Source of the DNA: Verrucomicrobiota bacterium JB024
Lineage (GTDB): Bacteria > Verrucomicrobiota > Verrucomicrobiia > Opitutales > Cerasicoccaceae
Length of the DNA stretch: 64,000 nt
Assembly (NCBI GenBank): GCA_030673825.1
Contig: JAUTCS010000106.1
Span: 1-64,000 of the forward strand
Direction: 5' to 3'
Positions 1-64,000 of this stretch are shown here, one piece after another; the stretch's first letter is position 1, and each line of letters opens with the position of its first letter. A program made the translations under genes and the position numbers. Under the pieces are notes generated by a model. It saw nothing but the letters and a program-made list of their open reading frames with translations. It did no database searches and had not been told where the DNA came from.

Positions 1-753
1 GCCGGTATGGGCGAGCTGCACCTCGACATTATCCGCGACCGTCTCTTCCGCGAGTTCAAGGTCGAAGCTACCGCCGGCAAGCCGCAGATCGCTTACCGCG
101 AATCCATCACCAAGGAAGCCGACGGCGAAGGCAAGTTCGTCCGCCAGTCCGGTGGCCGCGGTCAGTACGGCCACGGTGTGATCAAGCTCGAGCCGAACGA
201 AAAGGGCAAGGGCGTCGAAGTGATCAACGAAATCGTGGGTGGTGTCATTCCGAAGGAATACATCAAGCCGTTCTCCGACGGTGTCATGGAAGCTTCCTCC
301 AACGGTACCATCGCCGGTTACCCGGTGATCGACTGGAAGGTCCGCATCGTCGATGGCTCCTTCCACGAAGTCGACTCCTCGGAAATGGCCTTTAAGATGG
401 CCGGTATTTTCGCTTTCAAGGACGCCATGGCCAAGGCCGGCCCGCAATTGCTCGAGCCGATCATGTCCGTCGAAGTCACCACCCCGGACGAGTACCAGGG
501 CGACATCGTGGGCGACCTTAACCGTCGCCGCGGTCAGATCCAGTCCATGGAAGCCGGTCGTGGCGGTGTCGCCGTGATCACCGCCAACGTGCCGCTGGAA
601 ACCATGTTCGGCTACGCCACCGACGTTCGCTCGCTCTCCAAGGGCCGTGCCAACTACGCGATGACGCCGTCGCACTTTGACCAGGTGCCCAATAGCGTGC
701 TCAACAGCATCGTTGAAAGCTCGCCGCACAAGAACAAGGCCCGCAGCCAGTAA
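1..753 (+). CDS. fusA: Elongation factor G, C-terminal part (5' end outside window)
   Basis: This is the last 250 residues of EF-G, the GTPase that drives ribosomal translocation. The frame is open to the left edge, so the G domain and domains II-III lie outside the window. Visible here are the end of domain III (MGELHLDII), domain IV with the SGGRGQYGH motif that enters the decoding site, and domain V ([20 protein letters not shown]), a typical EF-G ending. rpsJ follows after only 24 bases, with no EF-Tu gene between. Identity is secure; only the length is unknown. Confidence 0.97.
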
Positions 754-777
754 TTCACCAATTACTTTTATACCGCA

Positions 778-1086
778 ATGACCGGACAACGCATACGCAT
801 CAAGCTTAAGGGATTCGACTTTCGGGTCATCGACCAGTCGGCCACCGACATCGTGGAAACCGCCAAGCGCTCCGGCGCTCGTGTGAGTGGTCCCGTGCCG
901 CTGCCGACCCGTATCGAGAAGCTCTCCGTCAACCGCTCTCCGCACGTTGACAAGAAGTCGATGGAGCAGTTCGAGCTGCGCACCCACAAGCGCCTCATCG
1001 ATATCATGGAACCGACCGCCCAGACCGTGGACGAGCTCAAGAAGCTCAACCTCCCGGCCGGTGTGGACATCACCATCAACGTTTAA
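778..1086 (+). CDS. rpsJ: 30S ribosomal protein S10
   Basis: S10, 102 residues, the usual length. It assembles into the head of the 30S subunit and also binds NusB in transcription antitermination. The start [15 protein letters not shown] and the [17 protein letters not shown] block are family hallmarks. It opens the S10 block directly behind fusA. The 103-base gap to rplC is the longest in this part of the cluster and could carry a leader, but I see no clear promoter in it. Confidence 0.98.
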
Positions 1087-1189
1087 TCACTCTTTACTTC
1101 CTCCGAGAAGCAACGTCTTAACAACATTTAACCCCTCACGCAGGTCTAGGAAACGGAAGCCGGTAACGGTTTCCACCTGCCAATGAGCT

Positions 1190-1834
1190 ATGAGCCTGAC
1201 ACTGATTGGTAAAAAAATCGGGATGACCCAAATTTATGACGGTGAGAACCGTCTCGTCCCGGTCACAGTAGTCCAAGCCGGCCCTTGCCCGGTCCTTCAA
1301 ATCAAGACCGTCGACGGTAAGGACGGTTATAACGCGATCCAGATCGGTTTCGGCGTTGACCAGAAAGGTCATCGCGTCTCCAAGCCCCTTCAGGGGCATC
1401 TGAAAAAGGCCGGCGTCGAAGCCGTCACCGATATCTGTGAATTTATCCCCGACGGGGAAGAAGTCACCCTCGGCGAGGCCCTGACGGTCACGCGCTTCGA
1501 GGAAGGCCAGAAGATTGACATCATCGGCACGACCAAGGGTCGCGGCTTCCAGGGTGTCATGAAGCGCCACGGCTTCCACGGGCAGCCTGCCTCGCACGGT
1601 CACATGACGCACCGCCGCGGGGGTTCCTACGGGATGTGCCAGTGGCCCGGTGAGGTGATCAAGGGCAAGAAGATGCCCGGTCACATGGGCAATGCCCGCC
1701 GCACGACGCAGAACCTCGATATCGTCCGCATCATCGAGGACCAGAATTTGATCCTGATCCGCGGTAGCGTGCACGGCCCCAAGGGCGGCACCGTCTTCAT
1801 CCGCAAGGCGATCAAAACCAAAACGCAGAAGTAA
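1190..1834 (+). CDS. rplC: 50S ribosomal protein L3
   Basis: L3, 214 residues, of normal size. It binds 23S rRNA near the peptidyl-transferase centre and starts 50S assembly. The N-terminal LIGKKIGMTQIY and the central loop GRGFQGVMKRHGFHG followed by GGSYGMCQWPGEV are characteristic. rplD follows after 18 bases, consistent with co-transcription. Confidence 0.98.
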   Translation: MSLTLIGKKIGMTQIYDGENRLVPVTVVQAGPCPVLQIKTVDGKDGYNAIQIGFGVDQKGHRVSKPLQGHLKKAGVEAVTDICEFIPDGEEVTLGEALTVTRFEEGQKIDIIGTTKGRGFQGVMKRHGFHGQPASHGHMTHRRGGSYGMCQWPGEVIKGKKMPGHMGNARRTTQNLDIVRIIEDQNLILIRGSVHGPKGGTVFIRKAIKTKTQK

Positions 1835-1852
1835 GGGAAGGGGACGCAAGCT

Positions 1853-2482
1853 ATGAAATTTAAGGTATATACCGCAGACGCTTCCTCCAGCTCGGAGAAG
1901 GACTTTGAGAACTTCCCGGCTTTCGAAGGCAAGAAGGGCCTCCAGGCCCTCAAGGACGTGATCGTCGCCTACCAGGCCAATGCCCGCCAGGGTAACGCCA
2001 AGGCCAAGACCCGCTCCGATGTCAACCGCACGGGTAAGAAGATCTACCGCCAGAAGGGCACCGGTAACGCCCGTCACGGTGACCGCGGCGCCCCGATCTA
2101 TGTCGGTGGTGGCGTGGCCCACGGCCCGAAGATCCGCGACTGGTCCAAGCACATCAACAAGCGTGTCAAGGCCCTCGCGTTCCAGCGCGCTTTGTTCAAC
2201 AAGGCTTCCGAAGGCGGCCTCGACCTGATCGAGAAGTTCGACGTCGAGCAGCCCAAGACCAAGCTCTTCAACAGCCTCATCGGCAAGATCCAGCCCAAGG
2301 GCAAGGTGCTCATCGTGGACCGCGAGTTCACGGACAACGCCGCCCTGGCCGCGCGTAACATCGACCGCGTCTACATCGTGGACGCCGACTCGATCAACGC
2401 CTGGGACCTGATGCGCTTCGACAAGATTGTCGCCAGCGAAGAAGGCTTCAACCGCATCCTCGAACGCGCCAACCAACGCTAA
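1853..2482 (+). CDS. rplD: 50S ribosomal protein L4
   Basis: L4, 209 residues, lies in the wall of the peptide exit tunnel. In many bacteria it also represses the S10 operon, but no recognisable L4 leader target is visible upstream here. The extended-loop signature KKIYRQKGTGNARHGD is present, followed by the ALAFQRALFNKA helix. The N-terminus has a short Ser/Glu-rich stretch (SSSSEKDFENF) that is more polar than in E. coli L4. It is spaced 18 bases after rplC and 12 before rplW. Confidence 0.97.
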   Translation: MKFKVYTADASSSSEKDFENFPAFEGKKGLQALKDVIVAYQANARQGNAKAKTRSDVNRTGKKIYRQKGTGNARHGDRGAPIYVGGGVAHGPKIRDWSKHINKRVKALAFQRALFNKASEGGLDLIEKFDVEQPKTKLFNSLIGKIQPKGKVLIVDREFTDNAALAARNIDRVYIVDADSINAWDLMRFDKIVASEEGFNRILERANQR

Positions 2483-2494
2483 GGAACTTTCGCC

Positions 2495-2785
2495 ATGATT
2501 TCACCCGAAAAGATCATCAAGGAGAAGCGCGTGACGGAGAAGTCCGCCATGCTGGAAGCCAACCTCAACCAGCACGTCTTCGAAGTTTACCCGCAGGCCA
2601 AGCGCACTGAGGTGGCCGAAGCCGTAGAAAAGCTCTACGGTGTCAAGGTTGCCCGCGTGAACATTCTCACGGTCAAGGGCAAGAACAAGCGTAGCCGCAC
2701 CGTCCGCGGCCAGTACGGCAAGACTTCGGATATCAAGAAAGCCGTCGTCACCCTGCAACAGGGTGAATCCATCGAGACCGTCTAA
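2495..2785 (+). CDS. rplW: 50S ribosomal protein L23
   Basis: L23, 96 residues, sits at the peptide tunnel exit and is the docking site for trigger factor and the signal recognition particle; the SRP protein gene ffh is elsewhere in this window. The start EKIIKEKRVTEKS and the VKVARVNILTVKGK strand match the family. It lies between rplD and rplB with short gaps. Confidence 0.96.
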   Translation: MISPEKIIKEKRVTEKSAMLEANLNQHVFEVYPQAKRTEVAEAVEKLYGVKVARVNILTVKGKNKRSRTVRGQYGKTSDIKKAVVTLQQGESIETV

Positions 2786-2806
2786 CCCATTCAGCCGCGA
2801 CCAGCC

Positions 2807-3655
2807 ATGGCCATCGTCAAGACCAAACCCATTACGCCTTCGCAGCGCTTTCACAGCAAGAGCCGCCAGGAACTTTCCAAGGATCGCCCGGAAAAGAGCC
2901 TGACCATCTCCCGTCACCGCAAGAAGGGCCGCAACAACTACGGCCGCATCACTTCTCGCCGTCGTGGCGGCGGTCACAAGCGCCTTTACCGCATCATCGA
3001 CTTCCGTCGCGACAAGCTCGACATGGCGGCCGAGGTCGTCTCCATCGAGTACGATCCGAACCGCTCGGCGAACATCGCCCTGCTGAAGTTTGAAGACGGC
3101 GAAAAGCGCTACATCCTCAGCCCGCGCGGCGTGAAGGTCGGCGACAAGCTGCTCAGCACGAACGGCGAAGTCGAAGAATTCACACCCGGCCTTTGTGTGC
3201 CGCTCAAGAACATCCCGCCGGCCACGCAGATCCACGCGATCGAAATGCAGCCCGGCCGTGGTGCTCAGGTGGCCCGTTCCGCCGGCCAGTCCGCCCAGCT
3301 CGTCTCGGTGGAAGGCAAGCGCGCCACGATCAAGATGCCTTCCGGCGAAATCCGCCTCGTCCACTCGGACTGCCGCGCCACCATCGGCCGCGTCGGTAAC
3401 GAGGAGCACGAAAGCATCAGCATCGGCAAGGCCGGTCGTAACCGCTGGAAGGGCAAGCGCCCCCGCGTCCGTGGTGTGGCCATGAACCCTGTCGATCACC
3501 CAATGGGTGGTGGTGAAGCCAAGACCTCCGGTGGCGGTCACCCGGTTTCTCCGTGGGGCCAGCTCTCGAAGGGCTTCCCGACCCGTACCAAGTCCAAGCC
3601 CTCGAACTCGATGATCCTCGTTCGCCGCAACGGCAAGAAGTTCAAGCGCAGCTAA
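2807..3655 (+). CDS. rplB: 50S ribosomal protein L2
   Basis: L2, 282 residues, slightly longer than E. coli L2. It binds 23S rRNA and is needed for subunit association and peptidyl transfer. [17 protein letters not shown] marks the N-terminal RNA-binding half. [17 protein letters not shown] contains the conserved histidine of the C-terminal domain. Start chosen at the [14 protein letters not shown] methionine 21 bases after rplW. Confidence 0.98.
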
Positions 3656-3676
3656 CCCGACAACGAATTTTACGAT

Positions 3677-3946
3677 ATGGCACGTTCAATCAAGAAAGGC
3701 TTCTTCGTCGATCCGAAGCTGATGATCAAGGTGGAAAAGGCCCAGGCCGAAGGCGCGCGCAAGCCGCTTCAGACCTGGTCCCGCCGCTCGACCATCACCC
3801 CGGACTTTGTCGGCCTCAACATCAACGTTCACAACGGCAAGGGCTTCATCCCGGTGCACGTGACCGAAAACATGGTTGGCCACAAGCTCGGCGAATTCGC
3901 CCCGACCCGCAGCTTCAAGGGTCACCAGCCGCACACCAAGAAGTAA
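3677..3946 (+). CDS. rpsS: 30S ribosomal protein S19
   Basis: S19, 89 residues, forms a complex with S13 at the top of the 30S head and touches A-site t[18 protein letters not shown] and the C-terminal [13 protein letters not shown] are typical. In most bacteria rplV follows at once; here a 393-base secreted-protein gene intervenes, starting 10 bases after this stop codon. Confidence 0.98.
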
Positions 3947-3956
3947 ATTTCCGCAC

Positions 3957-4349
3957 ATGTCCATCCGCGTACACATCATCGCTCTTTTCTCCCTGCTCAT
4001 GGCCGGGAGCGCGGTGAGCTACGCCCAGGACGCCGTGGCGGTGGAGCAGGGGAGCGCACCTGTGGCGCGCCCCTATTTTGTCGAAAACTCGATTTATCCG
4101 ACAGGCCAGACGACGGTCTTCGGAGTGGCGGTCACCCCCGTGACCGACGTGGTCATCCTCAACAACGGTCTGGATCAGGGCTTTCGCCTCGGCATGGTAT
4201 GCCAGGTGAGCCGCTCCGGGCAGAGTGTGGCTGATCTCATCCTGGTCGATGTCCGCGACAACCGCGCCGCCGGCCTCATTCTCAACCTCGAATCCGGCCA
4301 GGCCATTCGCTCCGGCGACGGCGTCAACATCAAGACGATCACTCTTTAA
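3957..4349 (+). CDS. Secreted protein of unknown function inserted in the S10 operon
   Basis: Predicted protein of 130 residues that I do not recognise as a named family. Residues 1-24 form a Sec signal peptide ending SYA-QD, so the product should be periplasmic. The mature part is short and beta-rich. Its second half (NNGLDQGFRLGMVCQVSRSG, then a strand, then SGDGVNIKTI) resembles the small beta-barrel seen at the C-termini of FlgT- or MreC-like proteins; this is a pattern impression only. The gene sits 10 bases after rpsS and 11 before rplV, so it should be co-transcribed with ribosomal genes. The earlier in-frame ATG at 3876 lies inside rpsS and would bury the signal peptide, so 3957 was chosen. 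No Shine-Dalgarno sequence is obvious. Confidence 0.8.
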   Translation: MSIRVHIIALFSLLMAGSAVSYAQDAVAVEQGSAPVARPYFVENSIYPTGQTTVFGVAVTPVTDVVILNNGLDQGFRLGMVCQVSRSGQSVADLILVDVRDNRAAGLILNLESGQAIRSGDGVNIKTITL

Positions 4350-4360
4350 TTGCAACCAGC

Positions 4361-4726
4361 ATGGAAGTTCAGGCTCTAACCAAGTATACCCGCATGTCCC
4401 CGAAGAAGGTCCGCGAAGTGGCCCGTCAGGTACAGGGACGCCCCGCGGCCGAAGCGCTCGATATGCTTCGCTTCATCCCGCGCAAATCCGCCCGTCTCAT
4501 CGCCAAGACGCTGACGAGCGCCGTGGCCAACGCGGAAAACAACCACAACCTTTCGTCCGACGACCTGATCGTGAAGCGCTGCCTGGTGGAAGAAGGCCCG
4601 GCGTTCAAGCGTTTCCGCCCGGTCGGTCGCGGTTCGGCACACCCGATTCGCAAGCGCACCAGCCACATCCGCATCGTCCTCACGGACGAGGTTTCCACCC
4701 CCGCGGCCAATTCTAAAGAGCAATAA
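4361..4726 (+). CDS. rplV: 50S ribosomal protein L22
   Basis: L22, 121 residues, contacts all six 23S rRNA domains and its hairpin lines the exit tunnel. TRMSPKKVREVARQVQGR near the start and the hairpin plus C-terminal block RPVGRGSAHPIRKRTSHIRI are diagnostic. Only 3 bases separate its stop from the rpsC start, which suggests translational coupling. The last ten residues (STPAANSKEQ) are a short polar tail. Confidence 0.97.
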   Translation: MEVQALTKYTRMSPKKVREVARQVQGRPAAEALDMLRFIPRKSARLIAKTLTSAVANAENNHNLSSDDLIVKRCLVEEGPAFKRFRPVGRGSAHPIRKRTSHIRIVLTDEVSTPAANSKEQ

Positions 4727-4729
4727 ATC

Positions 4730-5365
4730 ATGGGACAAAAAGTCAATCCGATCGGTTTCCGCCTCAGTGTTCGCCGTAACTGGGACTCCCGCTGGTACGC
4801 GGACAAGAAGAGCTTCCCGGCCTATGTCGCCGAGGACAACAAGATCCGCCAGTTCCTGAAGAAGAAGATGAAGTACGCGGCCGTGCCGCGCGTGTTCATC
4901 GAGCGTGCCGGCCCGAAGGTCCGCATCAAGCTCTTCACTGCCCGCCCCGGTATCGTTATCGGCCGCAAGGGCAGCGAACTGGAAAAGCTCAAGGACGAGC
5001 TCCAGAAGATCACGGGCCGCGAGATCATGCTCGACATCCAGGAGATCAAGAAGCCTGACGTCGTTGCCCAGCTCGTCGCCGAAAACGTGTGCCTCCAGCT
5101 GGAGCGCCGTATCTCTTTCCGCCGCGCCATGAAGAAGGCGATCCAGACCACCATGAGCATGGGCGCCGAAGGCATCCGTATCCAGTGCTCGGGCCGTCTG
5201 ATGGGCGCGGAAATCGCCCGCACCGAACAGCAGCGCATGGGCCGCGTGCCCCTTCACACGCTGCGCGAAAACATCGACTACGGCTTCTCGGAAGCCGACA
5301 CCCTTTACGGGAAGATCGGCGTGAAGTGCTGGATTTGTAACCCCTCCGACGTCGACACCCTCTAA
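4730..5365 (+). CDS. rpsC: 30S ribosomal protein S3
   Basis: S3, 211 residues, somewhat shorter than the 233 of E. coli. It forms the mRNA entry site with S4 and S5. [18 protein letters not shown] is the family start. The KH domain carries the [11 protein letters not shown] loop near residues 75-85. The C-terminal half shows [18 protein letters not shown]. It lies 3 bases after rplV and 12 before rplP. Confidence 0.98.
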
Positions 5366-5377
5366 GCATCGTTTGTC

Positions 5378-5806
5378 ATGGCCAAGCTCCTTCCTTCCAA
5401 AACCAAATACCGCAAGGTCCACAAGGGCCGGATCCGCGGCAACGCCAAGGGCTGCGACACGCTCGCCTTCGGTGAGTTCGGCATCCAGTCCCTGGAACGC
5501 GGCAAGATGAGTTCCGCCCAGCTCGAAGCTGCTCGTGTGGCCATCAACCGCCACCTCAAGCGCAAAGGCAAGCTGTGGATCCGCGTGTTCCCGCACAAGC
5601 CGGTGACCAAGAAGCCCGCTGAAACCCGTCAGGGTAAGGGTAAGGGCTCCGTCGAATACTGGTGCGCCGTGGTCAAGCCCGGCACCATCATGTTCGAAGT
5701 CGGTGGCACCAGTGCGACCCTCGCCCGTGAAGCCATGCGCCTGGCCGACGGCAAGCTGCCTTTCCGCTGCCGCTTCCTCAGCCGCGAAGAACTCGAACAG
5801 TACTAA
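5378..5806 (+). CDS. rplP: 50S ribosomal protein L16
   Basis: L16, 142 residues, lies near the A site and helps position tRNA on the 50S subunit. MAKLLPSKTKYRKVHKGRI, RIFPHKPVTKKPAETRQGKG-type residues (here RVFPHKPV) and GKGSVEYWCAVVKPG are conserved. Length and context are standard; rpmC begins 22 bases downstream. Confidence 0.97.
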   Translation: MAKLLPSKTKYRKVHKGRIRGNAKGCDTLAFGEFGIQSLERGKMSSAQLEAARVAINRHLKRKGKLWIRVFPHKPVTKKPAETRQGKGKGSVEYWCAVVKPGTIMFEVGGTSATLAREAMRLADGKLPFRCRFLSREELEQY

Positions 5807-5828
5807 ACCCACGCAATCCATCCTTTCC

Positions 5829-6026
5829 ATGAATGCCGCAGAAATCCGCGAACTGAGCACTGAGGAGATCAAAAAGAAGCTCCGTGACACGCGCAACGAG
5901 CTTGTCCAGCTGCGCGTGCGCAAGCAGGCCGGCCAGGTTGAAAAGCCGAGCGAGCTGCGCGAAATGCGCCGCACCATCGCGCGCCTCGAAACCATCCTCA
6001 ACGCCAAGACGGCGGCCACCGCCTAA
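5829..6026 (+). CDS. rpmC: 50S ribosomal protein L29
   Basis: L29, 65 residues, a helical hairpin next to L23 at the tunnel exit. [18 protein letters not shown] and the second helix [16 protein letters not shown] fit the family. The frame stays open upstream into rplP, but the ATG at 5829 gives the normal L29 length and lies between the flanking genes, so it was chosen. Confidence 0.94.
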
Positions 6027-6042
6027 CCCTTTTCTTACGACC

Positions 6043-6327
6043 ATGTCCGAAGAGAGCACCCGCAACAACCGCAAAGACCTCGTTGGTGTCGTCACCAGCC
6101 GCACCGGCGATAAGTCGATTAAGGTCACCTTCTTCTATAAGATCGCCCACCCGCTGTACCGCAAGGAAGTCAAGCGCAAGACGGTCGTCCATGCCCACGA
6201 CGAAAAGAACGAGTGTCAACTCGGGGACAAAGTCGAAATCATGGAAACGCGCCCGCTGAGCAAGCTCAAGCGCTGGCGCGTGGTGAAGGTTATCGAAAAG
6301 GCTCCCATCGTCGGGAGCATTGGCTAA
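6043..6327 (+). CDS. rpsQ: 30S ribosomal protein S17
   Basis: S17, 94 residues, an OB-fold protein that binds 16S rRNA early in assembly. [14 protein letters not shown], the [19 protein letters not shown] segment and the C-terminal [20 protein letters not shown] are all family features. The frame is open upstream, but only the ATG at 6043 gives a normal S17. A 62-base AT-richer gap separates it from rplN. Confidence 0.96.
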
Positions 6328-6389
6328 AGGCTTGGTCCCAACCAGCCGGAAGCCGATTTAACCCTTTAATAATTTAAACGGAACCCGCA

Positions 6390-6755
<366 letters not shown>

Positions 6756-6775
6756 CCCCGGCACCACACACGAAG

Positions 6776-7027
6776 ATGAAGTACAAAATCAAACGTGGAG
6801 ACGAAGTCGTCGTCATCGCCGGCGCCCATAAGGGCCAGCGCGGCAAGGTTCTCGAAGTGCTGCGCGGCAAGGATCGCGTCGTCATCGAGGGCGTGAACAT
6901 GGTCAAGCGCCATCGCAAGGCGACGAAGGAAAACGACCCGGATGCGGGCATCGTCGAGCGCGAGGGCTCCGTCCACTACTCAAACGTCATGAAGGCTGAC
7001 CGCTACGACAGCCGCAAGAGCGCCTAA
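6776..7027 (+). CDS. rplX: 50S ribosomal protein L24
   Basis: L24, 83 residues, on the short side but complete. It is an assembly initiator at the 5' end of 23S rRNA with a KOW motif near the start (GDEVVVIAGAHKGQRGKVLEV). NMVKRHRKAT and the downstream EGSVHYSNVM are typical. It lies between rplN and rplE as in most bacteria. Confidence 0.96.
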   Translation: MKYKIKRGDEVVVIAGAHKGQRGKVLEVLRGKDRVVIEGVNMVKRHRKATKENDPDAGIVEREGSVHYSNVMKADRYDSRKSA

Positions 7028-7053
7028 CGTCGCGCCTAAGGAGTAACTCAGTC

Positions 7054-7635
7054 ATGCAGACATACGTCCCGACCCTTAAAAAGTCCTATCTCGAAACGGT
7101 GGTCCCCGAACTTCGCAAGAACCTCGGCTACACCAATGTGCACCAGGTGCCCAAGATCGAGAAGGTAGTGATCAACTCCGGCCTGAACGCCTCCCGCGAC
7201 AAGGCCTGGGTGGCCGAAGTGCAGAAGGAGATCACGACCATCGCCGGCCAGCAGGCCGTCGTCACCAAGGCGCGCCAGAGCGTGTCGAACTTCAAGCTGC
7301 GCGAAGGCATGCCCAACGGCGTCGCCGTGACCCTGCGCGGCAGCAAGATGTACGACTTCCTCTACCGCTTCATTAACATCGCCCTGCCGAACATCCGCGA
7401 CTTCCGCGGGGTCTCGCAGAAGCTCGACGGTCACGGTAACTACTCCATCGGTATTACCGACTCGACCATCTTCCCCGAGATCAGCCACGACACCTCCGGC
7501 CGTGAGTCCATCGGCATGGACATCACCATCGTGACCTCCGCCCCCACCGATAACGAAGGCCGCGAGCTGCTCAAGCTGCTCGGTATGCCCTTCCGCAAAC
7601 CCTCCTCGCAAGCCGCGGCCACCGCCGCCAACTAA
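7054..7635 (+). CDS. rplE: 50S ribosomal protein L5
   Basis: L5, 193 residues, binds 5S rRNA in the central protuberance and contacts P-site tRNA. Seen in order: NVHQVPKIEKVVINSG, the TKARQSVSNFKLREGMPNGV motif, LPNIRDFRGV and GIDI-type C-terminal residues (GMDITIVTSAPTDNEGRELL). The last 20 residues add a short Ser/Ala-rich tail (KPSSQAAATAAN). A good ribosome-binding site (AAGGAG) precedes the ATG. Confidence 0.98.
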   Translation: MQTYVPTLKKSYLETVVPELRKNLGYTNVHQVPKIEKVVINSGLNASRDKAWVAEVQKEITTIAGQQAVVTKARQSVSNFKLREGMPNGVAVTLRGSKMYDFLYRFINIALPNIRDFRGVSQKLDGHGNYSIGITDSTIFPEISHDTSGRESIGMDITIVTSAPTDNEGRELLKLLGMPFRKPSSQAAATAAN

Positions 7636-7644
7636 TTTACAAGC

Positions 7645-7950
7645 ATGGCTAAGAAAAGCTCCATTGCCCGCAACAATAAGCGCGCGCGCCTCGTCGAAAA
7701 GTACGCGGCCAAACGCGCGGAACTGAAGGCGATCCTCGCCAACCCGGAAACCACCGACGAGGCTTTCTGGGATGCGCAGCGCAAGCTCAACAAGCTCCCG
7801 CGCAACTCTTCGCCGATCCGTCTGCGCAACCGCTGCAGCGTCACCGGCCGTCCGCGCGCCTACATCCGCAAGTACGGGCTGTCCCGTATCACGTTCCGTG
7901 AGCTGGCCTCCCATGGCCACATCCCCGGCGTGACCAAATCCTCCTGGTAA
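7645..7950 (+). CDS. rpsN: 30S ribosomal protein S14 (long, zinc-free type)
   Basis: S14, 101 residues, in the 30S head. It is the long form without the two CxxC zinc pairs. The C-terminal core reads [20 protein letters not shown] and ends [11 protein letters not shown], as in E. coli-type S14. The N-terminal 50 residues are helical and basic. It starts 9 bases after rplE. Confidence 0.97.
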
Positions 7951-7971
7951 ACCCCGAGCACGACACAGACA

Positions 7972-8370
7972 ATGGCAGTACACGACACCATCGGTGACTT
8001 CCTGACCACCCTCCGCAACGCTTCGGCTGCGGGCAAGGAAACCTGCACGGTCCGCTATTCCAAGCTCCGCGCCGGGATCGCCCAGATCCTGCTGCGCGAC
8101 GGCTATATTAGCGACGTGAGCGAGGTCGAAGAGGTCAAGGGGCAACGCAACCTTATCATCACGCTCAAGTATGTGGACGACGCTTCGGCGATCGTGGGCA
8201 TCGAGCGTTTCAGCAAGCCAGGCCGGCGCCTTTACGCCAAGTACACGGACATTCCGCGTGTGCTCGGCGGCTTGGGCACCTCCATCCTCACCACTTCCAA
8301 GGGCATCTTGAGTGACCGCGACGCGCGCCGTGAAAAGGTCGGCGGCGAGGTCATCTGCAAGGTCTGGTAA
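7972..8370 (+). CDS. rpsH: 30S ribosomal protein S8
   Basis: S8, 132 residues, binds the central domain of 16S rRNA and in E. coli represses the spc operon. MAVHDTIGDFLTTLRNA is the family start and LGTSILTTSKGILSDRDARR the conserved C-terminal core ending in EVICKVW. It is followed by a 127-base AT-rich, repeat-containing gap that is unusual inside this operon. Confidence 0.98.
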   Translation: MAVHDTIGDFLTTLRNASAAGKETCTVRYSKLRAGIAQILLRDGYISDVSEVEEVKGQRNLIITLKYVDDASAIVGIERFSKPGRRLYAKYTDIPRVLGGLGTSILTTSKGILSDRDARREKVGGEVICKVW

Positions 8371-8497
8371 CTTAAGTGCTCTTGTGACTGGTTCTTTGTT
8401 CTTAGTTAATTCATAAACATCACTAAGACGACCCGGACACAAAACACACCTTACCAACGAAGAACTAAGCACTAAGCACCTAGAACAAACATTTCCC
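8371..8497 (+). repeat. AT-rich repeat-bearing spacer inside the spc operon
   Basis: The 127 bases between rpsH and rplF are much richer in A+T than the genes around them. They contain GTTCTTTGTTCTTAGTT (8391-8407) and, about 55 bases on, the inversely related ACTAAGCACTAAGCACC (8464-8480), which itself holds two ACTAAGCAC-like units. The arms could fold into a long imperfect hairpin. No ORF is visible. It looks like a short dispersed repeat that landed between two ribosomal genes, and may bring a promoter for rplF onward; the latter is inference. Confidence 0.55.
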
Positions 8498-9034
8498 ATG
8501 AGCAGAATCGGTAAACTCCCCGTCGCCGTCCCGGACAAGGTCAAGGTGACCGTCAATGGGTCGGAAGTCGCGGTGGAAGGCCCCAAGGGCAAGCTCTCCA
8601 AGACCTTCGACAGCGCAGTCTCCATCAAGGTGGAAGACGGTAATGTCGTCGTCGCTCCGGTGAACGAGACCCGCCACGCCAACGCCATGTACGGCACCAC
8701 CCGTTCCATCATCAACGGGATGGTCGCGGGCGTGCAGCAGCCTTACTCCAAAAAACTGGAGATTGAGGGCGTCGGCTTCAAGGCCACCCTCAAGGGGCAG
8801 GAGCTTGATCTCGCCCTGGGCTATTCGCACCCGATCCTTTACAAGATCCCGGCCGGCATCACCGTGACCGTCGATGGTGGCACCAAGCTGACCGTCGAAG
8901 GCTGCGACAAGCACATGGTTGGCCAGGTCGCCGCAGACATCAAGGGCTTCAAGCCCGTCGAGCCCTACAAGGGCAAGGGTGTCCGCATCGTTGGCGAATA
9001 CGTCCGCCGCAAGGAAGGTAAGAAAACCGCTTAA
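8498..9034 (+). CDS. rplF: 50S ribosomal protein L6
   Basis: L6, 178 residues with the family's duplicated fold, located near the factor-binding site. MSRIGKLPVAVPDKVKV, EGVGFKATLKGQELDLALGYSH and the C-terminal KGFKPVEPYKGKGVRIVGEYVRRKEGKK are conserved. It follows the unusual 127-base spacer and precedes rplR by 11 bases. Confidence 0.98.
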   Translation: MSRIGKLPVAVPDKVKVTVNGSEVAVEGPKGKLSKTFDSAVSIKVEDGNVVVAPVNETRHANAMYGTTRSIINGMVAGVQQPYSKKLEIEGVGFKATLKGQELDLALGYSHPILYKIPAGITVTVDGGTKLTVEGCDKHMVGQVAADIKGFKPVEPYKGKGVRIVGEYVRRKEGKKTA

Positions 9035-9045
9035 CCGCACGAGCC

Positions 9046-9408
9046 ATGAAACTTCAGAAGAAACGCGAACTGACGCAAAAGCGCCGCTGGCGCATCCGCA
9101 AGAAAATCGAAGGTACCGCCGAACGGCCCCGCCTGGTCGTGCGTTTTTCGCACCAGCACATCTATGCCCAGTGCATCGACGACGCTGCCGGTCACACCGT
9201 GGTTTCCGCCTCTTCGCTGGACAAAGACCAGCGCGAGAGCGCGATCAAGCCGAACGTGGACGGTGCCACCGCCCTCGGCAAGAACCTTGGCGAAAAGGCC
9301 AAGGCTGCCGGTATCCAGGCCGTGGTCTTCGACCGCGCCGGTCGCCGCTATCACGGGTGCGTGAAGGCCTTTGCCGACGCCGCCCGCGAAGCCGGTCTCA
9401 AATTCTAA
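9046..9408 (+). CDS. rplR: 50S ribosomal protein L18
   Basis: L18, 120 residues, binds 5S rRNA with L5. RPRLVVRFSHQHIYAQ, the Ser-rich VVSASSLDKDQ and the ending FDRAGRRYHGCVKAFADAAREAGLKF define the family. It begins 11 bases after rplF; rpsE starts 15 bases downstream. Confidence 0.97.
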   Translation: MKLQKKRELTQKRRWRIRKKIEGTAERPRLVVRFSHQHIYAQCIDDAAGHTVVSASSLDKDQRESAIKPNVDGATALGKNLGEKAKAAGIQAVVFDRAGRRYHGCVKAFADAAREAGLKF

Positions 9409-9423
9409 CCTATTTATATCAGC

Positions 9424-10056
9424 ATGAGTAATCAGCCCAGCAGCAATAATCCCCAAGAGCGCGGTCGTGGTGGACAGGGCCGCGGCGGTCAGGGTCAGGG
9501 CCGTGGTGGTCCCGGCCGTGGTCGTGGTCCGCGCCGCGAGCGTGCCTCCGAACCGGCCGAAGAGCTTCAGTTCGTCGAGAAGGTCGTGCACATCAACCGT
9601 TGCGCCAAGGTCGTCAAGGGCGGCCGTCGCTTCAGCTTCGCCGCACTGGTCGTATCCGGTGACGGCAAGGGCAAGGTCGGCGTCGGTTACGGCAAGGCCA
9701 AGGAAGTTCCCGAAGCCATCCGCAAGGGCACCGAGCGCGCCCGCGCCAATCAGGAAGACATCAGCCTGAAGGGCCGCACCATCCCGCATGAAGTCCGTGG
9801 CGAACACGACGGCGGCCTGGTCATCCTGCGCCCCGCCTCGGAAGGTACAGGCGTCATCGCTGGTGGCGGCATCCGTGCCGTGCTCGAAGCGGTCGGTATC
9901 CAGGACGTGCTTTCCAAGTCCCTCGGTTCGAACAACCCGGGTGCCATGGTCAACGCGACCCTCGACGGCCTGCGCCAGCTGCGCTCCGCCGAACGGATCG
10001 CCCAGATCAAGCGTGCCGGCACCAAGCGTGAAGAACCGGCCGAGACCCTCGCCTAA
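9424..10056 (+). CDS. rpsE: 30S ribosomal protein S5 with Arg/Gly-rich N-terminal extension
   Basis: S5, 210 residues against about 165 in E. coli. The conserved core runs from about residue 49 ([20 protein letters not shown]) through [17 protein letters not shown] and the C-terminal lobe ([20 protein letters not shown], then [16 protein letters not shown]). S5 helps form the mRNA entry channel and controls decoding accuracy. The extra N-terminal 45 residues are almost entirely Gly, Arg and Gln ([10 protein letters not shown]-type repeats), an RGG-like RNA-binding tail. The normal partner downstream, rpmD (L30), is absent: rplO follows after 39 bases. Confidence 0.97.
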
Positions 10057-10095
10057 TAAGGCACACTTACCGTCTTACCAGAGGAAATCCTTACC

Positions 10096-10578
10096 ATGAA
10101 ACTTCATTCCCTGAGCAACAACCCCGGAGCGACCCACCGCAAGAAGCGTCGCGGTATCGGCCCCGGCAGCGGCAACGGCAAGACCGCCGGTCGCGGCCAA
10201 AAGGGTCAGAAGGCCCGTTCGGGCGCCAGCATCCGCCCCGGTTTCGAGGGTGGCCAGATCCCGTTGTACCGCACGCTCCCGCACCGCGGTTTCAACAATT
10301 ACAACTTCCGCAAGGAGTACGAGGCCGTCAACGTGAGCGTCCTTGAAAAGCTGGAAGCGACCGAGATCACCGTCGAAAGCCTGAAGAAGGCCGGGATCGT
10401 CGCCCGCAAGTCCAAGCTGGTCAAGGTGCTCGGCCACGGTGAAATCACCCGTGCCATCACCGTGACGGCGGACAAGTTCTCCGAGAGCGCCAAGCAGAAG
10501 ATCGAAGCCGCCGGTGGCAAAGTCATCCTGACCAAGCCGGCCAAAACCGCCGAGGAAGCTCCCGCTAAGGACGAATAA
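10096..10578 (+). CDS. rplO: 50S ribosomal protein L15
   Basis: L15, 160 residues, a late assembly protein of the 50S subunit. MKLHSLSNNPGATHRKKRRG, GRGQKGQKARSG and FEGGQIPLYRTLPHRGF are diagnostic. The C-terminal 15 residues (PAKTAEEAPAKDE) form a short charged tail beyond the usual end. The start has a good ribosome-binding site (AGAGGAAAT). It precedes secY. Confidence 0.97.
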   Translation: MKLHSLSNNPGATHRKKRRGIGPGSGNGKTAGRGQKGQKARSGASIRPGFEGGQIPLYRTLPHRGFNNYNFRKEYEAVNVSVLEKLEATEITVESLKKAGIVARKSKLVKVLGHGEITRAITVTADKFSESAKQKIEAAGGKVILTKPAKTAEEAPAKDE

Positions 10579-10626
10579 TCCGACCCGGGCCGCCCGGCGG
10601 CCTGAGCCTCAACATCTGCTGCACTC

Positions 10627-12129
10627 ATGCTCAACGCCTTCCTCAACTGTTTAAAGATCCCGGAACTGCGGAGCCGGATTTTCTTCACCTTTGGCATGGT
10701 TTTCGTCGCCCGTGTGGGCGCCGCGATTCCGTTGCCGGGGCTGAATCCGGAGCCGCTCCAGAAGTTCTTCGAGTACCAGGCCTCCGCCACCGGCGGCGTC
10801 CTGGGCCTCTATAACATGTTTACGGGAGGCGCGCTGCTCAACGGTGCCGTCTTCGCGCTGGGCATCATGCCGTACATCAGCGCCTCGATCATTCTCCAGC
10901 TCATGGCGGCCGTCGTTCCGACGCTGGCCCGCCTGCAGCAGGAGGGCGAGATTGGCCGCCAGAAGATCACGCAGTACACCCGTTACCTGACCATCGGCAT
11001 TGCGCTGGTGCAGGGCCTGCTGCTGAACCTCGCGCTGATCCGCTACCCGGACCGCATCTTCCAGGGCTTCGACATCGACCGCTGGGGTGCGATTGTGATC
11101 ATTGACCCGACCTGGTTCCTGATCACCTCGACCATCTTCCTGACCGCAGGTACGATCCTGCTGATGTGGATCGGCGAGCAGATCACGGAGAAGGGGATCG
11201 GCAACGGTATCTCGCTCCTGATCACGATCGGCATCATCGCCCGTTTTCCGAGCGCGATGTGGTCGGCCTGGCGTCTGGTCACGGCCAAGGCCGGGGCCGA
11301 AGCCAGCATGAGCGTGCCGAAGGCTGTGCTCATGGTCATCCTCTTTGTCGCCGTGGTGGCGGGTATCGTCGCAGTCACACAGGCGGTACGAAAAATACCC
11401 GTGCAGTACGCCAAGCGCGTCGTGGGCCGCAAGGTCTTCGGCGGGCAGAGCTCGTTCCTGCCGCTGAAGGTGAACTACTCGGGCGTTATGCCGGTCATCT
11501 TCGCCAGCGCGATCATGCTCTTCCCGGCCCAGATCCTGAACTCCCTGGCGGGCGTGTTTAACAGCGAAACGCTGTCCAACATCGCCAATTCTTTCAGCAT
11601 GAGCGGTATCGGTTACTACATTACCGAAGCCGTGCTCATCATGGGCTTCAGCTACTTCTGGGTCTCGATTATGTTCAAACCGATCCAGATCGCCGACGAC
11701 CTGAAGAAGAACGGCGGCTACATCCCGGGCGTCCGCCCCGGCGAGCCGACGGCCCGCTTCCTGGACTTCGTCATGACCCGTCTGACGCTGGCCGGTGCGA
11801 TCTTCCTGACCGTGATCGCCCTGTTCCCGAACCTGATCATGGCCACGCAGCGCATCCCGCAGAACATCGCCCTGTTCTTCGGCGGTACCGGTACGCTGAT
11901 CGCCGTCGGTGTCATGCTCGACACCATGCGTCAGGTCGAAACCTATCTTTTGCAGCGGCACTACGACGGCTTCCTCAAGAAGGGCCGCAGCCGTTCGCGT
12001 GCCAGCGGACGCACACGCCAGCTGGTCGATTCCTCCGAGCTGAAGAACCTCGGCGCGCTGTGGATGCCGCTGGGTATCCTCTTCGCGGTCGGTATGGTCT
12101 GCTGGATACTGCGCACCCAGGCGCTTTAG
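10627..12129 (+). CDS. secY: Protein translocase subunit SecY
   Basis: SecY, 500 residues, longer than the 443 of E. coli. It is the pore of the SecYEG channel in the inner membrane. About ten hydrophobic segments are visible, starting at the first transmembrane helix (FTFGMVFVARVGAAIPLPG). Conserved pieces include the second segment (GIMPYISASIILQLM), the Sec motif GIGNGISLLI and the basic cytoplasmic loop before the last helices (GRSRSRASGRTRQL). Placement after rplO and before map is the standard spc operon end. Extra length lies mostly in the loops and around the C-terminal part. Confidence 0.97.
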   Translation: MLNAFLNCLKIPELRSRIFFTFGMVFVARVGAAIPLPGLNPEPLQKFFEYQASATGGVLGLYNMFTGGALLNGAVFALGIMPYISASIILQLMAAVVPTLARLQQEGEIGRQKITQYTRYLTIGIALVQGLLLNLALIRYPDRIFQGFDIDRWGAIVIIDPTWFLITSTIFLTAGTILLMWIGEQITEKGIGNGISLLITIGIIARFPSAMWSAWRLVTAKAGAEASMSVPKAVLMVILFVAVVAGIVAVTQAVRKIPVQYAKRVVGRKVFGGQSSFLPLKVNYSGVMPVIFASAIMLFPAQILNSLAGVFNSETLSNIANSFSMSGIGYYITEAVLIMGFSYFWVSIMFKPIQIADDLKKNGGYIPGVRPGEPTARFLDFVMTRLTLAGAIFLTVIALFPNLIMATQRIPQNIALFFGGTGTLIAVGVMLDTMRQVETYLLQRHYDGFLKKGRSRSRASGRTRQLVDSSELKNLGALWMPLGILFAVGMVCWILRTQAL

Positions 12130-12136
12130 GCGAGTT

Positions 12137-12925
12137 ATGTTGCGCCGAGCCGGATACCAGCCGCCTGTCAAAACCGCGGCAGAAATCCTCGCCATGCGCG
12201 AGGTCTGCACGGTGGCGGCAACGGTGCTGGACAAGCTCTGCGCGATGGTCGAACCCGGCATCAACACCTACGACCTCGACCAGGCGGGCCGCCGCCTGAT
12301 GGAGGATATGGGAGCCGAGAGCGCCTGCTACAACTACACGCTCGGCCACAAAGTTTTTCCCGCCTACACCTGCTTGTCGGTCAACGACGAGGTGGTGCAC
12401 GGCATTGGTTCCCTGAAGACCGTTCTGGCCGAAGGGGACAACATCACTGTCGATGTCGTCGTCCGCTATAACGGCTGGATCGGCGACAACGCCCGCACGG
12501 TCATCGTGGGGGAGGGCAGTGAAGACATGCAGCGGCTCGTCCGCACAACTGAAGAGTCCTTTTACAAGGCTCTGGAAGTGGCCCGGCCCGGCAAGCGGGT
12601 GGGGGACATTTCCAACGCCGTCCAGCGCTATGTCGAGGGGCGGGGTTTCTCGGTGGTGCGCGAGTTTGTCGGTCACGGCGTCGGGACCGGCATGCACGAG
12701 GAGCCGCAGATCCCCAACTACGGACGCCGCAACACCGGAGAGCACCTGCGCCCCGGCATGACCCTGGCGATCGAGCCTATGGTCAACGCCGGCAAGCCCG
12801 CGATCCGTATGTCTAATAACGGTTGGACCGCCCACACGCGGGACGGCCAACCAGCCGCTCACTACGAGCACACCGTGTTAATCACCGAAAACGAGCCGGA
12901 AATCTTAACAATTCCGAAAAAATAA
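12137..12925 (+). CDS. map: Methionine aminopeptidase type I
   Basis: Type I methionine aminopeptidase, 262 residues, which removes the initiator Met from nascent proteins. The metal ligands are visible as two Asp in the VDVVVRYNGWIGDNART segment, His in GHGVGTGMHEEPQIPNYG, Glu in AIEPMV and Glu in HYEHTVLIT. The start used lies 7 bases after secY, giving the common secY-map pairing. infA and rpmJ, which often follow, are absent; only a 71-base AT-rich gap separates map from rpsM. Confidence 0.96.
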   Translation: MLRRAGYQPPVKTAAEILAMREVCTVAATVLDKLCAMVEPGINTYDLDQAGRRLMEDMGAESACYNYTLGHKVFPAYTCLSVNDEVVHGIGSLKTVLAEGDNITVDVVVRYNGWIGDNARTVIVGEGSEDMQRLVRTTEESFYKALEVARPGKRVGDISNAVQRYVEGRGFSVVREFVGHGVGTGMHEEPQIPNYGRRNTGEHLRPGMTLAIEPMVNAGKPAIRMSNNGWTAHTRDGQPAAHYEHTVLITENEPEILTIPKK

Positions 12926-12996
12926 CTTTGCAAACCGGATTTTTTTGTTAGTCTTCCCGTTTTCCCAAATTCCTGGATCCTTAAATTTACCATTTT

Positions 12997-13371
12997 ATGC
13001 CGCGTTTACTAGGTGTAGATATCCCTGCCAACAAGAAGATCGAGTTTTCCCTTCAGTACATCTACGGGATCGGTCCTCAGCGTGCTCGTCTGCTGTGCGA
13101 CGAAGCTGGCATTGACCCGAACGTCCGCGCCCACGAGCTGAGCGAAGAAGACCTGAACAAGGTCGTCAACCTCATCATGCAGAAGGGCTTCAAGGTCGAG
13201 GGTGACCTGCGCCGCGAAGTCACTGGCAATCTCAAGCGCCTCCAGGCCATCCGCTGCTACCGCGGCATCCGCCATCAGCGCGGTCTGCCGGTGCGTGGCC
13301 AGCGTACCCAAACCAATGCCCGTACGCGTAAGGGCGCCCGTCGCACCGTCGGTGTGATGAAGAAGAAGTAA
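12997..13371 (+). CDS. rpsM: 30S ribosomal protein S13
   Basis: S13, 124 residues, in the 30S head with contacts to S19, the 50S subunit and tRNA. MPRLLGVDIPANKKIEFSL, the YGIGPQRARLL helix-hairpin-helix and the C-terminal CYRGIRHQRGLPVRGQRTQT are typical. It opens the alpha block after a 71-base AT-rich gap that probably contains a promoter, although I cannot place its boxes with confidence. Confidence 0.97.
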   Translation: MPRLLGVDIPANKKIEFSLQYIYGIGPQRARLLCDEAGIDPNVRAHELSEEDLNKVVNLIMQKGFKVEGDLRREVTGNLKRLQAIRCYRGIRHQRGLPVRGQRTQTNARTRKGARRTVGVMKKK

Positions 13372-13389
13372 TCCTTTTACAGTTCATCC

Positions 13390-13935
13390 ATGAGCGAAGA
13401 AGATAAGAAGCAGGCCGCCCCGGCGGAAGAAGTTGCCCAACAGGCTCCGGCCAAGGAAGCCCCCAAGGGCGAAGCGGCCCCGGAAGCCAAGGAGGCAGAA
13501 GAGGCCAAGTCCTCCCAGCCGACCGCGCAGGATCTCCTCTCCGAGGGGCTTGGCGACGTTAAAATCCGCAAGGCCAAGGGCAGCAAGAACATCCACAGCG
13601 GTGTCTGCCACATCCTGGCTACCTTCAACAACACCAAGGTGACCTTCTCCGATGCCAGCGGCAACGTGATCTCGTGGTCCAGCTCGGGCAAGTGCAACTT
13701 CCGCGGCTCGCGTAAGTCCACCGCCTACGCCGCCCAGGTCGTGACCCAGGACGCCGGCCGCGTGGCCATGTCCCACGGTCTGAAGGAAGTCGCCGTCAAG
13801 GTCAAGGGCCCCGGCATGGGTCGTGACTCGGCCATCCGCGCTCTCCAGTCTCTCGGGCTGAACGTTCTCGTGATCGAGGACGTGACCCCGATCCCGCACA
13901 ACGGTTGCCGCGCTCCGAAGCGCCGCCGCGTCTAA
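13390..13935 (+). CDS. rpsK: 30S ribosomal protein S11 with acidic N-terminal extension
   Basis: S11, 181 residues against roughly 129 in most bacteria. The normal S11 begins near residue 57 ([19 protein letters not shown]) and continues through [23 protein letters not shown] and the end [16 protein letters not shown]11 lies on the 30S platform next to the Shine-Dalgarno duplex. The first 56 residues are rich in Glu, Ala, Lys and Pro and look disordered. The ATG at 13390 is the only start in the short gap after rpsM; no start codon closer to the core stands out, so the extension is likely genuine. Confidence 0.96.
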
Positions 13936-13951
13936 TTTTTTCCACCTTTTT

Positions 13952-13977
13952 CCCGCCGGGGATGGCAAGCCGGCGGG
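13952..13977 (+). promoter_or_regulatory. GC-rich hairpin between rpsK and rpsD
   Basis: An 8-bp perfect stem (CCCGCCGG paired with CCGGCGGG, 10-base loop) lies 17 bases after the rpsK stop. It is not followed by a T-run, so it is not a classical terminator. It could be an mRNA-processing site, an attenuator or a binding site for the S4 product encoded just downstream. The function is inference. Confidence 0.4.
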
Positions 13978-14011
13978 CTTAACCCGACTGCCACCAAGAT
14001 AGATACTCACC

Positions 14012-14620
14012 ATGGCTCGTTATACCGGACCTACCACTCGCATCAATCGCCGCTTTGGGCAGGCGATCTTCGCGCCCAGCAAGGCGTTCGAACGCAAGCC
14101 GCATCCTCCCGGCATCCACGGCCCGCGCCTGCGCCGCAAGATTTCGGACTTCTCGACCGGCCTGAATGAAAAGCAGAAGCTGCGCTACATGTACGGGCTG
14201 ACCGAAAAGCAGTTCCGCCGCACCTTCGACAAGGCCAAGGCTCAGCGCGGTGTTACCGGTGAGATATTCCTCCAGCTGCTCGAAACCCGCCTGGACAACG
14301 TGATCTACCAGCTCGGCCTGGCTCGTTCGCGTCAGGCGGCCCGCCAGTTCGTCTGCCACGGGCACATCCAGGTCAACGGCCACAAGGTTGACATCCCCAG
14401 CTACGAAGTGAAGCCGGGCGACATCATCGAAGTGCGTGACCGCACCTCCTCCCGCCAGCTTGCCACGCGCAACCTGGAAGACAGCCAGTACCGCACGATT
14501 CCGGCCTGGCTCGCGCTTGACCACGACGCCTTCCGCGCCACGGCCAACCGTCTCCCCGTCGCCGAAGAGATGGAGCAGGGTATCAACCTGCAGATCATCG
14601 TCGAGTTCTACAGCCGCTAA
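14012..14620 (+). CDS. rpsD: 30S ribosomal protein S4
   Basis: S4, 202 residues, a primary 16S rRNA binder that helps form the mRNA entry site and in E. coli represses the alpha operon. MARYTGPTTRINRRFGQ lacks the cysteines of zinc-binding S4 forms. The S4 RNA-binding domain is clear (ETRLDNVIYQLGLARSRQAA, then RQFVCHGHIQVNGHKVDIPS). It ends INLQIIVEFYSR. Hairpins flank the gene on both sides. Confidence 0.97.
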   Translation: MARYTGPTTRINRRFGQAIFAPSKAFERKPHPPGIHGPRLRRKISDFSTGLNEKQKLRYMYGLTEKQFRRTFDKAKAQRGVTGEIFLQLLETRLDNVIYQLGLARSRQAARQFVCHGHIQVNGHKVDIPSYEVKPGDIIEVRDRTSSRQLATRNLEDSQYRTIPAWLALDHDAFRATANRLPVAEEMEQGINLQIIVEFYSR

Positions 14621-14644
14621 CCGTTTCCCTTCGGGGAAGCGGTT
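14619..14644 (+). promoter_or_regulatory. UUCG-capped hairpin between rpsD and rpoA
   Basis: An 11-bp stem (AACCGTTTCCC with GGGAAGCGGTT, one G-U pair) closed by a TTCG tetraloop starts within the rpsD stop codon. C(UUCG)G loops are exceptionally stable in RNA. Only a weak T-run (TCTTTC) follows about 10 bases later, so partial attenuation between ribosomal-protein and RNA polymerase genes, or 3'-end protection, is more likely than full termination. Confidence 0.5.
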
Positions 14645-14688
14645 CTCCGCTGTCTTTCACCACCTTTCACCCATTCCACTATCCACCT

Positions 14689-15744
14689 ATGAGCACTGTC
14701 GAAGAAGCCACCGTCGCCGACCAGAAACCCGCTCCCTCCAACTCGCTCAAGCGCCTGGGCAAGTTCGAGCTACCGAAGCGCCTGGTCAAGGATGAGGCCA
14801 CCGCCACCGACACGTATGCCGCCTTTACCGCTGAGCCGTTTGAAACCGGTTACGGGCACACCATCGGCAACTCCCTGCGCCGCGTCCTGCTCAGCTCGAT
14901 CGAAGGCGCCGCCATCAGCAGCATCAAGATTGACGGCGTTGATCATGAGTTCCAGAGCATCGACGGCGTGGTCGAGGATGTCACCGACATCGTCCTGAAC
15001 CTCAAAAAGGTTCTGCTGACCTGCCATCGTCGCGAAGGCGCCCGCCTGCTGATCGACGTGGACAAGGAAGGCCCTGTCACCGCCGGCGACATCAAGGAAG
15101 ACGCCAACGTCAAGGTCCTCAATCCCGATCACGTCATCTGCCATCTCGACAAGAAGCGCCGCTTCCTGGCCGAGATCGAGGTCAAGGTCGGTCGCGGTTT
15201 CTGCACCGCCGACGAGAACAAGCGCGAAGAACAGATCATCGGCCTGATTCCGATCGACTCGCTCTTCAGCCCGGTCCGCCTCGTCAAGTACGCGGTGGAA
15301 AACACCCGTGTCGGCCAGATGACCGACTATGACCGCCTCATCCTTGAAGTGAACACCGACGGGCGCATCAGCCCCGACGACGCGCTCAAGGAAGCCGCCG
15401 CCATCCTGCGCCACCACCTGGACGTCTTCGACGAAGTCAGCCAGGAACGCGTCGAGTTCGAAAGCGAAAGCAAGCAGATCAGCGAAGAGCAGAACCGCCT
15501 GCGCAAGCTGCTGAACATGAGCGTCAACGAAATCGAGCTTTCCGTCCGCGCGGCCAACTGCCTGAACAACGCCAACATCACCACCGTTGGCGAACTGGCG
15601 ATGAAGACCGAGCAGGAGATGCTCAAGTACCGCAATTTCGGCAAGAAGTCGCTCAACGAGATCAAGGCCAAGCTGGAGCAGCTCGGTTTGTCTCTGGGCA
15701 TGAAGCTCGACGAGCGCCTTCTGGAAAAATCCATCAGCGAATAA
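14689..15744 (+). CDS. rpoA: DNA-directed RNA polymerase subunit alpha
   Basis: RNA polymerase alpha subunit, 351 residues, which dimerises to nucleate polymerase assembly. The N-terminal domain shows FTAEPFETGYGHTIGNSLRR and LRRVLLSSIEGAAISS. The C-terminal domain, which binds UP elements and activators, begins near residue 268 (LLNMSVNEIELSVRAANCLN) and contains IREL-type NEIKAKLEQLGLSLGMKL. The first 20 residues are a short Ala/Glu/Ser-rich lead. It lies between rpsD and rplQ as in most bacteria. Confidence 0.98.
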   Translation: MSTVEEATVADQKPAPSNSLKRLGKFELPKRLVKDEATATDTYAAFTAEPFETGYGHTIGNSLRRVLLSSIEGAAISSIKIDGVDHEFQSIDGVVEDVTDIVLNLKKVLLTCHRREGARLLIDVDKEGPVTAGDIKEDANVKVLNPDHVICHLDKKRRFLAEIEVKVGRGFCTADENKREEQIIGLIPIDSLFSPVRLVKYAVENTRVGQMTDYDRLILEVNTDGRISPDDALKEAAAILRHHLDVFDEVSQERVEFESESKQISEEQNRLRKLLNMSVNEIELSVRAANCLNNANITTVGELAMKTEQEMLKYRNFGKKSLNEIKAKLEQLGLSLGMKLDERLLEKSISE

Positions 15745-15766
15745 CACAACTTACATTCTTTAAGTC

Positions 15767-16348
15767 ATGCGCCATAACAATCACCGGCACGTCCTGGGCG
15801 TCAAGAAGGCCCACCGCGGCGCGCTCATGGCAAACCTGGCCACCGCGCTCTTTACCCACGGCCGCATCAAGACGACCCTGGCCAAGGCCAAGGCCCTCCG
15901 TCCCTTCGCCGAAAAGATGATCACGCTCGCCTGCAAGGCGGCCGCCACGGAAGATGCCGCCCGCAAGCTGCACTACCGCCGTCAGGCCATCTCGCAGATC
16001 CGTGACGTCGCTGCGGTTAAGAAGCTCTTCGACGAGCGTGTGAGCGAGTTTACCGCCCGCAATGGCGGCTACACCCGCATTTACAAGCTCGTCCCCCGTA
16101 TCGGCGATGCCGCCGACATGGCCCTGATTGAGCTGATCGCCGCCGACGACGAAGGCTACGCCAAGCCGAAGCGCAAGGGTGCCGCCAAGAAGTCCGCTGC
16201 CAAGGGCAAGAAGAAGGCTGCCGCCAAGGCCGCTGAAGAGCCCAAGGCTGAAGAGGCCCCCGCCGCGGAGGAAGCTCCTGTCGCTGAGGAACCCAAGGCT
16301 GAAGCCGCCGCCGAAACGCCGGCCGAAGACACCGAGGAGAAGAAGTAA
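15767..16348 (+). CDS. rplQ: 50S ribosomal protein L17 with long Lys/Ala/Glu C-terminal tail
   Basis: L17, 193 residues against about 120-130 normally. The core (residues 1-125) is standard: MRHNNHRHVLGVKKAHRGAL, then LFTHGRIKTTLAKAKALRP and the end GDAADMALIELI. From about residue 132 a low-complexity tail begins. It is first Lys/Ala-rich (KGAAKKSAAKGKKKAAAK) and then Glu/Ala/Pro-rich, ending EDTEEKK. The basic half could bind rRNA and the acidic half could be a protein contact; that is inference. A strong terminator follows 37 bases downstream. Confidence 0.96.
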   Translation: MRHNNHRHVLGVKKAHRGALMANLATALFTHGRIKTTLAKAKALRPFAEKMITLACKAAATEDAARKLHYRRQAISQIRDVAAVKKLFDERVSEFTARNGGYTRIYKLVPRIGDAADMALIELIAADDEGYAKPKRKGAAKKSAAKGKKKAAAKAAEEPKAEEAPAAEEAPVAEEPKAEAAAETPAEDTEEKK

Positions 16349-16385
16349 CGCCCGAGCACATTGCCAGGGATGAAATCTTTCCACT

Positions 16386-16424
16386 GCGACGCGCCTCCCT
16401 GCCGGAGCGCGTCGCTTTGCTTTT
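16386..16424 (+). terminator. Rho-independent terminator of the ribosomal supercluster
   Basis: A perfect 9-bp GC-rich stem (GCGACGCGC with GCGCGTCGC, 16386-16394 and 16407-16415), extended inward by TCC/GGA, is followed by TTTGCTTTT. It lies 37 bases after rplQ and 9 before the next gene, so it should end the long ribosomal transcript. Confidence 0.88.
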
Positions 16425-16432
16425 AGCCGGTC

Positions 16433-16666
16433 GTGATCGATATCGATTTTTCCGTCTTCACCTTTCTATATGTCAGCTCGGGCATGGCGGTCATCCTCGG
16501 GCTCTGGTTCTACTATGACCGCCGGGATGTCTCGCTCTACGAGCGCATCCGTGTCCGTCACACCTTTCATTGTATCCAGTGCGGCACGCTTTATTCCGAG
16601 CGTGGCGCGCGCGAAGTCTCCCGCTGTCCGCACTGCGGGTTTGAAAACGCTAAATTGAAATTCTGA
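16433..16666 (+). CDS. Small membrane protein with zinc ribbon
   Basis: Predicted protein of 77 residues with a GTG start. One transmembrane helix (about residues 8-27, [18 protein letters not shown]) is followed by a cytoplasmic basic stretch and a C-terminal zinc ribbon with two CxxC pairs (CIQC at about 48-51 and CPHC at 66-69). I do not recognise a named family. It lies between the rplQ terminator and guaA, 16 bases before guaA, so it may be co-transcribed with guaA. The GTG is the only start that includes the whole helix. Confidence 0.75.
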
Positions 16667-16682
16667 GTTAGCCCTCACTCTC

Positions 16683-18221
16683 ATGTCTCAGATCATCGCA
16701 GTCCTCGATTTCGGCTCGCAGTACACGCAGGTCATCGCCCGGCGTATCCGCGAGTGCAACGTCTACTCGAAAATCTATCCTTTCGGCGTCAGCGCCGAGG
16801 AGTTGAAAAAGGACAATGTCCGCGGGATCATCCTCTCAGGCGGGCCCAGCAGCGTGCTGCTTCCGAAGTCACCCCGTCCGGATGCGAAGCTGTTCGAACT
16901 CGGCGTGCCGGTTCTGGGCATTTGCTATGGCGTGCAGCTGATCGGTCACCTCCTCGGTGGCAAGGTCGAGAAGAGCAAGCAGCGGGAGTATGGCAAGGGC
17001 ACCCTCAACGTCCGCAAAAAGGGCAAACTCTTGGCCGGGCTGCCGAAGAAATTCCAGGTCTGGAATTCCCACGGCGACCGCGTGATCGAGCTGCCCAAGG
17101 GCTTCGAGGCCATCGCCTCGACGGAAAACTCCGACGTGGCCGTGGTGCAGGATGCCAAGCGCAACATTTTCGGGATGCAGTTCCACCCGGAGGTCGTCCA
17201 CACCGAGCACGGCATGGAGATCATCCGTAACTTTCTCCTTGGTATCTGCCGTTGCAAGGGCGACTGGCAGATGTCCGACTACGTGGAGACCGCCGTGCAG
17301 CAGATCCGCGAGCAGGTCGGCGACAAGCGCGTCATCCTCGGCCTCAGCGGCGGGGTGGACTCGTCCGTGGCCGCGGCGCTGATCCATAAGGCCATCGGCA
17401 AGCAGCTGACCTGCGTCTTCGTGGACAACGGCCTGCTGCGCAAGGGTGAGCGCGAGAAGGTGGACCGCATTTTCCGCGACCACTTCAAGATCAACCTCAA
17501 GGTCGCCAAGTCCGGCCCGCGCTTCCTCAAGAAGCTCAAGGGCGTGACCGACCCCGAAAAGAAGCGCAAGATCATCGGGCGCGAGTTCGTGAAGGTCTTC
17601 GACGAGGAGGTCAAGAAGATCGGCGAGGTGGACTTCCTGGCGCAGGGCACGCTCTATCCAGACGTGATCGAGAGCGTCGCCATCGGCGGCAACCCGGCCG
17701 CCCTGATCAAGAGCCACCACAATGTCGGCGGCCTGCCCAAGCGCATGAAGCTCAAGCTCTTGGAACCGCTGCGTGAACTTTTCAAGGACGAGGTCCGCGC
17801 CCTGGGCGAAGAGCTCGGCCTGTCGAAGGAAATGGTCTGGCGTCATCCCTTCCCCGGCCCCGGCCTGGGCGTGCGCGTGATCGGCGACATCAAGCCCGCC
17901 TACCTGAAAATCCTCCGCGAGGCCGACTACATCCTGCTGGAGGAGATGAAGCGCACCGGCTACTACGCCAAGGTGTGGCAGGCCTTCTGCGTGTTCCTGC
18001 CCGTGCAGACGGTGGGCGTGATGGGTGACGAGCGCACCTACGACTACGTCATCGCGGTGCGTGTGGTCGAGAGCCAGGACGCCATGACGGCAGACTGGGC
18101 GCACATCCCGCACGACATTCTCCAGACGATCTCCTCGCGCATCATCAACGAGGTCAAGGGGGTCAACCGCGTCGTGCTCGACATCAGTTCGAAGCCGCCG
18201 AGCACGATCGAGTGGGAGTAG
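16683..18221 (+). CDS. guaA: GMP synthase (glutamine-hydrolysing)
   Basis: Converts XMP, ATP and glutamine to GMP, the last step of GMP synthesis in the cytosol; 512 residues, full length. The N-terminal class I glutamine amidotransferase has the nucleophile Cys81 in GICYGVQL and the His/Glu pair in [13 protein letters not shown]. The ATP pyrophosphatase domain has the P-loop [10 protein letters not shown] near residue 220, and the dimerisation domain ends with [10 protein letters not shown]-run at 18258-18262 behind a poorly paired stem could be a weak terminator. Confidence 0.98.
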
Positions 18222-18305
18222 CCGCAAAGGCGCTCTCCCTGTGGAGGGGAGTGGCACTTTTTGTTTCGCCCATTGTCTGATTACACGTATTAGATAAAAC
18301 GCACT

Positions 18306-19049
18306 ATGATCCGTTGCCATACCTTCCTCATTTTTACCCTTCTTTGTTCCTCAACCCTCATGGGTGGAGAGGTCGATGACATCCTGGCCAAGGCCCGCGC
18401 GCGTCTCGGGACCGAGAAGCAGCTCGAATCCGTCCAGACCATCCAGTATCAGGGGCAGGTTTACGGGGCTGATGGCGAAAAGCAGGACAGCCTCAACCTG
18501 ACCTTTAGTAAACCGGACAAACAACTCTTGGTGATCGAGTCCGACGCGCAGAAGCGCACCACCGGTGTGAACGGCTTCGAGGGCTTCGTCGAGGTCATCA
18601 ACCGCCAAGACGCTTACAAGAGTGGTATCATCGTGCTCAACGCCGATCAGGTCCGTCGCCTGCTGGCCAACGCGGCGGAGAACCTCTACTTCTTCGAAGG
18701 GCCTCAGCACCGCACCGGCGGTACGATCACCCTGGAAGGCAAGCAGACCATCCGCGGACGCGAGTGCTACAAGGTGCGCTTTGCCTACGCCTGCGGACTT
18801 TTCTACATCCGCTACTTCTCCACCGACACCTGCGAGCTGGTCTCCACCATCAACGGCGAGAGCAACCAGGAGCTGGTCGAGAGCGACAGCGAGCGGGTGG
18901 GGGGCATCCTTTTCCCGAAAAAGGTCGAGACCTACGACGAGGAGGGCGATTTGATTCGCACCGTGGTCTTTGAAAAGATTCTCATAAACGAGCCCGTCGA
19001 TGATTCTATCTTTGATTTTCCCGCCATACCCGCTTCACTGAAGCCCTAA
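18306..19049 (+). CDS. Secreted LolA-like protein of unknown function
   Basis: Predicted protein of 247 residues with a signal peptide (residues 1-20, ending STLMGG). The rest is a beta-rich chain with repeated strand-turn patterns (YQGQVYGADGEKQDSLNLTFSKPDKQLLV) and a C-terminal FPKKVETYDEEGDLIRTVVF. This recalls the curved half-barrel of LolA/LppX lipoprotein carriers, but no defining motif is seen, so function is unknown. Its stop codon overlaps the hisD start by one base (TAATG), so it should be translationally coupled to histidine biosynthesis, an odd partner for a secreted protein. Confidence 0.75.
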   Translation: MIRCHTFLIFTLLCSSTLMGGEVDDILAKARARLGTEKQLESVQTIQYQGQVYGADGEKQDSLNLTFSKPDKQLLVIESDAQKRTTGVNGFEGFVEVINRQDAYKSGIIVLNADQVRRLLANAAENLYFFEGPQHRTGGTITLEGKQTIRGRECYKVRFAYACGLFYIRYFSTDTCELVSTINGESNQELVESDSERVGGILFPKKVETYDEEGDLIRTVVFEKILINEPVDDSIFDFPAIPASLKP

Positions 19050-20353
19050 TGGCAGGAAAGATCCTAAACTTTGACGAGCCGGGCGTCCCGGCCCGTTTGA
19101 TCAAACAGCGCGAGAGTGCGTTGAGCGACGCGAGCGTCGCGGCCACCGTGCGCGAGATTCTTGGAGCGGTCAGCCGCCAGGGCGACAAGGCCGTGCTGAG
19201 CTACACCGCGAAGTTCGACCACGCCAAGCTCTCGGCCGCGGACCTGCGCGTCGATCCCGAGCTGCTGAAGGCCGCGCCAAAATCCCTCACGCCCGCCCGC
19301 CGCAAGGCCATCCGCGAGTCCATCGCCGGGGTGAGCGAGTTTCACAAGCGCACGCTTCCCAAGGCGTGGCGGGCGAAGAACCGCCACGGGGCGACCGTGG
19401 GCGAGGAGTTTTACCCGATCGAGCGCTGCGGGCTCTACATCCCCGGCGGGCAGGTGCCGCTGGTCTCCACCGTCATCATGTCGGCCATCCCCGCGAAGCT
19501 CGCGGGCGTGCCGCAGATGGTCGTGTGCACGCCGCCGCAGGCCGACGGCTCGGTCAACCCCGGGCTGCTGGCCGCGCTGCACTACTGCGGCGTGACCGAG
19601 GTGTACAAGCTCGGCGGTGTACAGGCGATGGGCGCGTTGGCCTTTGGGACAAAGACGGTCCCGCGCGTGGACAAGATTTTCGGTCCCGGCAATGCCTACG
19701 TCATGGAGGCCAAGCGCCAGCTCTTCGGCCAGGTCGGGGTGGACCTGCTGCCCGGCCCGAGCGAGATCCTCGTCGTCGCCGACGGCGGCGCGAACGCGGC
19801 CTTTATTGCCTCCGACCTGCTCGCGCAGGCTGAGCACGGCACGGGCAAGGAAAAGGTTTACCTCGTCTCGACTTCCGAGAAGCTGATCGAGGCGGTCAAC
19901 GCCGAGATGGCGAAACAGACGCCCTCGCTTTCGCACGCGGCCAAGATCAAGGCTGTATTGAAAAAGCACTACATCGCGGTCAAAGTCTCCTCGCTGGAAA
20001 AGGCCGCCGAGGCCGCCAACCTCATCGCCCCCGAGCACCTGGAACTGCACGTCGAAAAATCCAAGCTGCCCAAGCTCGCCAAGTCCATCACCACGGCGGG
20101 CGCGATGCTCCTGGGCGGGTACACGCCGACTGTGCTGGGCGACTTCGTGGCCGGGCCCAGCCACACGCTGCCGACGGACCGCACGGGACGCTTTTTCAGC
20201 GGCCTGCAGGTGTGGGACTTCATGCGGCGCACGAGCATTGTCAGCTACGATGCGCGCAGCTGCGCGAAGGCCTGGCCGACGGTCGAGGCATTCGGCGAGA
20301 TGGAGCAGCTTGACGCCCACAGCCGTTCGCTCAAGATACGGGTGGAATCCTGA
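19049..20353 (+). CDS. hisD: Histidinol dehydrogenase
   Basis: Oxidises histidinol to histidine with two NAD+, the last two steps of histidine synthesis; 434 residues. Typical blocks are ERCGLYIPGGQVPLVSTVIM, KIFGPGNAYVMEAKRQLFG, the AEHGTGKEKV zinc/substrate region and the C-terminal FVAGPSHTLPTDRTGRFFSGL. It heads a tight hisD-hisC-hisB cluster (4-base gap to hisC). The start overlaps the preceding stop by one base. Confidence 0.96.
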   Translation: MAGKILNFDEPGVPARLIKQRESALSDASVAATVREILGAVSRQGDKAVLSYTAKFDHAKLSAADLRVDPELLKAAPKSLTPARRKAIRESIAGVSEFHKRTLPKAWRAKNRHGATVGEEFYPIERCGLYIPGGQVPLVSTVIMSAIPAKLAGVPQMVVCTPPQADGSVNPGLLAALHYCGVTEVYKLGGVQAMGALAFGTKTVPRVDKIFGPGNAYVMEAKRQLFGQVGVDLLPGPSEILVVADGGANAAFIASDLLAQAEHGTGKEKVYLVSTSEKLIEAVNAEMAKQTPSLSHAAKIKAVLKKHYIAVKVSSLEKAAEAANLIAPEHLELHVEKSKLPKLAKSITTAGAMLLGGYTPTVLGDFVAGPSHTLPTDRTGRFFSGLQVWDFMRRTSIVSYDARSCAKAWPTVEAFGEMEQLDAHSRSLKIRVES

Positions 20354-20357
20354 TCCG

Positions 20358-21464
20358 ATGAACCGGAACTATAACCCCCTTTCGCGTGCCAATCCCCATG
20401 TGCGGCGGTTGCACGCGTATGTGCCCGGCCAGCAGCCTTCCGGCGGCGACTGGGTCAAGCTCAACACGAACGAAAACCCGTACCCGCCGAGCCCAAAGGT
20501 GCTGGAAGCGATCCAGGCCGAGCTGGCCGGGGAGGGGACGCGCCTGCGTCTGTACCCGAACCCGCTCTCCATGCCGCTACGTCAGGCCCTGGCCACGCAC
20601 CACGGGCTCAAGCCCGATCAGGTGCAGGCCGGTAACGGCTGCGACGACGTGCTGAACCTGCTCATGCGGGCCTTTGCCGGGCCGGAACGCCCCGCCGGGA
20701 TGATGATCCCCAGCTACTCGCTCTACAGCGTGCTGGCGGATATCCAGCAGGCGAAAATGATCGAAGTGCCCTTCGACCGGTCGATGGCGCTCGACCCCGA
20801 GGCCATCCGCACCTGCGGGGCGAACCTCTTTTTCCTCACCTCGCCGAACGCCCCGACCGGGGTCGGCTTCCCGCGGGCTGAGGTGGAGAAGGCTGTGGCG
20901 GCCTTCGAGGGCATCTTCGTCCTCGACGAGACCTACGCGCCCTTCGCCGGAGAGGACGCGGTCGCGCTGTTGGCGCGCCACCCGAACCTCGTTATCGTGC
21001 GCAGCTTCTCCAAGGCCTTTTCGCTGGCCGGGATGCGCGTGGGCTACGCCATGGCCTCGGCTGAGATCATCGAGCTGCTGGACCGCGTGCGCGACAGCTA
21101 CAACCTCGACCGCCTCGCCCAGGTAGCCGCTCTGGCCGCGCTCGCGGACACCGCGTACTACGCCAAGACCACGGCGGACATCCTCGCCGTGCGCGCGCAG
21201 ATGGCCGACTGGTACGCCTACAAGGGCTGGTTTTGCTATCCTTCGGCGACGAACTTCCACTTTGTCGAGCCGCAGACCAGCACCGGGGAGACCGGCGCGG
21301 GGGTGGCCGAAAGCCTTTACAACGCCCTGAGCGCGCGCCGCGTGCTCGTGCGTTACTTCCCGAAGCATCCCTTGACTCAGGGCTTCCTGCGCGTCACGCT
21401 GGGCACCGAAAATGAAATGCAGCGCTACCGCGATGCAGTGGACTCATGGCTGAAAACACACTAG
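20358..21464 (+). CDS. hisC: Histidinol-phosphate aminotransferase
   Basis: PLP-dependent aminotransferase, 368 residues, converting imidazole acetol phosphate and glutamate to histidinol phosphate. The class I/II fold is clear: [15 protein letters not shown] at the N-terminus, the SPNAPTG cofactor site, DETYAPF, and Schiff-base Lys219 in [16 protein letters not shown]. The frame is open upstream into hisD, but the ATG 4 bases after the hisD stop gives the normal length. Its 3' end overlaps hisB by 19 bases. Confidence 0.95.
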
Positions 21465-22054
21465 AACGCCGCTCCGAGCGGAAACGCACGACCAAGGAGA
21501 CCGACATCTCGCTGACCCTGTGCCTCGACGGCACGGGCCAGTCGAAGATCGACACGGGCATCCCGTTCGTGGACCACATGCTGGACCTGTTCGCCCGGCA
21601 CGGGCTCTTTGACCTCATGGTCGAGGCCTCGGGCGATCTGGCGGTGGACTATCACCACACGGTCGAGGACCTCGGCATCGTGCTCGGTGAGGCGTTCAAG
21701 GAGGCCATGGGCGACAAGAAGGGCATCGTGCGCTACGGGTTCTTTCTGCTGCCGATGGACGAAACGCTGGTGCGCGTCGCGCTCGACCTGAGCAACCGCC
21801 CGCTGTTCGTCTATAAGGTGGAGGCGCCGGTCCTGTTCGTGCGCGACTTCAACATCGCGCTGTTCAAGGAGTTCTTCCAGGCCTTTGCCAACAGCTGCGG
21901 GGCGAACCTCCACCTGTGCCTGGAGTATGGAGAAGAGCCGCACCACGTGGCCGAGGCGCTCTTCAAGGGCTTCGCGCGTGCGCTCGACATGGCCACGCGG
22001 GTCGATCCGCGCCAAGCTGACAGCCTCCCCAGCACCAAGGGTCTGCTGACGTAA
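21446..22054 (+). CDS. hisB: Imidazoleglycerol-phosphate dehydratase
   Basis: Dehydrates imidazole glycerol phosphate to imidazole acetol phosphate; 202 residues, monofunctional (no histidinol phosphatase domain). The paired manganese-binding motifs HHTVEDLG and [18 protein letters not shown] are visible, with [18 protein letters not shown] near the start and the common STKGLL ending. It overlaps hisC by 19 bases, so the two are probably translationally coupled. No clear terminator follows; a dispersed repeat does. Confidence 0.97.
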
Positions 22055-22065
22055 CTGCACTTTCT

Positions 22066-22096
22066 TTAACCACGGATTTCGCGGATAGCACCGATG
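22066..22096 (+). repeat. Dispersed ACCACGGAT repeat, copy 1
   Basis: The 31 bases starting TTAACCACGGATTTCGCG and ending CACCGATG lie just after hisB. A near match in reverse orientation lies at 30425-30446 upstream of trpF. Sequences of the type 'aaccacggat...cacggatg' recur in intergenic DNA of many bacteria, including verrucomicrobiotes. No function is known to me. Confidence 0.5.
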
Positions 22097-22189
22097 AGAA
22101 GAAAGAGTCGGGCTGTTCCCGGTTAATCGCGGAATTTTCCCAAGCCGGGGAGGAGAGAGCATTGCTTGTCCGCTTCGGGACGTGGCATC

Positions 22190-22348
22190 TCAGCGCAGGT
22201 AGTCTTCGAACAGGACGACGAGGACGCCAATGACTATGAGCCCGCCCAGAATGATGTACGGGATATAGCTGTGCCGTTCGCGCCATTTGACGACGCGACG
22301 GATATTGACCTTTTCCACTCGGTGTTTGGCGAGTTTCTGGCGCGGCAT
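22190..22348 (-). CDS. Very small single-helix membrane protein (52 aa)
   Basis: Short ORF of 52 codons with a convincing layout. A basic N-terminus (MPRQKLAKHRVEKVNIRRVV, then KWRERHSY) precedes one hydrophobic helix (IPYIILGGLIVIGVLVVLF, about residues 29-47) and a short end EDYLR. This topology, positive-inside then helix, is typical of real small membrane proteins and unlikely by chance. It lies 78 bases behind the ferredoxin gene on the same strand and could share its transcript. There is no strong ribosome-binding site, and I know of no family, so confidence is moderate. Confidence 0.55.
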   Translation of the reverse strand: MPRQKLAKHRVEKVNIRRVVKWRERHSYIPYIILGGLIVIGVLVVLFEDYLR

Positions 22349-22426
22349 CGAACGATCTACGGCACGTTGGCCGAAGACTTAAGAGAGCTGAGAGAGAAAG
22401 AGGGGAAAAAACGGCGAAAGGGGACC

Positions 22427-22675
22427 TTAGTCCTCTTCGCCGTCGTCACCGATGGCCTCGACGGGGCAGCCTTCGAGGGCCTCCATGCACTGGTCGATGC
22501 CGTCCTGCGATTCGGGCTGCTTGTACACGTAGGAATAGCCGCCGTCGTCGTTGCGCGTGAAGTAATCCGGTGCCGTTTCGCGGCACAGATCGCAGTCGAT
22601 GCATTGTTCATCGACATAGAATTTCCCGGAAATGTTTTCGGGCCACTTGTCACCTTTATCAGCCATAAGGAACAT
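22427..22675 (-). CDS. Ferredoxin, single [4Fe-4S] type
   Basis: Electron carrier of 82 residues. The binding motif reads CIDCDLC with a fourth cysteine in ALEGCPVEAIGDDG, which gives one [4Fe-4S] cluster in an acidic protein (GDDGEED end). The segment between (RETAPDYFTRNDDGGYSYV) matches the small bacterial ferredoxins of this class. The ATG at 22675 was chosen because GAGGAA lies 7 bases upstream; a second ATG at 22666 is possible. The redox partner is not evident from the neighbours. Confidence 0.9.
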   Translation of the reverse strand: MFLMADKGDKWPENISGKFYVDEQCIDCDLCRETAPDYFTRNDDGGYSYVYKQPESQDGIDQCMEALEGCPVEAIGDDGEED

Positions 22676-22809
22676 GCAATATTTCCTCGGCGGGCGGGTA
22701 GTCAAGTTATGATTTGAATATATATTTGCCAGACGGTAGGAATTGGGCACTGTTTCGGCTTTTATTATCGCCCGTTGGCGCAGAGCGTGCGGGCTCGTTT
22801 TGAGGAATC

Positions 22810-23715
22810 ATGCTTTACGATAGACCCTACATGCGTACGGAGCCGGCGGGCCGGTCCGTCCCGTATCTGTACTGGTTTCTGGGTGTCCTGGTTGGCGGGT
22901 TCATACTGCAGAAGATGCTCGCCGTGTGGTTCGGGCAGGGGGGGATGCTGCTGAATTGGGTCGCCCTGAGCGTGGGTAATCTTTTCTCCCTAAAAATCTG
23001 GACACTGGGGACTTATGCGCTGCTGCACGAGGACTTCTGGCACCTGTTCGGTAATGGGTTGGGAATCTTCCTGCTGGGGCGGGCGCTGTTGCCCGAGATC
23101 GGCCACCGGCAGCTGACGAAGCTCTCCGTCATCATGATTGTGGTTGGGGGCGTGTGCTGGGCGCTGGTCCACCTGGCCGCGCAGGGAAATCTGCTGATCG
23201 GGGCTTCGGCGGCGTCGCTGGGGCTGCTCACGCTCTTTTGCGTCATGCACCCGAACCAGCCGATCACGATCCTGCTGTTTTTCGTGTTTCCGCTCACCTT
23301 CCAGCCCAAGTGGCTGCTGTGGATCGCCCTCGGGATCAACGGGGCGGGCTTCCTGCTGGCGGAGTTGCCGATGGCCTTCGGGGTCGCGCCCGTGCTGAGC
23401 ATGGGGCCCGTTGGCTGGTCAGCGCACCTGGGCGGGATGCTCGTTGGCTACCTCTATTACCGCTTCGCGCTGAGCGGCTTCCGTCCGGCGTGGATGCCCC
23501 GTCGCAGCGTGAAGATCGAGCCCCCGGCCTGGATGCGCAAAAAGAAGGCCGCCGAAGAGACAAACCGTCCCTTTAAGCTCAACCTGAGCAACCGCGCCGC
23601 CCTGCGCAAGGAGGTGGACCGCATCCTCGACAAGATCACGCAGGAGGGCTTCGGCGCCCTCACCGACGAGGAGCGCGCCATTCTGGATCAGGCCAAGGAT
23701 CTGCTGAGCAAATAG
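22810..23715 (+). CDS. Rhomboid family intramembrane serine protease
   Basis: Inner-membrane protease of 301 residues with about six transmembrane helices. Rhomboid landmarks are HEDFWHLFGNGLGIFLLG (second helix), the nucleophile motif GASAAS with Ser133, and the catalytic His206 in SAHLGGMLVGYLYYR. The motif is GxSA rather than the usual GxSG. After the last helix comes a cytoplasmic basic linker and a short helical tail (LDKITQEGFGALTDEERAILD) like that on some bacterial rhomboids. Substrates are unknown. The second in-frame ATG (22840) is an alternative start. Confidence 0.9.
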   Translation: MLYDRPYMRTEPAGRSVPYLYWFLGVLVGGFILQKMLAVWFGQGGMLLNWVALSVGNLFSLKIWTLGTYALLHEDFWHLFGNGLGIFLLGRALLPEIGHRQLTKLSVIMIVVGGVCWALVHLAAQGNLLIGASAASLGLLTLFCVMHPNQPITILLFFVFPLTFQPKWLLWIALGINGAGFLLAELPMAFGVAPVLSMGPVGWSAHLGGMLVGYLYYRFALSGFRPAWMPRRSVKIEPPAWMRKKKAAEETNRPFKLNLSNRAALRKEVDRILDKITQEGFGALTDEERAILDQAKDLLSK

Positions 23716-23782
23716 ACCGGGCAGGACTACGCCTGTGCCTAAGATCATCTCATCGTACGCCTCAACTGGAGGTCTCTTTTAC

Positions 23783-23849
23783 CGGGAAGGTCGGGAAGTT
23801 CTGAAGGAAAGGTCGGAAATCGTTCTTTCTGTTCTTCCCGGCCTTCCTG
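23783..23849. repeat. Long inverted repeat between rhomboid gene and glnE
   Basis: A 16-bp inverted repeat (23783-23798 and 23834-23849; arms begin CGGGAAGGTCGGGAAG, with two G-T pairs) encloses a 35-base A/G-rich and T/C-rich loop that can pair further. It lies 67 bases after the rhomboid gene and 90 before glnE. It is followed by TAAATA rather than a T-run. It may be a terminator in either direction or a folded leader of glnE. Confidence 0.5.
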
Positions 23850-23939
23850 TTAAATATCCTGTCTGATTAGAAGGGAAAACCGACGCGCCCATATAAACGG
23901 CGTTGCGCGACGGGCGGAGGCGCTGGTAAGTTTTTCGGT

Positions 23940-26675
23940 ATGGTGGAGTCGGCTCTGGATCGGCTGCGGGCCTGGTCCCCGTATTTCGCGCGGCGGCTGG
24001 AGCGTGACCCGGACGAGGAGGCGTGGCTGCGCGGCGAACTGGCGGGCAACCGCGACTGGGACACGGCGGACCTGGACAAGCTCTGGCAAGCGCTCGGCCC
24101 GGACGGGTCCGAAGCCTGCACGGACGAACCGACCGCCTGCACGGATGCGACGCTCGGGCGGCTCCAGCGGCTACGGCAGCGGGTGTCGCTGCGGGTGGCG
24201 GCGCGGGAGATAGGCGGGCTGGCCCCAGTAGAGACCTCGCTGCGCGAGATGACCCTGCTGGCGGAGTTTTGCCTGCGCAGGCTGTGTGGGTGGCTCTTTC
24301 CGGCGCTGGCGGAGCGCCACGGGGAGCCGTTCAACGTCGAGACGGGCCGCCCGGCGCGCTGGTGCGTGATGGCGTTGGGCAAGCTCGGCGGGGCCGAGCT
24401 GAATTTCTGTTCCGACCTGGACCTGATCTATGTCGTGGACGGCCATGGGCCGTGTCGGCGGGACGGGAAGGAGGCCCGTTGGGACAGTCGGCAGTTTTTC
24501 GACCGGTTTTTCCGCGAGTTGTCGGCCAAGCTCACCCAGAGCGCCCCCGAGGGGCAGCTCTACCGGCTCGACCTGCGGTTGCGCCCCGAGGGCGACGGCG
24601 GGCCGCTGGTGCGGACCTTTGCCGCGCTCACGGGCTACTACTGGAGCGCCGGCCAGCTGTGGGAGCGCATGGCGTGGCTGAAGGCCCGTCCCGTGGCGGG
24701 GGACGCCGTGCTGGCGGGCGAAATCCTCGACGAGCTCAACCCCTTCCGCTACCCGCGCAGCCTTTCGGGCAACCTCTTGGCCGAAGTAGCCGGGCTCAAG
24801 GCCCGCACCGAACGCGAGGTGGTGGGCGCGGCCCGTCTGGCCGCCGACATCAAGTCCGGTCCCGGCGGCATCCGTGAGATCGAGTACCGCGCGCAGGCGC
24901 TGCAACTGCTGGAGGGCGGGAACAACCCCTTCCTGCAAACCGGGTCCACCCTGGAGGCGCTCCGGCAGCTCGCCCGCTACGGGCGGCTGGACGTGGGCGA
25001 GGCCGAGGCGTTGGCGGGAGCGTATCGCTTCCTGCGGGCGGTGGAGAACCGCCTGCAAATGCGCGGCGACAGCCCTTCCCACCGGCTGCCGGAGGACGGG
25101 CCGACGCGGGAGGCGCTGGCGGCCAGCCTCGGGCTGGCCGGGTGGGGGGAACTGGAGGCTGAGCTGGCCCGGCACCGGGATTTCGTCCACACGCGCTACA
25201 CGGAGCTCTTTGCCGCGCCGCAGGATGAAGAGGCTTTGCAGGCCTGGAGCGCCTTTTTCGGAGGAAACGCGCCGGAGACGCCCGTCCGGGCCTGTCTGGA
25301 GCGGTGGTTCCCCCTCGCGGAGCAAGCGCCTGAGCGGCTTCGGCACTTTCTGCTGGGCGAAACGCGCCACTTGGTGACCCGCGAGCAGGTCCGGGCTTTC
25401 CTCGGGCTGTCCGCAGGGTGGGACGAGTTGCTGCCGCCGTTGGCTCGCCCGTTGCGTACGCTGGAGCGGGTGGGGGACTTCGCCGATCGCTACGGCTCGC
25501 GGCGGCAGTTTTTTCAAACTGGCTGCGACGCGGGGCTCTTACGGGCGCTCTGCCTGCTTTTCGACCGGAGCGACTTCATTTTTACGCTCTTTTGCCGTCA
25601 TCCGGAGATGGTGGACGAACTGATGGCCGAGGCCCCCCGGCGGCGCAAAACCCCCGCCGAACTTCGCCGCGAGATTGGCCTGCTGCCGCGCGGGGAGGAC
25701 TTCCCCCGGCTGCTGTGGCTCTACGTGAAGGCCGAGCAGGTGCGCCTGGCCATGGGGGAGCTGCTCTACGGGCTCCCGCCGGAGCAGACCACCCGCAGCC
25801 TGACCGCGCTGGCCGAGGCCGCGCTTGCGGCGGCGCTGGCCGAGGCGGACCCAGAGGGCGAGTTGGCCGTGATCGCCGCCGGGAAGTTCGGCAGCGGCGA
25901 ACTGACGCCCGGCTCGGACCTCGACCTGATGGTCTGGGGCACGCGACAAAACCTCCCCGCGCAGACCGAAAAGGCCCGCGAACTGGTCCGCCTGCTAGGG
26001 CACAAGACCCCGCTGGGGCGGACCTTCGAGATCGACCAGCGGCTGCGTCCGCACGGGGCGGACGGCCCGCTGGTGGTGACGCCGGAGGCTTTTGGGGAAT
26101 ATCACGCCGGGGGCGGGGCTCAGACCTGGGAGCGCCAGCTGCTGTGCCGGTGCCGTCCCGTCGCGGGCAACGCCCGGCTGCGGGCCGAGTTTGAGCGCCA
26201 GCGGGACGACCTGCTCTACGCGGGGCCGCCGCCGAAGGCGGCGGATTTTATAGAGATGCGCAGGAAAATCGAAGCTAACGCCGCTCCGGAGGCGGACCTC
26301 GCCTTCAAGGCCGGGCCCGGCGGGCTGGTGGACATCGACTTCGCCGCCCAGTGGCTCCAGATGACCCGTGGGCGCACCGAAACGGCCCTGCGCGTGCCCA
26401 ATTCGCGAAAAATCCTGCGAACCGCTGCCCGAATCGGCTGTCTGGATGTCAAGGTGGCCGAAGACTTGCTCGAAGACCACGGATTTATGCGCACGATCGA
26501 ACTGAACCTGCGCCGTATCGACTTTACCGGGGTGACCCGGCTGCCCGAGGGCGGGATCGAGCGGCGTTCTCTGGCCCACTGGATGGGTTACGCCGATTTT
26601 GACGGGCTCCGCCGCGAGCTCCAGTCGCGGATGGAGCGTGTGCGCAGCCACTTCCGCGCCCTTTTCGAAATGTAA
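23940..26675 (+). CDS. glnE: Bifunctional glutamine synthetase adenylyltransferase/deadenylase
   Basis: Controls nitrogen assimilation by adding AMP to, and removing it from, glutamine synthetase; 911 residues, close to E. coli GlnE. Both nucleotidyltransferase halves are present. The N-terminal deadenylase has GKLGGAELNFCSDLDLIYV (about residues 145-165) and a PGGIREIEY motif. The C-terminal adenylylase has GKFGSGELTPGSDLDLMVWG, RLRPHGADGPLVV and a PGGLVDIDF motif. Each half keeps its DxD metal site. No glnA or PII gene is in the window. The ATG at 23940 has only a weak ribosome-binding site. Confidence 0.94.
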   Translation: MVESALDRLRAWSPYFARRLERDPDEEAWLRGELAGNRDWDTADLDKLWQALGPDGSEACTDEPTACTDATLGRLQRLRQRVSLRVAAREIGGLAPVETSLREMTLLAEFCLRRLCGWLFPALAERHGEPFNVETGRPARWCVMALGKLGGAELNFCSDLDLIYVVDGHGPCRRDGKEARWDSRQFFDRFFRELSAKLTQSAPEGQLYRLDLRLRPEGDGGPLVRTFAALTGYYWSAGQLWERMAWLKARPVAGDAVLAGEILDELNPFRYPRSLSGNLLAEVAGLKARTEREVVGAARLAADIKSGPGGIREIEYRAQALQLLEGGNNPFLQTGSTLEALRQLARYGRLDVGEAEALAGAYRFLRAVENRLQMRGDSPSHRLPEDGPTREALAASLGLAGWGELEAELARHRDFVHTRYTELFAAPQDEEALQAWSAFFGGNAPETPVRACLERWFPLAEQAPERLRHFLLGETRHLVTREQVRAFLGLSAGWDELLPPLARPLRTLERVGDFADRYGSRRQFFQTGCDAGLLRALCLLFDRSDFIFTLFCRHPEMVDELMAEAPRRRKTPAELRREIGLLPRGEDFPRLLWLYVKAEQVRLAMGELLYGLPPEQTTRSLTALAEAALAAALAEADPEGELAVIAAGKFGSGELTPGSDLDLMVWGTRQNLPAQTEKARELVRLLGHKTPLGRTFEIDQRLRPHGADGPLVVTPEAFGEYHAGGGAQTWERQLLCRCRPVAGNARLRAEFERQRDDLLYAGPPPKAADFIEMRRKIEANAAPEADLAFKAGPGGLVDIDFAAQWLQMTRGRTETALRVPNSRKILRTAARIGCLDVKVAEDLLEDHGFMRTIELNLRRIDFTGVTRLPEGGIERRSLAHWMGYADFDGLRRELQSRMERVRSHFRALFEM

Positions 26676-26681
26676 ATAGCG

Positions 26682-26710
26682 TTCGACAAATCCCGATAGT
26701 GAGATATGCT
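26682..26710 (+). promoter_or_regulatory. Candidate sigma-70-type promoter for prc
   Basis: TTCGAC (26682-26687) and TATGCT (26705-26710) are separated by exactly 17 bases in the short AT-richer gap between glnE and prc. The start codon lies 43 bases after the -10 box. The match is good by eye but untested. Confidence 0.4.
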
Positions 26711-26752
26711 CTTTAACTCTGCGCGGGCCATTCCCCAACCTCTCTGACATCT

Positions 26753-29383
26753 ATGAAATTCGCCAGAAACCTCTCCCTCGTCCTGTTCCTGCTGATCGCC
26801 GCGGGCCTGCCCGCGCAGGCGGAAAAACTCAGCAGCGCGCCCTTTGAGACGACCGGGACGATGCGGGAGGAGACCCGCTACCTGATCCAGTGTCTGGAGA
26901 CCCAGCACTACCTGAACCAGCCGCTGACCGAGCTGGACAGCGCGGGCTTTATCAAGGCCTACATCCAGGACCTCGACCCGCAGCACCTGTTTTTCCTCCA
27001 GAGCGAGGTCAACGACTACGAGGCCCGCTTCGGCCCCAGCCTGCACCTTTTCCTGGACCGCGGGCGGCTGTACCCGGCCTTTGTCATCTTTGAGGACTAT
27101 CGGGACCGCGTCGTGGAGCGCGTCACCTGGGCGCGGGAACGCATGCAGGGCGAGTTCGACTTTTCCGGGGTGGACACCTACGCGCCGGACCGTTCGGAGG
27201 TCGCCTGGCCCGCCACCGCCGCCGAGGCGGACGCCATTTGGGAAAAACGCATCGATTATCAGGTGCTCGACCAGATTTTGAGCGAGATCAAGTCCGAGGA
27301 TGTAGCCCTCGATGAGACCGTCGAGGTCGCCGATGGCACTGTGACCGAGGTCGCTGCCGAGGCCGTCACCGTGCCCGACATCACCCCGGAGATGCTCGAC
27401 GAGGCCCGCGACGTCATCCTCAAGCAGTACGAGCGGATGGAGAAGTCCGTCACCGAGCTGGAGGCCAACGAGGTGCAGGAGATATTCCTCACCGCGCTGA
27501 CCCACATGTACGACCCGCACTCGACGTATTTTTCCGCCGCCTCGCTGGAGGAGTTTTCCATCGCCATGCGTAACTCGCTGGTCGGCATCGGCGCCGTCCT
27601 CCAGGACGACGAGGGCTACTGCACCATCAAGGAGTTGCTCGCCGGTGGCCCCGCCGAGCGCAGCCGCGAGCTTGACCCCGAGGATAAGATTCTCGCCGTC
27701 GCGCAGGGCAAGGACGGGGAATTTGTCGATGTGGTCGGCATGAAGCTGACCAAGATCGTGAAAATGATCCGCGGCAAGGAAGGCACGCTCGTGCGCCTGC
27801 TCGTGCGCCCGGCCAAAGGCGACCCTTCGGACCGCAAAGTGGTCAACCTTGTGCGCGACGAGATCAAGCTCACCGCCAACCTTGCCAGCGCTGAGGTCTT
27901 CGATGTGCCCGCCGGTGACGTCACTGTGCCCATTGGCGTGATCGAGTTGCCCGCCTTTTATGGTTCCGGCGATCCCGGCTCGGACGAGCCCAGCACCACC
28001 CACGACGTGGCCGAACTCATCGGTAAGTTGAAGGACATGGGCGTGAAGGGCCTCGTGCTCGACCTGCGCCGCAACGGTGGGGGCCTGCTCACCGAGGCCA
28101 TCGGCTTGACCGGTCTCTTTATCCCGGACGGCCCTGTCGTGCAGGTGCGCGATGTCATGGGGCAGGTCCAGGGCCGTGCTGACGAAGACGAGACCGTGGC
28201 CTGGGACGGCCCGCTCATCGTGCTGGTCTCGCGCTTCAGCGCCTCGGCCTCCGAGATCGTGGCCGGTGCCCTGAAGAATCACAACCGTGCCATTATCGTC
28301 GGTGACGAGGAGACGCACGGCAAGGGCACCGTTCAGGCCATCTTCGAGATGAACCGCTCGAATTTCCTGTCCTCGGTCAAGCCCCGCCGCGGCGCGGCCA
28401 AGGTCACCGTGCAGAAGTATTACCTGCCCGACGGTACCTCCACCCAGATCAAGGGCGTGCACTCGGACATCGTTCTGCCCTCGGTGAACATGTTCCTGCC
28501 CATCGGCGAGGACGACCTGCCCAACGCCATGGCCTGGGACTCCATCAACCCGATGAGCTGGTCCTACGGGGTGGACTTTTCCCCGACCGGCGAGCCGATC
28601 AGCCCTGCCCTGATCGAGAGCCTGCGGGAGCGCAGTATGGAGCGTCAGGGCTCGCTGGAGGAATTTTCCTACCTGAACGAGAATATCGACTGGGTGAAAA
28701 AGCGCCGCGAGCAGAAGGACTATTCGCTCAATCTGAGCCAGCGCCTCGCCCTGCGCAAGGAGGACGAACTTTTCCAGAAAAAGATGAAAACCGGCCTGCG
28801 CGAACTGGCCCCCCTCAACTACGAGGGGCAGGAGGTCCTGCTGCAGGTGACCGAGGAGCAGAACGCCGAGCACGAGGCCTACTTGGCCGAGCGCGCCGAG
28901 CGTGACGCCGAGGAAGCCGCCGCTGCCGCGAAGGAATCCACCCCCTACGCCCAGAGCGTGAAGGATGACAGTCTCGTCCCGGCGGTGGAAACCAGCCCGC
29001 AGCCCAAACAGCTCGACAAGGAGACCGCCGAAAAGGCCGCCCTCGCCATGGGCACGCCCGCCGGGGACCTTTCTTCAAAGGCCGACTCCAAGCTGAACGT
29101 CGGTGAGATGAAGGAAACCGCCAAGGCCGCCTACACGCCGCAGGAATCCTTTGACGCGGACGCGGTCGAGACCGAATCCGAATCTGTCACAGTGACCAAG
29201 TCCCCCAACGGCGAGACCGAGACCGTCCATCTGGAGGTCAACGAGGAGGACGAGGACTTGCCGGACTTCGACATCCACCTGCGCGAGGCCCTGCGCATCA
29301 TGGCCGATTGGGTCGAGTTTGGCAGCCAGTCCGAGCGCTCCGCCTCGGTCGCCGCCGCCGCTGCCCGCGATAAAAATGGCTGA
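26753..29383 (+). CDS. prc: Carboxy-terminal processing (tail-specific) protease, S41 family
   Basis: Periplasmic protease of 876 residues, longer than E. coli Prc (about 680). A signal peptide (1-22) is followed by an N-terminal domain, a PDZ-like region (about 270-370) and the S41 catalytic domain. The nucleophile lies in the RFSASASE motif (residues 494-501) and the general base is Lys524 in THGKGTVQ. The DUF3340-like region follows. The last 150 residues are an Ala/Glu/Ser-rich linker ending in a helix (PDFDIHLREALRIMADW). The GGLLTEAIGLTGLFI block is also typical. It degrades or trims periplasmic proteins. Confidence 0.94.
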   Translation: MKFARNLSLVLFLLIAAGLPAQAEKLSSAPFETTGTMREETRYLIQCLETQHYLNQPLTELDSAGFIKAYIQDLDPQHLFFLQSEVNDYEARFGPSLHLFLDRGRLYPAFVIFEDYRDRVVERVTWARERMQGEFDFSGVDTYAPDRSEVAWPATAAEADAIWEKRIDYQVLDQILSEIKSEDVALDETVEVADGTVTEVAAEAVTVPDITPEMLDEARDVILKQYERMEKSVTELEANEVQEIFLTALTHMYDPHSTYFSAASLEEFSIAMRNSLVGIGAVLQDDEGYCTIKELLAGGPAERSRELDPEDKILAVAQGKDGEFVDVVGMKLTKIVKMIRGKEGTLVRLLVRPAKGDPSDRKVVNLVRDEIKLTANLASAEVFDVPAGDVTVPIGVIELPAFYGSGDPGSDEPSTTHDVAELIGKLKDMGVKGLVLDLRRNGGGLLTEAIGLTGLFIPDGPVVQVRDVMGQVQGRADEDETVAWDGPLIVLVSRFSASASEIVAGALKNHNRAIIVGDEETHGKGTVQAIFEMNRSNFLSSVKPRRGAAKVTVQKYYLPDGTSTQIKGVHSDIVLPSVNMFLPIGEDDLPNAMAWDSINPMSWSYGVDFSPTGEPISPALIESLRERSMERQGSLEEFSYLNENIDWVKKRREQKDYSLNLSQRLALRKEDELFQKKMKTGLRELAPLNYEGQEVLLQVTEEQNAEHEAYLAERAERDAEEAAAAAKESTPYAQSVKDDSLVPAVETSPQPKQLDKETAEKAALAMGTPAGDLSSKADSKLNVGEMKETAKAAYTPQESFDADAVETESESVTVTKSPNGETETVHLEVNEEDEDLPDFDIHLREALRIMADWVEFGSQSERSASVAAAAARDKNG

Positions 29384-29553
29384 ACCGCCGATACGCCTTG
29401 GAGAACCTTTCAATGATCGGTCACATTGGCTAAACCCATGGTGTGTTAGGGTTTAATACGGTCTGTTTCGGCTGAATGGACCGGGGCAGGGGACCGGGCA
29501 CCCATAACATTCCTAAATTTGCTATTGCTTATTAACGAGGAGCCTTTAACAGA

Positions 29554-29622
29554 ATGGCCCCTCACATGAATAAAATGCATGACCGGGCCTCGAATCCCTC
29601 AGCCCGGGGTGTGCAGGCTTAA
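29554..29622 (+). other. Possible leader peptide and hairpin before the RRM gene
   Basis: A 22-codon ORF (MAPHMNKMHDRASNPSARGV...) has GAGGAG 11 bases upstream and ends 17 bases before the RRM gene. Inside it CCGGGC (29583-29588) and GCCCGG (29602-29607) can pair. The gene-free stretch 29384-29639 is 256 bases, unusual for this packed region, so a long regulatory 5' leader is plausible. That the peptide is made is speculation. Confidence 0.3.
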
Positions 29623-29639
29623 ACGCCAAAAGGAATACA

Positions 29640-30086
29640 ATGGACATCTACGTGGGGAACCTCCCCTATGAACTAGACGAGCAGCAGCTCCAGGAAGCCT
29701 TCGCCGCTTACGGCGAAGTCGAAAAAGCCAAGATCATCATCGATCACGAAACGGGCCGCTCTAAGGGCTTCGCCTTTGTGACGATGGTTGATAACGAAGC
29801 AGGCCAGAATGCTATTGCCGAACTCAACGGCGCTGAGCTCAACGGCCGACCCATGAAAGTCAATGAAGCCCGCCCGCGGGAAGAACGTGCCCCCCGGCGC
29901 GACTTCGGCGGTGGCGGCGGCGGCGGTGGCTTCCGTAAGCCCGGTGGCTTCGGTGGCGGCGGCTTCCGCAAGCCCGGCGGCGGCGGTTTCAAGCGCGGTG
30001 AAGGCGGCGGCCAAGGCGGCGGCGGTCACCGTGGGCGCGATCGTCGTTTCGGCCGTGGTGACTACCAGGACGGCTTCGGAGACTAA
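29640..30086 (+). CDS. RRM-type RNA-binding protein with glycine-rich tail
   Basis: Single-RRM protein of 148 residues. The RRM fills residues 1-78 with RNP2 (IYVGNLPY) and RNP1 (RSKGFAFVTM), so it should bind single-stranded RNA. The tail is Gly/Arg/Lys/Phe-rich with repeats such as GGFRKPGGFGGG, as in the cyanobacterial and verrucomicrobial glycine-rich RNA-binding proteins, several of which are cold-induced. The ribosome-binding site AAAAGGAAT is good. A 10-bp stem terminator follows at 30121. Confidence 0.95.
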   Translation: MDIYVGNLPYELDEQQLQEAFAAYGEVEKAKIIIDHETGRSKGFAFVTMVDNEAGQNAIAELNGAELNGRPMKVNEARPREERAPRRDFGGGGGGGGFRKPGGFGGGGFRKPGGGGFKRGEGGGQGGGGHRGRDRRFGRGDYQDGFGD

Positions 30087-30120
30087 TCGTTTCTCCCCTT
30101 AACACCCAAACACTTTCGGG

Positions 30121-30154
30121 CCTGCGCGGACATCTCCGCGCAGGTCTTTTTTTT
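30121..30154 (+). terminator. Rho-independent terminator after the RRM gene
   Basis: A perfect 10-bp stem (CCTGCGCGGA with TCCGCGCAGG) with a CATC loop is followed by TCTTTTTTTT. It lies 34 bases after the stop codon. Confidence 0.93.
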
Positions 30155-30169
30155 GCAGGGCAGGGCACG

Positions 30170-30224
30170 CCCTGCACCCGTGATCCTTCGGATCACTGAT
30201 GCCACCGCCAACGCGGCGGCATGG
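30170..30224 (+). repeat. Two-hairpin dispersed repeat, copy A
   Basis: The 55-base unit starts CCCTGCACCCGTGATCC. It contains a perfect 7-bp hairpin (GTGATCC-TTC-GGATCAC) and a second stem (ATGCC-CCGC with GCGG-GGCAT around a CAAC loop, one internal mismatch). Copy B lies at 51732-51786; 49 of 55 positions agree. Most of the differences fall in loops or at the mismatched pair. Confidence 0.8.
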
Positions 30225-30424
30225 GCTCCGGCGGTGGTCGCCGGCTCAAACGAACTCTGTTTGTTGCGCTGTCGAGACTTCAAACCCGCCCGGGCCAAGC
30301 ACGATGGAAGGCGAGACTGGTAGACGCACTCTGTCCCTTTCGGTTGACTCAGGCCGTTTCCGGGTTGAAATAAGTTGGCTGAGCAACCTCGATGCCCGGC
30401 CGATCGGCGGTAGGCATTCGCGCC

Positions 30425-30446
30425 CATCGGTGTCATCCGTGGTTAA
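30425..30446 (-). repeat. Dispersed ACCACGGAT repeat, copy 2 (reversed)
   Basis: Read on the - strand this is TTAACCACGGATGACACCGATG, matching the unit after hisB (22066-22096) except for a shorter middle. It lies 46 bases before the chosen trpF start. Confidence 0.5.
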
Positions 30447-30492
30447 AACTTCAAACCATACCCACTTCCCCAAAAAAACAGATATCCAACAC

Positions 30493-31140
30493 GTGATCAA
30501 CAGTCTCACAGTCAAGGTCTGCGGTATTACCCGGATGGCCGATGCCGAACTCGCGCTCGAACTGGGCGCGGACTACCTCGGGATGATCTGCTACCGCAAA
30601 TCCCCCCGCTCGGTCACGCTGGAGCAGGCTCGCGACCTGTGCAACCGCATCCCGGCGGGTAAGCGGGTCTTCGTCGATGTCGCCACCGGCACCGACGAAC
30701 TGGAAAATTTCGCCGACCTGGGCTTCGACGCGTTTCAGTTGCATTTCGATCTCGACCTGAGCCTGGCCACGGTGGCCGCCTGGTCGGGGATCGTCGGGGC
30801 CGACGCGCTCTGGCTCGCCCCGCGCCTGCCGGTGGACGAGGCTTTCCCGCAGCCGATCCTGGAGTTCGCCGACACGCTGGTGCTCGACACGCCCTCGAAG
30901 GGCCTCTACGGCGGTACCGGCAAGACTGGCGACTGGGACCGCTTCGCCGAGCTCTCCACGCTCTACCAGCACAAGCGCTGGGTGTTGGCGGGCGGCCTGA
31001 GCCCGGACAACGTGGCCGCCGCTGTCCGCGCCAGCGGCGCGACCATGATCGACGTCAACAGCGGCGTCGAAAGCACACCCGGCGTGAAAGACCCGGCCAA
31101 GCTCCGTGCGCTTTTCGCCACGTTGGCGGAGCTTGATTGA
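30493..31140 (+). CDS. trpF: Phosphoribosylanthranilate isomerase
   Basis: Third step of tryptophan synthesis, the Amadori rearrangement of phosphoribosylanthranilate; 215 residues, a single TIM barrel. The catalytic Cys10 lies in KVCGITRMADA, the catalytic Asp in MIDVNSGVES, and the phosphate site shows LAGGLSPDNV. The GTG at 30493 was chosen because the family start (SLTVKVCGIT) follows immediately; the frame upstream runs through repeats. No other trp genes are nearby. An Ile/Val-poor QLHFD block replaces the usual QLHG, a small deviation. Confidence 0.9.
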   Translation: MINSLTVKVCGITRMADAELALELGADYLGMICYRKSPRSVTLEQARDLCNRIPAGKRVFVDVATGTDELENFADLGFDAFQLHFDLDLSLATVAAWSGIVGADALWLAPRLPVDEAFPQPILEFADTLVLDTPSKGLYGGTGKTGDWDRFAELSTLYQHKRWVLAGGLSPDNVAAAVRASGATMIDVNSGVESTPGVKDPAKLRALFATLAELD

Positions 31141-31147
31141 TACTCTG

Positions 31148-32056
31148 CTAGTTCGCCGTGGCCAGGAAGGTCTGCACGACCTCGGCCATCTGCTCGGGGA
31201 ACTGGAACATCATGCCGTGGCCGCCGTCGCGGAAACGCACGAGCCATGAGGCGGGTATTTGCTCGGCGAGCAGGAGCGCATTGCCGGGCGGGACAACTTC
31301 GTCCGCCGTGCCGGCCATGATCAGGGTAGGGGTCTGAACGGATGAAAGCTGGTCGTAAATACCCGGCCAGTCCGCCACGGCGCTCATCTGTTTGGCGCGG
31401 ACTTCGGGGGTGATGGTTTCGGTGACCGGTGGCAGGTAGGAGGCGGTGTCAGGGTGGGCCTGGCGCCAGTCCGCCGGGATGAGCACGCTGAACATCCGCT
31501 GCGTTTTTTCTGCGGGCGTGCCGGAGGTGTCGGAGAAAATCTTCTGCACGGAGGCACTGCGCTTGATCTCCACTTTACCGCCGGGCGCGCAGCCGTAGAG
31601 AACGACTTTTTCGATCAGCGCGGGCTGGTCGATGGTGAGCTGGGCGGCAATGCGCGAGCCCATGGAAAAGCCGAGCAGCTCGGTCTTTTCGTAGCCCATG
31701 GCTCGGATGAACCCGGCTGTGTCCTGCGCGAACTGCTCGATCGAAAAAGCCTTCGTGCCTTCGGTCGTCAAGCCAGCTCCTCGGTTGTCGAAGATGAAGA
31801 CTTTGTGGTGGTCGGCCAGCCGGGTGATGAAGACCGGGCTCCACAGGTCCATCGTGTCGCCGTTGCCGGTGATGCAGAACAGCGGCTCTCCATCGCCGAG
31901 CGTCTTGTAGGCGATGGTGATGTCGCCCACCTCGACGTGCTGGACAGGGGTGTCCTGCATAGCCTTGAGGGCGCTCTGGAAGGTTTTATCGGTGTCCTCG
32001 CCCGCGAGGGCGAGCAGGGGACACAGGAGGGCGAAAAATAGGAGAGAGCGCTTCAT
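31148..32056 (-). CDS. Secreted alpha/beta hydrolase
   Basis: Predicted alpha/beta-fold hydrolase of 302 residues with a signal peptide (1-19, LLALAGE). The nucleophile is Ser131 in GFSMGS, the acid is in GTADEVVPP and the His in DGGHGM near the C-terminus. FIFDNRGAGLT matches the oxyanion-loop region of esterase and haloperoxidase-like members. The substrate cannot be told; a periplasmic esterase or lipase is likely. It converges with trpF (7-base gap) and follows ffh on the same strand. Confidence 0.88.
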   Translation of the reverse strand: MKRSLLFFALLCPLLALAGEDTDKTFQSALKAMQDTPVQHVEVGDITIAYKTLGDGEPLFCITGNGDTMDLWSPVFITRLADHHKVFIFDNRGAGLTTEGTKAFSIEQFAQDTAGFIRAMGYEKTELLGFSMGSRIAAQLTIDQPALIEKVVLYGCAPGGKVEIKRSASVQKIFSDTSGTPAEKTQRMFSVLIPADWRQAHPDTASYLPPVTETITPEVRAKQMSAVADWPGIYDQLSSVQTPTLIMAGTADEVVPPGNALLLAEQIPASWLVRFRDGGHGMMFQFPEQMAEVVQTFLATAN

Positions 32057-32106
32057 GGGGATAATAATGAGTGGATTTTAGTGTGAGTGAGAAATCCTAA
32101 AGACCC

Positions 32107-33507
32107 TTACATACCCAGACCGGGGGGCAGGCCCTTGCCACCGCCCAGGCCGGAGAGGTCGGGCATCCCGCCGCCCATGCCGCCGAGTCCGCCTTTGCCG
32201 CCCATCATTTTCATCATCTTGCGGCCCTTGGAGCCGCGCATCATCTTCATCATCTTGCGCATCTGGTCGAACTGCTTGATGAGCTGGTTGACATCGCGCA
32301 CGGTGGTGCCGGAGCCGTTCGCGATGCGCTTGCGGCGGCTGGCGTTCAGGAGCATGGGCTTACGGCGCTCCTGCACGGTCATGGAGAGGATCATGGCCTC
32401 GGTCTGCTTGAGCTTGTTCTCCTCGGCATCGCCGACCTCGATCCCGCTCATGCCCGGCATCATCTTCATGATCGAGCCGATGGAGCCCATCTTTTTGACC
32501 TGGCGCATCTGCGCGAGGAAGTCCTCGAAGTCGAACTCCGCGCGCTGCATCTTTTCGGCCAGGCGCTGGGCCTCCTTCTCATCAATGGTTTCCTGCGCCT
32601 TTTCCACGAGCGAAACGACGTCGCCCATGCCGAGAATGCGCTGGGCCATGCGGTCGGCGTGAAAGATCTCGAAGTCGTCCATCTTCTCACCCGTACCCAT
32701 AAACTTGATGGGCACGCCGGTGATGGTCTTCATGGACAGGGCCGCGCCCCCGCGGGCGTCACCGTCGAGCTTGGTCAGGACGATGCCGGTCAGGTTGACC
32801 GCCTCGTTGAAGTGCTGGGCGACGTTGACGGCTTCCTGGCCCAGGGCGGCGTCGCCCACGAGCAGAACCTCGTCCGGGATGACCTTCTCGCGCAGCTTCT
32901 TGACCTCCTCGATCAGGTCGTGGTCGATCTGGAGCCGCCCGGCGGTGTCGAAGATGATCAGGTTCGCGTCCTGGTCCTTGGCCCACTCCATCCCGGCGCG
33001 GCCGATCTTCGGCACGTCCTTGGAGTTGCGGTCGGTATAGCAGGGGAAGCCCTCCTGCTTGCAAAGGGTCTCCAGCTGGTCGATGGCGGCGGGGCGGTAC
33101 ACGTCGCAGCCGACGAGGGCGGGGCGGTAGCCCTCCTTGGCCAGTCGCTTGGCCAGCTTGACCGAGGTGGTGGTCTTACCGGAGCCGTGGAGGCCGACCA
33201 GCATGATGCGCAGGGGCTTCTTGTCGGTGAGCTTGCCCGCGCCTTCGCCCAGCAGTTTTTCCAGTTCATCGTTGATGATCTTGACGATCTGCTGGCCGGG
33301 GGTGACGGAGGCGAGCACCTCCTGCCCGAGGGCGGCGGCCTTCACGTCCTCGACGAACTGACGGGCCACCTTGAAGTGCACGTCGGCCGACAGCAGGGCG
33401 GTGCGGACCTCCTTGAGGGCCTCGGCCATGTTGTCTTCGGTCAGTTTGCCGATGCCGCGCAGGTTGCGCAGGGCCTTCGACATGCGGTCGGTCAGGTTTT
33501 CGAGCAT
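32107..33507 (-). CDS. ffh: Signal recognition particle protein Ffh (SRP54)
   Basis: GTPase that binds signal sequences and targets ribosomes to SecYEG; 466 residues. The N domain precedes the G domain with P-loop [15 protein letters not shown] (about residues 100-115), [12 protein letters not shown] and [14 protein letters not shown]. The M domain is Met-rich ([20 protein letters not shown]) and ends in a Gly-rich tail. The frame extends 30 codons upstream, but the ATG at 33507 ([20 protein letters not shown]) is the normal family start. Confidence 0.97.
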
Positions 33508-33602
33508 GAGAATGCCTAGGGTAGGGCTCCCGCGCCGCCTGCAAAGGGAAAAATGCGCAAACCCGGCGAAACTTTCTCCCGGCGGGCGGGGTTTCATCCG
33601 GC

Positions 33603-34178
33603 ATGTTCCACCACCTCAAAACCCACCTCATCACCTTCCTGGGCCTGCTGGCGCTGGGGAGTCCCCTCTGTCTGCAAGCGGCTTCCGGCAGCGCGAACAC
33701 CGCCTCGTATGTCAAGGCCCACATCGATCAGTACGATGGGAAGGCCGTCTCGCTCGACGTGGTGGCCCTGCGCCTGCTGAGTCCCTTTACCACCAACGAG
33801 AACTACGTCATGCTCGGGGCCGGCACTTGGGACGACGAGAACCGCTCACCCGGCGGGAAGATCCTCGTCATCGCCAACAAGGACGACAAGGACAAGCTGG
33901 TCAACCGCTATGGCACCACGGTCGAGCACGATGGCCGTGAAATCGACACCAAGAGCCTGCGCGGCACCGTCCACCTGGTCAATATCGACGGGTTTCCGCC
34001 CTTTATCTATCTCGACCTGACGGACGGGGCGTTCACCCCGACCGCGGAGCAGCTCCGTGAACTGGCCGGGCAGAATGACGGTCCCCGCGGTGAGCGCCGC
34101 GGTCCTCGTCCCGGACGCGGTAACAGCCCGGAAACCTCCGGCGACCTCGACAGCGACGGCGGTAACCTTCCGTACTGA
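33603..34178 (+). CDS. Secreted protein of unknown function
   Basis: Predicted protein of 191 residues with a signal peptide (1-27, ending LQAAS). The folded part (28-150) has mixed strands ([43 protein letters not shown]). The last 40 residues are Gly/Arg/Asp-rich and probably flexible. I recognise no family. It is divergent from ffh across 95 bases and ends at a strong terminator (34223-34256). Confidence 0.7.
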
Positions 34179-34222
34179 GCCCGCCCAGCATTCCGCTTAT
34201 TTTCTCCAAGCCCACCCCAAAG

Positions 34223-34256
34223 AAAAACCCCGGTCCGCACGCAGACCGGGGTTTTT
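34223..34256. terminator. Bidirectional-type terminator before serA
   Basis: A perfect 13-bp stem (AAAAACCCCGGTC with GACCGGGGTTTTT) with an 8-base loop. The A-run on one side and T-run on the other allow termination in both directions, here chiefly for the secreted-protein gene. Confidence 0.93.
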
Positions 34257-34329
34257 CGTTCCCATCTTGAGTTTGCCGCGCTGGAGGGTTGCAATTTTCA
34301 GGACCGGCGATTAACTCCCACCCTTTGCC

Positions 34330-35934
34330 ATGAAAATTCTGGTAGCCGACAAAATATCGCCCATTGGGATCGAATACTTGAAACAGCAGCCCGGCTTCGA
34401 AGTCGTCGTTGCCTGGGAAGCCATTGCGGACTGGAAAGCCTCCCCTGAGCAGGTCAAATCGCTCATCGGGGACGTGGACGGGGTCGCCGTCCGCTCCGAG
34501 ACCACGATCTCCGCGGACGTCATCGCCGCCGCCCCCAAGCTCAAAGTCGTGGGCCGCGCCGGGGTCGGCGTGGACAACATCGACATTGAGGCCGCCACCG
34601 AGCGCGGCATCATCGTCATGAACACCCCCGGCGGCAACACCATCGCCACCGCCGAGCTGACCTTCACGCACATGCTCTGCGGCACGCGCCCCGTTGCGCA
34701 GGCCGCCGCCTCGATGAAGGCCGGGCGCTGGGACCGCAAGCTTTACTCCGGCTACGAGCTCAACGGCAAGACCCTCGGCGTTTGCGGCCTCGGCCGTATC
34801 GGCGCGGAGGTCGCCAAGCGCGCCCTCGCCTTTAACATGACCGTCCTGGCCTTTGACCCGTACCTGACCCAGTCGCGCGCCGACGCCCTGGGGATCAAAA
34901 AGGTCGAGCTGGAGCAGGTCTTTACCGACTCGGACTACATCACGGTGCACATGCCGCTGACCGCCGACACCAAGCACATGATCGATGAGGCCGCCTTCGC
35001 CAAGATGAAGAAGGGCGTGCGCGTCTTCAATGTCGCCCGTGGCGGCATCATCAAGGAGTCGGCTCTGATCGAGGCGGTCAAGAGCGGCAAGGTCGCCGCC
35101 GCCGGTCTCGACGTGTACGAGGGCGAGCCCCTCGCCGACGACAGCGAGCTGCGCCAGCTCGACAAGGTCGTGCTCACCCCGCACCTCGGCGCCTCCACCA
35201 AGGAAGCGCAGGAGAGCGTGGGCGTGGAGATCGCCCACCAGATCGCCGACGCCCTTTCGGGCGGGATGGTTCGCAATGCCATCAACATGCCCTCCGTCGA
35301 TCCGAAAAGCCTCGAAGTACTCAAGCCGTACCTCGACCTCGGTCAGGCGCTCGGCAGCTTCGTCCAGCAGCTCGCCCCGCGCAACGTGCTCAAGCTGCGC
35401 GTGAGCTACTTTGGCAAGATCACCTCGCTGGACACGCTCCCGCTCGACCGGGCCGTGCTGCGCGGGTTCCTGCGCAAGATTTCCGATCACGTCAACGAGG
35501 TGAACGCCCCGAAAAAGCTCCAGGAGCTCGGCATCGAGCTGGAAACCGTCAAGAGCAACCAGGAGGCTGAGTACACCGAACTGGTCGAGGTCCAGGCTGT
35601 CTGCGCCGACGGTAAGACCCGCACCGCCGCCGGGACGCTCTTTGGCAAGGCCCAGCACCCGCGTATCGTGACCATCGACGGCCACGGCGTCGAGGTGAAC
35701 ACCAAGGGCATCCTTCTCGTCTTCAAGAACAACGACGTGCCCGGCATCGTCGGCTTCCTCGGGACCGAGCTGGGCAAGGATGGCGTCAACATCGCCAACA
35801 TGTCCATGAGTCGCGACAGCGGCGAGGGTTGGGCGATCAGCGTGTTCGAGCTCGACAGCGTGCCCTCCGAAAAGGCGCAGGCCGAGATCATCAAGCACGA
35901 GGCCATTCTCAAGTTCCGCATCATCGAGCTGTAA
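34330..35934 (+). CDS. serA: D-3-phosphoglycerate dehydrogenase
   Basis: First step of serine synthesis, oxidising 3-phosphoglycerate with NAD+; 534 residues, the long type with an intervening (ASB) domain and a C-terminal ACT domain. The NAD site is GVCGLGRIGAEVAKRA-like (TLGVCGLGRIGAEVAK). Catalytic Arg is in NVARGGIIKES, Glu in GLDVYEGEPL and His in LTPHLGAST. The ACT domain (VFKNNDVPGIVGFLGTEL) suggests serine feedback. plsY follows after 45 bases. Confidence 0.97.
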   Translation: MKILVADKISPIGIEYLKQQPGFEVVVAWEAIADWKASPEQVKSLIGDVDGVAVRSETTISADVIAAAPKLKVVGRAGVGVDNIDIEAATERGIIVMNTPGGNTIATAELTFTHMLCGTRPVAQAAASMKAGRWDRKLYSGYELNGKTLGVCGLGRIGAEVAKRALAFNMTVLAFDPYLTQSRADALGIKKVELEQVFTDSDYITVHMPLTADTKHMIDEAAFAKMKKGVRVFNVARGGIIKESALIEAVKSGKVAAAGLDVYEGEPLADDSELRQLDKVVLTPHLGASTKEAQESVGVEIAHQIADALSGGMVRNAINMPSVDPKSLEVLKPYLDLGQALGSFVQQLAPRNVLKLRVSYFGKITSLDTLPLDRAVLRGFLRKISDHVNEVNAPKKLQELGIELETVKSNQEAEYTELVEVQAVCADGKTRTAAGTLFGKAQHPRIVTIDGHGVEVNTKGILLVFKNNDVPGIVGFLGTELGKDGVNIANMSMSRDSGEGWAISVFELDSVPSEKAQAEIIKHEAILKFRIIEL

Positions 35935-35979
35935 GGCCGCGGCACTCATGGTAGTGCTTTTCCGGATACACTTAAAACT

Positions 35980-36588
35980 ATGCCCAACCTGATTGAAGTC
36001 ATCGGTGTGGCCCTCGTGGGCTACCTCATCGGCTCGGTGTCCTTCGCTGTGCTCATCGCGCGGCGGGCTGGCGTCGATATCCTCAAGGAGGGCAGCTGCA
36101 ACCCCGGCGCGACGAACGTCAAGCGCGTGCTGGGCAAGCGCGCCGGTAACCTGTGCTTCGGGCTGGATTTCCTCAAGGGGCTGGTGGCGGCCGGTTGGCC
36201 GCTGCTGCCTTTCGTGGGAGCCAGCGAGCCCGTCCACCTTGGCATTATCGGCCTCATCGCCGCCATCCTCGGGCACAGCTTCTCGCTCTTCCTCGGGTTC
36301 AAGGGCGGCAAGGGCGTAGCCACCACCATGGGCGGCCTGCTCGCGCTGGCGCCGCTCGTGCTGGGGCTCGGGCTGGTCACGTGGGTGGTGGTCTTCTACA
36401 CCTCCCGCTACGTCTCGCTCGCCTCGCTCGCCTTCGGCGTGAGCCTGCCGCTCTTCGGGCTGTTCTTCGTCGCGGACGCGTGGCTGATGGTGTTCCTCGT
36501 TGCCCTGGCCGTGCTCATCATCGTCCGCCACCGCTCGAACATCCAGCGCCTGCTCAACGGCACCGAAAACCGCTTCACGAAGAAGTAA
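35980..36588 (+). CDS. plsY: Glycerol-3-phosphate acyltransferase PlsY
   Basis: Inner-membrane acyltransferase that uses acyl-phosphate to make lysophosphatidic acid; 202 residues with about five hydrophobic helices. The three PlsY motifs are visible: GSCNPGATNVKRVLGKRAG, then DFLKGLVAAG, then GHSFSLFLGFKGGKGVATTMG. The final RHRSNIQRLLNGTENRF is also typical. It follows serA; the next gene is the AraC-type regulator after 79 bases. Confidence 0.97.
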   Translation: MPNLIEVIGVALVGYLIGSVSFAVLIARRAGVDILKEGSCNPGATNVKRVLGKRAGNLCFGLDFLKGLVAAGWPLLPFVGASEPVHLGIIGLIAAILGHSFSLFLGFKGGKGVATTMGGLLALAPLVLGLGLVTWVVVFYTSRYVSLASLAFGVSLPLFGLFFVADAWLMVFLVALAVLIIVRHRSNIQRLLNGTENRFTKK

Positions 36589-36667
36589 GGAGTACTCTGG
36601 GCGGGGCTCTTTTTTCCTGAATCGGCTGGACAGTCGATGGGCCCCGGTGTTTTAGAAGAGGGACTCG

Positions 36668-37699
36668 ATGCCCAAGCCTTCCTCCATATCGACGTTGGAG
36701 CGTTTCTGTGAGTACTGGGAAAAAATCACCGGCTTACACATCTGCATCTACGATTACGCGTATTTTTCGATCGAGAGTGACTGGCTGGAGTTGCCCTATG
36801 TCCGCTGCACGCACTGCTCCGAGTACTGCATGCTGGTGAAGTCGAACGAGGAGGCCTTCCACGAGTGCATCAAGACCGAGTCCCAGCGGACGGCGTTGGC
36901 GGCGAAGTCAAAAAAGCCGCTGTTGCACCGTTGCCATGCGGGAGTGCTGGACCTGGTCGTTCCCATCATCGTGGGATCACAAACGGCGGGTGCGGTCTTT
37001 ATCGGGCAATGCGCCCCGTCCGACAAACGCGAGCGCAACAAGTACATCAAGTCCATTGCGAAAAAGTACACGCTGGATACCGCTCAGCTCGAAAAGGCGA
37101 TGGAAGGCCTGATGGATACGGAAAAGGCGGGCCTGATGGAGTCCAAGGATGTCGCCTATTTCGTGGCCGAATACATCCGCCGCATCATGGGCTCGGCGAT
37201 TCACATGAGTATCGTCGATGCGGCGGTGGTCTTTAATGCCGCCGGAGAAGTCGATGTGGCGCGCATTCCGAACTATTTTCTCGACCAGATCGCGGCGAGC
37301 TCCCGCAAGATCAAGCATGCTCTCGAACGCATCCGCAACGGCTACTGGACAGACATTCCCCAGGCGACCCTGGCCAAGGAAGCCGGGCTGTCCGAGTCGC
37401 ATTTCAGCCGTCTTTTCAAGAAGCAGACCGGGATGACCTACCGCCGGTGTCTGGTGGAGGCGCGCCTGAGCGCGGCTGTCTGGTTAATGAAAAAAACGGA
37501 CCTGAACAACAAGCAGATCGCCGAACTGCTCAACTACGGGGAGGCCTCATCCCTGCACCGGGCGATCCGCATTCACACCGGTACGACCCCGACCGACCTG
37601 AGACGGCGACAGCCCATGCCTTGGTATATGAGCAAGCAGAATTGGCTGCCAGAGTTGGGGGAACCGGGGCCTGACGACGGTCACGGACACGAGCTCTAG
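36668..37699 (+). CDS. AraC-family regulator with PocR sensor domain
   Basis: Transcription regulator of 343 residues. The N-terminal PocR domain (about 10-180) shows its cysteine set, CTHCSEYC (Cys47, 50, 54), Cys67 and the HRCHAGVLDLVVPI block with Cys89. PocR domains bind small organic ligands. The C-terminal AraC/XylS DNA-binding domain (about 220-320) has ATLAKEAGLSESHFSRLFKK and NKQIAELLNYGEASSLHRAI as its two helix-turn-helix units. It precedes a secreted glycan-active cassette on the same strand and probably controls it, likely through direct repeats at 37767-37783. Confidence 0.92.
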   Translation: MPKPSSISTLERFCEYWEKITGLHICIYDYAYFSIESDWLELPYVRCTHCSEYCMLVKSNEEAFHECIKTESQRTALAAKSKKPLLHRCHAGVLDLVVPIIVGSQTAGAVFIGQCAPSDKRERNKYIKSIAKKYTLDTAQLEKAMEGLMDTEKAGLMESKDVAYFVAEYIRRIMGSAIHMSIVDAAVVFNAAGEVDVARIPNYFLDQIAASSRKIKHALERIRNGYWTDIPQATLAKEAGLSESHFSRLFKKQTGMTYRRCLVEARLSAAVWLMKKTDLNNKQIAELLNYGEASSLHRAIRIHTGTTPTDLRRRQPMPWYMSKQNWLPELGEPGPDDGHGHEL

Positions 37700-37766
37700 G
37701 CCTCTGGCCACTAAACAGGTGTAGTGGATGTTCGCTGGGCAGGGTGAGCATGTAATGATAAACTAT

Positions 37767-37783
37767 TGGCATTAAGTGGCATT
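37767..37783 (+). promoter_or_regulatory. Direct repeat TGGCATT, 10-bp spacing; possible operator
   Basis: TGGCATT occurs at 37767-37773 and again at 37777-37783, one helical turn apart. About 10 bases later a weak promoter-like pair follows: TTGCGG (37785-37790) and TAATGC (37807-37812), 16 bases apart. In the 156-base gap between the AraC regulator and its putative target, this is a reasonable operator. It has not been tested. Confidence 0.4.
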
Positions 37784-37855
37784 GTTGCGGAGGGGTTTTT
37801 CTGCAATAATGCTTGCGTATTCATTCTCCCAACAACCCTGACGAATTCACCCATT

Positions 37856-38755
37856 ATGAAATCTGTATTCAGTACCCTGACCCATTCCCGTGCTCTTTGC
37901 TCTTCCCTTTTTCTGCTGGGCGGTGCGCTCGCAGCGAACGGCATCACCGTTTACAGTGAAGACTTCACCGGGCAGACTTCCCTGAGCAGCGATTTTACGG
38001 TTACTACCCAGCCCGGGGTCACCTATGGCGTCTCGACCACCGAAGGAAATCCGGCCCCCAGCATGAGCCTGGTGGATACGGGGTCGTCGTACGGTTCGGC
38101 CTATGTGCAGGGCTCGCACTGGAACTCCTTTGGCACGGGCAACCCGGGCGAGCACATTTTCCAGGTCAGTTGGGATTGGCGGGTTGACGCCTCGACCAGT
38201 GCGATCGGGTCCAACTCCACCATGCGCTTCAACCTGTCCCTGAGCGCGACGGGTGCGACGGGGAGCAAGATCTCGGTCGGTTTCGGCCACGCCACGATCA
38301 ACGGCACGGACACCAATTTCTTTTACGCCGGCGGTGCCAGCGCGGCCCCGTTCCCGAGCTCGGCCAATGCGATCGGGTTCAACGGCACCACGCTCGATGA
38401 CGGGTTTAATTTCGGGGCCTACAGTACCACCGGCTCGGAGAACAATACGGACGGCAACTACTATCGTTTTACCCTGACCTATGCCGACAACGCCACGACG
38501 GCGGAGCTGACCGTGTACAACACCGCGGACGAGAGCCAGTCGGCCACGGTGACGATCACCGGCCTGACCCCGACCAGCGTGTACAACACCAATGGCCGCA
38601 GCTTCGAGGTCGTGGCCGGTGGCGCCGGGACCGGCACATCCTACTTCGATAATATCGAACTGGCCGCCATTCCCGAGATATCATCCACTTCGGCCATGTT
38701 CGCGATGGCTTCGCTGCTGACCTGCTGGCTTTTCAAGCGCCGCCGGTCCCGCTAA
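37856..38755 (+). CDS. PEP-CTERM-like secreted beta-sandwich protein
   Basis: Surface protein of 299 residues. A signal peptide (1-27) precedes a Ser/Thr/Gly-rich chain of beta strands that begins YSEDFTGQTSLSS and ends TGTSYFDNIEL, the open-and-close pattern of LamG/concanavalin-like jelly rolls. The C-terminus has an atypical PEP-CTERM tail: IPEISS, a hydrophobic helix (MFAMASLLTCWLF) and KRRRSR, so it may be handled by an exosortase. The frame is open 30 codons upstream, but the ATG at 37856 starts the signal peptide. It probably binds or presents glycans; this is inference. Confidence 0.82.
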   Translation: MKSVFSTLTHSRALCSSLFLLGGALAANGITVYSEDFTGQTSLSSDFTVTTQPGVTYGVSTTEGNPAPSMSLVDTGSSYGSAYVQGSHWNSFGTGNPGEHIFQVSWDWRVDASTSAIGSNSTMRFNLSLSATGATGSKISVGFGHATINGTDTNFFYAGGASAAPFPSSANAIGFNGTTLDDGFNFGAYSTTGSENNTDGNYYRFTLTYADNATTAELTVYNTADESQSATVTITGLTPTSVYNTNGRSFEVVAGGAGTGTSYFDNIELAAIPEISSTSAMFAMASLLTCWLFKRRRSR

Positions 38756-38821
38756 GCTCCGCTTCCCGATCTTTCCCCATATTCCGCCTTGGGTCTTCCC
38801 GAGGACACGCACCGATTAGCT

Positions 38822-39442
38822 ATGAAAAACAAGCTAAGATACCCCGCTTTTACCCTGATTGAGCTGTTGGCCGTGATTGCTGTGATTGCCGTGCTGACCA
38901 TGATCGCCATCCCGGCTATCAGCTCGGGAATCCAGCGGGCGCGTACCACCGATTGCCTGAGTAACCTGAGGCAGTTGCAGACGAGCGTTCTTCAATACGT
39001 CAACGACAACAACGGCTTCCTGCCGGACAAGCCTAACGCCGAGTGGCTCGGCGAGCTGTGGCCGTATCTCTACGAGACCGACTACGTGCCCATCTATGGC
39101 AACAGTCTCCCGCTCGTCGGAACGGTTTTCTGCTGCCCGGAGGCTGACGGCTCGGATAACCCCGCACCGAAGCGCAGCTACGGAATGAACGCGCACCTGA
39201 TCGACAACAACGCCTTTACGCTGACGCACATGAGCCAGATCATCTATCCGGCAGATACCGCCAGCATCGCGGACAATGCGCTGGGGAGCATGCTCTCCGC
39301 CAGCCAGATGGCAGCCCGGCACAGCGGCCTCTGTAATGTGGCGTTTCTTGACGGGCACGTGGAGTCCATCGAGCCGACCGACGACATCGCCAAAGATTAT
39401 GCCTATCGTAGCGTATTCTGGAGAGGCGTCATTATTCACTGA
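38822..39442 (+). CDS. Prepilin-like H-X9-DG protein (orphan pseudopilin)
   Basis: Secreted protein of 206 residues with a type IV prepilin N-terminus: KLRYPA followed by FTLIELLAVIAVIAVL, Glu at +5 of the mature chain and cleavage expected after Ala9 (Ala instead of Gly). The C-terminus carries the prepilin-associated H-X9-DG motif: His167, nine residues, Asp177-Gly178 in FLDGHVE. Four Cys (45, 104, 105, 171) may form disulfides. No pilus or type II secretion genes are nearby. It is sandwiched between a PEP-CTERM protein and a glycosidase, so it may belong to a surface glycan system rather than a pilus. Confidence 0.9.
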   Translation: MKNKLRYPAFTLIELLAVIAVIAVLTMIAIPAISSGIQRARTTDCLSNLRQLQTSVLQYVNDNNGFLPDKPNAEWLGELWPYLYETDYVPIYGNSLPLVGTVFCCPEADGSDNPAPKRSYGMNAHLIDNNAFTLTHMSQIIYPADTASIADNALGSMLSASQMAARHSGLCNVAFLDGHVESIEPTDDIAKDYAYRSVFWRGVIIH

Positions 39443-39459
39443 CCAATTGTTTTTTAACC

Positions 39460-42400
39460 ATGTTTGATCGTTACTGTGTGGTCGCATCCTTGATGGGTGC
39501 GTTGGTGAGCTGTGTTTGCTTCGCCGAATCGTCTATCCTTGTTTCTCCGTCGATGGAGGACGCCAAGCTGCCGGATACCGTGCAGGTGGCGGACGAACAG
39601 GTCTTCCTGACCGGGTCGGCTTACGAGGTGAACTTTCCTGACGCAGCCGGCCAGATGTTCTGCCCCGCCGACATTGCGCTGCCGGAGGGAACACAGTTCG
39701 CGGGCTGCTGGATACGGGGGAAAGACGTACGGGCCAAGCTGGACTTTGTCTTCGCGGACGCGCAGGGGAGGGAGACGGTCGTCTCCACCAGCGGGCCGAT
39801 CGACAACTCCTGGGACTTCCGGGGCGTGACGCCGCCGCCGGGGGCGAGCACTCTGCTCGGGGTGCGTGTCGTGCATGGCAAGGGCGTTTCCGGTACCCTG
39901 TGGGTCAGTAACTGGATGGCCGATGAGAGCTCGCCCAGCGCGCACCGCGACTTTATCTGGCAGCTCAAATCGCTCGAATTTTCCAAGCGCTTCACCTACT
40001 ACCGCACGGGGCGGCAGTTCCTGTGGTCCGGTTTCGATGAAGACACTTTTCTGCCCGTCGGGTGCGTCCTGAGCGATCCGGAGCAATGGTTTTACCTGCC
40101 GGAGGAGACGCCATACCTCGCTTATGGCCTGAGCACGAATCCGGCGCCTGCCGACGGGAGCAACCTGGCGATTGTCGTCCAGAGCGCCTTGAACACGGGC
40201 CAGATCATTGATACTCAGACCTGTGAGATCACCGATTACGATCCGCAGACGGATAACCTGGACCGGATACCTTTACACCTGAGCGAGCCGGGTTCGTATC
40301 AGATCACAGCCTCGGTCTATGAAGACGGTGTCTATATCGGCTCGCGTCAGTTTGTGCTGACCGTTTCGCGGAACACCCAGCCGGAGAGCTATCCCCATGA
40401 GACCAACGGGCAGGCGGGACAGCTGGTGTGCACGCCCTTGCTCAGCGGCGGGCATCCGGTGTTCGAGGCGGGTGAGCCGGTCGCTCTGGACTGGCAGGGG
40501 CAGGTGCCCGCCGGGGGACCCGTTCAGTTGCGTTACGAGGTCTTTGACTACACCTATCACGCCTGCGGCACGGGCGAAGTCGAGGCCGAGGCCGACTCCG
40601 ATGGCCAGTGGCACGAATCGCTGACGCTGCCCGAGCTCGCCCCCGGCGCGTATTACCTGCGGCTGAAAGTCGTGCAGGACGGTCAATGCTACGGAGAAGC
40701 CTGGCAGATATTGGGTGTGCGTGCGGACCCCGAGGAGGCTCCGACCGGACCGGTCCGCGCCCCCGCGAGTTACGACGAGCTTTTCGGCCCCGAGGGCGGC
40801 CTGGCCATGCAGATGGATGTCTATCCGCTGGACAAGCATGTCGGCCAGTCGGTGGCGTACTGCATCGAGCGCAACGAGCGTGCGGATTCCACGCCCATCG
40901 TCTGCTTTTACTGGGGCGACCTGGAACCGCTGCCCGGCGTCTATCAATTCTCGCTCATCGATCAGTGGCTGGAGAAGTTCTCCGAGGCGGGCCTCCGGGT
41001 TTTTCTCTCCCCGATGATTATCGCTGACGTTCTGCCGGAGTGGATTTGGTACGACATCTGCCTGAATCAGCGCGGGACGGGGCGCTTTTCGCCCATGCTG
41101 GGGCACACCTATGTGTCGCCGTCGAGCCGACTCTACCGCGACAACCAGCTTAACTTCATCCGGGCCTTTGTTCGGCATTTCCGGGACAACCCCACCGTGC
41201 TCGGCTATTACTTTCCGCACAACGGGGCCGAAGGTTTTTATCCCTTTTTCTCAGACCCGGAATTGGTGCCCGATTATTCCGAGCCTGCCCGCAAGGCCTT
41301 TCAGGCGTACCTGCGCGATGAGCGGGCCTACACGCTGGCAGACATCAACGAGCGCTACGGGCTGAGCCTCGAAACCTGGGAGCAGCTCGAATGTCCTCTG
41401 CCGGATTTTGACGCGCCGCTGGACACGCGTCCCCAATGGCAGGACTTCATGGACTTCCAGCAGCACGTGGTCGATCACTGGGTCACGCGGGTCATCGAGA
41501 CCGCGCGGGAAGAAGACCCGGAGCGCCCCTTGCTCCAATACGGCTTATGGGGGTTTGGTGCGATCGAGAGCTTTCTGGATGTCTTTCATGAGAACCACGT
41601 CGTGTTGGGTAACGGTGGCTCGGACACCGCGGTGGCGACCTACCTGATGGGCCTGGCCAAGAACAACGATATCGTGGCCATCAGCGAATCGACGCACACG
41701 CCTCCCTTTGAGGCGGCTCTGAACCTGTCGGCTTTCAATAACCTGGGCACCGGGAACTTCCGTGCCAACGACCTGTGCTGGAATCACCTGGCGCACCGCT
41801 TTCAGGGCGATGCGGCCATCGATCCGCTACTCGACTATTACACCGCCTGGCAGCGCGAGCTGATCCCTCACCTGCGCAATGCACAGGTGGTGGGAAAAAC
41901 GGGCGCCGTCCTCGTCTCGCCTCGCAGTCTGATTCTTCGGACGCGCTACTTCTCGTCGCTGGCCTGGCTGCAGGATGCGGACTTTTCCGCGCTCATGTAT
42001 GGTACGCTGGAGGCGCGATGGATGCCTTCGTGGATCAGTGAAAACACGCCGCAGTGGGAGCGATTCTCGATGGTCTGGGATACCGGGATCGTCCAGCTCG
42101 ACACTGCCGCTCGGCAAAAAATGCGCGACTATGTGGCCGGGGGCGGGACGCTCATTACCAGTTTGAAAACGGACTCGCTGCCCGGTGACGGGCAGTCTCG
42201 GGCCAATGCCTTTTTCGAGGGGCTGGGGTTGCGTTTCGCGCAGGACAAACCCTTGTACGGACTCACCGCTCCACTCTTGGTGGACTCACCCCTCGGAGCC
42301 AAGGGGCAGAGCCTGCAACTCTCCCAGTGCCGCCCGCTTGCGGAGGTGCCGGACGGTGCGCAGGTGCTGGCCAGGGACTTGATGGGGCGGCCAGTCATTA

Positions 42401-42852
42401 TCCGCCTGCCGGACGGTAAGGGGGCTTTCCTCATCGTTTCCGGCCAGATCGACATGCGCGCCAACCCGCGACTGTACGCCTCCATGCAGCATGCCCTCAA
42501 TGGCGACAGCGAGGTGAACGTTTCTGACCGCGATGTCTGGAGTGCGCACCTGCGGGACGGCTCCAGCGACTATATCGCGCTGATCAACCGCCCCTCCTCT
42601 CTGCAACCGTACATGAACCCCAAGCAGGGCAAGGTGCCCGGCGGCATCAGCAAGGGGACCTGGAGCTTTGCCGGGGCCGATGACCACATGTTCTATACCG
42701 TGACGAACCTGCTGGACGTGGTCGACAGCCACAAGGTTCGCGGGCAGGCGCTCAAGGCCGGGATACCCTTCGAACTGCCATCGGGCGCGCTCGCTGTCTA
42801 TAGGATCAGCCCCGCCGCGCCTGAAGCGGCCAGCCTGCCCATCTCCAATTAA
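39460..42852 (+). CDS. GH42-like glycoside hydrolase (putative beta-galactosidase)
   Basis: Large secreted enzyme of 1130 residues with a signal peptide (1-22, SCVCFAES). Residues 25-430 are beta-sandwich modules. The TIM barrel starts near 450 and reads like family GH42: CFYWGDLEPLPGVYQF, the HNGAEG segment near residue 586 (likely acid/base Glu), a WQDFMDFQQHVVDHWV helix, and AISEST near 740 (possible nucleophile). A domain like the GH42 trimerisation domain follows (MRDYVAGGGTLIT, about residue 888). The usual Asn-Glu pair is not exact, so another clan GH-A family is possible. It lies 17 bases after the prepilin-like gene. Confidence 0.8.
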   Translation: MFDRYCVVASLMGALVSCVCFAESSILVSPSMEDAKLPDTVQVADEQVFLTGSAYEVNFPDAAGQMFCPADIALPEGTQFAGCWIRGKDVRAKLDFVFADAQGRETVVSTSGPIDNSWDFRGVTPPPGASTLLGVRVVHGKGVSGTLWVSNWMADESSPSAHRDFIWQLKSLEFSKRFTYYRTGRQFLWSGFDEDTFLPVGCVLSDPEQWFYLPEETPYLAYGLSTNPAPADGSNLAIVVQSALNTGQIIDTQTCEITDYDPQTDNLDRIPLHLSEPGSYQITASVYEDGVYIGSRQFVLTVSRNTQPESYPHETNGQAGQLVCTPLLSGGHPVFEAGEPVALDWQGQVPAGGPVQLRYEVFDYTYHACGTGEVEAEADSDGQWHESLTLPELAPGAYYLRLKVVQDGQCYGEAWQILGVRADPEEAPTGPVRAPASYDELFGPEGGLAMQMDVYPLDKHVGQSVAYCIERNERADSTPIVCFYWGDLEPLPGVYQFSLIDQWLEKFSEAGLRVFLSPMIIADVLPEWIWYDICLNQRGTGRFSPMLGHTYVSPSSRLYRDNQLNFIRAFVRHFRDNPTVLGYYFPHNGAEGFYPFFSDPELVPDYSEPARKAFQAYLRDERAYTLADINERYGLSLETWEQLECPLPDFDAPLDTRPQWQDFMDFQQHVVDHWVTRVIETAREEDPERPLLQYGLWGFGAIESFLDVFHENHVVLGNGGSDTAVATYLMGLAKNNDIVAISESTHTPPFEAALNLSAFNNLGTGNFRANDLCWNHLAHRFQGDAAIDPLLDYYTAWQRELIPHLRNAQVVGKTGAVLVSPRSLILRTRYFSSLAWLQDADFSALMYGTLEARWMPSWISENTPQWERFSMVWDTGIVQLDTAARQKMRDYVAGGGTLITSLKTDSLPGDGQSRANAFFEGLGLRFAQDKPLYGLTAPLLVDSPLGAKGQSLQLSQCRPLAEVPDGAQVLARDLMGRPVIIRLPDGKGAFLIVSGQIDMRANPRLYASMQHALNGDSEVNVSDRDVWSAHLRDGSSDYIALINRPSSLQPYMNPKQGKVPGGISKGTWSFAGADDHMFYTVTNLLDVVDSHKVRGQALKAGIPFELPSGALAVYRISPAAPEAASLPISN

Positions 42853-42862
42853 TACCTTCACC

Positions 42863-43495
42863 ATGAAAATCCACACCTTAGCCTCCCTGTTTATTCTTGG
42901 CCTGTACGCGAATGCCTCGGCGGACACCGTGCTGTTTGCCGACGACTTTTCGTCGGGTGAACTGCGTGCCTCTCATTGGCCAATGCAGCGGGCGACCGAG
43001 GGCGCCATCGCCGTGATGGATAGTCCCGAAGGTGGTGAGGTTTTGGTGTTTTCCCCGCCCGAGCAGGGGAAGAGTGCAGTTGTCTGCACGACTACTTTCA
43101 AGGCCAACCCCGAGCGCATAAAAATAAGCTGGGAGGAGAATATCTCCGGTACCGCGCAGGCGGGCATCTTTGTGGCGCTGCTGGATGGCAGCCGGTATCC
43201 GCTCATGCTGAGCCAGACGCGGTTCGGTGACTACCGCCGCAAGACACCCGAGGGTGGGGCACTGGCCAAGGTCGCTGATTTGCAACCCGGCTGGCGCTCG
43301 TGCGCGCTCATCATCGACCGGACGAAGGGCGCGGTCGAGTTCTTCTACGACGATACGGAAAACGCGTCGGCACTTTTTGAGATCATCGGCACTATCGACA
43401 GCTTCGATGATGTCCGTCTCGTCTTCGGCGTTGATAGCTCGGCTTCCCAGCAGGTCCGCCTGCGCGACGTCAAGGTCGAGGCGCTGGACTCCTGA
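42863..43495 (+). CDS. Small secreted LamG-like protein
   Basis: Predicted protein of 210 residues with a signal peptide (1-20, NASAD). It opens with FADDFSSGEL and closes with VRLVFGVDSSASQQVRLRDVKVEAL, the same jelly-roll signature as the PEP-CTERM protein of this cluster. The middle holds GIFVALLDGSRYPLML and WRSCALIIDRTKGAVEFFYDD, typical of laminin-G/concanavalin-like carbohydrate-binding folds. There is no catalytic motif I can point to. It starts 10 bases after the glycosidase, so co-translation is likely. The exact family is not recognised. Confidence 0.75.
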   Translation: MKIHTLASLFILGLYANASADTVLFADDFSSGELRASHWPMQRATEGAIAVMDSPEGGEVLVFSPPEQGKSAVVCTTTFKANPERIKISWEENISGTAQAGIFVALLDGSRYPLMLSQTRFGDYRRKTPEGGALAKVADLQPGWRSCALIIDRTKGAVEFFYDDTENASALFEIIGTIDSFDDVRLVFGVDSSASQQVRLRDVKVEALDS

Positions 43496-43620
43496 CGACC
43501 CCGGCCAGTCTCGCACATTCCTGAAGCTCAGGTGGAGCATGGCGCTTCACCTCTGGTTGGCCCTGCCCCTTTCCCTCAATACGAGGTGCCCGTGCGCCTC
43601 ATAACCCAGGAATGCGAATA

Positions 43621-45684
43621 ATGAAAAAATACCCCATAGCCCTATGCTTCATTTGCGCCTGCGCGGCCTCGTTCGCAGGCACCGTACATGTTTCCAGTTT
43701 CAACGCCTATCCCGATGACGGGATCGACGACACGGCAGCGATCAATGCCGCGATCACCTCGGGCCATTACAACACGGTGGTTTTTGACGCCGGTGTCTAT
43801 GACCTGATCACACCGACGGATGCCGGAGCCTTTATCCAGATTTATAACCGGACGGGCATTACGCTGCAAGGGGCCACGACCGCAATGGGAAAGCCCGCCA
43901 CGGTCCTGCTGCGGCACGTCAACGTCGAAGCCATGGCCAGCCCGCCGCGCACGCTGCATGTGTACGATGGCGCGGATATCGCCCTGCAAAATCTCGCCAT
44001 CGATAATACGCCGCAGCTGTGCAGCGCCGGTGAGATCATCGACAAAACGGATGACGGTAACGGCACACAGGGCATCAAGGTTGCGGTCTTACCGGGGCTG
44101 CCCATGGACGCGGGGATGCCCTGCTACGCAGCCAATGCGTGGGACCCGGTTTCGCTGGACCTCAAGGAAGGGATACAGAGCCTGACCTTTACCGTTTCGC
44201 CGGGAGACTGGAGCATCGCGGATTCTGTCAACCGGGTGATGGAACTGAGCAGCACCTCCGGGCTCGATTTTTATGACGATATCGAGGTCGGCGATTACAT
44301 GTCCTGGCATTACGGATGGGACGGGCTGCCGCAAATGTTCCTTTATGGGACGGACGGCCTGACCCTCGATAACCTTGAGGTGCGTAATGTCGTGAATGTC
44401 GGCATCCTGATCGGTGCCGCGGCGGACATTACGCTGACCGACATTGTTTTCCGCCCTGACGGGAACCAGCTCGCTGTCGGCCCGCGGGACGGCATCTACA
44501 TCTCGCGCAGCACGGGGGCCATTGCCGCCTCCGGCCTGGACATCACGGGGGTACGTTGGGATGGCTTCGTCGTGAGATCCGCCTATGCAGAGGTAACGGC
44601 TGTGAACGCGCCTGCCAGCCTGACCCTGGCGGTGGAAATCAACACCTCAGGCCAGCCGATCACATCCGGCAGCAGCATCTATTTTCTGGCGACTGATGGC
44701 AGCCTGACCGAGCGGACTGTCGGCTCAGCGGCTTTTGTCCAGACGCTGAACGGCAAAAGCACTTACGAGGTCACGCTGACGGACGACCTGCCGACCTTTG
44801 CCAACGTTGGGATTCACCTGAAGCTGGGCGCCTTGATGCCGGATTTCGTGAGTGTCGTGGACAGTAACTTCGAGAACATCGCGGGGGCGTCAGTCATCCT
44901 GCGGGCGGACAACATTACCGTGCAGAATACCACGCACCGGAAGGTCATGTACGAGGCGATGCACATCGGAACGCACCCACTCGAAGGTGTGGACGGCTCC
45001 AACATCAAGGTCCTTAATTCCACCTTTGACACCTGTGGCTGGTATCAAAAGGTGGGGCACCTGCCGGGTATCATCACGATCTTTAACAACCACGCGCAGG
45101 TCACGGAAGGCAAGATCCACGGAGTCGAGATCAAATACAATCTGTTCCGGAATCAACTGTGCGGTGCGGCCATGCCCAGCCTGAATATCGCGGATGCGGA
45201 GGGACTGACCATCCACGGAAACGTCTTCGAAAACGTCACCAAGGGCATGCAGTTCGACCTGTCGTCCGCGGGTAACTTCGGGGTGGGGGCGAGCACGATC
45301 ATCATCGATAACAGCGATAATGACGTCACCTATCGGGAAGTGTCCGGCACCTTCGCCAACAGTGGGCTGACCGGCTATAATGGCTCAAGCACGCGCTATG
45401 CCTGGTGGACGGGTGCAAAGGCAGAGTGGACCTTTATTGCCCCGAAGTCGTCGCAATACGAGGTGTACGTTTATGCGGTCGAGCATCCAACCTCCAGTGA
45501 CAGCGTGGTGATCACGGTGGGCAATGACGCAACGGCGGTCCAGCACACGCTCGACTTTACGAGTGATGGAGGCTGGCGTTACCTGGGTACATATTCGTAC
45601 ACGGGACAGGTGGCCTACACGGTCAGTGCGGAAGCCCAAAACGCCCACTTGCGTACGGATGCCGTCATGTTTGTCCAACGGTAA
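43621..45684 (+). CDS. Secreted right-handed beta-helix protein with golvesin-like C-terminal domain
   Basis: Secreted protein of 687 residues with a signal peptide (1-19). NAYPDDGIDDTAAINAAI is the usual start of the pectate-lyase-like beta helix; repeated coil strings (ITLQGATT, IALQNLAIDN, LTLDNLEVRNV, ITVQNTTHRK, IKVLNSTFDT) continue to about residue 565. The order of motifs, with an inserted beta domain after the DGIYISRSTGAI segment, recalls GH110 alpha-galactosidases, but I cannot confirm catalytic Asp residues. The last 100 residues (AWWTGAKAEWTFIAPKSSQY onward) look like a golvesin-type domain. ATG 43621 was preferred over 43612 because AGGAA lies at a proper distance. Confidence 0.82.
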   Translation: MKKYPIALCFICACAASFAGTVHVSSFNAYPDDGIDDTAAINAAITSGHYNTVVFDAGVYDLITPTDAGAFIQIYNRTGITLQGATTAMGKPATVLLRHVNVEAMASPPRTLHVYDGADIALQNLAIDNTPQLCSAGEIIDKTDDGNGTQGIKVAVLPGLPMDAGMPCYAANAWDPVSLDLKEGIQSLTFTVSPGDWSIADSVNRVMELSSTSGLDFYDDIEVGDYMSWHYGWDGLPQMFLYGTDGLTLDNLEVRNVVNVGILIGAAADITLTDIVFRPDGNQLAVGPRDGIYISRSTGAIAASGLDITGVRWDGFVVRSAYAEVTAVNAPASLTLAVEINTSGQPITSGSSIYFLATDGSLTERTVGSAAFVQTLNGKSTYEVTLTDDLPTFANVGIHLKLGALMPDFVSVVDSNFENIAGASVILRADNITVQNTTHRKVMYEAMHIGTHPLEGVDGSNIKVLNSTFDTCGWYQKVGHLPGIITIFNNHAQVTEGKIHGVEIKYNLFRNQLCGAAMPSLNIADAEGLTIHGNVFENVTKGMQFDLSSAGNFGVGASTIIIDNSDNDVTYREVSGTFANSGLTGYNGSSTRYAWWTGAKAEWTFIAPKSSQYEVYVYAVEHPTSSDSVVITVGNDATAVQHTLDFTSDGGWRYLGTYSYTGQVAYTVSAEAQNAHLRTDAVMFVQR

Positions 45685-45713
45685 AACCGGAACCTTGTCG
45701 GTCCGACCAAAGC

Positions 45714-45753
45714 AAAATGCCTGCGAGCGGTATCTACGCTCGCAGGCATTTTT
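45714..45753. terminator. Strong bidirectional terminator between the glycan cassette and lpdA
   Basis: A 16-bp stem (AAAATGCCTGCGAGCG with CGCTCGCAGGCATTTT) with a 7-base loop and flanking A/T runs lies between two convergent genes and can end transcription from both sides. Confidence 0.93.
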
Positions 45754-45784
45754 GTTATCGGTTGAGCGCGAAGGCGCTGTTCCG

Positions 45785-47179
<1,395 letters not shown>

Positions 47180-47184
47180 AACAA

Positions 47185-47295
47185 GTTTGAAAGTTTGAAG
47201 GTTTGAAGGTTTGAAAGTTGGGAGGAGAACCGAGGGGACGTTTGAGCGCGCGAAAGTTTAACTTTCAAACTCTCAAACCCAGAACTCTCAAACTC
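47185..47295. repeat. GTTTGAAR tandem repeat and inverted partner
   Basis: Four tandem 8-base units GTTTGAAA/G run from 47185 to 47216. About 45 bases on, ACTTTCAAACTCTCAAAC (47261-47278) and CTCTCAAACTC (47285-47295) are their inverse. The set can fold into a long hairpin between sucB and lpdA. Repeats of this TTTGAAAG type recur in intergenic DNA of verrucomicrobiotes. Confidence 0.75.
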
Positions 47296-47323
47296 GGGAT
47301 TTAGGCCTTTGGCCTAAATCCCG
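47295..47323 (-). promoter_or_regulatory. 13-bp palindrome containing the sucB stop codon
   Basis: CGGGATTTAGGCC and its exact complement flank a 3-base loop. The sucB stop codon lies inside the hairpin. No T-run follows on the - strand, so it is probably a 3'-end or attenuation structure between sucB and lpdA rather than a full terminator. Confidence 0.6.
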
Positions 47324-48591
47324 AAGAGCAGGCGGTCGGGGTCCTCGATGGCTTCCTTGACCTTGATCAGGAAGGTGACAGCCTCTTTGCCATCGACGAC
47401 CCGGTGGTCGTAGCTGAGGGCGAGGTACATCATCGGGCGGGCGACGATCTGGCCGTCCACCACCACGGCGCGCTGCTGGATGTTGTGCAGGCCGAGGATG
47501 CCGCTCTGGGGCATGTTTAGGATCGGCGTCGAGAGCATGGAGCCGTAGATGCCGCCGTTGGAAATGGTAAAGACACCGCCTTGGAGGTCGTCGATGGTGA
47601 GCTTGCCGTTGCGGGCGGCCTTGGCGTAACCGGCGATGTCCTGTTCGATCTCGGCGAAGCCCTTCTTTTCGCAGTCGCGAACGACGGGGACGACGAGACC
47701 CTTGTCCGTGCCGACGGCCACGCCGACATCGTAGAAGTGGTTCTGGACGAGCATGTCGCCGTCGATCTGCGAGTTGATCTGCGGGACGGCCTGGAGCGCG
47801 TGGACTACGGCCTTCACAAAGAACGACATGAACCCGAGCTTGATCCCGTGGCGGTCCACGAAGGCATCCTGATGCTTCTTGCGCAGCTCCATTACGCGGC
47901 TCATGTCCACCTCGTTAAAGGTGGTCAGCAGCGCGGCCTCCTGGGTGGCGGCCACGAGGCGCTCGGCGATCTTCTTGCGCAGCGGAGACATCTTTTTGCG
48001 AGTGACGCGCCCTTCGGTCACGGGAGCGGACGGGCGGGCGGCGGCGTTGGGGGCCGGGACGGGAGCCGTTTGCTGGGCGGGTGCATCCTTCTTCGCTTCG
48101 GCTTCTTCAGGCTTGTCGGCGGCCTTGAGCATGTCGCCCTTGGTCACGCGGCCATCCTTGCCGGTGCCTTCGACGGAGGCCGGATCGATCCCGGACTCCT
48201 CGGCCCGGCGGCGCACGGCGGGCGAGGGCGGCAGGTCCTTGCCCTTGGCCGGGGCTTCTTCCTGGGCGGGGGCGTCCTTTTTCGCTTCGGCCTCGGCGGG
48301 CTTGTCAGCGGCCTTGGGAGCGTCGTCCTTCTTGCCGGCGTCGGCGGGCTTTTTCGCGGACTCGTCGATCTCGGCGACGATGGCGCCGATCTCGACCTCG
48401 TCGCCTTCGGCGACCTTGAGGGAAATCTTACCGGCGGTTTCGGCTAAGCCCTCCGAGGTGATTTTGTCGGTTTCCAGCTCGTAGAGGAGCTGGTCCTTGG
48501 CGACAAAATCGCCGTCGTTGACGTGCCAGGAGGCGAGGATACCGCTGGTGATCGACTCGCCCAGGGTGGGGACTTTGACTTCGGTGGCCAT
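47314..48591 (-). CDS. sucB: Dihydrolipoyllysine succinyltransferase (E2 of 2-oxoglutarate dehydrogenase)
   Basis: E2 core of the 2-oxoglutarate dehydrogenase complex; 425 residues. The lipoyl domain (1-78) has Lys43 in [11 protein letters not shown]. An Ala/Pro/Lys linker leads to the E3-binding domain (about 118-155, [20 protein letters not shown]). The catalytic domain (about 195-425) has [12 protein letters not shown] with the active His and Asp. The linker segment [18 protein letters not shown] (93-110) is nearly repeated at 156-173 on the other side of the binding domain, a sign of recent duplication. It lies between sucA and lpdA. Confidence 0.96.
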
Positions 48592-48655
48592 GAGAAGGTG
48601 TTTTATCGGATGCTAGGCGTGCGGGCGTTAGCTGTCATGCTTTTTCGATACGGGC

Positions 48656-51391
<2,736 letters not shown>

Positions 51392-51470
51392 CGCGTTCGG
51401 GAGAATAGGCCCAATTGTTAATGATATACGTTGACCTCGCGGATGTGACAAGTATTTCCGTTAGTTTTCT

Positions 51471-51695
51471 ATGAGCCTCCGGAATAGTATTCATCAGCAT
51501 CTCGAATCGTTGATGGTCCATAAGCAAAACGTCGCCGAATCGGTCACGGCGCTCGACGCGCTGGTGCGCGAGCACAAGAAGGAAATCCCCGGCGATCTCG
51601 CCCACTACCTGGAAAACCGCAGCTACGCCAAGGCCTGGGCGTGGCTCAACGAGGGCAAGAACATCCCCCGCGGTACCTGCGGCGGAAAGGCGTAG
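51471..51695 (+). CDS. Small hypothetical protein (74 aa)
   Basis: Predicted cytosolic protein of 74 residues, mostly helical (SIHQHLESLMVHKQNVAESV, TALDALVREHKKEI), with a basic Gly-rich end (NIPRGTCGGKA). No family is recognised. It diverges from sucA across about 80 bases, with GTTAATGATATACGTT offering AT-rich promoter-like sequence between. Codon choice is like that of neighbours, so it is probably real. Confidence 0.6.
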   Translation: MSLRNSIHQHLESLMVHKQNVAESVTALDALVREHKKEIPGDLAHYLENRSYAKAWAWLNEGKNIPRGTCGGKA

Positions 51696-51731
51696 GCAGG
51701 ACTGGCAGGACAGATGGCTGGTCCAGCCGGA

Positions 51732-51786
51732 CCCTGCACCTGTGATCCTGTGGATCACGGATGCCTCCGCCAACGCGGTGGCATGG
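51732..51786 (+). repeat. Two-hairpin dispersed repeat, copy B
   Basis: Starts CCCTGCACCTGTGATCC. It forms GTGATCC-TGT-GGATCAC and the ATGCC/GGCAT stem around CAAC. Compared with copy A (30170-30224), stems are unchanged, while the first loop, the internal mismatch and three unpaired bases differ. Confidence 0.8.
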
Positions 51787-51823
51787 ACAGCGGCGGAACG
51801 AGTCCGCTGGATGGTACAGGAAG

Positions 51824-51983
51824 AACCCCAACGGGGTTCCGGAGTTCAGCCCGGGGTTGGCCCGAGCAGAGCGAGGACCTACCCCGGGGAGTGATATGCG
51901 GTCGTTGGCATCAACCCTGAAAGGGTTGCGCTCCGGGTTTTCTGTCGGCCCCCGGTCCGCGCTTGCGCAACCCCGTTGGGGTT
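51824..51983. repeat. AACCCC...GGGGTT palindrome cluster
   Basis: In order: AACCCCAACGGGGTT (51824-51838); an AGCCCGGGGTTGGC...ACCTACCCCGGGG pair (51848-51889); CAACCCTGAAAGGGTTG (51912-51928); and CAACCCCGTTGGGGTT (51968-51983). Such blocks of short palindromes are known from intergenic DNA of planctomycetes and verrucomicrobiotes, where their role is unclear. Confidence 0.75.
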
Positions 51984-52047
51984 ACTTCAAACCCGCTTCA
52001 AACCCGCACTTGAATACCGGCGGGGGCGCGGGTAAGTTCCTTTCCCG

Positions 52048-52449
52048 ATGGCGAAAAAAGACAAACTCCCGACCGATGGCGGGCAGAGCCTGAGCTCGGA
52101 CAACCCCTTTGGCGGGCTCTCCTCGGCTGGGCTCCCGGCGGGCAAGCCGGTGCCTCAGCCCGTGCCCAACCCCGTTACGCCGGTTGCGCAGGCCAAGAAA
52201 AAGGGCCGCGTGGACATCAAGCGCGTCAAGGCCGGACGCGGCGGCAAGACCGTCACCCTTTGCGAGGGCGAGGGCTTGCTCCATACCGGCCCGCAGGAGC
52301 TGGAAGCGATCATCAAGACCCTGAAAACCCGCTGCGGCACCGGCGGCGTGGTAAAGGGAAAAACCCTCGAAATCCAGGGCGACCTGCGCGACACCGTCGC
52401 CGCCGAACTCGAAAAACGCGGCTACCGCGTGGTCTTCGCAGGCGGCTAA
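52048..52449 (+). CDS. yciH: SUI1/eIF1-family translation factor (YciH type)
   Basis: Bacterial member of the SUI1 (eIF1) family, 133 residues, expected to act on start-site selection at the 30S subunit. The conserved domain spans about residues 53-133 (RVDIKRVKAGRGGKTVTLCE, then RCGTGGVVKGKTLEIQGDLR and the end LEKRGYRVVFAGG). The first 50 residues are a Pro/Gly/Ser-rich lead. It begins right after the repeat region. Two small hairpins follow (52497-52514 and 52514-52534). Confidence 0.92.
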   Translation: MAKKDKLPTDGGQSLSSDNPFGGLSSAGLPAGKPVPQPVPNPVTPVAQAKKKGRVDIKRVKAGRGGKTVTLCEGEGLLHTGPQELEAIIKTLKTRCGTGGVVKGKTLEIQGDLRDTVAAELEKRGYRVVFAGG

Positions 52450-52548
52450 GGGTGCGTGACCGCACAGGACATTGAAGGAGGCATACCCTACACCCTCGAT
52501 GCTGACGCATCGTGATGGGGCTGCGCCCCCATGAGGGTATTGAAAAAT

Positions 52549-52941
52549 TTAGCGTGCTCGTCTGAGACGGGCCAGGCGCAGGTGCAGAATGAGCAGGACG
52601 ATTTCCGCGACAATCAGGTCGAGGCCGCTATCAAACGACTGAAAATGGCCGTTGGCCCACAGAATGTAGATGGCGACACCTGCGGCGGTCAGCGTGATGA
52701 GAAAAGTCAGTAGCACACGTCTGCCCAATGGGCCGTCGCCAAACGCCCATACGATAAAGAGGGCGGGGCAGTAAAAGACGATGGTGACCGCGAACGGCAG
52801 GAAGATGATACCCGCCAGACGGGAGACAATCGGCAACTCCCAGTCCCAAGGGCGAAGGAGCCACAGCGTCGGCAGGGCGAGGACCAGGTACGCGATAAAA
52901 AACTCTTTCGTCAGGCGAAAGGGTTTTTCCAGGACACTCAT
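52549..52941 (-). CDS. Small integral membrane protein of unknown function
   Basis: Predicted protein of 130 residues with four hydrophobic segments (FFIAYLVLALPTLWLL, LAGIIFLPFAVTIVFYCPALFIVW, TFLITLTAAGVAIYIL and LIVAEIVLLILHL) and a basic C-terminus (RLARLRRAR). No family is recognised. It lies behind tatA on the same strand and may share its transcript. The start ATG 52941 gives a compact protein; a GTG at 52983, 15 bases after tatA, would add 14 residues and is a real alternative. Confidence 0.65.
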   Translation of the reverse strand: MSVLEKPFRLTKEFFIAYLVLALPTLWLLRPWDWELPIVSRLAGIIFLPFAVTIVFYCPALFIVWAFGDGPLGRRVLLTFLITLTAAGVAIYILWANGHFQSFDSGLDLIVAEIVLLILHLRLARLRRAR

Positions 52942-52998
52942 GGCAGGCGGTTTTATTGGCGAACTTGCAAGAAGCTCTTTCACCGCCTCAGGAGGCAG

Positions 52999-53307
52999 CT
53001 ATTGCTTCTCCGCCGGTGTCTCGGGGGCGGGGGCCTTGGCGGTCTCGGCTTCCGCACGCTGGGTGGGAGCGGCGGGCTGCTGAGGCTTGGCCGTGTGCGG
53101 CTTGTGGTCCTCTTCTTCGAGGGCCTGCTTGAAGGTCTGCTCGGCTTCGGAGGTGGCCTTCTTGAATTCCTTCATGGATTTGCCCACGCTACGGGCCAGC
53201 TCGGGCAGGCGCTTGGCGCCGAACAGGAGCAGGATGATGATCAGGATCAGCAGGATTTCCTGCCAGCCCAGATTCTGGATAAAGGCGAGAGAGTCAGTTA
53301 CGTTCAT
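52999..53307 (-). CDS. tatA: Sec-independent translocase protein TatA
   Basis: Pore-forming component of the twin-arginine pathway; 102 residues. A short N-terminal amphipathic lead, one transmembrane helix (EILLILIIILLLFGAKRLPELAR) and the FGAKRLPELARSVGKSMKEFKKA amphipathic helix are typical of TatA/E. The tail is Pro/Ala/Glu-rich. TatB or TatC genes are not in the window. It lies upstream of the small membrane protein. Confidence 0.94.
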   Translation of the reverse strand: MNVTDSLAFIQNLGWQEILLILIIILLLFGAKRLPELARSVGKSMKEFKKATSEAEQTFKQALEEEDHKPHTAKPQQPAAPTQRAEAETAKAPAPETPAEKQ

Positions 53308-53377
53308 GGGAATTCTTGGTTAAAGGTAGGCGCAAACGGCGGGTAAAACAACTCCCAAATGCGCTTAGGCACGTCGG

Positions 53378-54400
53378 TTACTGCTGCGCGTCCTCCCGGG
53401 TGAGGGCGAGCTGGCCGGAATTGTAGAGCTCGTTCACGTAGTCGGTGTACTGAGGGCCGGGGAGGATGATCTCGTCGCCGCGCCTGGGCGTGCCGGTCAG
53501 CCGGAGCATGCCGACGGACTTGCCGTTGCGTTGCGGGGTGAGCTGAAAGGCCCCGGTAACGGTGAGATCATCGGCGCGGGAAAGAACCAACTCGCGCCCG
53601 TAAAAGGCGAGGTAACGGCTGTCCAACCAGACCACACCGAAGCGGTCATCCTCGTCCAGGCTGACGATCTGGCCGATGCGCACATTGCGCGAAGGCGGGT
53701 ACATATCGGGCTCGGGCGCGGGCTCCTCGGCAGGGGCCTGCTCCGGTGCTTCCTCCTCGTCGGAACCGAACAGAAAACTGAAAAAACCGCCGCCGCTGTC
53801 TTTTTCCTCGGCCTCTGCGGACTCAGTCTCGGGCGTGGGGGGGGCGGCCTCGGCGGCGGCCTGCGCGGCGGGATCGGTGGCTAGGGTGGCAGCTTCGGGC
53901 GGCTGCGGTCCGAAACCTCCATCGGGAGTCAGCACAACGCGCTGGATTGGGTTGCCATTGGCGTCGACGCGGACGGCCTGCACCACGATGTCCGGCTGGC
54001 GACCAGCCTCCGGCTCGGGCGCGTAGGGCTCGACGGTGGTAGAGCTGGCGATGACGTCGCCCTTGATCTGGGTGACGTAGCCCGAGCTGAGGCTGACTCC
54101 GGCGGGCAGGTTGGCAGGGGCGGCGCGTGCGCTGGAAGCCCCGGACGGGGCGGTGCTGGCCGGTGTTGTCGGCTGGGCTGCGCGGGCGGAGGTCGCCGAA
54201 CCAGCCGCAGTGCCGGCGGCAGGCGGCGGGGCCGCCGGGGTGGTGCTCTCCGCTGCCGTGCTAACGTCCTCCGTGTCGTCCACCTGCACGGGCTGGCGCT
54301 CGAGCGAGATGGGCGGCTTGGCCTTGCGGGGCGCACCCCAAGCTCCGGAGGCCAGCCCGAGGGTGGTCAGCAGGAGGAGGGCGATGCGGAACCCGCGCAT
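53378..54400 (-). CDS. Secreted low-complexity protein of unknown function
   Basis: Predicted protein of 340 residues with a signal peptide (1-22, SGAWGA). Most of residues 35-235 is Ala/Pro/Thr/Glu-rich and probably disordered. Two ordered parts stand out: a region near 100-165 (VSLSSGYVTQIKGDVIASST) and a C-terminal beta domain (245-330, RIGQIVSLDEDDRFGVVWLDSRY to RRGDEIILPG). It sits between tatA and rpoD. It may be a cell-envelope scaffold; I do not recognise the family. Confidence 0.75.
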   Translation of the reverse strand: MRGFRIALLLLTTLGLASGAWGAPRKAKPPISLERQPVQVDDTEDVSTAAESTTPAAPPPAAGTAAGSATSARAAQPTTPASTAPSGASSARAAPANLPAGVSLSSGYVTQIKGDVIASSTTVEPYAPEPEAGRQPDIVVQAVRVDANGNPIQRVVLTPDGGFGPQPPEAATLATDPAAQAAAEAAPPTPETESAEAEEKDSGGGFFSFLFGSDEEEAPEQAPAEEPAPEPDMYPPSRNVRIGQIVSLDEDDRFGVVWLDSRYLAFYGRELVLSRADDLTVTGAFQLTPQRNGKSVGMLRLTGTPRRGDEIILPGPQYTDYVNELYNSGQLALTREDAQQ

Positions 54401-54423
54401 GGTGTGCCGGGGGAGGGGAAGAA

Positions 54424-56151
<1,728 letters not shown>

Positions 56152-56181
56152 GATCGAACGGCTGGTTACAGGAGGATTTTC

Positions 56182-58023
56182 TTAAAGTCGGAATTGTGGC
56201 GGCTGTCTTAACTGCTGGCGCAGCTCAATACGCTGGCGGTGGAGGTCGCGGATGCGCTCGGCGTCCTCCGGCGGTGTGTTCATGAGCTTGAGGTCAAGGT
56301 CCTTCTGGAGCTGTGTGAGGTGGCGCCGGTAGAGCGCGCGGACAGGTCCGAGGACCGCATCTTCCGGGTCTTCGAGGGCCACGTCCCGGTTGAGCAGGGC
56401 GTAAAGATAATTTCTTTCTTCGTCGGACTCAAGTAGTTCTATAAAATCATTAAGACCGTCCCAGGCGTCATTCTGGAACTCGATTAATAATTTCCGCAAC
56501 AGCCGGCCTTCGGTGATTCTTTCGTTAACCCATTGAGGATCAACGAAATTGGAAAAGGATCGGGCCAGCTCTTCGTGATGTAAAGCGATTAACAATAGCT
56601 GAGATTCGGCCGTTGTCAATGCCTCGGAAGCTTTCTGCGGAGCGGGGGCCGAGGCCTCCGGCTGGGGGGCGGCAGGCCGTGCCTGCCCCGAGCAGAAGCG
56701 TTCGAAGTCGCGGTGCAGGGCGAGGCGGTCCACCCGGCTCAGCAGGACGGCCAACTCGGCCAGGGCCTGCTCGCGGATGACCTCGCTCTCGCTCTGGGCG
56801 ATGATGGAAAAGATTTCGTCCAGGCCCCGGCGCTCCTCCGGGCTGCCGGGCTGGAGGGTCGGGGGGACGAGAGTCTCGGCGGCGAAGCCGATCCAGCTTT
56901 TCGCCTCGGCGCGGAGGGTGTCGAGGGCGGCGGCACCGTGCTCGCTCAGGAGTTCGTCGGGGTCGGAGCCCTTGGGCAGGCACAGGAAGCGCACGTCGAG
57001 CCCGGCCTTGAGAGCGAGGGGGAGCATGCGCAGGGCGGCCTTTTGCCCGGCGTTGTCGCCGTCGAGCAAGACCTCGGCCCGCGAAGTGTAGCGGCGCAGG
57101 AGGGAGAGCTGGTGCTCGGTAATCGCCGTGCCCTGCGGGGCCACGGCGTTGAGGACGCCCTTTTCCACGCAGCGCAGGCAGTCGAGCTGGCCCTCGACCA
57201 GGATCAGGCTCTGGCCGTCGCCGACGTGCTGGCGCGCCCGCTCCAGCCCGAAGAGTACGTCGCTCTTTTTAAACAGCGGCGTCTCGGGGGAGTTGACGTA
57301 CTTGGCCTCGCGCGAAGGGTCGTCCTGCGGGGTGAGGTCGGTTTGGCGGGCGGTGAAGGCGATGGCGCGCCCCTGCACGTCGCGGATAGGGATCATCAGC
57401 CGCCCCCGGAAACGCGGGCGGGCGGCGCGGGCGGCGGTATCGTGGTCGTTGACGTAAAAGAGCCCGCACTGGCGGATGGCCTCGGCGGAGAGCTGCTTTT
57501 TGTGAAGCAGGTCGAGGAGCTTGCCGCCGTTGGCCGGGGCGAAGCCGATCTGGAAGTCGTTGGCCAGCGCCATCGGGAAGCGGCGCTTGTCCGTCCAATA
57601 GGCGCGGATGGCGGCCCCGTCGGGGTGCTCGGCGTGGAAGCAGCGGTGGAAGTAGTCGGTGGCCAGCTCATGGAGGGTGAGCAGCTCTTTGCGCAGGGAG
57701 AGGCGTTCGCGGGGCATCCCGTCGTCCTCGTACTCGAGCTGGACGCTGAAACGCTGGGCCAGCAGCTCGACCGCCTCGCCGAACTCCAGGTTTTCCTTCA
57801 ACTGCACGAACCGGAAGAGGTCTCCGGCGTTGCCCGAGGAGTAGTCCATGAAGACGTTTTTCTCCGGGTGGACGTAGAACGAGGGCGTCTTTTCCGGGTT
57901 GAACGGGCTCAGCCCGCGAAACTGGGCCCCGGCGCGTTTCATCTGCGTGTACGGGGCTACCACATCGAGGAGGCTGACCCGCTGCCGGAGATTTTCGATG
58001 CTGCTGCGCTTGACCCTGGGCAT
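56182..58023 (-). CDS. dnaG: DNA primase DnaG with degenerate zinc ribbon
   Basis: Makes RNA primers at the replication fork; 613 residues. The order is the normal one: N-terminal ribbon (1-100), catalytic core with TOPRIM (VEGQLDCLRC, LLDGDNAGQKAALR) and C-terminal helicase-binding region. In the ribbon the four usual ligands (Cys, His, Cys, Cys) are replaced by Ser39, Asn42, Asp60 and Ser63 (SPFN instead of CPFH and DYSS instead of CFGC), while the surrounding EKTPSF and GNAGD are kept. So it probably folds without zinc. A PEP-CTERM gene diverges upstream. Confidence 0.96.
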   Translation of the reverse strand: MPRVKRSSIENLRQRVSLLDVVAPYTQMKRAGAQFRGLSPFNPEKTPSFYVHPEKNVFMDYSSGNAGDLFRFVQLKENLEFGEAVELLAQRFSVQLEYEDDGMPRERLSLRKELLTLHELATDYFHRCFHAEHPDGAAIRAYWTDKRRFPMALANDFQIGFAPANGGKLLDLLHKKQLSAEAIRQCGLFYVNDHDTAARAARPRFRGRLMIPIRDVQGRAIAFTARQTDLTPQDDPSREAKYVNSPETPLFKKSDVLFGLERARQHVGDGQSLILVEGQLDCLRCVEKGVLNAVAPQGTAITEHQLSLLRRYTSRAEVLLDGDNAGQKAALRMLPLALKAGLDVRFLCLPKGSDPDELLSEHGAAALDTLRAEAKSWIGFAAETLVPPTLQPGSPEERRGLDEIFSIIAQSESEVIREQALAELAVLLSRVDRLALHRDFERFCSGQARPAAPQPEASAPAPQKASEALTTAESQLLLIALHHEELARSFSNFVDPQWVNERITEGRLLRKLLIEFQNDAWDGLNDFIELLESDEERNYLYALLNRDVALEDPEDAVLGPVRALYRRHLTQLQKDLDLKLMNTPPEDAERIRDLHRQRIELRQQLRQPPQFRL

Positions 58024-58059
58024 TCCGCTGAGAAAGGAGAAAAGAAACCACTATCGCCT

Positions 58060-58079
58060 CCGGTGCAAGCCTGCACCGG
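58060..58079. promoter_or_regulatory. Hairpin between dnaG and the PEP-CTERM gene
   Basis: CCGGTGCA and TGCACCGG pair around AGCC between two divergent genes. It is probably part of the 5' leader of dnaG or of the other gene; its role is unknown. Confidence 0.35.
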
Positions 58080-58174
58080 GGTGGAGTGTCATCTATTCGC
58101 CGTCGTCGGCGGAAGTGTAAACTTGGCCGTGACGGACGATTTTCGGCTGGAAAGATAGACGCTATTTGTTTATC

Positions 58175-58189
58175 TTATAGGTCCTATAA
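58175..58189. promoter_or_regulatory. Palindrome TTATAG-GTC-CTATAA before the PEP-CTERM gene
   Basis: A perfect 6-bp inverted repeat with a 3-base spacer, ending 7 bases before the ATG. It could be an operator, but its place overlaps the normal ribosome-binding position, so a small RNA structure is another option. Confidence 0.3.
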
Positions 58190-58196
58190 CTCGCTA

Positions 58197-59141
58197 ATGA
58201 ACGCACTATGCCGTCTCCGCTACCTAATGGGCGCTCTCTGTGTCCTGTCCGCTGGCCAGTTAAATGGCATCAGCTATAACGTCAGCCTGAACACCGCTTA
58301 TTTTGGCTGGCTCGATCAGTACGAACTCGATACCTACAAAAGCGTCGGGTACAACGGCTGCGTGCCGACCTCATCGACCAACGCCATGACGTACCTGCAA
58401 AATGCCTACTCAGGGTATTTCGGCACGTCGCTGACGGGGACGACCTACCAGAACAGGCTGGATACGGCCGAACAGATGGTCAATGCCATGGGCACGGATG
58501 GCAGTGGCACTCAGTACAATCGCGTCCCCTACGCCCTGAGCAACTACATCATCACGGAAAAAGGGTTTACCCAGACCGTGTTCGGCGGGATGTACCTGAG
58601 CTCGGATTACTGGAGCGTTACTTATCCGAACCCGGGCTACATTACGGACTCGGCGCCGACTTCCGGATTTTTCCTCGACTCGCTCGGCTCCGGAGCGGCG
58701 ACGCTGTTCTCGATTTACTACCCGGAGACCTATGACGGGCACTATCTGCTGGCGACCTCGCTGGTCTGGGATGATGTCAACAATGACGGCATCATTCAGA
58801 AGTCCGAGGACGCCCATCTCTCTTTTGTCGATCCCCTGGACCCGGCCTACTATGATCAGGCCGGTTATCCGGATTCGGGGCCCAAACTTACCGTCGGCCA
58901 GATCTACTACGATGAGGAAAGCGCTACGCTCCTGCTCGACTACTACCAGTACGAAGGGGAACTGCCCTACGACGAGAACAACTATACGCAGTGGGACAGG
59001 CTGACCATCAACACGGTTTTCAGCATCAACGTCGTTCCCGAGCCGCAAACCTGGGCCATGCTCGCCGGGCTGGCCACGCTGGGTCTGTGTCTGGTAAGGA
59101 AAGGCTTCCGGCGTAAGTCTGCGCCCGCTCTGGCGGCGTGA
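58197..59141 (+). CDS. PEP-CTERM protein resembling a C39-type cysteine peptidase
   Basis: Surface protein of 314 residues. A signal peptide (1-24) is followed by a domain with GYNGCVPTSSTNAMTYLQ (Cys55), YDGHYLLATSLVW (His182) and FVDPLDP (Asp212), in the order of the C39/papain-like catalytic residues. Between His and Asp is a full EF-hand-type calcium loop, DVNNDGIIQKSE (193-204). The tail is a standard PEP-CTERM: VVPEPQTW, helix AMLAGLATLGLCLV, then RKGFRRK. So it may be a surface-anchored or released, calcium-bound peptidase; activity is inference. The ATG at 58197 was chosen because it starts the signal peptide. Confidence 0.82.
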   Translation: MNALCRLRYLMGALCVLSAGQLNGISYNVSLNTAYFGWLDQYELDTYKSVGYNGCVPTSSTNAMTYLQNAYSGYFGTSLTGTTYQNRLDTAEQMVNAMGTDGSGTQYNRVPYALSNYIITEKGFTQTVFGGMYLSSDYWSVTYPNPGYITDSAPTSGFFLDSLGSGAATLFSIYYPETYDGHYLLATSLVWDDVNNDGIIQKSEDAHLSFVDPLDPAYYDQAGYPDSGPKLTVGQIYYDEESATLLLDYYQYEGELPYDENNYTQWDRLTINTVFSINVVPEPQTWAMLAGLATLGLCLVRKGFRRKSAPALAA

Positions 59142-59161
59142 CCTGCCCCCCGCTCAACCGC

Positions 59162-60850
59162 CTACGGGTAATACACGAGCAGCTCCTCGATCTCGGCGCG
59201 CTTGGGGTGGTCGGGCGGGGCCAGTTCAAGGAATTGTTCGTACATGTAGCGGGCGTTGCGCGGATTCTGCTCGATCTTGTCGTAGCCGCGGGCCAGGGCC
59301 AGGGCGATGTCCGGGCTGTCCGGGAAGAGCTCGTAGGCGGCGACCAGTTCCTCCATCAGGCGCTGGCGGGACTGGCTCTTCTGGATGGCACGCAGGTACT
59401 GGGCGCGGTACTGGATGTTTTTCGGCTGGAGGCGCATGGCCTCGGAGGCGAAAAGCTCGGCCTGCTGCCACTGGCCGATGGCGTAGTAGGCGCGGGAAAG
59501 GTCGTAAAAGGTCAGGGCGTTCTGGCTGTTCTCGATGGCCAGGGACATCTGGAAGTGCCGGATGGCGGCGGGAAAATTCCCCTCCTGGTAGGCGATGACG
59601 CCGCGCTCGTACTCGTTCTTCGGCGCGGGCATCTCCGGCTCGGTGTCGGCGGCGGGAGTCTGTCCGTCGGCCAGCGGAGTGGGGGCGACGGTGGTGTTGT
59701 CTTCGGTCACGGCGACCTCGGTCGAGTCGGTCGGCGTACCGTCCCCGGCGTCGCCCCAGCTGGCGGAGATGACATGCTCCTGCGGCACTCCGGCGGGGCC
59801 GGTCACGGTATCCTGACCGGCGGGAGCGACATCGGCGGGGTCCACGAGCTTCGAGCCGCCGCTATCGGGCAGGTCGGCGACGTTGGTGGTGGCTGTGCCG
59901 GTCGCGGACGAAGAAGTAGCGGCGGTGGTGGTCCCGGTTGTCGCAGCGCTACCGGTCGTCGCCGTGCCGGAAGGGGTGACGGCGCTCGCTGAGCTGCCAG
60001 TGCCCGTTGTGGCGATGCTGCCAGAGGCGGCAGGGGGCTTGATTCCGGAGGTGGCGGCGCGCAGGTCGGCCAGTTGGCGGCGTACGCCTGCCAAGTCGCT
60101 GTTGTCAATGAGGGCAGGGGACTGCGCGTCGAGGTTGGCCACAAGCTCCTCGGCCTGGGCCCAGTGTTCGCGGGCCAGGGCCAGGCGCAGCAGCCCGAGG
60201 CGGGCCTGGGCATGGGCGCCATCCTGGTCGGGGAGCTTGAGGGCGTAGTTCCACCAGTCTCCGGCCTGAGCCTGGTTGCCCAACTGATAGTAAAGGCTGC
60301 CAAGCTCGACGGCCTCGGTCACGGTCGGCTTGCTCTTCTCGGTCTTAAAGGCGCGCAGCCAGGCTTCGAGCGAAGGCTGGAGCTTCCCGGCATTGCGCTG
60401 GGCCTGGGCGAGTTGTTTCCACGCGCCGGCGTCCATCGGCTCTCCCTCCAGGTAGTGCTGGTAGGCCATGGCGGCGGCGGGCCAGTCCTTCATCTGCGTG
60501 TGGGCCTGCGCCGCGAACAGCGCGAGGTCCGTACGGGAGGGCGTCAGCGTGTAAGCCTGGTCAAAATAAAAGGCGGCCATGGCCGGGTCGGGCACTTCGG
60601 CGTAGGCGAAGGCGAGCTGCTCGATGACGCCGGGGCGGTTCGGGTGGTCGGCGTCGAGGACCTCCAGGGCGCTGACGGCCTGGTCGATGCTGCCGTTGTA
60701 GAGCAGGTGCTTGGCCGCGTCGAGGCGGGTGGCGACTTCCGCGTCGATACGCGCCTGTTCGGCTGCGGGATCACTGCGAGAGCACCCGGCCACGAAAAAG
60801 GTTGCCACTGCTAAACAAATGGCCGCAATCTTGCCGACTGTAGTAGACAT
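59162..60850 (-). CDS. TPR-repeat lipoprotein
   Basis: Predicted lipoprotein of 562 residues. The lipobox FVAGC places the lipidated Cys at residue 23. Residues about 25-270 and 420-560 carry helical tetratricopeptide repeats (for example LLYNGSIDQAVSALEVLDAD and GVIAYQEGNFPAAIRHFQMSL), which usually mediate protein contacts. The two halves are joined by a long Thr/Ser/Ala/Gly-rich linker (about 270-400). It is on the - strand, divergent from the DUF362-like gene. Its partner is unknown. Confidence 0.88.
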   Translation of the reverse strand: MSTTVGKIAAICLAVATFFVAGCSRSDPAAEQARIDAEVATRLDAAKHLLYNGSIDQAVSALEVLDADHPNRPGVIEQLAFAYAEVPDPAMAAFYFDQAYTLTPSRTDLALFAAQAHTQMKDWPAAAMAYQHYLEGEPMDAGAWKQLAQAQRNAGKLQPSLEAWLRAFKTEKSKPTVTEAVELGSLYYQLGNQAQAGDWWNYALKLPDQDGAHAQARLGLLRLALAREHWAQAEELVANLDAQSPALIDNSDLAGVRRQLADLRAATSGIKPPAASGSIATTGTGSSASAVTPSGTATTGSAATTGTTTAATSSSATGTATTNVADLPDSGGSKLVDPADVAPAGQDTVTGPAGVPQEHVISASWGDAGDGTPTDSTEVAVTEDNTTVAPTPLADGQTPAADTEPEMPAPKNEYERGVIAYQEGNFPAAIRHFQMSLAIENSQNALTFYDLSRAYYAIGQWQQAELFASEAMRLQPKNIQYRAQYLRAIQKSQSRQRLMEELVAAYELFPDSPDIALALARGYDKIEQNPRNARYMYEQFLELAPPDHPKRAEIEELLVYYP

Positions 60851-60897
60851 GCCCGTTTTGATACGGACAATGTCTTGCCCAGTGTAAACTCTGTCAA

Positions 60898-61962
60898 GTG
60901 TTGAGAATGCCCGGCTTTTCCCGATTGATCCTGCTGCTTACGGCCCTCGTGCTCCTGCGTCCCGCCTTCGGGGCCGATTACACGCCCTCGGCGGACCTCC
61001 AGTCCTACGTGTGGGAGTACCCCATGACGCGCTTTAATTACTTCGGTTACCACGCCGGGGTTGAAACGCTCTTCCGCGCCTACGAGCGCACGAGCGACGC
61101 CAAGCTCGCCCCCGGCGAGCACGGCGTGGTCGGGATCAAGATCTACACCTCCTCGGGCCCCGGGCTGCGCACCCCGCCGAACCTCGTCCGCGCGGTCGTG
61201 GCCTGCCTCGAAGAGCGCGGCTTCAAGCGCGAGAACCTTTTCCTCCTCGATGCCAACAGCGAGCGCTTGCGCGAGAGCGGTTACCTGCCTCGGCGTGACA
61301 ATACTCCGGCTGAGTTTGAGGGCATCCCCGTGTACGCGCTGGACACAGGCGAGTACTACGACAAGGAATGGTTCTACGACTCCAACCTCCCCTCGCGCGA
61401 GCGCATCGCCATGGCCGCGGCCAACTCGCGATTCTCCTTCGAATCCGACCCGGACGAGCGCAAAAGCTTCCTGGCTTATCCGCTGATCCATCAGGTCGAT
61501 TTCTGGATCAACTTGCCCATGGCCTCTGACGACAAGGCCCTCGGCATCAGCGGTGCGCTGGCCAACGCCACTCTCTGGAACATCAGCAACAACATGCGCT
61601 TTTTCTCCAGCCCGGCCAATGCCCCGGTGGCCACGGCCGAAATCGCCGCCATCCCCGAGCTGCGCGAGACGTGGATCTTTACCCTGCAAACGCTTGAGCG
61701 TTACCAGTTCATGGGTGGCCCGCGCTTCAACTCCCTTTACACCGCGCAGGAGCCGAAGCTCTGGCTCAGCGCCAACCCCGTGGCCATCGACTACCTGATG
61801 TGGCGGCGCATTTTCAACGGGCGCGTGCGTGAGCACTTCCCGGTGCCGGAACGCGAGCCGCAGGTTTTCGAGTACGCGCAGGCCGTCGGTCTGGGCAATT
61901 ACAAACTCGACCAGCTCAAGCTCGTCCGCCTCGAAAAGTCCGACGACTCCAGCGAAGACTGA
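60898..61962 (+). CDS. Secreted DUF362-like protein
   Basis: Predicted protein of 354 residues with a signal peptide (about 1-25). The body resembles DUF362 proteins: VVGIKIYTSSGPGLRTPPNL, ACLEERGFKRENLFLLDAN, VDFWINLPMASDDKALGISG and ALANATLWNISNNMRFF. The Cys-rich iron-sulfur motif of some relatives is absent. The GTG at 60898 and the ATG at 60907 are both possible; neither has a good ribosome-binding site. Function is not known. Confidence 0.75.
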   Translation: MLRMPGFSRLILLLTALVLLRPAFGADYTPSADLQSYVWEYPMTRFNYFGYHAGVETLFRAYERTSDAKLAPGEHGVVGIKIYTSSGPGLRTPPNLVRAVVACLEERGFKRENLFLLDANSERLRESGYLPRRDNTPAEFEGIPVYALDTGEYYDKEWFYDSNLPSRERIAMAAANSRFSFESDPDERKSFLAYPLIHQVDFWINLPMASDDKALGISGALANATLWNISNNMRFFSSPANAPVATAEIAAIPELRETWIFTLQTLERYQFMGGPRFNSLYTAQEPKLWLSANPVAIDYLMWRRIFNGRVREHFPVPEREPQVFEYAQAVGLGNYKLDQLKLVRLEKSDDSSED

Positions 61963-62310
61963 GTGGGGCCCGTGTCGGGCTGCCGGGGATTTTCAATGAC
62001 AAGAGCGGGGAGGAGCAGCGGGTAGCCCGTCCCACGCCTATTCACCTGCCCACTGATTTCACCCGCGAAGAGACGCGAAGTTAAGCCGCAGTGGGGGAGG
62101 GCTCGGTCGCTGTGCACATCGTGAGAAAACACGATCGCGGGGGGCAGCGGACTTTTCCGACTTTATCTGGATCGTCTCATCTGAATCCAGATGCGATATT
62201 GTACTGCCAACACTTGGCCTGTTGTGCGGTATGCCTCCGATTCGTCTCTCCTCCACTTGGTTGGAGGTGCTTTGGGGCAAAATCAAAGGGCAGGGCGGAG
62301 CAACCGATCC
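61963..62310. other. 348-base gene-free region
   Basis: No ORF of quality is seen. It includes a CGCGAAGAGACGCGAAG unit (62071-62087, a short direct repeat of the CGCGAAG type), an ATCTGGAT/ATCCAGAT inverted repeat (62165-62192) and a short hairpin (62303-62319) overlapping the stop codon of the next gene. Nothing else is interpretable. Confidence 0.4.
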
Positions 62311-62865
62311 TTAATCGGTGTCCTTGTCCTTCAGGTACTCGAACTTGATAATGCAGGTCCAGTTCGAACCGAACTTCTCGAAGGTGGTTCCTTTGACCCA
62401 GAACAGCTGGGCTTCTGCGCGGCTGCGGGACTGGGCGCGGTCATCCTTCTTGTCGTTGATCCTGGAGATACTGCTGCACGACTCGTTGATGATTTTCTCG
62501 GCCTTGTCCAAGGCATCTTCGTAGGCGCGCTCACAGCTGTTACCGTAGCCGATGGTCGCCTGCTGATTCTTGGTCTGGGTGGGCTGGGTATAGATTTTAT
62601 GCTGGATCAGCACCTGGCAGTAAAAAACGCCGTCACCGATGTCCATCCACATCGCCTTGGATTCGTAGTCACCATTAATGGTGCGGCTGGTCGCCGTTTC
62701 GAGGGCTTCCTTTTCGGCCTGATCGGGAGAATTATCAAACCCGACAACGATCTCAGTGATGGTTTCGTTGGGTTTGTTGAGCTCCGCAGCAGTCAGCCGT
62801 ACGCAGAACAACGCGCACAGCACAAGCACAAGGGTATTTTTTCTCCACAGACCCACAACCGCCAT
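62311..62865 (-). CDS. Secreted protein of unknown function
   Basis: Predicted protein of 184 residues with a signal peptide (1-27, RLTAAE). The mature part is polar and charged with four Cys (around residues 83, 111, 131 and 171). No named family is recognised. The DNA of this gene is less GC-rich than that of its neighbours (for example runs of AAT/AAA codons), a possible sign of horizontal transfer. It stands alone on the - strand. Confidence 0.7.
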   Translation of the reverse strand: MAVVGLWRKNTLVLVLCALFCVRLTAAELNKPNETITEIVVGFDNSPDQAEKEALETATSRTINGDYESKAMWMDIGDGVFYCQVLIQHKIYTQPTQTKNQQATIGYGNSCERAYEDALDKAEKIINESCSSISRINDKKDDRAQSRSRAEAQLFWVKGTTFEKFGSNWTCIIKFEYLKDKDTD

Positions 62866-62978
62866 TCAGCCGGAAAAAAACCGGGCTGTCAACCTTGACA
62901 TTCGGGTATTTTCGCCCCGCCAGCGCTAGCAGAAAGCCTTATTTCAAGCTTAATTGTCGCTTACAAGAGGTAATCTCC

Positions 62979-63644
62979 TCAGGCGTCTGTTCCTTCGAGG
63001 GTGCGGACGAACTGAGCCCGGTCAGCGTGCCGGAAGAATGCGGTTCCCGCGACAAAGGTATCGGCTCCGGCCTCCCGGCAGCGCAGGCCGGTTTCGAGGT
63101 TGACGCCACCGTCCACCTCGATCCGCCATTGGTAGCCGTGTTGCTGGCGCCAGCGGGCGACGGTCTCGATTTTCGGCAGGACATCCTCCCGGAACGACTG
63201 CCCGCCGAAGCCGGGCTGAACCGTCATAAGGAGCACAAGGTCAACGGCTTCCAGGTACGGCTCGATCATCTCGGCGGGGGTGCCGGGGTTGATGCAGATG
63301 CCACAGGTGGCGCCACGCTCACGGATGTGGCGGAGCGTTTCGGCCTTCGGGTAGTCGGGTTCGGCGTGGATGGTGACGTTTTGGGCACCCGCGTCGATAA
63401 ACGCGTCCACGTAAAGGTGGGGGTTGTCCAGCATCAGGTGGACATCGAAGAACAGTTTGCTGTCCGGACGCAGGTTGGCCACCGTCTGGGGGCCGAAGCT
63501 CAGGTTCGGCACGAAGTGGCCGTCCATGATGTCAATATGGACCCACTCGATCCCGGGCGTTTCCTCGGCCTGGGCCATGGTGTCGGCCAGGCGGGCATGA
63601 TTACCGGCGAGAATGGACGGGGCGACGAGCGGGCGGTGGGACAT
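62979..63644 (-). CDS. rpe: Ribulose-phosphate 3-epimerase
   Basis: Interconverts ribulose 5-phosphate and xylulose 5-phosphate in the pentose phosphate pathway; 221 residues, a TIM barrel. Typical blocks are LVAPSILAGN, WVHIDIMDGHFVPNLSFG, FDVHLMLDNP, MTVQPGFGGQSF and IEVDGGVNLET, with the catalytic Asp residues in the second and last. The ATG at 63644 is the family start; the frame runs 13 codons further upstream. It starts 10 bases behind an LptE-like gene. Confidence 0.96.
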   Translation of the reverse strand: MSHRPLVAPSILAGNHARLADTMAQAEETPGIEWVHIDIMDGHFVPNLSFGPQTVANLRPDSKLFFDVHLMLDNPHLYVDAFIDAGAQNVTIHAEPDYPKAETLRHIRERGATCGICINPGTPAEMIEPYLEAVDLVLLMTVQPGFGGQSFREDVLPKIETVARWRQQHGYQWRIEVDGGVNLETGLRCREAGADTFVAGTAFFRHADRAQFVRTLEGTDA

Positions 63645-63654
63645 GACAAAGGCT

Positions 63655-64000
63655 TTACCAGACGCTGATGACGACGTCGTCAATTTTCTTGGCCATCTCG
63701 CGGGTCAGCACGGGTATGGCCTGATACTCGGCTATCTGGAAGTCGTTCTGGACAAAGGCCTGCTGCTCAGCCCGCACGACGCGGTCCTGCATGAGCACCT
63801 TACCTGAGCGGTTGTCAGTCAGGGTGAGCACACACTCCATGATCAACATGTAGGACTCGGCCAGACCGGTGTCCTGACGCTGGGGGGCACTGACCTGTCG
63901 CTCGTAGCTGGCGATGAGAATCTCCAGCGTGGCGTCTGCGGTCGGGTCCTCCACGATCTTGAGGTTGGCGTGGCTCTGCAGGTCGCTGATGGTCTGCGTG
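63655..64000 (-). CDS. LptE-like protein, C-terminal part (cut by right edge)
   Basis: The frame is open to the window edge, so the N-terminus with any signal sequence is outside. The visible 114 residues resemble the C-terminal part of LptE-type proteins, which plug the LptD channel in lipopolysaccharide export: a polar start (TISDLQSHANLKIVEDPTAD), SYMLIMECVLTLTDNRSGKVL and an ending of alternating hydrophobic residues (IDDVVISVW). Such short strands can occur elsewhere, so this is a moderate call. The stop is 10 bases before rpe. Confidence 0.6.
   Translation of the reverse strand, partial: TQTISDLQSHANLKIVEDPTADATLEILIASYERQVSAPQRQDTGLAESYMLIMECVLTLTDNRSGKVLMQDRVVRAEQQAFVQNDFQIAEYQAIPVLTREMAKKIDDVVISVW

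Follow-up and report, generated by a model that had tools for sequence, protein, structure and literature searches.

Organization of the locus

The 64,000-nucleotide stretch of DNA analysed here (the window) derives from the draft genome of a member of the Cerasicoccaceae (Verrucomicrobiota) and carries, at positions 36668-45684, six genes on the plus strand with intact reading frames throughout and intergenic gaps of 156, 66, 17, 10 and 125 bp. The genes and associated features are as follows:

36668..37699, plus strand: PocR-domain AraC-type regulator (PF10114, 86 bits against a cut-off of 23.9; PF12833 (HTH_18), 72.5 bits)
37767..37783, plus strand: direct repeat, two copies of TGGCATT with a period of 10, upstream of the PEP-CTERM gene
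37856..38755, plus strand: secreted jelly-roll-like protein with a PEP-CTERM-type tail, assigned from sequence; no Pfam domain
38822..39442, plus strand: H-X9-DG pseudopilin with a prepilin-type signal (PF07963, TIGR02532, TIGR04294)
39460..42852, plus strand: secreted GH42-like glycosidase, clan GH-A barrel, 1130 aa (PF02449, 4e-14)
42863..43495, plus strand: small secreted protein, resembling a jelly-roll on visual inspection only
43621..45684 (start possibly 43612), plus strand: secreted GH110-related right-handed beta-helix protein with a Golvesin_C-like end
45717..45754, plus strand: intrinsic terminator (13-bp stem, 7-nt loop, T run; MFE -38.6, z -7.1)

Two gene starts are corrected here, to ATG 37856 rather than TTG 37766 for the PEP-CTERM gene and to ATG 38822 for the pilin. 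The layout is as given in the preliminary description, namely a same-strand block with short gaps (10-156 bp) that is closed by a strong terminator and holds no SusC/SusD, ABC or MFS gene among its six; the terminator escaped a simple scan and was recovered by MFE/z-score analysis. The proposed insertion of the block as a unit is likewise borne out, as plsY and lpd are direct neighbours in a congener (G020), separated by only 245 bp, and this empty site identifies the cassette as present or absent as one unit. The check proposed at the outset, that relatives should have the six families together, did not bear out: only the pilin, PEP-CTERM and beta-helix families travel together, and the GH42-like gene has no close relative in any other genome of the family. 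The third-position GC content of the cassette is 0.77, compared with 0.87-0.92 in its flanks; a foreign origin was considered on these grounds and dropped, because other pilin loci of the same genome have a matching value (0.76). An early promoter scan gave nothing above chance.

The first gene encodes, as anticipated, a PocR-type AraC regulator with both the sensory domain and the AraC helix-turn-helix, one of three PocR matches and of 57 above-cut-off HTH_18 matches genome-wide. It scores 83.9 bits against the PocR equivalog model for the propanediol regulator (NF047788), whose cut-off is 500. The downstream TGGCATT repeat is, speculatively, a candidate operator; it was noticed post hoc, and 1.4% of shuffled sequences give any 7-mer repeat at a period of 10 or 11.

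PEP-CTERM protein and pseudopilin

The second gene product combines a signal peptide with the C-terminal tail AIPEISSTSAMFAMASLLTCWLFKRRRSR (38660-38755), in which an IPE/PE motif is followed by a hydrophobic stretch and a basic end. Its designation as a PEP-CTERM jelly-roll protein thus holds for the tripartite tail but not for profile matches, with the curated TIGR02595 model unreported at E<=1 and PF07589 giving nothing at 0.1. All 34 neighbour entries listed, which represent 32 distinct proteins, have this type of tail, although the filter used to select them did not require the PE motif. No homology of the protein to other proteins was detectable, and the best EpsH-type exosortase match in the genome has an E-value of 2.8e-24 and 86.8 bits against a cut-off of 105.55.

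The adjoining gene encodes the H-X9-DG prepilin-like protein of the preliminary description, with all three models above cut-off (PF07963, 22.5 over 21.2 bits; TIGR02532, 19.3 over 16.3; TIGR04294, 19.4 over 19) and the Verru_Chthon cassette models below theirs (TIGR02596, 24.2 versus 70 bits; TIGR02599, 13.2 versus 256.5). Its AlphaFold model (pLDDT 86.8) features a long N-terminal helix spanning residues 12-62, and residues C45, C105, Y120, N123, H167 and D177-G178-H179 are invariant among 18 paralogues from the same genome. Profile matches to pilins cover the N-terminal part only, and a Foldseek comparison with the PDB returned nothing significant, the best whole-model match being a pilin at E 0.51. 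Related loci were searched for with a 4-sequence pilin alignment, the 18-sequence one being too diverse. Secretins and assembly ATPases are also encoded in the genome, with six secretin and ten T2SSE-family matches.

Recurrent adjacency of the two families

The combination of a pseudopilin with an exosortase-tagged protein, singled out from the beginning as odd, recurs far above chance. H-X9-DG pseudopilin genes have a PEP-CTERM gene as neighbour at 21 of 46 loci in the same genome against approximately 4 expected, at 13 of 38 loci in family relatives against approximately 2, and at 19 of 80 against approximately 6 in named genomes, mostly of PVC phyla; in relatives with lower GC, where the simple gene caller fails, tails were identified by an open-frame scan instead. 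Relative to control genes from a sampled set of 20 regions of the genome, PEP-CTERM genes make up 20 of the 79 genes adjoining pseudopilins versus 11 of 318 (p 1.6e-8; p 2e-5 in relatives), and the neighbours are also enriched in LacI-type regulators (10 versus 3), sulfatases (7 versus 2) and beta-helix proteins (4 versus none among the controls listed). As the pairing recurs in about half of the genome's pilin loci and in related phyla, it therefore looks like a standing but undescribed association rather than a one-off.

Such adjacency could also be a by-product of two expanded families landing in the same fast-changing glycan loci with no joint action. Both families are indeed large here (46 pilin-like and about 70 PEP-CTERM matches), roughly half the pilin genes lack a PEP-CTERM neighbour, and in a pilin tree of poor resolution the PEP-paired genes are dispersed and form no single clade (22 changes versus 23.7 in shuffles). 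However, PEP-CTERM genes are rare among those beyond the third position in these loci (10 of 246), those directly adjoining are mostly on the pilin strand (16 of 20), and one set of PEP-CTERM, pilin and secreted-protein genes appears syntenic between locus C150 and congener G020. We consider the by-product explanation somewhat unlikely, though with an appreciable chance of being right.

Enzyme-like proteins

The assignment of the fourth gene product as a GH42-like glycosidase is upheld by a Glyco_hydro_42 score of 53 bits over a cut-off of 21 and by matches to GH42 structures in the PDB (3e-10); AlphaFold prediction of the protein alone gave a pLDDT of 37.5, and a related-locus search with it found no loci. 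The nucleophile Glu position is aligned, but the canonical Asn-Glu (NE) acid/base motif is absent and replaced by NGAE-G, the shifted Glu of which is present in three of four GH42-like sequences. The small protein that follows has no Pfam domain, no significant PDB match and no relative among the fetched loci. It had been called LamG-like, a label that finds no confirmation here, neither jelly-roll protein matching Pfam; nor are the DF..G/FDNIEL ends said to be shared by the two confirmed, with FDNIEL found in one of them only and no mutual phmmer match.

For the last gene product, described as a beta-helix/golvesin protein, the first half of the name stands (Beta_helix, 27.1 over 25.9) and the second falls below cut-off (Golvesin_C, 27.2 versus 31.6). 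Its profile matches GH110 structures at E 1.8e-6, and orthologues that are 55-57% identical occur in three genomes of the family. It is a distant relative of the GH110 alpha-galactosidases. The GLAA-B barrel domains of GH110 in Pfam, present in a neighbouring gene of Cerasicoccus arenae, are absent from the protein even at E<=10. Against the catalytic Asp-321, Asp-344 and Asp-345 of PdGH110B, only D290 and D314 align, and the general acid position is taken by Trp313 in all four orthologues.

The missing NE motif and the Trp at the GH110 general acid position would both be expected of a decaying or pseudo-enzymatic cassette, in which the two proteins bind without cutting and the set serves adhesion. 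We nevertheless regard this as very unlikely, given that D290, W313 and D314 are invariant across the four orthologues, that the GH42 nucleophile position and, mostly, the shifted Glu are kept, and that no reading frame is broken.

Transport and sister loci

The preliminary description took the lack of a transporter to mean that products may be retained at the surface. Comparison with relatives does not support this. In C. arenae (L203, L287, L288), an SSF symporter gene is adjoined by genes for a beta-helix protein (57% identical), a pilin (40% identical, the nearest match found to that of the cassette) and, beside the pilin, a PEP-CTERM protein. This locus differs from the cassette in its symporter, IclR regulator and true GH110 gene, and GH42-like and PocR genes were not found in the fetched stretch; SSF, IclR, beta-helix, PEP-CTERM and pilin genes form a conserved locus in several genomes. 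Furthermore, locus C13 of the host genome encodes a symporter 82% identical to that of C. arenae together with a second GH42-like protein and a PEP-CTERM gene. The term transporter-free is misleading, because orthologous loci adjoin a symporter that is encoded here at C13. The six genes themselves do lack a transporter and include one surface-tagged protein, as a cassette that trims or remodels surface glycans in matrix remodelling or defence would, but the symporters of the orthologous loci and of C13 make this retention of products decidedly unlikely.

Proposed function and relation to known systems

We propose, at about an even chance, that the genes constitute a cassette for extracellular glycan digestion that is inducible by its substrate, perhaps a galactan, and that arose by splitting or duplication from a glycan locus with a symporter. 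The PocR-AraC protein would sense a small breakdown product and switch on the downstream genes, whereupon the GH42-like and GH110-related enzymes, with catalytic motifs partly intact, would be exported and cleave terminal sugars, by family plausibly the beta- and alpha-galactose of an algal-type galactan. The exosortase pathway would hold the PEP-CTERM jelly-roll protein in the envelope as a substrate-binding scaffold, the pseudopilin would join a type II/IV-type pseudopilus and aid export or localisation of co-expressed proteins, and the symporter from sister locus C13 would take up the sugars. Gene order, presence or absence relative to the congener, recurrence of the PEP-CTERM/pseudopilin pair and the conserved locus in relatives were computed directly.

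In the model's favour, the genome contains genes for secretins and type II/IV ATPases as well as exosortase-like genes. Counted against it were the lack of a canonical catalytic residue or motif in each enzyme-like protein, the absence of the GH42-like gene from the nearest family genomes, the small protein at 42863-43495, which the model does not explain, and the roughly one in two pilin loci that have no adjacent PEP-CTERM gene.

In planctomycete- and Verrucomicrobia-type bacteria, breakdown of complex algal polymers proceeds without SusCD loci of the classic type. Similarly to SusCD-type polysaccharide utilization loci (PULs), the cassette combines a regulator, surface glycan proteins and enzymes, but lacks the SusC/SusD pair among its six genes. 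The alginate operon of Verruconatronum alginivorum (pgaptmp_000046-60) is comparable in that it too is a glycan operon from the Verrucomicrobiota and joins secreted enzymes with a pulG-like pseudopilin (gene 000050) and an SSF symporter; it is induced by alginate, and the genome holds 67 homologues of gene 000050 as well as a separate pseudopilin that is also over-expressed. Its authors suggest type II export of the alginate lyases (PMC13274419). It differs in encoding alginate lyases rather than GH42/GH110-like proteins and a symporter inside the operon, and its main text mentions no PEP-CTERM partner (PMC13274419). With its pseudopilin, that operon supports co-regulation. The lambda-carrageenan PUL of Pseudoalteromonas, where GH110 alpha-galactosidases act with a beta-galactosidase, bears a likeness to the cassette but includes GH150, GH2 and several sulfatases (PMC12549532), whereas sulfatases are absent from the window and the GH110-related protein there lacks the general acid. 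PEP-CTERM/exosortase sorting, first noticed in Verrucomicrobium, relies on a tripartite C-terminal signal on many diverse secreted proteins per genome and is linked, as described, to exopolysaccharide genes, that account mentioning no pairing with pseudopilins (PMC1569441).

A more far-reaching and, in our estimate, unlikely scenario is that every PEP-CTERM surface protein has a swap-in pseudopilin of its own. Such a pseudopilin would act as a cargo-specific adaptor of a shared type II machine and, at one locus after another throughout Verrucomicrobiota and Planctomycetota, would deliver exosortase-anchored glycan-binding proteins together with their enzymes to the surface. The pairing in glycan loci offers a testable handle on the dozens of pseudopilin and PEP-CTERM genes per genome, and searching for the pair is a suggested route to substrate-specific loci in these groups.

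A six-gene cassette that comes or goes as a unit

The cassette lies on the + strand and encodes, in order, a PocR-AraC regulator, a PEP-CTERM-type protein, an H-X9-DG prepilin-like protein (pseudopilin), a GH42-like enzyme, a small secreted protein and a beta-helix/golvesin protein, with intergenic gaps of 156, 66, 17, 10 and 125 bp. Its borders are as follows:

35980-36588: plsY, flank on one side
45717-45754: terminator, a strong stem-loop and its T run (z -7.1), closing the block
45785-47179: lpd, convergent to the cassette, flank on the other side

The coordinates of the preliminary description hold for the cassette, with two gene starts shifting to 37856 and 38822, and the jelly-roll ends that it had two of the proteins share were unsupported in every search made. 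A promoter scan of the cassette returned no sigma-70 site above chance; TGGCATT, directly repeated ahead of the PEP-CTERM gene with a period of 10 bp (37767-37783), may represent an AraC-type operator. Elsewhere in the window, an ORF of 130 aa whose start resembles a signal peptide (3957-4349, + strand) lies within the ribosomal S10-type operon, apparently between rpsS-like and rplV-like genes, an odd site for a secreted protein.

In G020, a congener of the host, plsY-serA comes immediately after sucA-sucB-lpd, and 245 bp separate the stop codons of lpd and plsY; the block as a whole is therefore either there or missing, as had been proposed. Since plsY was not found near lpd in the remaining two congeners, synteny does not separate gain from loss. 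None of the three congeners has a relative of the GH42-like gene, and two other family genomes have only weak, partial matches. Beta-helix gene orthologues (55-57% identity) occur in Cerasicoccus arenae KCTC 12870 and two further relatives (G083 and G094), with distant relatives or none in other family genomes. GC3 was uninformative as a clue to origin, its value resembling other pilin loci of the genome.

Recurrent pairing of pilin and PEP-CTERM genes

The host genome holds 46 H-X9-DG matches, 24 above the family cut-off and about half below it, and 71 PEP-CTERM matches at E<=1. With a tail filter lacking any PE-motif requirement, a C-terminally tagged gene was adjacent to 20 of 40 analysable pilin genes. 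Tagged-type genes account for 25% of pilin-adjacent genes, as against 3.5% of genes from control regions (Fisher p 1.6e-8, for loci that are not independent) and 4% of distant genes of the same pilin loci; all flagged tails carry a PE motif, although the filter never demanded it. A second scan, independent of the gene caller, recovered pairing for 21/46 matches in the host genome (about 4 expected), 13/38 in the family (about 2) and 19/80 in named genomes (about 6), the expected values being computed at an assumed 1.1 kb per gene. The named genomes are mostly Verrucomicrobiota plus two Planctomycetota, a set that leans on one genome (Geminisphaera) and includes a few matches with atypical tails. 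Pairing marks no one clade of the poorly resolved pilin tree, and no description of it was found in the literature searched, coverage of which is incomplete. The window's second PEP-CTERM protein gene (58227-59141, + strand) is unrelated to that of the cassette and has no pilin beside it.

In the pilin alignment (A3), two Cys residues and a Tyr/Asn/His/Asp-Gly-His set are invariant among H-X9-DG pilins of about 30% identity (C45, C105, Y120, N123, H167 and D177-H179 in the window pilin), hinting at a shared disulfide and at a site for a ligand or metal in the C-terminal domain, which has no PDB match.

Pilin loci as glycan loci

Among the top 25 Pfam families listed for 108 pilin neighbours and 108 control genes, LacI-type ligand domains (10 versus 3) and sulfatases (7 versus 2) are more frequent beside pilins, and beta-helix (4), GH39 (3), Laminin_G_3 (3), GH4 (2) and GH71 (2) are absent from the control families listed. 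Some PEP-CTERM partners match Laminin_G_3 clearly, and some a legume-lectin domain or CBM96 weakly, below cut-off. From this Pfam content we conclude that pilin loci are glycan loci, the window cassette being one of those in the genome.

The closest pilin found among the named genomes (40%) lies in C. arenae (L203), in the order GH110 (opposite strand), beta-helix/golvesin orthologue (57%), pilin, PEP-CTERM, SSF symporter, small protein and beta-helix, with more beta-helix genes and an IclR gene farther out. Related gene sets are kept in G083, G094, G054 and G071, with an additional sulfatase in G094, and a Coraliomargarita locus has PEP-CTERM, pilin, SSF and beta-helix genes consecutively. 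Another contig of the host genome (C13; L034, 2-9584) encodes an SSF symporter 82% identical to that of C. arenae, a GH42-like paralogue (23%), a PEP-CTERM gene and a divergent IclR gene, and ends inside a beta-helix gene at the contig end. The earlier label of the cassette as transporter-free does not really fit: its own six genes include no transporter, but the loci of relatives carry an SSF symporter and C13 carries the matching one. On the simplest reading, the job of the single locus in relatives is shared between C13 and the window block, a joint action that we infer.

The IclR/SSF/multi-beta-helix locus is itself conserved over several genera (L203, L287 and L288 in C. arenae; L289, L291, L293 and L294 in other genomes). 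It includes a GH110 gene in C. arenae and gains a sulfatase in G094, and has the look of a galactan-type utilisation locus not described so far.

Enzymes of the cassette

Alignment of the GH42-like protein to GH42 structures spans part of the barrel; the nucleophile Glu aligns, but NGAE stands in place of the Asn-Glu acid/base motif, with a shifted Glu that two of three relatives also have. For the beta-helix protein, a four-member profile gave GH110 structures as the sole significant PDB matches (E about 2e-6). In PdGH110B, Asp-344 is the general acid and Asp-321/Asp-345 act on water (PMC7939477); by eye, the alignment places D290 and D314 at the latter positions and Trp313 at that of the general acid, all three invariant across the four orthologues. 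Judged by its aligned catalytic residues, the protein is GH110-related, yet not a GH110 member. Since GH110 alpha-galactosidases and a beta-galactosidase degrade lambda-carrageenan together (PMC12549532), our guess at the substrate is a galactan.

Export and surface machinery

The host genome encodes secretins, T2SSE-type ATPases and exosortase-like proteins, and both tags could therefore be processed; the pilin would aid export. In Verruconatronum alginivorum, one gene of an alginate-induced operon encodes a pulG-like pseudopilin, of which that genome has 67 homologues, and another pseudopilin, encoded separately, is likewise over-expressed on alginate, with a single replicate per treatment (PMC13274419). 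These proteomic data are the best outside support for a pilin role in export.

The preliminary description was largely correct in its observation and partly so in its interpretation: the cassette itself is a new example, but of an already known glycan-locus type, and the part meriting follow-up is the recurrent pilin/PEP-CTERM pair.
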